Program-made: the position numbers and the translations under genes
Notes under the pieces: model-generated
Told to the model about the DNA's origin: nothing
The model's database searches: none
The model's input: only the letters and a program-made list of their open reading frames with translations
Virus record (IMG/VR): IMGVR_UViG_3300025286_000115
Span: 1-26,421 of that record
Length of the DNA stretch: 26,421 nucleotides
Direction: 5' to 3' (one strand)
DNA from: a virus
Shown: piece by piece, positions 1 to 26,421 of the stretch
How positions within the stretch are numbered: the stretch's first letter is position 1
Layout of the letters: the number at the start of each line of letters is the position of its first letter

Positions 1-384
1 ACTAAGGCCAGAAAAAAGTTTAATTCTTGTAGGTTTACCTAATTTAGCTTTAAGTCCCTTCATAGCGCCTTGGCTCATCGCCGCAGTTTTCCCTAGTTTA
101 CCATAAGACTGCGTAAGACTATTTACTGCCGCTTTTGCACTAGTATCTAATTGTTTCTTTGCAGATTCTTGATGTGCCTTCAGCCTAGCTTGCGCCTTTG
201 CCAAACTCTTTGTGGCGTTATTGACGTTGTTTTTAGCAGCTTGAACACTTTTCTGATTAAGCTGCGAATACATCTTTGAGGCAAAGCCCCCTACTAAGGC
301 ACCTGCTGCATTAAATGCCTTCGGCGAAGGCATAGCCAAACCTACGGCTACTCGTGCGGCAAATACTTGGCCTGCGAAACCCAT
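1..384 (-). CDS. Tape measure protein, N-terminal 128 residues (runs off the window)
   Basis: The frame is open from an ATG at 384 to base 1 without a stop, so only the N-terminus is here. It begins MGFAGQVFAARVAVG and has a Gly/Ala-rich hydrophobic stretch (about residues 8-38) followed by a Lys/Ala/Gln-rich region (about 45-85) with coiled-coil character. Tape measure proteins set tail length and typically follow the tail-tube gene and the chaperone ORFs, which is exactly the order here: the preceding ORF ends 4 bases upstream. The identification rests mainly on that gene order and on the helical Ala/Lys composition. A different tail protein cannot be excluded, since the diagnostic length and C-terminal regions lie outside the window. 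Confidence 0.72.
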   Translation of the reverse strand, partial: MGFAGQVFAARVAVGLAMPSPKAFNAAGALVGGFASKMYSQLNQKSVQAAKNNVNNATKSLAKAQARLKAHQESAKKQLDTSAKAAVNSLTQSYGKLGKTAAMSQGAMKGLKAKLGKPTRIKLFSGLS

Positions 385-388
385 ACTA

Positions 389-703
389 TCACGTTCTTAT
401 TTGTTGTTTCAATTCAGCCACTGCGTCTTCAGTTTTCACTTGTTTACCCATTAAAGAATCATATTTTCTTCTTTGGGCCATATATCTACTCCAATCGCTA
501 CGAACGTTAGGCCTATGTTTAGCCAAATCGTTTATATCTTTCGCTTCATACCCATCCATGGAATGTAAGAGGTTATATTCTTGACAGGCTGCTAAAATGC
601 CTTCAAGTTCCATTCTGGGCGTTCGTTTTATTTCTTCCCATGTCATATTTGTTTCCTTCATCAAGGGAACATATAGGGTTACAGCCTCAGGACTGTTCGT
701 CAT
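389..703 (-). CDS. Tail assembly chaperone, downstream (T-like) ORF, probably made as a -1 frameshift fusion
   Basis: A 104-residue ORF beginning MTNSPEAVTLYVPLMKE and ending in a charged helical tail (EDAVAELKQQIRT). Its ATG overlaps the stop of the preceding ORF as TGATG. It lies between the tail-tube genes and the tape measure, the place of the lambda G/T chaperone pair. It is in the -1 frame relative to the upstream ORF, and a slippery heptamer sits just before the upstream stop. The ORF can therefore be read either from its own ATG by coupling or, more likely by analogy with tailed phages, as the C-terminal half of a fusion of about 250 residues. The segment MTWEEIKRTPRMELEGILAA resembles the short domain that recruits assembly partners in such ORFs, but I see no family-defining motif. 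The role is inferred from position and frame. Confidence 0.75.
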   Translation of the reverse strand: MTNSPEAVTLYVPLMKETNMTWEEIKRTPRMELEGILAACQEYNLLHSMDGYEAKDINDLAKHRPNVRSDWSRYMAQRRKYDSLMGKQVKTEDAVAELKQQIRT

Positions 704-1140
704 CAGAGAAGAAAATTTTCTCGGCTCTCCTGTTCAATACCCATTATGTCATTAGAAATAGCGTATCTCAATGTGGTTGGTAAAAGAGGCCAATGTTCCC
801 TTGTAATAGCGGGTCCATCAGGCATTTTTTCATTAGCCTTTTCTAACATAGCTAATATTCTGTTACCACCGATTTCGGTATAATAAGCCATTTTTTCGTC
901 TTCAGTGGCTCTATCTGAAAGAGGCCTAAATCTAGGTTCTTCCTTTTCCACTAACTCGCAAAATTGGTAGTTCACTACCTTATCTCTAAACTCTATTTCT
1001 CCTTGCTGCACTTCATCAGTGAGTGCAACTAGGTCATCCATTGTCCAACTTTCTGTTGAAGGAGTTTCCACTACTTCTTCGACAACTTCTTCTTTTTCTT
1101 CAACAACTTCTTCGTTATCTTTGTTTTCGTCTTCTGTCAT
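703..1140 (-). CDS. Tail assembly chaperone, upstream (G-like) ORF
   Basis: A 145-residue protein with a very acidic, Glu/Val-rich N-terminus (about residues 1-30) and a helical body ending in RENFLL. The ATG at 1140 has a strong ribosome binding site, AAGGTGAT, five bases upstream, which fixes the start. It follows the tail-tube genes and precedes the T-like ORF and the tape measure. By analogy with lambda gpG it should coat the tape measure during tail assembly and be absent from the virion. The last codons GAA AAT TTT CTT CTC TGA contain the heptamer A-AAT-TTT, so part of the product is likely extended into the next ORF. Family assignment is by context, not by sequence motif. Confidence 0.75.
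   Translation of the reverse strand: MTEDENKDNEEVVEEKEEVVEEVVETPSTESWTMDDLVALTDEVQQGEIEFRDKVVNYQFCELVEKEEPRFRPLSDRATEDEKMAYYTEIGGNRILAMLEKANEKMPDGPAITREHWPLLPTTLRYAISNDIMGIEQESRENFLL
712..718 (-). other. Putative programmed -1 ribosomal frameshift site (A-AAT-TTT)
   Basis: Read on the minus strand the heptamer AAATTTT fits X-XXY-YYZ in the zero frame of the upstream chaperone ORF, three codons before its TGA (705-703). A -1 slip continues as Ser-Ser-Leu and enters the downstream ORF in frame at its Met, giving a fusion of 143+3+104 = 250 residues. An internal Shine-Dalgarno-like AGGAG lies at 727-731, eight bases upstream, the type of stimulator seen at dnaX. A weak hairpin (ACAG 696-693 with CTGT 684-681, plus CC/GG) lies downstream. 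The geometry matches the conserved G/GT arrangement of long-tailed phages. Confidence 0.7.
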
Positions 1141-1158
1141 TTAAATCACCTTGTGATA

Positions 1159-1187
1159 GAAGGACGCAGGTTCAAACCTGCTCCTTC
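1159..1187 (-). promoter_or_regulatory. Strong hairpin between tail-tube gene and chaperone gene
   Basis: GAAGGA (1159-1164) pairs with TCCTTC (1182-1187), and GCAGGT (1166-1171) pairs with ACCTGC (1176-1181), with one unpaired base at 1165 and a four-base loop. That is a 12-bp stem in the 64-base gap after the tail-tube stop and just before the chaperone ribosome binding site. There is no T-tract, so it is more likely a transcript-stabilising, processing or translation-tuning element than a simple terminator. The function is inferred. Confidence 0.6.
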
Positions 1188-1204
1188 CGTGTGTTATGTT
1201 ATAT

Positions 1205-1798
1205 CTACAACTCAGCAGCAGTAAGGTCAGTAGTGACAGCTGCATTAGTAACCTTAGGAGTAATGTAAGTCATAAACTCCATGGTTTCTTCTGACGTGCC
1301 GTCTGCATTAATAGAGACAGTATGTCCCTGAACGCAGCAACCACGTACACTAAATACATCCGTGCTTCCACTTAAAACTACATGAATACGATATCCAGTA
1401 TCAATGGTAGGTTCTTGCAGAGATGAAATCTCTGAGGAGTTCGCACACCCTTGCCTGCCACCATTATTGAAAATAGCGTCCCATGTTATGTCGTTCTTCT
1501 TGCGCGTGATAGACACCGTAGTCTCTTTTTTAATCTCAGCCTTTGTGATGTTTCTAAAACCTACATAGGTAATGTCTTCATCCACGGCCCCGATTGATAA
1601 ATCAACTCCAGTAATATCTGCTTCTGCTGTTCCTGCGGAACCTGTGCCCAAGGGAACTGCAAAATTAAATGCGCCAGCTGTTCCAGAAGTAGCGTTGAAA
1701 CCTACGGCTCCAGCCGCTGAAACTCCTGCATAGCTCTCTGCTTGCGTGTCTTCAGTTGTAATATAAACTGAACAATCTCTTCCTAAAAAATATGCCAT
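1205..1798 (-). CDS. Tail tube (major tail) protein paralog 2
   Basis: A 197-residue protein beginning MAYFLGRDCSVYITTEDTQ. It shares three blocks with its upstream neighbour (1810-2529): the N-terminal YFLGRD-x-SVYI; the middle TGVD-x-SIGA-x-DEDITY-x-G followed by SxTRKK and TWD-x-IFN; and the C-terminal CVQGHTVSINADGTSEETME. The regions between are unrelated in length and sequence. Such beta-rich proteins of about 200 residues placed before the chaperone pair and tape measure are tail-tube subunits. The two copies may form different parts of the tail, or one may be a minor tube protein. The start is supported by GAGGT nine bases before the ATG at 1798. A strong hairpin follows the stop. Confidence 0.78.
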   Translation of the reverse strand: MAYFLGRDCSVYITTEDTQAESYAGVSAAGAVGFNATSGTAGAFNFAVPLGTGSAGTAEADITGVDLSIGAVDEDITYVGFRNITKAEIKKETTVSITRKKNDITWDAIFNNGGRQGCANSSEISSLQEPTIDTGYRIHVVLSGSTDVFSVRGCCVQGHTVSINADGTSEETMEFMTYITPKVTNAAVTTDLTAAEL

Positions 1799-1809
1799 AT
1801 TTAATTACC

Positions 1810-2529
1810 TCAATAGTCTGCCAAGACAGTTTCTGTTACGTATAAGGTATCCCCGTCTTTTCCGGTACCCATAGCTCCTTGCGTGATAAATTCCATAGTT
1901 TCCTCACTTGTTCCATCAGCGTTAATACTTACTGTATGACCCTGAACTAAACAATTGGGGAATGCTACGCTTTCTCCTCCATCACCAGTCTTAAGAACAA
2001 CAAAAATACGATACCCGCCTTGAACAGTGGTAGCATTATTATAATCTTTAGGATTTGCTAGTCCATCTGCAATCTTGGGTGCCGCATCAGTACTGTTACC
2101 ATAATCACCCGCTAATCCCCAGCGAGCACCATGTTTACCAGCAGCGTCTTCAGCTTTTGCTGCCAATGTAGGACCATTGAAAATCATGTCCCACGTATTG
2201 TTCTTCTTTTTTCTGGTGAGGGATACGGTGTATTCATTTTTAACTTGAACCTTACCCACACCTTTCTGTCCTATATAGGTGATGTCTTCATCAGTAGCAC
2301 CTATACTTACATCTACACCAGTCACATCACTGATAGCCGTCCACGCAGAAGTTTCTACACCTAAATATAGGCTTTGCGCGAAAACGTCAATACCAGTAGT
2401 AGAACCTGAATCCACAGTGCAGACCGTCGTGCCACTAGCGGTACCGCTCAGGACACCGACGTCCATGTTTTGTGTATTCGATTCAGTACCTATATAGACA
2501 CTTACATCTCTTCCTAGGAAATATACCAT
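1810..2529 (-). CDS. Tail tube (major tail) protein paralog 1
   Basis: A 239-residue protein beginning MVYFLGRDVSVYIGTESNTQ, homologous over three blocks to the next gene (1205-1798), with a longer middle section (about residues 128-172, including KHGARWGLAGDYG). The C-terminal block QGHTVSINADGTSEETMEF is shared almost residue for residue. It is the first gene after a dedicated TATA box with a leader of about 50 bases, and GAGGT sits eight bases before the ATG. A separate strong promoter is what one expects for the most abundant tail protein. It probably polymerises into the tail tube around the tape measure. Assignment rests on gene order, size and paralogy. Confidence 0.78.
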   Translation of the reverse strand: MVYFLGRDVSVYIGTESNTQNMDVGVLSGTASGTTVCTVDSGSTTGIDVFAQSLYLGVETSAWTAISDVTGVDVSIGATDEDITYIGQKGVGKVQVKNEYTVSLTRKKKNNTWDMIFNGPTLAAKAEDAAGKHGARWGLAGDYGNSTDAAPKIADGLANPKDYNNATTVQGGYRIFVVLKTGDGGESVAFPNCLVQGHTVSINADGTSEETMEFITQGAMGTGKDGDTLYVTETVLADY

Positions 2530-2598
2530 TTTTTGTACCTCTTACTTTTTTTGTCTAGACAACAATACACTTCATTCAATATTGTATAATGAATTGTC

Positions 2599-2610
2599 CT
2601 ATATAAAGCT
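2599..2610 (-). promoter_or_regulatory. Archaeal-type TATA box for the tail gene cluster
   Basis: The minus strand reads AAGCTTTATATAGGA, an archaeal TATA element. A start about 25 bases downstream (near 2578) would give a leader of roughly 50 bases ending in GAGGT and the ATG at 2529. The 100-base gap 2530-2629 holds only this promoter and leader. The core CTTTATATA recurs before other gene blocks in the window. Confidence 0.6.
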
Positions 2611-2629
2611 TATGCTAATAAAGGTTAAT

Positions 2630-4426
2630 TCAACCTCTAGTTAAACTCGTGGCTTCACTACCCCAAATTCCTCGTTTCCTATATCCTTTCCCCTTAGGCC
2701 CATGGAACTGTGTAATGAATTTCTGACGAGGGTCAATAAAACCCTTAGCTTTAAACTTAGCTTCCGAACGTGTTTCTTTAATTTTAAACAACAAAAAAGC
2801 AGAAGCATCTCTTCCCTGCGAATACCAGAAAGGTATACCTATTCCCTCCAATCCAGCCTCGGAAGGATTCCAAAAAGGAGGTCCAAAAATCCCTTGTTTA
2901 GAAGGTAGTCTGTGTTTCTGCTGAAGATTAAGGTTGTCTTTCCAAAGGTCAGTTAAGTTATTAGATGCATTAGCAGCTTTTTTATAGAACTCGGACATAT
3001 CTGATTTGAATTTCGGGTCTTTAAAGAATTCCCTAAATTGTTGTTTAAATGAATCTGCCGCTTCTTGAGTAGATAATACTTCCGCAGCTGTTACAATTCC
3101 CGCTCCTCCCATAACATTACCCATCGCCAAATTCACCTGAGTCTCTAATGCCGTACCTGCCATGGAAACCCTACCTGAAGTTAACGCCAATTGATTAACT
3201 GTGGCCTGAGATTCCTCCATAGTAAAGGCAAGCGCTTGTTCATCTGAAAGTTTAAATCTTGATATAGCATCATCAAATAGCATAGCGCGGTGTGAAGAAT
3301 ATAAACGTCTTGACCCAATCTGACGGAAAATCTGCTCTCCATACCTCTTCACTAATTCTTCGGCATTTTCCAACTCAATTACTTCAGTATGAGGTCCTCC
3401 ATCAGCCGACCTAATCTCTGTAAGTATGCCATCTTTAAAGACTGGCTCAAGACGCGCAACACCTATAGCAAATTTAGCAACAGGGGCAGAATAAATATAT
3501 GCCTCACCTAAAGCTTCATTATGCTGAATTTCTATAAATCTTGAAAGCATCTGTCTTGCCGCATAATCTAATGTTTCTGGCCCTTTCCTCCCTCTTCCGG
3601 CTGCTTTCTTAGCATCAGCTACCGCTTTCTTAGCATCATCATAAATGGGCCATAAGTCTTTACCAATGATTTTCCACTTTTTTATAATCTCATTCATGCC
3701 CGTCTCAACTGCCTTGTTCCAGTTGGTATGCACATCATCCTGCCATTGAGGGATATCGTGCAGTTTAGATTGGAAAAATTTCTTAGCAGTCATATTGGTA
3801 GTTTCTATAGTTTTAACCCCCTTAACAAAGGCAGGCCCATTAGCCCCAATACGGTTTGCCAAAATATGTAAGTTATAATCTATAGCTTCTGCGGCTTTCT
3901 GGTCGCGAGCTATCATATCGAATGTATTATTCCATCCCGTTACTACTAATTTATCTATTAGTTCAATCTGAGTATCAACCGCAGGATTTTTCCAGTCTTT
4001 TTCATCAAAGGTATCTAACATTATCCTAGCTACGGCCTGTGTTTCTATTTCTTCCTTGACTGTCGTTTCAAATTTACTTACTATCCCCTCTCTTTCCAAA
4101 ATTTTAGATAGTTCCATAGACAGTAGTGCGGCTTGAGTACCTATACCTTTAGTCTTTTTCGTCATATCCCCAACTGTCTCTCCTTTCTCCTCTTCAAATC
4201 TTTGCACTTTCTTCATCCATGGTTTTTTCTTGGCTCCCTCTGTGGGATGAATATCAAAAGCATTAACCCCAGTTATCCATTTCGATTCCATTTGATAGTT
4301 TTGAGAGAATGGAACCCATGGAACAAAACCCACTTCAATGGTTGTAAAATGTTCTTGAGTGAAGCCTCTAATACTCTGTTCTTTAAATTGCTCAAAACCC
4401 ATTCGTTCATAAATAAATTTGGCCAT
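2630..4426 (-). CDS. Large structural protein of unknown function (598 aa)
   Basis: I do not recognise this family. The protein starts MAKFIYERMGFEQFKEQS at an ATG with GAGGT eight bases upstream. It lacks signal peptide and membrane segments. It has a long charged helical region (about 90-290) with a Lys/Ala-rich stretch near 265-285, a central part with SRRLYSSHRAMLFDDAISR, an Ala/Gly-rich segment near 415-445, and a basic C-terminus (KGKGYRKRGIWGSEATS). It lies between the tail-completion gene and the tail-tube genes, three bases after the former. That position suggests a neck, tail-completion or injected virion protein. The size and helical content would also suit a protein ejected with DNA. 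No catalytic motif is visible to me. Confidence 0.6.
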   Translation of the reverse strand: MAKFIYERMGFEQFKEQSIRGFTQEHFTTIEVGFVPWVPFSQNYQMESKWITGVNAFDIHPTEGAKKKPWMKKVQRFEEEKGETVGDMTKKTKGIGTQAALLSMELSKILEREGIVSKFETTVKEEIETQAVARIMLDTFDEKDWKNPAVDTQIELIDKLVVTGWNNTFDMIARDQKAAEAIDYNLHILANRIGANGPAFVKGVKTIETTNMTAKKFFQSKLHDIPQWQDDVHTNWNKAVETGMNEIIKKWKIIGKDLWPIYDDAKKAVADAKKAAGRGRKGPETLDYAARQMLSRFIEIQHNEALGEAYIYSAPVAKFAIGVARLEPVFKDGILTEIRSADGGPHTEVIELENAEELVKRYGEQIFRQIGSRRLYSSHRAMLFDDAISRFKLSDEQALAFTMEESQATVNQLALTSGRVSMAGTALETQVNLAMGNVMGGAGIVTAAEVLSTQEAADSFKQQFREFFKDPKFKSDMSEFYKKAANASNNLTDLWKDNLNLQQKHRLPSKQGIFGPPFWNPSEAGLEGIGIPFWYSQGRDASAFLLFKIKETRSEAKFKAKGFIDPRQKFITQFHGPKGKGYRKRGIWGSEATSLTRG

Positions 4427-4429
4427 ACA

Positions 4430-4948
4430 CTACCTCGTATTCTTAAAGAGAACAACCATACCAGTAACACCAGCCCAAATTTCTGACTCTGGCTCGTAAC
4501 CTATATCTCTAAACCCTGTATAAAACCTTTCTACCACTTCAGTACCACTACTACTAAAATCACAATCCATAATGACATTAGCGCTATTAAGCATGAGATA
4601 ATTAATCAACCTACGTTGCTTATATGGAACAGTAGCTACCGTAATAGAGCTATCTTTATCTACCCCTACATGTATATTAAAAGCTACTCCATAAAGCTCA
4701 CCTACAGCTTCAGTGCTTCCGCTCGTTACCCGTTGTCCCATAAATTGTTCTTCAATACCATTGGCTACCATTTCCACAACAATAGCGGGATATTCTAAAT
4801 CTACTGCATCGGGAAATTGCCCAAATACATTAACATCCGCAGTTGTCCATGCATTACCAGAGCCTATTCCAGCCGTGGTATTATAAGTGCCCGCTCTCAA
4901 ATTATCAATTAACTTTCTTTCTACTATATTAAGGTGGTCCGTTGCCAT
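4430..4948 (-). CDS. Tail completion/terminator protein
   Basis: A 172-residue protein, MATDHLNIVERKLIDNLRAG, with a helical N-terminus followed by alternating beta strands (YPAIVVEMVANGIEEQF, GELYGVAFNIHVGVDK, KQRRLINYLMLNSANVI, GVTGMVVLFKNTR). This alpha-beta layout, with a small N-terminal helix, a plea for precise strand edges and the length of 130-180 residues, is typical of tail terminator proteins that cap the tail tube and join it to the neck. Its ATG overlaps the preceding stop as TGATG and GAGGG lies eight bases upstream, so translation is coupled to the head-closure gene. The assignment combines fold impression and gene order; no unique motif is visible. Confidence 0.6.
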   Translation of the reverse strand: MATDHLNIVERKLIDNLRAGTYNTTAGIGSGNAWTTADVNVFGQFPDAVDLEYPAIVVEMVANGIEEQFMGQRVTSGSTEAVGELYGVAFNIHVGVDKDSSITVATVPYKQRRLINYLMLNSANVIMDCDFSSSGTEVVERFYTGFRDIGYEPESEIWAGVTGMVVLFKNTR

Positions 4949-5934
4949 CAGTATGCCCTCCTGAGTTTATCGCTCTTGCCACGAGTACGCACACAGGTAT
5001 ATACTGTAAAATCAGTATTACGCTCTTTTAAAGAATGAACATGCCATGATATAGATTTGTAAAATTTTATATCTCTAACCATAACAGTGTTACCACTTGC
5101 TGCTCCTGAAATCCCAAATTCAAAATCACGGAAATTAGCTTCATAATCAAAAGAAGAACCAGATGTGACCGTTACTGCATATCTCGTACCATCCATATAG
5201 ATAGATGAACCACTAGAAACAGTTCCTGTAACAAAAGGTAAATCCACAGTTAGCCAGCTACCAGTAGGGATGCTCAATGAAGCAGGAGTATAAGTAATAG
5301 CATAGTCAGTATCTTGCGTTCCTCCATTAAAGCTCTTAAAGTTACTAAGCTCTATATTGCTTGCTCCACTAGCCTTTATTTGAAAGCGTAATCTATCTGC
5401 TTCTAAGGTATTAGTAGCTCCAGTGGTATAATAAAAACCACCATCATAGTCATCGCCTAATGTAGCTGTAATAGTTTGCCCATCTGTAGCAAATGTAACA
5501 TCAGCTGTCCCAGATGTCCAACTACCAGTAGCAGACGTAGGAACTTGATAAATATCACGAGTAGAGTCAATAAACCTATCCCATCCCTCTATCTCATTAA
5601 AATCGGGATTAGTAACTGTTTGTTCAAAATTAGAATAGCCCTTAATAGTTTGCATATTAGGAGTATAAACTCTAGCCACTCCTATAATATTATGACCCCC
5701 TTGTTCTAGTCTATAATCAGCTGTTACTGCTGGCCTTATTAAAGCTGGAAGTTCTGGATATAGAAGTTCTTGAGTTACAATACCACCACCTTCTACTCCG
5801 TAATCATCTCTACCAAATACAGGAGGTCTGTGATATACAACTTTACGACTTTGATTGGAATGATGTCTCAATTGACGCAAAATACGGCCCATATTAATAG
5901 AGCCCGGTCTAACACCCTGCTCGCTAAGCATCAT
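4948..5934 (-). CDS. Head closure-like neck protein with inserted beta-sandwich domain
   Basis: A 328-residue protein. Residues 1-128 include basic segments (RILRQLRHHSNQSRKVVYHR) and a beta-rich core (ALIRPAVTADYR, GVARVYTPNMQTIKGY, GWDRFIDSTRDIY). Residues 298-328 (WHVHSLKERNTDFTVYTCVR) look like the closing strands of the same small domain. Between them, about 130-293, is a Gly/Ser/Thr-rich block that reads as a jelly-roll or galactose-binding-like sandwich (RLRFQIKASGASNIELS, WLTVDLPF, FRDFEFGISG, VMVRDIKFY). Head-closure proteins are normally 100-130 residues, so the excess is the insert. It overlaps the connector gene by 11 bases. The inserted domain could bind host glycans at the virion neck. 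A minor capsid or collar protein is the alternative. Confidence 0.5.
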   Translation of the reverse strand: MMLSEQGVRPGSINMGRILRQLRHHSNQSRKVVYHRPPVFGRDDYGVEGGGIVTQELLYPELPALIRPAVTADYRLEQGGHNIIGVARVYTPNMQTIKGYSNFEQTVTNPDFNEIEGWDRFIDSTRDIYQVPTSATGSWTSGTADVTFATDGQTITATLGDDYDGGFYYTTGATNTLEADRLRFQIKASGASNIELSNFKSFNGGTQDTDYAITYTPASLSIPTGSWLTVDLPFVTGTVSSGSSIYMDGTRYAVTVTSGSSFDYEANFRDFEFGISGAASGNTVMVRDIKFYKSISWHVHSLKERNTDFTVYTCVRTRGKSDKLRRAY

Positions 5935-6391
5935 AGCTTACCCCTTTCACCCGTGGATACATGTCTTTGGTTCCGTCAATTCCCTTGACGTTCTTGAGCC
6001 AGTTGACAGTTCCAAGGAATGGGGCTGCATTGTAAGTTGTTCTCTTTATGCTGAGTCCAATTTTCATTACTAAGGACTGATTTGCAAGGGTTTCCCAAAT
6101 ATCGTAATCCTTAGTATCATAGTAAATTTGAAGGTCTCCGATAGCAATCCTATCAACGCCTACACCATTCTGCGCTAGGCAAGATAAATAGCAAGTATAA
6201 AACATTACAGCGTTATCATATGTATTATTGTCGTTAAGAACAAAGGCAGAGCCTACGTTTTCAGCAAACCATTCTGCTGCTATATTAGCCAAAATATCCA
6301 TAGTAGTATTATCTAATTCTTCCTGCTCAATACCCGCTAACAAGCGAACCCTATCACGGAATGTCGCATTCCATGAAACACTAACTGCCAT
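5924..6391 (-). CDS. Head-tail connector (adaptor) protein
   Basis: A 155-residue protein, MAVSVSWNATFRDRVRLLAG, with a helical body: FRDRVRLLAGIEQEELDN, TMDILANIAAEWFAENV and YDNAVMFYTCYLSCLAQ, then IAIGDLQIYYDTKDYDIWETL, and a C-terminal extension. The pattern of helices with hydrophobic spacing followed by a short strand fits the gp6/gp15-type adaptors that sit below the portal. The start has GAGGT nine bases upstream, and the preceding stop TAA abuts it. It overlaps the following neck gene by 11 bases. The evidence is helical pattern, size and gene order; the precise connector family cannot be read from the sequence alone. Confidence 0.55.
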   Translation of the reverse strand: MAVSVSWNATFRDRVRLLAGIEQEELDNTTMDILANIAAEWFAENVGSAFVLNDNNTYDNAVMFYTCYLSCLAQNGVGVDRIAIGDLQIYYDTKDYDIWETLANQSLVMKIGLSIKRTTYNAAPFLGTVNWLKNVKGIDGTKDMYPRVKGVSYDA

Positions 6392-6604
6392 TTATATATA
6401 CCTCAACGCTGCTATCACACCACCCATAAGGGTGGCTAAAATACCCAAGCCCCAACGGAGATGGGTCTTCATGTCATCTTCCCACACTTCATGATGATGG
6501 AGGTGATTATTGAACATAGTGTCAAAATCATCCATCTTGTTGAACACAGTCTTAACGCGCTCGTCCATGCGTATCATGAGCTCGTCGCGCTCTCGTGCAT
6601 TCAT
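6392..6604 (-). CDS. Small XhlA-like membrane protein (70 aa)
   Basis: From ATG 6604 the protein is 70 residues: an amphipathic charged helix (MNARERDELMIRMDERVKTV), a polar stretch with HLHHHEVWEDDMKTH, then one membrane segment (about 50-69, WGLGILATLMGGVIAALRYI) at the very C-terminus. This layout is that of XhlA/haemolysin-type phage proteins, which sit in the membrane and are linked to lysis, and also of tail-associated anchors. GGAG lies eleven bases before this ATG. The frame extends upstream to a TTG at 6685 (97 residues), overlapping the fibre gene by 44 bases; I prefer the ATG because the TTG lacks a ribosome binding site. The function is uncertain in an archaeal host, which would lack peptidoglycan. 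Confidence 0.6.
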   Translation of the reverse strand: MNARERDELMIRMDERVKTVFNKMDDFDTMFNNHLHHHEVWEDDMKTHLRWGLGILATLMGGVIAALRYI

Positions 6605-6641
6605 ATTTAAAGTATCTCCGTACTCGTATTTAAAGTTATCG

Positions 6642-9600
6642 TCATAGTTGTATCCAAACCGGCCAGTAATAATCGGTGCCGCCAACGTTAGCAGAAAGGT
6701 ATCCCTCAGGAACCATACCTACCCCAGCCATGTCAAAGAATTCTACTGGACTAACACCACCCCATGTTACTGGAACTAACCCCACCAATGCAGTACCACC
6801 AGTGCCAGCATGTGACATACCAGCGCCACCACCGCCCGTAGTTCCCTGAGTACCTTGAGTTCCTGTAGTTCCTGTAGTTCCAGTTGTTCCCTGAGTTCCT
6901 GTAGTTCCGGTTGTTCCCTGAGTTCCAGTTGTTCCGGTTGTTCCCTGAGTTCCAGTTGTTCCCTGAGTTCCTGTAGTTCCGGTTGTTCCTTGGCTTCCAT
7001 CCAGTCCTTTAATACCCTGAATACCTTGAATACCTTGAGCTCCAGCACCACCTCCACCGGAGACTCCCTGAATTCCCTGAGTTCCTTGAGTACCAGCAGA
7101 ACCATCGTCACCAGTTCTAGTGAAATGATAAACAATATCTTCTCCATCACTAAATGGTGGGTCTGAAAATCGAGCTACAGGAGTAACATCTATCTTGAAA
7201 TAGCCAGTAGCTTCTGTGACTCCATCTACTTGGCAAATGAATAATGAACCATCAGTTGAAGTTCTTGATTGAAATACTAAATGGCCCTCAACACTTGCAG
7301 TACTATCATCCCAGCTTCTCATAAAGAGTTGCATATCTGTTCCATACTGGTCTTCATCATCAATGTATGCTTTTGTTATAGAAAGTGAAGTAGCATGATT
7401 AAATCTAATTACACCATCACCGGGGTCCGAATCAGTAGTCGATGTACTGAATTCATAATTAACTCCTCCTCTATATCCAGCAGTACCAGTCGTTCCTTGG
7501 GTTCCTGTTCCTGTAGTTCCCTGAGTACCCTGAGTTCCAGTTCCACCAGATGTTCCCTGAGTTCCTTGTGTCCCTGCTCCTGTAGTTCCCTGAGTACCTT
7601 GAGTACCAGTAGTTCCTTGGGTTCCTGCTCCTGTAGTTCCCTGAGAACCAGCTGGACCTATATCACCACGTATACCTTGAATACCTTGTGTTCCTTGAGT
7701 TCCTGCTCCTGTAATTCCCTGAGTTCCTTGTGTCCCTGCTCCTGTAATTCCCTGTATTCCTTGTATACCTTGCGTTCCCTGTGTTCCTGCTCCAGTTATT
7801 CCCTGAATTCCCTGAGTTCCTGTAGTTCCCTGAGTTCCCTGTGTTCCTGTAGTTCCCTGTGTACCCTGTGAACCCGCAGGTCCGGGCGCTCCGTCGGCAC
7901 CCTGAGTTCCAGCACCAGTCGTTCCTTGAGTTCCCTGACTACCCGGAGTACCCAAAATACCCCGTGTTCCTTGAATACCTTGTATTCCTTGAGTTCCCTG
8001 TGTTCCAGTAGTTCCCTGTGCTCCAGTTATTCCCTGAATTCCTTGAGTGCCCGTTATACCTTGTGTTCCTTGAGTTCCTGTTCCTGTAATTCCTTGAATA
8101 CCTTGAGTTCCTTGAGTACCAGTATCACCTTTAATACCCTGAGTTCCTTGAGTACCAGTAATTCCTTGAATACCTTGAGTTCCTTGAGTACCAGTATCAC
8201 CTTTAATACCTTGAGTTCCTTGTGTGGAGTTGTCTGCACCATCCGTCCCTTGGATTCCCTGAGTTCCCTGAGTTCCTGTAGTTCCGGTTGTTCCCTGAGT
8301 TCCTGTAGTTCCGGTTGTTCCTTGAATTCCTTGTATTCCTTGAATTCCTTGCGCACCCCTTATACCCTGAATTCCCTGAGTTCCTGTAGTTCCCTGAGTT
8401 CCCTGTGTTCCTGTAGTTCCCTGTGTGCCAGTAGTTCCTTGAATTCCCTGAGTACCAGTAGTTCCTTGAATACCTTGAGTTCCTTTATCACCAGTTCTAC
8501 TAAAGGATAAAGTAATTCTTTCACCATTACTAAATGGTGGATTACCTGAGCCAACTAATGGGTCAACATCTATCTTGAAATAGCCTGAAGCCTCTGTAAC
8601 TGAATCTACCTCCATCGATGCGTATGATGTATCACTACCATCAGCAGATTGTATGATTATAACACCTTCTACTGTACTAGATGAATCGTCCCATGTACGC
8701 ATCCAAGCTTGTTGGTCATTACCGTCTTCGTCGGTGTCATCAATAAATATTTTAGTAACACTAGCAAATGTAGTGTGATTAAATCTAATGTCCCCAGCGC
8801 CGGGGTCGGCATCAGTGGTGGAAGTATCAAATGTCCATGCTGTTCCACCTCTATAACCTGTAGTTCCTGTAATTCCTTGTATTCCTTGAGTTCCTTGAGT
8901 ACCAGTAGTACCTTGAGTTCCCTGTGTTCCTGTAGTTCCTGTAATTCCTTGTATTCCTTGAGTTCCTTGAGTACCAGTAGTGCCTTGAGTTCCCTGTGTT
9001 CCAGTAGTTCCTGTAATTCCTTGTATTCCTTGAGTTCCTTGAGTGCCTGTATCACCGGTATCACCCTTGATGCCCTGAATACCCTGAGTTCCTTGAGTAC
9101 CAGTAGTACCTTGAGTTCCCTGTGTTCCAGTAGTTCCTGTAATCCCTTGTATTCCTTGAGTTCCTTGAGTACCAGTAGTACCTTGAGTTCCCTGTGTTCC
9201 AGTAGTTCCTGTAATTCCTTGTATTCCTTGAGTTCCTTGAGTACCAGTAGTACCTTGAGTTCCCTGCGTTCCCGTATCACCCTTTATGCCCTGAATACCC
9301 TGAGTTCCTTGAGTTCCTGTCGTTCCAGTTATACCTTGGATACCTTGAGTTCCTTGAGTACCAGTAGTGCCTTGAGTTCCCTGTGTTCCAGTAGTTCCTG
9401 TAATTCCTTGGATACCTTGAGTTCCTTGAGTACCAGTGGTTCCTTGAGTTCCTTGAGTACCAGTAGTTCCTTGAGTTCCTTGAGTACCAGTAGTTCCTTG
9501 AATACCTTGTATTCCTTGAGTTCCTTGAGTTCCCTTATCACCAGTTCTAGTAAATTCTAGGACACATTGCTCTGCCGAAGAAAATGGTGGGTCACCTGAA

Positions 9601-12479
9601 CCTACTACTGGAGTAACATCTATCTTCCAGTAGCCTGTAGCTTCAGTAATTCCTGTTACCTGCATCGAAGCATATGAAGCATCCGAACCATCTGCCGACT
9701 GTATTATTATAGTACCTTCAATGGTACTAGTAGAATCATCCCAAGTTGCATACCACGCTTGCTGGTCAGTACCATCCGCGTCTACGTCATCTATATATAG
9801 TTTAGTTACAGAAGCAAAAGTTCCGTTGTTTAATCTAAAGTCGCCCGCGCCGGGGTCTGCGTCTGTTATAGTATTATCGAAGTTATATCTAGTTCCCCCT
9901 CTTATTCCGTCAGCTCCTTGAGCCCCTTGTGAACCACCAGTTACAGTACCCTCTGTTCCTTGTATACCTTGTATACCTTGCGTTCCTTGTAAACCTTGAA
10001 TACCTTGTGTACCTTGAGTTCCCTGTGCTCCAGTCGCACCTGTAATTCCTTGAGTTCCTTGAGCGCCCGTTATACCTTGAATACCTTGAGCTCCCGTAAT
10101 TCCTTGAATACCCTGAGCTCCTGTATCTCCTGTCGTTCCTTGAGTTCCCTGAGTGCCTTGAGCGCCCGTTATACCTTGAATTCCCTGAGTTCCCTGAGTT
10201 CCTGTATCTCCTGTCGTTCCTTGAGTTCCCTGAGTGCCTTGAGTTCCTGTCGTTCCAGTTATACCTTGGATACCTTGAGTTCCTTGAGCACCCGTTATAC
10301 CTTGTATTCCTTGAGTTCCTTGAGTACCAGTATCACCTTTAATACCCTGAATTCCTTGAGCACCAGTAGTTCCCTGAATACCTTGTATTCCTTGAGTTCC
10401 TTGAGTACCAGTAGTTCCTTGAATACCTTGTATTCCTTGAGTTCCTTGAGTACCAGTATCACCTTTAATACCCTGAATTCCCTGAGTTCCCTGAGTTCCC
10501 TGTGCTCCAGTCGTTCCTTGAGTTCCTTGAGTACCAGTAGTTCCCTGTGCTCCAGTCGTTCCTTGAGTTCCTTGAGTACCAGTAGTTCCTTGTATTCCTT
10601 GAGTTCCTTGAGTACCAGTAGTTCCTTGTATTCCTTGAGTTCCCTGTGTACCCGTAGTTCCTTGCGTACCCTGAGTTCCTTTATCTCCAGTTCTACTAAA
10701 TTCTAAAATACATTCTTCTGCATTAGCAAAAGGAGGATTAGCAGACCCAACAACAGGAGTAACTGTAATCTTATAATATCCTGTCGCAGCCGTTACAGCA
10801 GTTACTTGCATCGAAGCATATGAAGCATCAGAACCATCTGCTGATTGTATTATTATAGTACCTTCTACAGTACTACTAGAGTCGTCCCACGTATCATACC
10901 AGTCCTGCTGGTCTGTACCATCCGCATCGACATCATCTATATATAGTTGTGTAACAGAAGCAAACGTTCCGTGATTTAACCTGAATACTCCCGCGCCGGG
11001 GTCCGCATCGGTAGTCGTAGTCGAGAAGTCATATCTAGTGCCACCTCTTATACCCTCAGTTCCTTGAGTACCAGTAGTTCCTTGAATACCTTGTGTTCCT
11101 TGAGTTCCCTGTGTTCCAGTAGTTCCTTGAATTCCTTGAGTACCAGTAGTTCCTTGAGTTCCTTGAGTACCAGTAGTTCCTTGAATACCTTGTATTCCTT
11201 GAGTTCCCTGTGTTCCAGTCGTTCCTTGAATTCCTTGAGTACCATCTGTACCTTGAGTACCAGTTGCACCTTGAGTTCCTGTTATACCTTGGATACCTTG
11301 AGTTCCTTGAGTACCCGTAGTCCCCTGAGTTCCTGTAGCTCCTTGAGTACCAGTAGTTCCTTGAATACCTTGTATTCCTTGAGTTCCTTGAGTACCATCA
11401 GTTCCCTGAGTTCCTGTTGTACCTTGAATACCTTGAGTTCCTTGAGCACCAGTAGTTCCTTGAATACCTTGGATACCTTGAGTTCCCTGTGTACCAGTAG
11501 TTCCTTGAGTTCCTTGAGCACCAGTAGTTCCTTGAGTTCCTTGAGCACCAGTAGTTCCCTGTGTACCTTGAGTACCATCTGTACCTTGAGCACCAGTTAT
11601 ACCTTGAGTTCCCTGAGTGCCCTTATCTCCAGTCTGGACAAAGGAAATTACGCAATCGTCGCCATTAGTAAAATTGTCGTTATGGTCTATATAATCTACT
11701 TGTACTTCTTCATAAACGTTAACTCCCGTGCCCCCAGCTACATTAGCACCTGTAATATCAAATATCACCCATACAGCAGAATCAGTAGCTTTACTTATCT
11801 TTATGTGCCCGCGCGTAGCACTATCACCATTATCTAAAGTATCGTTCCATGCACTTACATCATCACTATTTATATCATAGTCGGATATACCCACCTTTGT
11901 TATTAGAGTATAATCAGGGGGCCCAGAAACGGGCACTGCAACATTAAATCCAAAATTAGTTTGGCCCGGTGAACCAGCAGTAATATCAAAACTACTATAA
12001 TTAAATTCTTGGCTATCGCCTCCGAATATTCCTCTCGTTCCTTGTACTCCTTGTGTGCCTTGAGTACCCTGTATACCTTGAGTACCCTGTATACCCTGTG
12101 TGCCTTGAGTACCAGTAGTTCCTTGAATACCTTGTATTCCTTGAGTACCCGTAGTTCCCTGCGTCCCAGTAGCTCCTTGAGTTCCTGTAGCACCTTGAGA
12201 GCCTGTAGTTCCTTGTGTACCTTGAGTTCCCTGAGCAGCTACCGCGCCCGCAGTACCTTGAACACCTTGTGTGCCATTCGTACCTTGTATACCTTGTGTA
12301 CCTTGAGTACCTTGAGCCCCACCAACTCCAGTTAAAGCAATTCTTACATCAGGAGTGTTGGTATTTTTTAAAGTTAGTTTTTTATTAGTTGAATTCCAAG
12401 TAGCGTCATATAGATAGGAACGCCAAGCTACCGGAATTGCCTGTTTAGTTTTTGACCTTAACGCTTTAGTTCCCCTCAT
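6642..12479 (-). CDS. Giant collagen-like fibre protein with five beta-rich domains (1945 aa)
   Basis: The N-terminal 50 residues (starting MRGTKALRSK) are followed by hundreds of uninterrupted Gly-X-Y triplets, mostly GTQ, GIQ, GTT and GAQ, with almost no proline. The triplets are broken by five domains of about 115-130 residues near positions 150-281, 477-596, 858-981, 1208-1330 and 1670-1790. Domains 2-5 share DADPGAG (or SDPGDG), IDD-x-DxDG-x-DxQ and TWDDS motifs; all five end in TGDKG or a close variant. The C-terminal 65 residues after GGGGAG are globular (GTDYYWPVW) and may trimerise or bind receptor. Collagen-like triplets form trimeric rods in many viral fibres. The gene sits between the capsid gene and the connectors, not beside tail-tip genes, so it may be attached to head or neck. 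The start follows AAGG; the next gene overlaps or closely follows. Confidence 0.88.
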   Translation of the reverse strand: MRGTKALRSKTKQAIPVAWRSYLYDATWNSTNKKLTLKNTNTPDVRIALTGVGGAQGTQGTQGIQGTNGTQGVQGTAGAVAAQGTQGTQGTTGSQGATGTQGATGTQGTTGTQGIQGIQGTTGTQGTQGIQGTQGIQGTQGTQGVQGTRGIFGGDSQEFNYSSFDITAGSPGQTNFGFNVAVPVSGPPDYTLITKVGISDYDINSDDVSAWNDTLDNGDSATRGHIKISKATDSAVWVIFDITGANVAGGTGVNVYEEVQVDYIDHNDNFTNGDDCVISFVQTGDKGTQGTQGITGAQGTDGTQGTQGTTGAQGTQGTTGAQGTQGTTGTQGTQGIQGIQGTTGAQGTQGIQGTTGTQGTDGTQGTQGIQGIQGTTGTQGATGTQGTTGTQGTQGIQGITGTQGATGTQGTDGTQGIQGTTGTQGTQGIQGIQGTTGTQGTQGTTGTQGIQGTTGTQGTQGTQGIQGTTGTQGTEGIRGGTRYDFSTTTTDADPGAGVFRLNHGTFASVTQLYIDDVDADGTDQQDWYDTWDDSSSTVEGTIIIQSADGSDASYASMQVTAVTAATGYYKITVTPVVGSANPPFANAEECILEFSRTGDKGTQGTQGTTGTQGTQGIQGTTGTQGTQGIQGTTGTQGTQGTTGAQGTTGTQGTQGTTGAQGTQGTQGIQGIKGDTGTQGTQGIQGIQGTTGTQGTQGIQGIQGTTGAQGIQGIKGDTGTQGTQGIQGITGAQGTQGIQGITGTTGTQGTQGTQGTTGDTGTQGTQGIQGITGAQGTQGTQGTTGDTGAQGIQGITGAQGIQGITGAQGTQGITGATGAQGTQGTQGIQGLQGTQGIQGIQGTEGTVTGGSQGAQGADGIRGGTRYNFDNTITDADPGAGDFRLNNGTFASVTKLYIDDVDADGTDQQAWYATWDDSTSTIEGTIIIQSADGSDASYASMQVTGITEATGYWKIDVTPVVGSGDPPFSSAEQCVLEFTRTGDKGTQGTQGIQGIQGTTGTQGTQGTTGTQGTQGTTGTQGTQGIQGITGTTGTQGTQGTTGTQGTQGIQGITGTTGTQGTQGIQGIKGDTGTQGTQGTTGTQGTQGIQGITGTTGTQGTQGTTGTQGTQGIQGITGTTGTQGTQGTTGTQGTQGIQGIKGDTGDTGTQGTQGIQGITGTTGTQGTQGTTGTQGTQGIQGITGTTGTQGTQGTTGTQGTQGIQGITGTTGYRGGTAWTFDTSTTDADPGAGDIRFNHTTFASVTKIFIDDTDEDGNDQQAWMRTWDDSSSTVEGVIIIQSADGSDTSYASMEVDSVTEASGYFKIDVDPLVGSGNPPFSNGERITLSFSRTGDKGTQGIQGTTGTQGIQGTTGTQGTTGTQGTQGTTGTQGIQGIRGAQGIQGIQGIQGTTGTTGTQGTTGTTGTQGTQGIQGTDGADNSTQGTQGIKGDTGTQGTQGIQGITGTQGTQGIKGDTGTQGTQGIQGITGTGTQGTQGITGTQGIQGITGAQGTTGTQGTQGIQGIQGTRGILGTPGSQGTQGTTGAGTQGADGAPGPAGSQGTQGTTGTQGTQGTTGTQGIQGITGAGTQGTQGIQGIQGITGAGTQGTQGITGAGTQGTQGIQGIRGDIGPAGSQGTTGAGTQGTTGTQGTQGTTGAGTQGTQGTSGGTGTQGTQGTTGTGTQGTTGTAGYRGGVNYEFSTSTTDSDPGDGVIRFNHATSLSITKAYIDDEDQYGTDMQLFMRSWDDSTASVEGHLVFQSRTSTDGSLFICQVDGVTEATGYFKIDVTPVARFSDPPFSDGEDIVYHFTRTGDDGSAGTQGTQGIQGVSGGGGAGAQGIQGIQGIKGLDGSQGTTGTTGTQGTTGTQGTTGTTGTQGTTGTTGTQGTTGTTGTTGTQGTQGTTGGGGAGMSHAGTGGTALVGLVPVTWGGVSPVEFFDMAGVGMVPEGYLSANVGGTDYYWPVWIQL
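6840..12330 (-). repeat. Collagen-triplet coding repeats (9-base and 18-base units)
   Basis: The DNA consists of long runs of near-identical nine-base units encoding Gly-Thr-Gln or Gly-Ile-Gln, arranged in 18-45-base higher-order repeats, interrupted by the five non-collagen domains. Synonymous codon changes (GGTACT, GGAACT, GGCACT) keep the copies from being identical. The units are in frame and of constant period, so recombination between them would change fibre length without breaking the frame. Long Ser/Leu/Thr/Cys-rich open frames on the opposite strand are by-products of this repeat. Confidence 0.85.
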
Positions 12480-12516
12480 GATTTTGACCTTCTTACGACT
12501 AGTAAAGAAATAGAGT

Positions 12517-12547
12517 GGGAGTGATTAGGGCTCACTCCCTGAGCCCT
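12517..12547 (-). promoter_or_regulatory. Two mutually exclusive hairpins between capsid and fibre genes
   Basis: Two perfect 8-bp stems share bases. AGGGCTCA (12527-12534) pairs with TGAGCCCT (12540-12547) around a 5-base loop. GGGAGTGA (12517-12524) pairs with TCACTCCC (12532-12539) around a 7-base loop. Both cannot form at once. They lie in the 85-base gap after the capsid stop. No T-tract follows directly, so a role as a processing or attenuation element is more likely than plain termination. The rest of the gap (12480-12564) holds only a weak AT-rich stretch near 12551-12562. Confidence 0.55.
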
Positions 12548-12564
12548 TGCTAAAATAAACGTGT

Positions 12565-13659
12565 CTAAACGTTGATAATAACTACGCCAGACATCGGGCT
12601 TGTGACCTTCAGTCCGTATCTCATCGACATGTAAGAACCAACAATTCCGAAACCGGGGTTTGCCTCTTCTACAGTCAATGGTCGCCTTTCAACGTACGAC
12701 ATAGGCTTTACGCTGCTGTCCCACATGAATATCCTATCAGGAGGGCACCATGCGTTGGTAGTGATGGTTAGACCATATATGCTACCTACGACAGCTGTTC
12801 CTATAGTATTCTTGAAAGGAGCAGTTTCCTCAACAACATACGGGAATCCGTAGCTGGCAGTTGTGCCAGAAATTGCTGTGGTAAAGTCTGCCAAGTTCAA
12901 TAGAGTCTTGTAGTGCGCTGGGGATATCATTAGGGAGTCAGCATTAAAGCCGTGTCCGCCAATAAGTTCCATAGCTGTGGTTAAGTCTCCTAGGGAGAGC
13001 TCACCGTCGCCTGCTCCGCCAGCTGCGGTTACATAGTGACCTGTTTGAAGCGTGCCTGAAGCAGTTAGACCATACGAATAGTTACGTCCGACATTAATTT
13101 CGGAACCACTACCTAGGAAACCACCGTAAACATTATCGCTAAAGTCTACAATGTTAGCCTCAGTTGTGGCTGCTACGATGCTAGCTCCGTCAACACCCGT
13201 TCCGAACGTGGAGTCTAGGATACCGAGCAACGCATAAACAACGTGCTTAGTCATATGACGGTCTACCGCCCTGCGTGCTTCATTCAAAGCCATCTCGACT
13301 TCATTGAAACGTGAATCTTCAATCATACGACGTGTAACGCCCATAGCCAGTCCCCACTCGCCTACTGATACTCTCTCGGAGCGCAGATTAGTGTGCTGGT
13401 ATTGTGGTGTGTTACCTTCGTTGATTTCTTCCATACCCATGGAAGGCTTTGCGAATGTGATATCAATATCACCGCCAGTCTCTGTGGTCATAGGTTCTGT
13501 AAACATTGCCATCGCAGCAAGGTCTGTGACCTTGTAGTCTTTGATTGCATCTTTATAGTCTATGAGTACACGTTCCCCTGTTCCACCAGTCGCTGCGTAA
13601 GCGCCAGTGTTAAGGGAAGTAAGAAGACCGGGTGCTAAATTCTGAGTTAGTGCTACCAT
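12565..13659 (-). CDS. Major capsid protein, HK97 fold
   Basis: A 364-residue protein from ATG 13659, preceded by AGGTGAT at a four-base spacing; a GTG nine bases upstream is less likely because it falls inside that site. The N-terminal part (MVALTQNLAPGLLTSLNTGA) lacks a large scaffold domain, consistent with a separate scaffold upstream. The middle shows a long spine-like helix (NEVEMALNEARRAVDRHMTKH) and the end has MSYVERRPLTVEEANPG and MRYGLKVTSPMSGVVI, typical of the P-domain and C-terminal strands of HK97-type capsid proteins. It follows protease, scaffold and decoration genes and precedes a hairpin region. Assembly into the head, with the portal at one vertex, is the expected role. 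The subfamily is not determined. Confidence 0.85.
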   Translation of the reverse strand: MVALTQNLAPGLLTSLNTGAYAATGGTGERVLIDYKDAIKDYKVTDLAAMAMFTEPMTTETGGDIDITFAKPSMGMEEINEGNTPQYQHTNLRSERVSVGEWGLAMGVTRRMIEDSRFNEVEMALNEARRAVDRHMTKHVVYALLGILDSTFGTGVDGASIVAATTEANIVDFSDNVYGGFLGSGSEINVGRNYSYGLTASGTLQTGHYVTAAGGAGDGELSLGDLTTAMELIGGHGFNADSLMISPAHYKTLLNLADFTTAISGTTASYGFPYVVEETAPFKNTIGTAVVGSIYGLTITTNAWCPPDRIFMWDSSVKPMSYVERRPLTVEEANPGFGIVGSYMSMRYGLKVTSPMSGVVIINV

Positions 13660-13675
13660 AATAATCACCTACCCC

Positions 13676-14071
13676 TTAGTGGGTTATCACCTTAGTTAAA
13701 CCCGCTGCGGAATTGTTCTCCAATGTAGTTGCTTGACAACTTGGTTTAGTTGTTGCGTTGGTTGCTGCAAGGAGACGACCATCTGTCGTTCCCATCATTA
13801 ACCCTACACCAGCGTTTAGGTCTGCACAATTGACGTTCAATATAACGCCGTGCCCAGAAATAACACTTACGACATTTCCTGACGTAATGGTTGTGAGTGC
13901 ATACCCGCAGACCGCAAATTGGTCTCCTGCACTATCCCCACTGTTAGCGTTTTTGACTTCGCCACTGGTATCGAATGTTAATGCGTTACCAGCAGTGACA
14001 TCTTCTGCCGCTACAAATGGAAGGATACGTGCTGGTGCACCACCATCATTTATCAAAATTTCTGTTGCCAT
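13676..14071 (-). CDS. Head decoration/stabilisation protein
   Basis: A 131-residue protein, MATEILINDGGAPARILPF, made almost entirely of short beta strands: TAGNALTFDTSGEVKNA, GDQFAVCGYALTTITSGNV, VSVISGHGVILNVNCADL, GVGLMMGTTDGRLLAA. The pattern of a small beta barrel with TAGxALTxD and xxVCGxAL motifs is that of DUF2190-like and related capsid decoration proteins found between protease/scaffold and capsid genes. It lies two bases after the protease-scaffold gene and 16 bases before the capsid start, so it is co-translated with both. It probably trims or cements the outside of the shell. The family name is inferred from pattern and place. Confidence 0.72.
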   Translation of the reverse strand: MATEILINDGGAPARILPFVAAEDVTAGNALTFDTSGEVKNANSGDSAGDQFAVCGYALTTITSGNVVSVISGHGVILNVNCADLNAGVGLMMGTTDGRLLAATNATTKPSCQATTLENNSAAGLTKVITH

Positions 14072-14073
14072 AA

Positions 14074-14574
14074 TTAATTACCTCTTAATACATCTGGGTC
14101 GATTTTGATACGCCCAGTTTCTTTATCTAACTTGACTGCAAATTTTCTCTCGGATTCTGCTGGAACAGCTTCACCCTCGGGGGATTTACCCTTCCCGAAG
14201 GTACGTTCTATTTCCTCAGGTACCGGAAGTGCAGCAAGAGCTTCGCTGAAACCAGTCAGCCTTGATTCATCCCAAGCTGTGAGTTCATCGTTACGAGTTG
14301 CTTTCTTATCCTCTTCTAAGGTACCGAAAATCAGTTCCTTGGATAGAATCGCCTCTACAACTTCAACCTTTCGAGTTTCGGCTTCTTTAGCAGCTCTCTC
14401 TTCCTCAGCAAGTTTAAATTCCTCAATTATCTTGAGGGCCTCTTCGTACTGGGAATTGATTTCTGCCTTTGAAGATGTCATCTCTTCTAGTTGCGTTCGT
14501 AGGGACGCGAATTCGCGTTCCACGATATTCTCCGCTTCGGAGTTCTCTTTAACATTAGGAGTTTCTGTAGTCAT
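14074..14574 (-). CDS. Nested scaffold protein (internal start within the protease gene)
   Basis: Within the protease-scaffold frame, ATG 14574 (Met 255 of the long product) starts MTTETPNVKENSEAENIVER and is preceded by AAGAGGAT at about seven bases, a strong ribosome binding site. Translation there would give a 166-residue, highly acidic coiled-coil protein beginning exactly where the Cys-rich linker ends. That is the arrangement of lambda C/Nu3, where a scaffold is made in excess from the 3' part of the protease gene. The open frame and ribosome binding site are seen; independent expression is inferred. Confidence 0.62.
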   Translation of the reverse strand: MTTETPNVKENSEAENIVEREFASLRTQLEEMTSSKAEINSQYEEALKIIEEFKLAEEERAAKEAETRKVEVVEAILSKELIFGTLEEDKKATRNDELTAWDESRLTGFSEALAALPVPEEIERTFGKGKSPEGEAVPAESERKFAVKLDKETGRIKIDPDVLRGN

Positions 14575-15336
14575 GTTTATATCCTCTTGTTTTCCGTCTG
14601 AACATTCACACGCGCCATCTTTCCCACCACAACCGCAGTCATGATGTTCATCTTTTGCGTGTAAACCACATTTCGTTTCAATAGTACATTCCTCGCAGAC
14701 GGGGTCCATTGATTTATTATCAATGAAACTGACCTCTGTTGGGCGAATGTTCGTTGCGAACGTATCACCCATCACGTCAACGTCATTGGAAAACCAATCA
14801 ATGCTGACATGGGTTATGTCTCCATCCTTCACTTTATCTATCACTTCTTGTCCCCGTTCGTTTTTGTTATCAACCGTAGCTGACATCCTAATAGCGGACT
14901 TTCCATTCTCCATCTCAAACACCTCAGGATTAGCAGCCATGCCAATTAAATCGTCTGGCGTTCTCTGATGGTTGAAATATATAGGTAGCTCGTTAAAAGC
15001 TTCTATATTCTTCTTTAATATCTCAGGTTCTATATAAACCTTTTGCTGTATATCATCTTCTTCATACTCATGAGGGCCTGATGTTATAGCTATGACAGGG
15101 AAAGTAGCACTTTCAAAGTCATCCTCTTGTGTAAATGATATATTATTGTCTTCTCCTAGAGATAGGGCAAACGTGCGTCTTTTTTCATCTTCATCCAACG
15201 TTCTACCAAACGTTCTTTCTACGTTATGTCCATCAGCCCACATGATACACATGTTAGCAGCCATCTCTTTGTGGTCTTCAACACCACGTTCTTTTAGTGT
15301 AGAACCTACTGATGCTACACACTTTTCATAACTCAT
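14074..15336 (-). CDS. Prohead maturation protease fused to scaffold, with Cys-rich linker
   Basis: A 420-residue protein. A short N-terminal domain (KCVASVGSTLKE...MCIMW, 1-38) precedes an HK97-type (S78) protease domain at about 80-210: the probable catalytic His is H123 in YFNHQRTPDDLIG, the Ser S178 in THVSIDWFS, and the ending strand is TEVSFIDN. Residues 214-245 hold seven cysteines and several histidines (CEECTIETKCGLH, HHDCGCGG, CECSDG), likely a metal-binding linker. From 255 on it is an acidic coiled coil (LEEMTSSKAEINSQYEEALK) of scaffold type. Protease and scaffold fusion upstream of decoration and capsid genes is a known tailed-virus arrangement. The start overlaps the portal stop as ATGA. 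ERxF-type motifs recur at both ends and may be self-cleavage sites. Confidence 0.84.
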   Translation of the reverse strand: MSYEKCVASVGSTLKERGVEDHKEMAANMCIMWADGHNVERTFGRTLDEDEKRRTFALSLGEDNNISFTQEDDFESATFPVIAITSGPHEYEEDDIQQKVYIEPEILKKNIEAFNELPIYFNHQRTPDDLIGMAANPEVFEMENGKSAIRMSATVDNKNERGQEVIDKVKDGDITHVSIDWFSNDVDVMGDTFATNIRPTEVSFIDNKSMDPVCEECTIETKCGLHAKDEHHDCGCGGKDGACECSDGKQEDINMTTETPNVKENSEAENIVEREFASLRTQLEEMTSSKAEINSQYEEALKIIEEFKLAEEERAAKEAETRKVEVVEAILSKELIFGTLEEDKKATRNDELTAWDESRLTGFSEALAALPVPEEIERTFGKGKSPEGEAVPAESERKFAVKLDKETGRIKIDPDVLRGN

Positions 15337-16640
15337 GCTCTTTTCCCCTTTATGTTTGCCGAAGGTTGATTCCCTCTATTCGGGGCTCGAGCACTTTCTT
15401 CTTTTTTGTCAGTGTTCTTACCACCAGAAATGTTAGCGTTCTTATCGCTGGGTCCCTCTGGGGGCGACCCTGCTTTCTTTACAGCAACATCTTTCAGCAT
15501 ATCTAATTCTACCACACCTTCAGGGTCGAGACCACGCTCTTCCCTAACTTCTCCGGGTGATAATACTCCTTCAGATAGATATATCATATCTGTCTTAGCT
15601 TTAGTAAATGCATCTTCCACATTAATCTGCCTGAACTTAAATTTAGCCTCTCCGTCTTCCAGCTGGGGCATTAATTGAGCATTCAGTGCAGCCTCAATCA
15701 TAGTTTGTAAATATCTAACATAAGGTTCAAAAATAGGTCTAGCTTTATCGGGGTCAGTCCACATAGTCTTAGGGACTTTAAGAGCCATATGTATCTTATC
15801 TAATATATCATCTGTATATTTTCCATACTCAAAAGCTCTTTGTGTGCCTTGTAGTTCTTTTATAATAATATCGTTTCCGTGAATGATATCTTCACCGGGC
15901 GCTAAAGAGTTGAACGCGTCCACCACTTCGTTAATTTTGTCAGGACCATAAGGCATATCGGGAAGTCCACAAGATATATCAAAGCGAGAAGAAGCATACT
16001 TGTTGAGTGCAGCTCCAACATCTCTCTCTGCATAATCTTTGAGGTCAACCAAATAAAGAATGGGATGGATGTCAGAAAGGCCATAAGCGTAATCATCGAA
16101 GGGGTTGTTAAGTAAAGCACAAATCTCTTCCGGCTCGAAGTGGATATTTTCTTTTTCATCTCCTATATCCTGATAATAATATTTAATTTGTCCATGCTCA
16201 TTTCTTTGTACAAACATGTTTTGGCTAGAACGAAGTACTAAGTTATCTCCGGTCCACTCCAAATATCCTGTTCCAAATATTCTAGCGTTACGCACCCAAC
16301 CATATAGAAGGTTCTCAATGTTTATATCTCTAAACATTTCTTCTATACGTTCTCTTACGTCATCCTTATCTGTCACAATATCGAAATTGTCTTTGACCGC
16401 GTAGAAACAGGGAAGGTCTATCAAACTCCTAACAATGGGGTCAGATAGATATACATCCATGTATATCCTCGGTCTACCGAGATGCTCTTCGTATTGTTTT
16501 TTATGACTATATGTATAGTCATTAGAGAGCTTCAAACGTTTTATAACACCCGCTCCAAAACTGAGAGGCTCGTCTTCCTTAAAAGGCGGTGCACTACCCG
16601 TTGTAGCGAATATCCTTCGTACTCTATCAAGAAATGCCAT
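15333..16640 (-). CDS. Portal protein
   Basis: A 435-residue protein from ATG 16640 (MAFLDRVRRIFATTG); a GTG three codons upstream is possible. Portal features include the N-terminal region with YLSDPIVRSLIDLPCFYAVKDNF, the segment NLLYGWVRNARIFGTGYLEW before the wing, the helical stem region (LHEPEEICALLNNPFDD is replaced here by IHFEPEEICALLNNPFD), KLQGT-like IIKELQGTQRAFEYGKYTDDILDKIHMALKVPK split by the crown approach, and the late SEGVLSPGEVREERGL motif, which is common near the end of portals. It sits between terminase and protease. The C-terminal 45 residues are polar and disordered. It forms the dodecameric DNA gate and motor platform. It has its own TATA box, with a very short leader. 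Confidence 0.85.
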   Translation of the reverse strand: MAFLDRVRRIFATTGSAPPFKEDEPLSFGAGVIKRLKLSNDYTYSHKKQYEEHLGRPRIYMDVYLSDPIVRSLIDLPCFYAVKDNFDIVTDKDDVRERIEEMFRDINIENLLYGWVRNARIFGTGYLEWTGDNLVLRSSQNMFVQRNEHGQIKYYYQDIGDEKENIHFEPEEICALLNNPFDDYAYGLSDIHPILYLVDLKDYAERDVGAALNKYASSRFDISCGLPDMPYGPDKINEVVDAFNSLAPGEDIIHGNDIIIKELQGTQRAFEYGKYTDDILDKIHMALKVPKTMWTDPDKARPIFEPYVRYLQTMIEAALNAQLMPQLEDGEAKFKFRQINVEDAFTKAKTDMIYLSEGVLSPGEVREERGLDPEGVVELDMLKDVAVKKAGSPPEGPSDKNANISGGKNTDKKEESARAPNRGNQPSANIKGKRA

Positions 16641-16670
16641 GGCTACCACTTATATAGTATAATCGTAACA

Positions 16671-16681
16671 GTATATAAAGA
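16671..16681 (-). promoter_or_regulatory. TATA box for the head gene cluster
   Basis: The minus strand reads CGAAATCTTTATATACTG, combining a purine-rich BRE-like GAAAT and a CTTTATATA core. The distance to the portal ATG (16640) is about 35 bases, so the transcript would have a leader of about ten bases and no Shine-Dalgarno site. It lies in the 46-base gap after the terminase gene and would start the head operon separately. Confidence 0.6.
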
Positions 16682-16686
16682 TTTCG

Positions 16687-18366
16687 TCATAATGAAAATC
16701 TACTCTTTCTTTTGAAATCATGTCCTTTTGTCCTAAATAAGGAGACTCCTGAATGTCTACCGATATTACTAGTGATGAGGTCACGAGCTGAAGTTTGTTG
16801 AGAAGCTCCTACGCTAGCTGAACCGGGAAGCATAGCTAATGTAGCATGTATTCCTAAAACAGAGCTATCACAATAGTCATCATGTTTACCATTAGGAGCG
16901 CTAATGCGTTCTGTTTTATTAGCAGCATCCATAACATATTGTAAGTCTACATGTTCCCTAAACCACTTGTTAATAATTTTCTGGCCGGGTATGTCTAGAT
17001 TCGCTGGATTAGGTACTCTCACTCTCTCTTGCTGTATGAAGGATACATAGTCCCTGAATACTTGTGTTTTAGTTCCTCTGGGCCCTCCTGTAAAGATGAA
17101 AGGTATAAAATAAATCTGTGGCACACTGTTGATACACGCTATTCGGAGGTCTTGTTCAATAGCCCCGCCAATTCCCGTAGCATCAATAATAACCCTACCA
17201 ACACCAAAACTACGAGCAATATCCATAATACGCTTACGCTGATATGGAATGTCGTGCCCGCCAGTTCTAGCGCTAATCTCTTCAATGTAAATAAGCCGTG
17301 CCACATCTGAATCATCAGCTTTTTCAGCGGCCCATACACTAATGACAGTAGAATTAACAGATTTGCCAATGTCAACAGCCACAGTACAGTGCTTTCCTCC
17401 GTCGAGAGGGGCTTCGGGGGTAGAGAGTTCATAGTCATGGAAACATGCCTTTATTTTTTCTGGATTGAATATATTGGAAATACTTTCCACAAACTCACAT
17501 TCGTATTCCGTTCTCCAATACATAGAATCTTCACCCCATTCCATCATCTTTCCAAGCATGTCTTCTTCAGTATATGCCGCTTCATAACTATCTCCAACCA
17601 CTACTGCGTCTCTCCATGAAAATACCATTCTCGTCCAAGTCTCCGAATAGGCGTCATCATATAAATAGCGCCACATGTGGTTGTCTTTTGACTTAGGTGT
17701 ACCTAGATTTATGAAGGGGGCATTATTTGAAACTATCGCTGGTTCTACATTATCTACAAATAGACTATCGTCGATGAGAGGAGACTCATCAACTATACAG
17801 AATGTAGGGTGTTGGCCCCGTATAGCCTGCCCTTGGTTACTAGGCGCTAATGGAGCTCTACGCATTAATGTGCCCCCCTTCATGCGTATATGGGGCTTAT
17901 TGTGAAATTTATAATTATCTACTAAGCTGTCTAAAAATCTGTTGTCCTTAAAGTGCCTATACACGTATCCGAAGATAAGCGCGGCTTGGTCCTCGCTAGG
18001 TGCGAGCACGAATACTAAATCCCTGAAACGCTTAAAGAACATATAGATAACTACTGCTACCGAGAGGGCGAAGGATTTCCCACAGCCTCGTGGAGCTAAT
18101 ATTGCTACCTTACGCTGCTTCATATCCTTGGGGTTAGTTAATGCTTTAACCACAATCTTTTCTTGAAGTGGTCTTAATTTAAGGGTTCTTTGTTTACCAT
18201 CTATTAAATAAGATTCACAGAAAGCTTTTACAAGCAGTCCCATCTTCTTTTCGTCGTCTCTAACACTTTCAAATAATTGTTCTAGCGAACGAGTGTCATA
18301 GACGTTCTTACCCGTCAGGGCTGTCTTTAATTTCTTCCCCTCTTCCTTTATCGCTAGTTCCTTCAT
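16687..18366 (-). CDS. terL: Terminase large subunit (DNA packaging ATPase and nuclease)
   Basis: A 559-residue protein with the full terminase set. Walker A is APRGCGKS (91-98), Walker B FCIVDE (189-194), and the coupling motif LGTP (221-224). The RuvC-like nuclease shows VAVDIGKS (D332), RVIIDATGIGG (D395) and NGKHDDYCDS (D496/D497). It cuts concatemers and pumps DNA through the portal. The start ATG at 18366 has a perfect GGAGG seven bases upstream, inside the small-subunit frame, giving a 59-base overlap. The C-terminus is basic (GHDFKRKSRFSL), as is common for portal contact. No deletion or missing catalytic residue is seen. Confidence 0.95.
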   Translation of the reverse strand: MKELAIKEEGKKLKTALTGKNVYDTRSLEQLFESVRDDEKKMGLLVKAFCESYLIDGKQRTLKLRPLQEKIVVKALTNPKDMKQRKVAILAPRGCGKSFALSVAVVIYMFFKRFRDLVFVLAPSEDQAALIFGYVYRHFKDNRFLDSLVDNYKFHNKPHIRMKGGTLMRRAPLAPSNQGQAIRGQHPTFCIVDESPLIDDSLFVDNVEPAIVSNNAPFINLGTPKSKDNHMWRYLYDDAYSETWTRMVFSWRDAVVVGDSYEAAYTEEDMLGKMMEWGEDSMYWRTEYECEFVESISNIFNPEKIKACFHDYELSTPEAPLDGGKHCTVAVDIGKSVNSTVISVWAAEKADDSDVARLIYIEEISARTGGHDIPYQRKRIMDIARSFGVGRVIIDATGIGGAIEQDLRIACINSVPQIYFIPFIFTGGPRGTKTQVFRDYVSFIQQERVRVPNPANLDIPGQKIINKWFREHVDLQYVMDAANKTERISAPNGKHDDYCDSSVLGIHATLAMLPGSASVGASQQTSARDLITSNIGRHSGVSLFRTKGHDFKRKSRFSL

Positions 18367-18655
18367 TTAAGTCCTCCAGAAATTTTACAAACCCTTCGGT
18401 CTTCTGTTCAACCATAGGGGGTATCTCTATATTCAGCGCTCGGAACTCCGTATGTATGTCACGAACGATTGAATTTCTTTGGCGCAAGAGCTCTGTTCGT
18501 AGGTTAACATCCCGAATATGTAGAGAAATTTCTTCCCAAAGAATGTCTTCAAGAGACAGATTGCGAGCCAACAGGCGTACAAGCTCTTTGTGACGTTCAT
18601 ATTCTGGTTCTCCTACGCGCAAGCGCAAACGCTCTTCATACTCGTGCTCGTTCAA
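18308..18655 (-). CDS. Putative terminase small subunit
   Basis: A 115-residue, strongly charged helical protein directly before and overlapping terL. The frame opens at a TTG (18655) that overlaps the preceding stop as TTGA; no ATG occurs in the first 80 residues, so a TTG start is likely unless the real start is elsewhere. The sequence EYERHKELVRLLARNLSLEDILWEE could form a DNA-binding helix pair, followed by a coiled-coil stretch (LRTELLRQRNSIVRDIHTEF) suited to oligomerisation and a polar tail. Small terminases share little sequence, so the call depends on position, size and helical pattern. Its role would be recognition of viral DNA for packaging. Confidence 0.62.
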   Translation of the reverse strand: MNEHEYEERLRLRVGEPEYERHKELVRLLARNLSLEDILWEEISLHIRDVNLRTELLRQRNSIVRDIHTEFRALNIEIPPMVEQKTEGFVKFLEDLNEGTSDKGRGEEIKDSPDG

Positions 18656-19071
18656 AGCTGCTTAGCTGAGGCCATAGCCTCTTTAACTTCAGCCTTGACT
18701 ACCGCAACGAATTTCTCATCGTTCTGGTCCCAAGCGGAGAGTATTACATTTCTGAGCATTGCGTCTTTGACGTGTTTTTGAGCTGCTTCATCCAGCTTCT
18801 TATATGCTTTAGTCTGGGCTGCTGTTAGATAATTATCAAGAATCGCGTTGAGTTCATCGTCGTGTTTCATGATATAAGGCATTATCAATGCTTTGACTGC
18901 TGGTTGAGTATATGCGATATAAGCAACGAGTGCTCCTATCACAGCTACTGCTAGCATAAGCTCAGGTGAGCCTAATAGCATATCCATCAATCCTTCTAAC
19001 ATTCCAGATTCGGCTTCTCCTAACTCACTGGTTAGGTTTGTTGTTTCATTTGTCGTTGTATTATTTGTCAT
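18652..19071 (-). CDS. Membrane-anchored protein, possible holin-like (139 aa)
   Basis: The protein begins with a Thr/Asn-rich stretch (MTNNTTTNETTNLTSELGEA) containing several N-x-T glycosylation-type sites. A single hydrophobic segment follows (about 36-57, ELMLAVAVIGALVAYIAY), then a long charged helix (about 68-139, KAYKKLDEAAQKHVKDAML). The topology, with a short polar N-terminus and one membrane span, occurs in holin-like phage proteins and in envelope anchors. The start is firm: AAAGGTGAT lies four bases before ATG 19071. It is the first gene after the TATA box at 19171-19182 and is coupled to the small terminase by TTGA overlap. No family is recognised with confidence. Confidence 0.6.
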   Translation of the reverse strand: MTNNTTTNETTNLTSELGEAESGMLEGLMDMLLGSPELMLAVAVIGALVAYIAYTQPAVKALIMPYIMKHDDELNAILDNYLTAAQTKAYKKLDEAAQKHVKDAMLRNVILSAWDQNDEKFVAVVKAEVKEAMASAKQL

Positions 19072-19170
19072 AATATCACCTTTATTGTGGGGCTCCCGAG
19101 AACACTTGCGTATTGTATTTCTGTGGAGCTTCAGTCCTTATGGGACGCCCTGTATAAGTAGATACGTCCA

Positions 19171-19182
19171 TGTATATAAAGC
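19171..19182 (-). promoter_or_regulatory. TATA box before the membrane protein and terminase genes
   Basis: The minus strand reads GTAAGCTTTATATACATGG. The expected start near 19150 gives an 80-base leader before ATG 19071. The leader (19072-19150) has no ORF and no stable hairpin that I can see; it ends in AAAGGTGAT. The element abuts the stop of the 43-residue basic protein, so it separates the small-protein genes from the packaging genes. Confidence 0.55.
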
Positions 19183-19314
19183 TTACTTCTTCTTCTTACG
19201 AAGTTTACCGTTCTTCCCACGAAACTCACCCTTTTTTCCTTTAGGAACCCGGCGCTTCTTGGGTTTTTTACGAGGTACTCCGTTCTTCTTAAGTTTGCCT
19301 CTATTATATGCCAT
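19183..19314 (-). CDS. Very basic 43-residue microprotein
   Basis: ATG 19314 starts MAYNRGKLKKNGVPRKKPKK; the product has about 20 Lys/Arg among 43 residues and only one acidic residue (Glu30), ending in KLRKKKK. It lies one base after the stop of another Lys-rich protein (stop TAG, one base, then ATG), so it is translated by coupling. Its composition resembles protamine-like or nucleic-acid-binding tails. Condensing or charge-neutralising packaged DNA is a possible role, given that the terminase genes follow. No domain can be assigned. The frame is short, but clean spacing and extreme composition support it. Confidence 0.65.
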   Translation of the reverse strand: MAYNRGKLKKNGVPRKKPKKRRVPKGKKGEFRGKNGKLRKKKK

Positions 19315-19315
19315 A

Positions 19316-19606
19316 CTACTTCTTCCCTTTCTTCTTAGTGGCCTTCTTCTTACCTTTAGGCTTCAATTGAGGATACTTTCTATATACTGCCGCTCTTATC
19401 CCTGCTGGGCGTGGTGCGTTATGAGCTAGCTTTAAAGCTGACTTCCCGCGCGCGAGCGTGTTAATAGGAAAGCTACCTGCTGGTGCTCCTCCAGAAGGGC
19501 CAGCAAAGGCTTTAACGCCCTTATACTTCCCTACATTAGAACCACCGGCTTTCTTCCTTGCCGCTGCCTGCTTCTTCTTAGCCTTGGTCTTTTTCTTAAC
19601 TACCAT
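19316..19606 (-). CDS. Lys-rich protein with a DUF6582-like core (96 aa)
   Basis: From ATG 19606 the protein begins MVVKKKTKAKKKQAAARKKA, and its end is KGKKKATKKKGKK; both tails are almost pure Lys/Ala. The middle (about 42-85) reads GSFPINTLARGKSALKLAHN followed by APRPAGIRAAVYRKYPQLK, which matches the short SFPI...RA..AL..A..P...R..V..KYP motif seen in many phage head-region proteins. The frame also opens at a TTG (19618), but ATG two bases after the previous stop is the better start. It is followed at once by the 43-residue basic protein. The pair may bind viral DNA within the capsid. The motif match is from memory of the family. Confidence 0.65.
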   Translation of the reverse strand: MVVKKKTKAKKKQAAARKKAGGSNVGKYKGVKAFAGPSGGAPAGSFPINTLARGKSALKLAHNAPRPAGIRAAVYRKYPQLKPKGKKKATKKKGKK

Positions 19607-19608
19607 CT

Positions 19609-19866
19609 CTAGTGCCAAGGATTATGAGCTTCTTTATTCTTGCTCTGTTGTTTATTACCAACATGATGTCCATGAGACTCTCTACTCTCTATTTCTGATT
19701 CAGTTATATCCCTAATTTGATGTAGGGCCTTTTCCTTAGAAAGCGGTTTCTTACTTAGTGCATGAGTCTTCCCGCCAGAGTGACTGTAGACCTTTTCGCC
19801 TTGACCACTCTTTCTCATAGTCAGAGTCTTGTCAATGTTGTATTTCTTGTTTTGATTTTCTGCCAT
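19609..19866 (-). CDS. Small polar basic protein, unknown function (85 aa)
   Basis: A hydrophilic protein beginning MAENQNKKYNIDKTLTMRKS, rich in Lys, Ser, His and Gly, with no hydrophobic core, membrane segment or cysteine. Segments such as EKVYSHSGGKTHALSKKPLS and HGHHVGNKQQSKNKEA suggest an unstructured chain, with one likely helix (KEKALHQIRDITESEIESRE). It is two bases downstream of the 35-residue coiled-coil gene and two bases upstream of the Lys-rich protein, so it belongs to the same run of tiny genes before the packaging genes. I do not recognise the family. Composition and tight spacing support it as a real gene. Confidence 0.6.
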   Translation of the reverse strand: MAENQNKKYNIDKTLTMRKSGQGEKVYSHSGGKTHALSKKPLSKEKALHQIRDITESEIESRESHGHHVGNKQQSKNKEAHNPWH

Positions 19867-19868
19867 AC

Positions 19869-19976
19869 TTATTCCTCTTCATCCGTTTTGCAATCAATTA
19901 TATTCTCCATGTGTTTTAGTCTTAATTCCATCTTTTGCACTTGGTCATACAATTCTCTTACTTCAATGTCATTCAT
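19869..19976 (-). CDS. 35-residue coiled-coil microprotein
   Basis: ATG 19976 starts MNDIEVRELYDQVQKMELRL and ends in an acidic EEE. Leu, Val and Met fall at heptad spacing over about 25 residues, so a single short coiled coil is likely. Its start overlaps the end of the holin-like gene by eight bases (ATGAATGA), and the next gene begins two bases after its stop. It fills the gap between two neighbouring genes exactly. An oligomerising partner of the adjacent membrane protein is one possibility, but nothing in the sequence shows a function. Confidence 0.55.
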   Translation of the reverse strand: MNDIEVRELYDQVQKMELRLKHMENIIDCKTDEEE

Positions 19977-20295
19977 TCTTTTCCTCTTCGTGTTCGTGTG
20001 TGTCTTTCCCGTTACGGAACGTACCCTTACGGGTCTGTTCTATCTGACTGTTCTGTTGAGCAGTCCATAATTCTAATACCTTATATATAATAACGAGGGC
20101 GGGTGAACCTATAATCAGAAGAACTGATTTATATGATTCTATATCTTGTACTACTTCAGGGTGGTTAAAGGCCATCGTTACTAAGAAGATAGATAAGCCT
20201 ACCCAAGCCATCACAACTGGGGCTGCTACTATTATCATCATGAAGTTAGCAAAATTACCATCTGGTGAAATCGCATCGGGTTTATCATTATTCAT
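19969..20295 (-). CDS. Two-span membrane protein, possible holin (108 aa)
   Basis: Two hydrophobic segments are visible, about 18-43 (MMIIVAAPVVMAWVGLSIFL) and 59-78 (VLLIIGSPALVIIYKVLELW), followed by a charged tail (KGTFRNGKDTHEHEEEKNE). Two spans, about 100 residues and a strongly charged C-terminus are the general features of class II holins. The gene overlaps the upstream surface protein as ATGA and the downstream coiled-coil microprotein by eight bases. A holin in an archaeal virus would serve exit by a mechanism not known to me. A membrane scaffold role is also possible. The assignment rests on topology only. Confidence 0.55.
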   Translation of the reverse strand: MNNDKPDAISPDGNFANFMMIIVAAPVVMAWVGLSIFLVTMAFNHPEVVQDIESYKSVLLIIGSPALVIIYKVLELWTAQQNSQIEQTRKGTFRNGKDTHEHEEEKNE

Positions 20296-21167
20296 GCTGG
20301 TGCCTCCACCCTTATCATGGGAATATCAAATTGCTGCTGGAATACATAATCCTCAGATTCCGCATCCCATACAAGCAATGCTACCCACATGGACCATGTA
20401 CCATTTGTTTCGTTGAGTTCCTCGTAAGTGAAGTTCAACCAGTGGTTGTCCCAATCCATACCATTGACGGTCATGTATAAGTCAGTCCAGTTATAATCAC
20501 CTGATTCTGCGTGCCATACGTCTACATAAAGTAGTACAGATGTATTAAAATCGTAACAATCTGTGTCTATGTCTGTTAGTACAGATATACCATCAGCTTC
20601 GGGGTCTACCCAGAAAACAGATGCATTATCCAACTCTTCGTTATACCACCCCGGATAAAAATGTACAGATGTATGATTACCGTGTTCTTCCTCATACTCA
20701 TCTTCGTAATCGCATGAACCATCATCTTCAGTAGCCTTATCATCGTAATTGTTAGCTTCCATATCCATACAACCATAGATAGCTGCGGTTTCATTCGCAG
20801 TACCATTAGGGTTGTCAGTTATGACTACACAACGGCCATCATCGTGCGTAGCATTCACCTGATAGTTTTCAGCTTCAGGATTAGTGCATCCATATACAAC
20901 TACCAGAAACGTGCAACTACCATCTTCAAAAGTTGCATCAGCATTGTAATTGGTCGCCTCAGGGTCCTTGCAGCCACCGATGGGTCCTGTATCTTCGCCA
21001 TTGAAATAGTCCTGTATAATTGTTAAATTAGCTCCACCACTAAGTAATGCAAGCATTAGAATGGTTATTATAGCGCCAATGCGCTTACCAACAGAGGTTT
21101 CCCCCAGCTTGTCAGCAGCTTTGCCAACAACTTCAAAGAGACCCTCATCCTCGTCAGGAGAGTTCAT
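20292..21167 (-). CDS. Membrane-anchored protein with three calcium-type GC-DPEA-NY-DDGSC repeats
   Basis: A 291-residue protein. A polar N-terminus precedes one hydrophobic anchor (about 29-51, RIGAIITILMLALLSGGA). Three copies of a 21-residue repeat follow at about 65-85 (GCKDPEATNYNADATFEDGSC), 93-113 and 132-152, each with two cysteines and acidic loops, as in thrombospondin-3-like or marine DSL-type repeats. The remaining part (170-291) is acidic, Trp/Tyr-rich and beta-like (LLYVDVWHAESGDYNWTDLY). Many N-x-S/T sites are present, so it is probably outside the cell or virion and may be glycosylated. Its leaderless promoter implies separate control. Such repeats are frequent in Poseidoniia surface proteins, which suggests host origin or mimicry. 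Attachment, exclusion or adhesion are possible roles. Confidence 0.72.
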   Translation of the reverse strand: MNSPDEDEGLFEVVGKAADKLGETSVGKRIGAIITILMLALLSGGANLTIIQDYFNGEDTGPIGGCKDPEATNYNADATFEDGSCTFLVVVYGCTNPEAENYQVNATHDDGRCVVITDNPNGTANETAAIYGCMDMEANNYDDKATEDDGSCDYEDEYEEEHGNHTSVHFYPGWYNEELDNASVFWVDPEADGISVLTDIDTDCYDFNTSVLLYVDVWHAESGDYNWTDLYMTVNGMDWDNHWLNFTYEELNETNGTWSMWVALLVWDAESEDYVFQQQFDIPMIRVEAPA

Positions 21168-21188
21168 GTTTACTTTTTAGCCTATCTC

Positions 21189-21200
21189 CATATATAAAGA
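21189..21200 (-). promoter_or_regulatory. TATA box giving a leaderless transcript for the surface-repeat gene
   Basis: The minus strand reads GGGAAATCTTTATATATGG, with a BRE-like GGGAAAT and a strong TATA core. The centre is about 28 bases from ATG 21167, so transcription should begin at or within two bases of the start codon, with no Shine-Dalgarno site. Leaderless starts are common in archaea. It overlaps the intergenic gap after the nuclease gene. Confidence 0.65.
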
Positions 21201-21205
21201 TTTCC

Positions 21206-22183
21206 CTAATCAAACTCCGGAAACTGTGTCTGGACATCAAGCTCTATTTGGCCTTTCAACTTAGGGTCAATGTCAGCATAGGTCTCTTTGCTCTTCTTAT
21301 ACTTAGGTTTCCATGCAGGAATAACCACATCGCACGGCCCACCGTTATGCTGCTTATTAAACGAACACCACTTACAGAGATTCTGGGGTATCTGCTCATA
21401 GCGGTCCTCATACTCTTCGCGTTCCCTTATAGCGTCGTGTACCATTTTAATTACATCACGAGCCTCATCAAGCACTTGTTGATTGACCTTCACGAAGAAG
21501 GTATCATCAAAGCGGAGATAGTTAACGCCCACAAATTTCGGCATTTCGCCCATCTCTAATGTGTACAAGAATGCATATATAATCAGCTGGCGATAATAAT
21601 CCTCTGGGAGGTATGCACCATAGCGCTTACTGGTCTTGTAGTCCAGCAAAGTAGTGCCACCATCGAAGTCATTACACACTGCATCAACAATGCCTATTAC
21701 TGCGTATTCCTTAGACTTGACCCACTTCTCAGCATACTTAGGAGCTACCGAGTTCCATGCCTGATACTTGTTCTTATATATCTTCCACTTCACCATCTCG
21801 GTTAATTTCTTGTTGACACTCTTAACAAAGTTTTGTAGTATGTCCTCTGTCTCAGTATACATTGCATCCATCTCGGCCTTAGTGTGTATTTCCCAGAGCC
21901 ACTTATGGCAAGCTATCTTTTCTTCCCAACCTTTCTCGAACTCACCCTGTATCCACATACTTGGGGCTCCCTTCTCCCACGCCGTCATATTCTTAAATTG
22001 ATATTTAAATAGTCGTTCTAGAATCTTGTGTACCAGACTTCCACGGAATAGATGTATAGTCTTCTTCTCAGGAATCTTAGCTATGTACTTGTAATAGAAC
22101 TCGCGCGGGCACTTCATGTAGGTATTTATCTTTGATGGACTCAGTCTCATATGGCTTGGTTCCCATTTCATTTCTTTGGTCAT
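21206..22183 (-). CDS. PD-(D/E)XK nuclease, Cas4/RecB-like, with probable iron-sulfur cluster
   Basis: A 325-residue protein. It opens with LSPSKINTYMKCPREFYYKY, the common N-terminal motif of Cas4/AddB-type nucleases. Probable catalytic residues are H52 (LVHKILERL), D167 (GIVDAV), and D181/K183 (LLDYKTSK), with the Q-x3-Y motif QLIIYAF at about 199-203. Cys25 plus three C-terminal cysteines (LCKWCSF at 270/273 and GPC at 284) form the classical four-cysteine iron-sulfur pattern. All key residues are present. The likely role is single-strand exonuclease or end processing for viral recombination, replication or host DNA degradation. No Cas1/Cas2 gene or CRISPR array is present, so a link to CRISPR adaptation is not supported. 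It is two bases downstream of the oxygenase gene. Confidence 0.85.
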   Translation of the reverse strand: MTKEMKWEPSHMRLSPSKINTYMKCPREFYYKYIAKIPEKKTIHLFRGSLVHKILERLFKYQFKNMTAWEKGAPSMWIQGEFEKGWEEKIACHKWLWEIHTKAEMDAMYTETEDILQNFVKSVNKKLTEMVKWKIYKNKYQAWNSVAPKYAEKWVKSKEYAVIGIVDAVCNDFDGGTTLLDYKTSKRYGAYLPEDYYRQLIIYAFLYTLEMGEMPKFVGVNYLRFDDTFFVKVNQQVLDEARDVIKMVHDAIREREEYEDRYEQIPQNLCKWCSFNKQHNGGPCDVVIPAWKPKYKKSKETYADIDPKLKGQIELDVQTQFPEFD

Positions 22184-22185
22184 TT

Positions 22186-22974
22186 TTAATATACTCCTGT
22201 TATATTTGTATTGTCATCATTCGCATCTTCGGTATCGAAGAAGAAAATTTGAAATAGTCTATCATTGTCAATAGCATCTCCAAAATATTGGGATGCGGCA
22301 TGGATTAATCTAGCATCAAATATCATTAATCTATTATAAACATTCCCTATAGTATCTACTTTTTCAAATGGGGTCTCATCAAAGAAGTTCTCTTTAAACA
22401 TAGTCCAACCTTCCATTTCTCTAACTGAGTTTACTTTAGTTTCTTTATGTCTATATAGAGAAGTACCACATTCAGGTGGAGCATCGGGTGTAAGATAAAT
22501 CATCGCCGCCCATTGCTGAGTATCCGCGTGTATTACAAAAGGGTCTTCCGCCATACAGTGTTGAAATACTCCATTGGTTTGGTAGTCCCATCCACCAATC
22601 TCTGTACCTTCTTTCATTTTACTTCGGAGTAAGCTTTCAAATTCTTTCTTTACTCCTTTGAAGTGTTTATGTTCTAATGTTCTATGTCCCACGGCACCGT
22701 GCTCTCCTCGTGGAACAAAGTCACCACTCATTGCATAATCTCTAACTGCGTCTGGGTCATCATAAAAATTGTCTACCACAATAATTGACGGCATCCTTTT
22801 TGTGGGATGTACATCTTTTACCGATTCTTCTAATAGCTCTTCTATACTCATGTCTTCCAGTTTAGTCTTCATCTTCTGGGATTCCTTATATTCTTTTACT
22901 GTCATTCCTAAGTCCTTCATTTCTTTATAATCTTCTCGGGAAATATATACTGGTTCAGGCATTCCCGGTATCAT
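22186..22974 (-). CDS. 2OG-Fe(II) oxygenase-like protein (DUF6445-type)
   Basis: A 262-residue protein. The first 60 residues are helical and charged (DYKEMKDLGMTVKEYKESQK). The conserved part starts at IIVVDNFYDDPDAVRDYAM and holds the double-stranded beta-helix motifs: H149-x-D151 in FVIHADTQQWAAMIYLTP, then GTSLYRHKE, the distal H225 in RLIHAASQYFG, and R239 in DNDRLFQIFFF. HxD...H plus an Arg is the iron and 2-oxoglutarate binding set of this superfamily. The DUF6445 relation is from memory of that family (FYxDPxxVRxYA). Related proteins occur in marine phages; the substrate is unknown. Here it lies between TPR and nuclease genes and may modify a protein or glycan. GAGGA seven bases before ATG 22974 supports the start, which overlaps the TPR gene by 20 bases. 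Confidence 0.75.
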   Translation of the reverse strand: MIPGMPEPVYISREDYKEMKDLGMTVKEYKESQKMKTKLEDMSIEELLEESVKDVHPTKRMPSIIVVDNFYDDPDAVRDYAMSGDFVPRGEHGAVGHRTLEHKHFKGVKKEFESLLRSKMKEGTEIGGWDYQTNGVFQHCMAEDPFVIHADTQQWAAMIYLTPDAPPECGTSLYRHKETKVNSVREMEGWTMFKENFFDETPFEKVDTIGNVYNRLMIFDARLIHAASQYFGDAIDNDRLFQIFFFDTEDANDDNTNITGVY

Positions 22975-23623
22975 CTTTCTTCCTCTTTTCCATTATCTTA
23001 GCTATAATAGCTGCTTTATCTGTAATAGGCTCTTTATTAGATTCTGGCTGGTGTCTTCCAGCTAAGTTATCTCTATTCCATTTTACATGTCCTTTATATT
23101 CTGCATTTAAATCGGGGTTATCTGCTAAGTCATCAAAGAGCGTTCTAGCTTCATCAAATTTCCCAACCCACCATGCTGAGACTGCTCTTTGAAAGGGTAG
23201 TCCATAATAGCCCGGATAACCACACGGGGTGCTCAATGGGTCAATTCTCTGACGTTCTACATAATCACTTAATATTTCTCCAGCACAAGCCCAACTATAT
23301 GATGAATGCCATTCACCACACAGTTCATATGCTATACTAAGTAAGTGATAAGCTTCTGGTCTCTGAGGTAATAAGGCTATAGCTAACTGGGCTGTAGATT
23401 TCATGTGTGTCTCTCTACCTCCTTGCTTTCTAAAACATATAGCTTTGCGTAATAAACACTCATAAGCTAATAACTTGTTGTCAGTTAGCTCTGCACATTT
23501 AAGGTAAAATCCCATGGCAGACGCTGTTTGCCCCTTGAGTTCATACTCATATCCAATAGCGAAGCTATTTTCTGGTACATGTGGGGTTTCAATGTACCTT
23601 TCTAGACTTTGTTGTAATGACAT
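22955..23623 (-). CDS. TPR-repeat protein of glycan-module type
   Basis: A 222-residue protein with successive helix-turn-helix units: ENSFAIGYEYELKGQTASAM, LLAYECLLRKAICFRKQGGR and PEAYHLLSIAYELCGEWHSS, which fit TPR spacing with Ala/Gly at the packing positions. The latter part (PCGYPGYYGLPFQRAVSAWW and GKFDEARTLFDDLADNPDL) resembles the C-terminal TPR half of glycosyltransferases encoded by cyanophages, pelagiphages and giant viruses, but the GT domain itself is missing here. The basic tail ends KRKKDDTGNA. It lies two bases after the radical SAM gene and overlaps the oxygenase gene by 20 bases. It probably acts as an adaptor for the neighbouring enzymes. The relation to the glycosyltransferase family is from memory. 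Confidence 0.65.
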   Translation of the reverse strand: MSLQQSLERYIETPHVPENSFAIGYEYELKGQTASAMGFYLKCAELTDNKLLAYECLLRKAICFRKQGGRETHMKSTAQLAIALLPQRPEAYHLLSIAYELCGEWHSSYSWACAGEILSDYVERQRIDPLSTPCGYPGYYGLPFQRAVSAWWVGKFDEARTLFDDLADNPDLNAEYKGHVKWNRDNLAGRHQPESNKEPITDKAAIIAKIMEKRKKDDTGNA

Positions 23624-23625
23624 AT

Positions 23626-24543
23626 TTATATCACGAATCCTTGCGATTTTGCATAAGTTTCATAAGGGCTATCAGGTATGGGGTCTATACCATTCTCACA
23701 CCGCATACACATATCATATGTAGTATTGGGTGGGGGAAGTATATCATCATACTCTTCTGTATATAGGTTTCCTAAAATCTCTTCTAAATTATAATCCATA
23801 CAGCATAAAGATACTTCTCCATTAGGTAACAAAATATTATGGTAAAGGTCTTCTATACACCCGCATGTCTTTTCTGTATTATGGAGAATAGATTTGAATC
23901 TGTCCCATACTTCTCTAACTTCAGGTTTGAGAGCTGCTTCTCCTAGAAGATTTCCAGCTCTGTGCCACATTTCATATTTATTAACTGTCCTATCAGGAAA
24001 GATAGGTTCTACTTCCTCATGCACTGTCCCCATGGACATTGTCATGAAATTATTAATATTAGCAGCTTTAATCGCCCAGTATACTTGAATGAGCGTCTTA
24101 TTTACAGGATGCTTAGCTAACCTCTCTAAGTCAGGTAAATGCAGGGTAAACCCCCCATTAGGGCCCCCTACAAAAGGAATGTCCTTTATTCTATCAACAT
24201 CTTTAAGAGTCATCCCTACAGCTGTAGTAAACACTGATATAGGATGTCCTTGCTCATGAGCATAAAGCAGCATGTCTGTACACTTCTTATTTAACCATGG
24301 TTCAGTAAACCCTGAAAAGGTTATCCTAATCTCTTTAGGAAGTTTATCTATTACCATCTTGAAATCCTCGAGACTCATATATCTCTCCTTTTCTGTGGTA
24401 AACTTTTCTTCGTTCCATACTTTCTGGAGAACTCTTTGAGGACAGAAGACACAATCTACGATACATCCTACCTTAGGAATTGATGTAGTTATCTCTAAGG
24501 TAGGCCATTCGGTAATTTTCCAGTAGTCCTTCATTTCTTCCAT
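23626..24543 (-). CDS. Radical SAM enzyme with SPASM-like C-terminal cysteines
   Basis: A 305-residue protein. The N-terminal strand LEITTSIP leads into C27-IVD-C31-VF-C34, the CxxxCxxC site that binds the [4Fe-4S] cluster and SAM. GFTEPWLN at about 78 matches the GGEP-like position for the SAM amino group. The C-terminal region holds CGC (about 226/228), CCMDY (about 246/247) and CMRC (about 279/282) together with LLPNGEVSLCC and ILGNL, the usual context of SPASM or twitch auxiliary clusters. Such enzymes modify peptides, carbohydrates or nucleotides; viral copies are rare. It overlaps the GH130-like gene by 13 bases, and the TPR gene follows after two bases. The substrate cannot be read from the sequence. 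Confidence 0.85.
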   Translation of the reverse strand: MEEMKDYWKITEWPTLEITTSIPKVGCIVDCVFCPQRVLQKVWNEEKFTTEKERYMSLEDFKMVIDKLPKEIRITFSGFTEPWLNKKCTDMLLYAHEQGHPISVFTTAVGMTLKDVDRIKDIPFVGGPNGGFTLHLPDLERLAKHPVNKTLIQVYWAIKAANINNFMTMSMGTVHEEVEPIFPDRTVNKYEMWHRAGNLLGEAALKPEVREVWDRFKSILHNTEKTCGCIEDLYHNILLPNGEVSLCCMDYNLEEILGNLYTEEYDDILPPPNTTYDMCMRCENGIDPIPDSPYETYAKSQGFVI

Positions 24544-25592
24544 TCCATAATCTCTTCAAAGAACTTTTCAGTAATAGTTGTTAGATAAGCTGAGTTATCT
24601 TGGAACCCAAAAGTTATAAGAAGATTTTTGTTATCAGGATGCATAGCCATTCCACAGGCGAACTCTATACGTCCGTCCATAAATTTAAATGGTTTAGATT
24701 TACCTACCACGTTCCATTTCTTATCCCACGCCAGAAACCTGTGGTAATAGTGAGCGTCTCTATCATCTTTTTCATTATGCCAGTAATCACATTCATGCGT
24801 GCAAGCAATTCTATAGTCACCGTAGGGTATCACTTGGGAACCCCCACGAGGGTCTAACTGTAAAGGTAGTTTAGTTTCTTCTTCTCCACGGAATACCACT
24901 TTGCTCGGGCAGCGGTATTTCTTTGGGTTGTTCTTCCATTTCTTATTAATGTCCACCTTTACTATTTCAATAGGGTTTGACCATTTTACATAGTGGAAGG
25001 GCATATCTAATATAGGCATCCAATTCTTTTCACAATATACATCGGGACCATCAGGAGCTTCTATAACATATCGACCCACTTCTTTGACCATCTTACCAGT
25101 TATTTTAATTTCCGATAATACCATGCGTCCAAGACCCTTGGGTGCATAACGACGTACACCAGTAATGTACATCTTACCTTCCCACTCTACAAGACGACCA
25201 TCTTCTAATCCAACAAAATCCCATTCGGGTTCTTTAGGAAACTTACTTGTATCTATCTTGCGCGGGCGACCAACCTTACGGATTTTATCTAAGCTATAAT
25301 CACATATATAGTTCTTTGTTCGTAAGTATGGGTCATTATCCGGTCTTACATAATTGAGGGGGCCCCATGGAGTCTGAAACTTCTGGTCTCCCTCACAATG
25401 ATGTAAGTAGTAAGATACGTGTCTTATGTTTAACAGGTAATTCGGGCTATTAGGAATTTGCCAAATCGACGGGTTGCATAATCCCATCCCGCCTGTTTCT
25501 TTGCTATCTATCGTTAGAGGTACTACAGTTCCTCCATTCTCTAATATTTGTGGTATTAAAGACTCTTCCATTAACTCATCCATTTCTATCAT
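24531..25592 (-). CDS. GH130-like beta-propeller glycosidase/phosphorylase fold protein
   Basis: A 353-residue protein whose repeats look like a five-bladed propeller: GLCNPSIWQIPNSPNYLLNI, GLEDGRLVEWEGKMYITGVR, YVKWSNPIEIVKVD, RGGSQVIPYGDYRIACTHE and FACGMAMHPDNKNLLITFGF. The paired GLEDGRL and CGMA...LLITFG-QDN motifs resemble GH130-type mannoside phosphorylases and related phage and giant-virus glycan proteins. E and D residues in GLEDGR are candidates for the active site; whether it is catalytic is not certain. It starts at ATG 25592, or at Met4 (25583), inside the zinc-finger microprotein frame. Being joined to rSAM, TPR and oxygenase genes by overlaps, it probably belongs to a glycan-modifying set. 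The fold assignment is from motif memory. Confidence 0.7.
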   Translation of the reverse strand: MIEMDELMEESLIPQILENGGTVVPLTIDSKETGGMGLCNPSIWQIPNSPNYLLNIRHVSYYLHHCEGDQKFQTPWGPLNYVRPDNDPYLRTKNYICDYSLDKIRKVGRPRKIDTSKFPKEPEWDFVGLEDGRLVEWEGKMYITGVRRYAPKGLGRMVLSEIKITGKMVKEVGRYVIEAPDGPDVYCEKNWMPILDMPFHYVKWSNPIEIVKVDINKKWKNNPKKYRCPSKVVFRGEEETKLPLQLDPRGGSQVIPYGDYRIACTHECDYWHNEKDDRDAHYYHRFLAWDKKWNVVGKSKPFKFMDGRIEFACGMAMHPDNKNLLITFGFQDNSAYLTTITEKFFEEIMEWKK

Positions 25593-25746
25593 TAGTAAAC
25601 TCCATTTCGCCTTCCATTACAAGTTTGGCGGTGTTCCATATACATTCATCGTGGGCTGCACCATCTGGACGAAAGACGGCACCTATTGGTCCGCCTGCCT
25701 TAAATTCATCACCACATACAAAGCATTTCTTTTTACTTAGCAGCAT
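25576..25746 (-). CDS. 56-residue zinc-finger microprotein
   Basis: ATG 25746 starts MLLSKKKCFVCGDEFKAGGP, with C8-x2-C11 and later H32-x2-C35 (AAHDECIW), a treble-clef or CCHC-type zinc site. The rest is short (NTAKLVMEGEMEFTND). It overlaps the preceding coiled-coil gene by 10 bases and the propeller gene by 17 bases, so three genes are interlocked. Small zinc proteins like this often bind nucleic acid or act as protein adaptors; the spacing CxxC-x20-HxxC is close to zinc-ribbon-like phage proteins. No function can be given. The overlaps on both sides, and the intact zinc ligands, support it as a real gene. Confidence 0.65.
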   Translation of the reverse strand: MLLSKKKCFVCGDEFKAGGPIGAVFRPDGAAHDECIWNTAKLVMEGEMEFTNDRNG

Positions 25747-25925
25747 TCGCCCTCCTCAATGTCATCAAGCTCTATTGTGCAGCTTACTGTGCTGTCGTTA
25801 GTCAATGCGTATTGGAGCTCATTGAGAGTAGTCCGCAACGCGAAAATTTCTATGTCAAGCTTGGCAAGTAACTTGTGTATCTTGACCACTTTATCCATTT
25901 TTGCTTTTGTTTCTTTTGCGTTCAT
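25737..25925 (-). CDS. Coiled-coil microprotein, first gene of the long minus-strand operon (62 aa)
   Basis: Translation most likely starts at ATG 25925 (MNAKETKAKMDKVVKIHKLL), which has AAGGTGAT four bases upstream. An upstream in-frame ATG (25952) lies only about 15 bases from the TATA box and would precede the expected transcript start. The protein is one long helix with Leu/Ile at heptad spacing (LLAKLDIEIFALRTTLNELQ) followed by an acidic tail ending GECC. As the first gene after the divergent control region it could be a regulator or an early protein. It lacks a helix-turn-helix motif. The family is not recognised. Confidence 0.68.
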   Translation of the reverse strand: MNAKETKAKMDKVVKIHKLLAKLDIEIFALRTTLNELQYALTNDSTVSCTIELDDIEEGECC

Positions 25926-25963
25926 TAGTATCACCTTTTGGTTAGTTACCATAAGTACGTTGA

Positions 25964-25975
25964 CCTATTTAAAGG
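25964..25975 (-). promoter_or_regulatory. TATA box of the leftward early/accessory operon
   Basis: The minus strand reads ACCTTTAAATAGGTC, a good archaeal TATA element with GCGAAA slightly upstream as a possible BRE. The distance from its centre to ATG 25925 is 44 bases, which leaves a leader of about 18-20 bases carrying the AAGGTGAT site. It is the furthest upstream promoter of the whole minus-strand gene array in the window. Confidence 0.62.
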
Positions 25976-25996
25976 TTGTGTTTCGCAGTGACATAT

Positions 25997-26014
25997 AGAG
26001 CTTAATATAGCTCT
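25997..26014. promoter_or_regulatory. Perfect inverted repeat AGAGCT-6-AGCTCT, possible operator
   Basis: AGAGCT (25997-26002) and AGCTCT (26009-26014) form a perfect dyad around TAATAT. It is 22 bases upstream of the leftward TATA box, a position suited to an activator or repressor. The protein that would bind it is not identifiable in this window. Confidence 0.45.
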
Positions 26015-26182
26015 TTAATAAAGACACTATTTAATATATAATAGATATATATAGCATTCAAAATTTAGCTCGATGTGTTTTGACTGGTAGGCCTGAGTAA
26101 ATCAGGGCAGGGGGCCTTTCTGTTTAGACGGGGGGAGGACAAGGAACTGAACTGAAAAGGGAGCTGATGTATGTTTTTTTTT

Positions 26183-26202
26183 AAATAAATAAATAAATAA
26201 AT
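26183..26202. repeat. AAAT tetranucleotide repeat (five units) after a T9 run
   Basis: Five perfect AAAT units (26183-26202) directly follow nine T (26174-26182). The tract is about 30 bases upstream of the plus-strand TATA box, so slippage in it could alter spacing or curvature near that promoter. It could equally be a neutral microsatellite. Confidence 0.7.
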
Positions 26203-26228
26203 GTTCACGACGATAGGCCTCATACATA

Positions 26229-26239
26229 AGCTTATATAC
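26229..26239 (+). promoter_or_regulatory. TATA box for the plus-strand microprotein
   Basis: ATAAGCTTATATACTCAC gives an archaeal-type TATA core at 26231-26238. A start near 26258-26262 would leave a leader of about 12-15 bases with GAGGT (26261-26265) before ATG 26273. It is the only promoter-like element pointing right. Confidence 0.55.
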
Positions 26240-26272
26240 TCACTCGCTATGGGTATAGTAGAGGTAATACAA

Positions 26273-26374
26273 ATGTCACAACACATATATGAAGCACGTA
26301 TAATGGACGCATGGTATAGCTACGATGGACCTATGTCCTTCGAGCAGTTCTATGCTACATACATACCAGCCTAA
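26273..26374 (+). CDS. Plus-strand 33-residue microprotein
   Basis: ATG 26273 starts MSQHIYEARIMDAWYSYDGP and ends FEQFYATYIPA before TAA. GAGGT lies seven bases upstream and a TATA box about 40 bases upstream, so it has a full set of expression signals. A longer in-frame start (ATG 26249, 41 residues) is likely too close to the TATA box. The protein is rich in Tyr, Met and Ile, with a likely amphipathic helix (IYEARIMDAWYS); there is no membrane segment or cysteine. Aromatic residues and small size recall short phage inhibitors or peptide substrates, but no function can be shown. It is the sole rightward gene and is followed by a hairpin. Confidence 0.55.
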   Translation: MSQHIYEARIMDAWYSYDGPMSFEQFYATYIPA

Positions 26375-26386
26375 GCCCATACCCCC

Positions 26387-26414
26387 CCCTATAGGGAAGG
26401 CCCCCTTGAGGGCC
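26387..26414 (+). terminator. Paired GC-rich inverted repeats after the microprotein
   Basis: CCCTATAGGG (26387-26396) is a perfect 10-base palindrome, and GGCCC (26399-26403) pairs with GGGCC (26410-26414) around CCTTGA. Both lie within 40 bases of the microprotein stop, close to the end of the window. No T-run follows inside the window, so termination is only a suggestion; a terminal or replication element is also possible. Confidence 0.35.
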
Positions 26415-26421
26415 GTCAGGC

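Follow-up and report, generated by a model that had tools for sequence, protein, structure and literature searches.

Organization of the locus

The DNA analysed here (the window, 26,421 nucleotides in full) comes from a tailed ocean virus of archaeal type; this 26.4-kb fragment contains terminase, portal and major capsid genes, and all its plausible genes lie on the minus strand. In the order of transcription, an ORF of 71 aa and a Cys-rich ORF of 56 aa are followed by a propeller gene, a radical SAM (rSAM)/SPASM gene, a TPR gene, a 2OG oxygenase gene and a PD-(D/E)XK exonuclease gene, after which come small genes and those for terminase, portal and capsid, the last followed immediately by the gene of a collagen-like protein of 1945 aa. 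The features on which our analysis draws are the following:

25576..25746, minus strand: Cys-rich ORF, 56 aa, outside the cassette proper and at the left edge of the cassette slot (synteny with L149 and L152)
24531..25592, minus strand: predicted five-bladed propeller, 353 aa, putative glycosyltransferase or phosphorylase of GH130/GT108 type (AlphaFold model, structural matches)
23626..24543, minus strand: radical SAM/SPASM enzyme, 305 aa, tailoring step (PF04055 and PF13186; CxxxCxxC codons at about 24442-24465)
22955..23623, minus strand: TPR protein, 222 aa, obligate partner of the propeller (weak TPR profile hits, co-occurrence)
22186..22974, minus strand: 2OG-Fe(II) oxygenase, DUF6445, 262 aa, prolyl-hydroxylase-like fold (PF20043, phrog_1644, alignment, AF2 model)
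21206..22183, minus strand: PD-(D/E)XK exonuclease, 325 aa, conserved virus core gene at the right edge of the slot (PF12705, 1.9e-24; synteny in relatives)
12565..13668, minus strand: major capsid protein (PF25209 above cut-off), the reference point for the position of the fibre gene among relatives
6642..12479, minus strand: collagen-like fibre, 1945 aa, proposed substrate (PF01391, 2e-156), encoded immediately downstream of the major capsid protein

According to the ORF calls the four enzyme genes (propeller, rSAM/SPASM, TPR and oxygenase) span 22186-25592 and are tightly packed. The Cys-rich ORF overlaps the propeller gene by 17 bp, the propeller gene overlaps that of the rSAM enzyme by 13 bp, rSAM and TPR genes are separated by 2 bp, TPR and oxygenase genes overlap by 20 bp and a further gap of 2 bp precedes the exonuclease gene, so that the overlaps and gaps given in an earlier, sequence-only reading of this DNA are exact to the base.

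Features of the cassette proteins

By sequence the propeller matched no Pfam family at E<=1 (the cut-off of PF04041, GH130, was not reached), no PHROG family and no significant NCBIfam family. Its AF2 model (ma62f472e7da4; pLDDT 82, pTM 0.87) shows the five-bladed beta-propeller fold of the GH130 family, and its 21 best structural matches are all of GH130/GT108 type (Z 18.0-21.5, 265-281 residues aligned, rmsd 3.4-4.5), the nearest solved structures being GH130 mannoside phosphorylases and Leishmania GT108 mannosyltransferases, and the best Foldseek matches MPT-4, MPT-1 and MPT-2. Because sequence profiles gave no significant match, the GH130/GT108 assignment rests on the predicted fold, which supports the GH130-like propeller of the sequence-only reading with a sequence likeness below Pfam detection. 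Residues E130-D131 ('GLED', near 25200-25205) are invariant in the propeller and its homologues (alignment of 19 sequences), and a weak profile alignment (E 0.24) places them on the GLED of 9fj8; profile-profile comparison with Bacteroidota GH130 proteins gave no more than a local and weak alignment, at the C-terminal 'F..G...YYG.AD' motif. Two annotated cyanophages label the protein 'beta-mannosyltransferase' and 'MGP protein', presumably by automatic annotation.

The rSAM enzyme passes the Pfam cut-offs for PF04055 (31.7 bits, cut-off 29.5) and for the SPASM domain PF13186 (24.7 bits, cut-off 21.5). Its CxxxCxxC motif (C27/C31/C34) and the auxiliary cysteines C227, C247, C248, C279 and C282 are invariant over 19 homologues and C229 is nearly so, confirming that motif and auxiliary cysteines are intact. 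Compared with PDB profiles it matched BtrN only (E 0.007), an enzyme that oxidises a cyclitol alcohol; this likeness would fit oxidation of a sugar but is too weak to assign a reaction. The repeats of the TPR protein are real and visible but divergent, the best profile (PF07719, E 9e-4) scoring 19.6 bits and thus below its cut-off of 27, and the protein is a probable scaffold or substrate-binding subunit.

The oxygenase matches DUF6445 (PF20043, 1.1e-11, 45.6 bits, cut-off 24), a family named in no paper of the open-access literature searched, and phrog_1644 (2.4e-35), a PHROG that carries the label 'minor coat protein'. The HxD...H motif noticed earlier (H149, D151, H225) is invariant over 14 homologues, and the AF2 model (pLDDT 73) predicts a 2OG-oxygenase fold with the double-stranded beta-helix, its top structural matches being 2OG hydroxylases, among them PHD2 and the bacterial prolyl-4-hydroxylase P4H of P. 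putida (both with Z about 11.5).

Co-occurrence and fusion of the cassette genes

We conducted a census by homologue scans and HMM searches that yielded 65 dereplicated viral propeller loci, part of them collected with the rSAM enzyme as query and the remainder being the propellers most similar to that of the window. A TPR protein accompanies the propeller in 65/65 loci, fused or adjacent, and an FkbM methyltransferase (PF05050) is found in 53/65; the rSAM enzyme occurs in 25/65 and the oxygenase in 24/65, frequencies that are biased because of the way in which the loci were gathered. Junctions between cassette genes in relatives have a median of -4 bp, with 74/89 within 20 bp, and since the same genes recur together across the 65 loci, mostly abutting or overlapping, their packing in the window is not due to chance. 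In addition, 12 fusion architectures join cassette domains in these loci, among them propeller~FkbM~rSAM, propeller~TPR~FkbM, TPR~rSAM~oxygenase and propeller~oxygenase, with TPR~FkbM~rSAM in Synechococcus phage DSL-LC02 and TPR~FkbM~oxygenase in phage S-SCSM2R, which is strong evidence that the domains act together. Neither scattering of the genes among relatives nor degraded active sites were found: co-occurrence is kept, and the active-site residues of the cassette enzymes do not vary among relatives of 40-90% identity.

Co-occurrence, fusions and cassette behaviour thus strongly support the claim that the four genes form one functional unit acting in one pathway. As to the composition of that unit, the four genes do belong together, but the exact set of four is not the unit itself: its core is the propeller with the TPR protein, FkbM is usual, and the rSAM enzyme and oxygenase are frequent tailoring parts, optional in relatives, so that we rejected them as requirements. 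The window has no PF05050 methyltransferase and its rSAM and TPR genes lie only 2 bp apart, whereas relatives carry FkbM between these two or fused to them; the virus of the window has lost the methyltransferase of its relatives.

The cassette occupies a slot that differs among close relatives. In L149 and L152 it is empty, the 25737-ORF, the Cys-rich ORF and the exonuclease following each other with no cassette between, and L211, G102 and G113 likewise have no cassette before the exonuclease. The region holds a propeller with TPR~WavE, a transaldolase and an NTP-transferase/kinase protein in L148 and L185, and an HtrL/YibB protein in L197. Elsewhere, in L066, the propeller is fused to GT25. 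The partners found with the cassette (GT25, WavE, GT2, HtrL/YibB, transaldolase and the NTP-transferase/kinase protein, a sugar nucleotidyltransferase) are glycan-biosynthesis families, which makes glycan chemistry the best common denominator. Most likely, the cassette is exchanged horizontally between viruses.

The propeller family was detected in at least 590 viral contigs and, among 84,980 species genomes of cellular organisms, in 8 contigs. Four of these 8 have long flanks with what appear, by eye, to be T4-type phage structural genes, and were not counted as cellular because such genes suggest misbinning; the rest are short contigs. On this distribution the family appears to be essentially viral. 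Regarding the host of the window virus, the portal's sole database relatives belong to haloarchaeal tailed viruses (about 22% identity, a weak similarity) and the capsid had no match in the database comparison; an MGII host was not confirmed.

Association with threonine-rich collagen-like fibres

The fibre comprises about 400 Gly-X-Y triplets, including 148 GTQ, 69 GTT and 62 GIQ, with Thr in 58% of X positions, Gln in 59% and Thr in 27% of Y positions, and almost no Pro. Collagen genes are present in 41/50 cassette-bearing records against 3/49 cassette-free T4-type contigs, a ratio whose exact value should not be over-read, the controls being shorter on average (overall, T4-type contigs carry collagen in 4/50 cases and the cassette in 1/50, this single contig having both). 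Gene position makes a better control. In loci outside the window lineage, the 3 kb upstream of the cassette contain a collagen gene in 29/41 cases (28 co-oriented, often only 29-60 bp distant), the 3 kb downstream in 0/45; in phage DSL-LC02 the cassette adjoins a collagen gene. In the window lineage the cassette is ~10 kb from the fibre gene, with capsid and packaging genes between, and the two co-vary: the gene after the capsid encodes a collagen fibre in 8/8 cassette-bearing genomes and a different fibre in 4/4 cassette-free ones (collagen 0/4; Fisher p 0.002, a nominal value as the lineages are related). Among the cassette-free genomes is G102, a contig of 81 kb whose ends overlap and whose capsid shares 87% identity with that of the window. 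Some contigs have one element without the other, namely propeller loci with no collagen nearby (L052-L057, which look like misbinned phage contigs, G015 and G031) and GTQ-collagen contigs lacking a propeller despite several kb of flank, and the link is therefore strong but not obligate.

The association is with one kind of collagen. Contigs selected for GTQ collagens contain the propeller in 26/50 cases and those selected for GPQ collagens in 0/50, while collagen contigs picked regardless of residue X contain it in 2/46, both proline-poor; the collagens of 34 cassette loci have medians of 0.9% Pro at X/Y and 42% Thr+Ser. These counts indicate that the cassette goes with Thr-rich, Pro-poor collagen and not with collagen generally.

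The near absence of proline in the fibre argues against classical prolyl hydroxylation. Nor does the window fit collagen lysyl hydroxylation of the Mimivirus type, in which a collagen lysyl hydroxylase with a glycosyltransferase domain acts on Lys in Gly-X-Lys: no lysyl-hydroxylase family was matched among the Pfam-scanned window proteins and Lys is rare at Y (11/400 triplets). That the fibre is nearly proline-free although the oxygenase resembles prolyl hydroxylases is an observation that counts against a sugar-modified collagen substrate, as do the ~10 kb between cassette and fibre gene in the window lineage, the contigs that have only one of the two, and the propeller's sequence likeness to GH130, which is too low for Pfam.

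Possible functions of the cassette

With fair confidence, we propose that the cassette modifies the virus's own Thr-rich collagen-like fibre as a glycoprotein; we infer the sugar and its acceptor atom, as well as the parts played by the rSAM enzyme and the oxygenase. Synthesis or remodelling of a glycan, perhaps on this fibre, was among the suggestions of the sequence-only reading, and gene neighbourhood, co-variation in the window lineage and the comparison of GTQ with GPQ collagens make it the best-supported one. The main rival has the infecting virus use the cassette to alter a surface glycan of its host (O-antigen, S-layer or membrane glycan), for instance to keep other viruses out, and the linkage to fibre genes then reflects a shared host-recognition region. 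In pelagimyophages such regions carry, close to tail fibres, radical SAM cassettes as well as glycosyltransferases, the latter of which have been read as modifying host O-chains (PMC7029224); the LPS-family glycosyltransferases WavE and GT25 among the partners of the cassette point the same way. However, the linkage is to Thr-rich collagen in particular and not to fibres or collagens as such (0/50 GPQ, 2/46 any X), the collagen gene lies immediately upstream on the same strand, and enzymes of this set are shared by viruses whose hosts are unrelated (cyanophages, an archaeal-type virus), so that we regard a host target as unlikely. Rather improbable in our view is that another virion protein (capsid, tail or other fibre) is modified and collagen is a correlated trait. 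L052-L057 lie beside other tail proteins with no collagen nearby and the 'minor coat protein' label of PHROG 1644 would suit such a target, but in the window lineage it is the swap of fibre type that tracks the cassette while the capsid gene is unchanged.

Enzymes of the rSAM/SPASM type commonly act on peptides, and the product might accordingly be a small molecule or a modified, RiPP-like peptide for takeover of the host; yet the cassette has no conserved precursor-peptide gene alongside it, its constant partners are only the TPR protein and the FkbM methyltransferase, and the swap-in partners are glycan enzymes. We consider this very unlikely, and neither the peptide product nor the host-cell takeover raised by the sequence-only reading gained support. 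Pairing a 2OG oxygenase with a glycosyltransferase also follows the known logic of phage DNA modification, in which viral bases would be hydroxylated and then glycosylated, but the oxygenase is of the prolyl-hydroxylase/DUF6445 type, the neighbours of the cassette are fibre or packaging genes and not replication genes, and cassette-free close relatives retain the same core genes. Hypermodification of DNA is hence an explanation to which we give hardly any credence.

Under modification of the fibre, the TPR protein would bind the fibre chain or hold the enzymes together, and the propeller would add a sugar either to Thr in the Gly-Thr-Gln/Thr repeats or to a sugar that Thr already bears; of this step the fold comes from the model, and we infer donor, bond and acceptor, by analogy with mannose as the sugar and GDP-mannose or a sugar phosphate as its source. 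Oxidation, hydroxylation or O-methylation of the glycan or the side chain might follow, through enzymes whose classes are recognised: rSAM/SPASM, 2OG oxygenase and, in most relatives, FkbM. The outcome would be a fibre that is soluble and stiff without proline, with a virus-specific and rapidly diversifying sugar coat that could affect adsorption or recognition. A more far-reaching version, which we offer tentatively as a possibility short of an expectation, is a viral collagen glycosylation that evolved independently of the animal and Mimivirus systems, in which propeller and TPR protein O-glycosylate Thr in proline-free Gly-Thr-Gln repeats, the sugars take the place of (hydroxy)proline in the triple helix, and rSAM enzyme, oxygenase and methyltransferase diversify the glycan from virus to virus.

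A widespread cassette co-inherited with long Thr-rich, proline-poor fibres would explain their stability and would reveal a new viral pathway of glycoprotein processing, in which rSAM and 2OG reactions on a glycan may be without precedent. It would also let many so far unannotated virus genes, a large class, be named and assigned a function, offers enzymes for producing recombinant modified collagen and, as fibre plus enzymes, constitutes a directly testable system.

Comparison with known systems

No description of this enzyme set was found in the open-access literature, in agreement with the earlier statement that no described pathway is known to have exactly these members; a search of that literature for GT108 returned nothing related to the module, and the paper on DSL-LC02 does not mention it. 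Most likely, then, the enzyme set is a previously undescribed virus-specific cassette. GT108/GH130 enzymes (Leishmania MPT-1, MPT-2 and MPT-4; mannoside phosphorylases; PDB 6q4w, 6q4x, 6q50 and 9fj8) have the five-bladed fold in common with the viral propeller, and its GLED may correspond to their catalytic Asp motif. Unlike them, the viral propeller belongs to a virus-specific family with no significant sequence similarity to these enzymes and is always accompanied by a TPR protein.

We know of no propeller, TPR or rSAM system for BclA, the Thr-rich collagen-like filament of the Bacillus exosporium, which resembles the modified fibre that we propose in being a prokaryotic collagen with a glycan that has a methylated cap. 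Its oligosaccharide has O-methylated anthrose at the end (PMC6222408, PMC8968730), and it differs in being a spore protein with proline at X. Prokaryotic collagens, those of phages included, are generally held to be mostly unmodified (PMC8968730). In Riftia collagen threonine is galactosylated and its glycosylation aids stability (PMC10141479), a likeness to what we propose, although there the collagen is that of an animal and the enzymes are those of the host. Riftia and BclA (PMC8968730, PMC6222408) are thus precedents for sugars on collagen threonine that contribute to stability. Virion glycosylation in mycobacteriophages is phage-encoded and acts on virion proteins (Freeman 2023, via PMC12619734); as far as that account goes, its targets are capsid and tail tube and it has no collagen-linked fused enzyme set (PMC12619734). 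Mimivirus encodes collagens together with enzymes to hydroxylate and glycosylate them (PMC9546862), as we predict from genes for the virus of the window. In that giant virus of amoebae Lys is hydroxylated and glycosylated by a collagen lysyl hydroxylase/glucosyltransferase (PMC9546862), whereas the cassette comprises a GH130-like propeller, TPR, rSAM and FkbM proteins, goes with Thr-rich, Pro-poor repeats and is found in viruses of bacteria and archaea. Viruses of microbes may therefore run a collagen-glycosylation system unrelated to ours.

Oxygenase annotation and cassette variants

The 2OG-Fe(II) oxygenase encoded at 22186-22974 (minus strand) matched PHROG 1644 (2.4e-35), a family labelled 'minor coat protein'; this label is probably a misannotation, the alternative being that it gives a hint of virion association. 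Adjoining the exonuclease gene, in a position conserved in the window lineage, is a gene whose product repeats Cys/Asp-rich motifs of the form 'GC.D.EA.NY...A..DDGSC':

20292-21167, putative membrane-anchored protein (prediction)

In the cassette-free close relative G102 (loci L306-L309), the capsid gene is followed by that of a 2909-aa non-collagen protein. The 81,208-bp contig of G102 carries genes of the exonuclease region at either end, and this overlap of the ends suggests that the genome is nearly complete, at about 77 kb. Among the collagen-bearing contigs L324-L393 are several, such as L340, L349, L353 and L365, on which a long collagen rich in Thr and Gln had no recognisable cassette within the flank examined.

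Four cassette loci lie on contigs binned as Rhodobacteraceae or Bacteroidetes (L053, L055, L056 and L057; genome_contigs records FZLS01 and DGBH01). These appear to be misbinned phage, because they carry sheath, terminase and neck genes that, judged by eye, look T4-type. Several radical SAM genes precede propeller-TPR on these contigs, and in three of the four a TagD/RfaE-like nucleotidyltransferase follows it.

The composition of the cassette also varied between loci:

L148:3069-5787, alternative cassette
L185:2950-5626, alternative cassette
L066:1253-2971, propeller-GT25 domain fusion

The alternative cassette includes a transaldolase/F6P-aldolase and a protein in which NTP-transferase, HAD and APH kinase domains were all matched, possibly a nucleotide-sugar supply line in a single protein. 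At L031:7958-10388, the propeller-FkbM-rSAM fusion, a single ORF in near-identical loci, is broken up into separate ORFs, and the split reflects either a frameshift or an assembly error. GT25, the partner of the propeller in the L066 fusion, is the family of the animal collagen galactosyltransferases.
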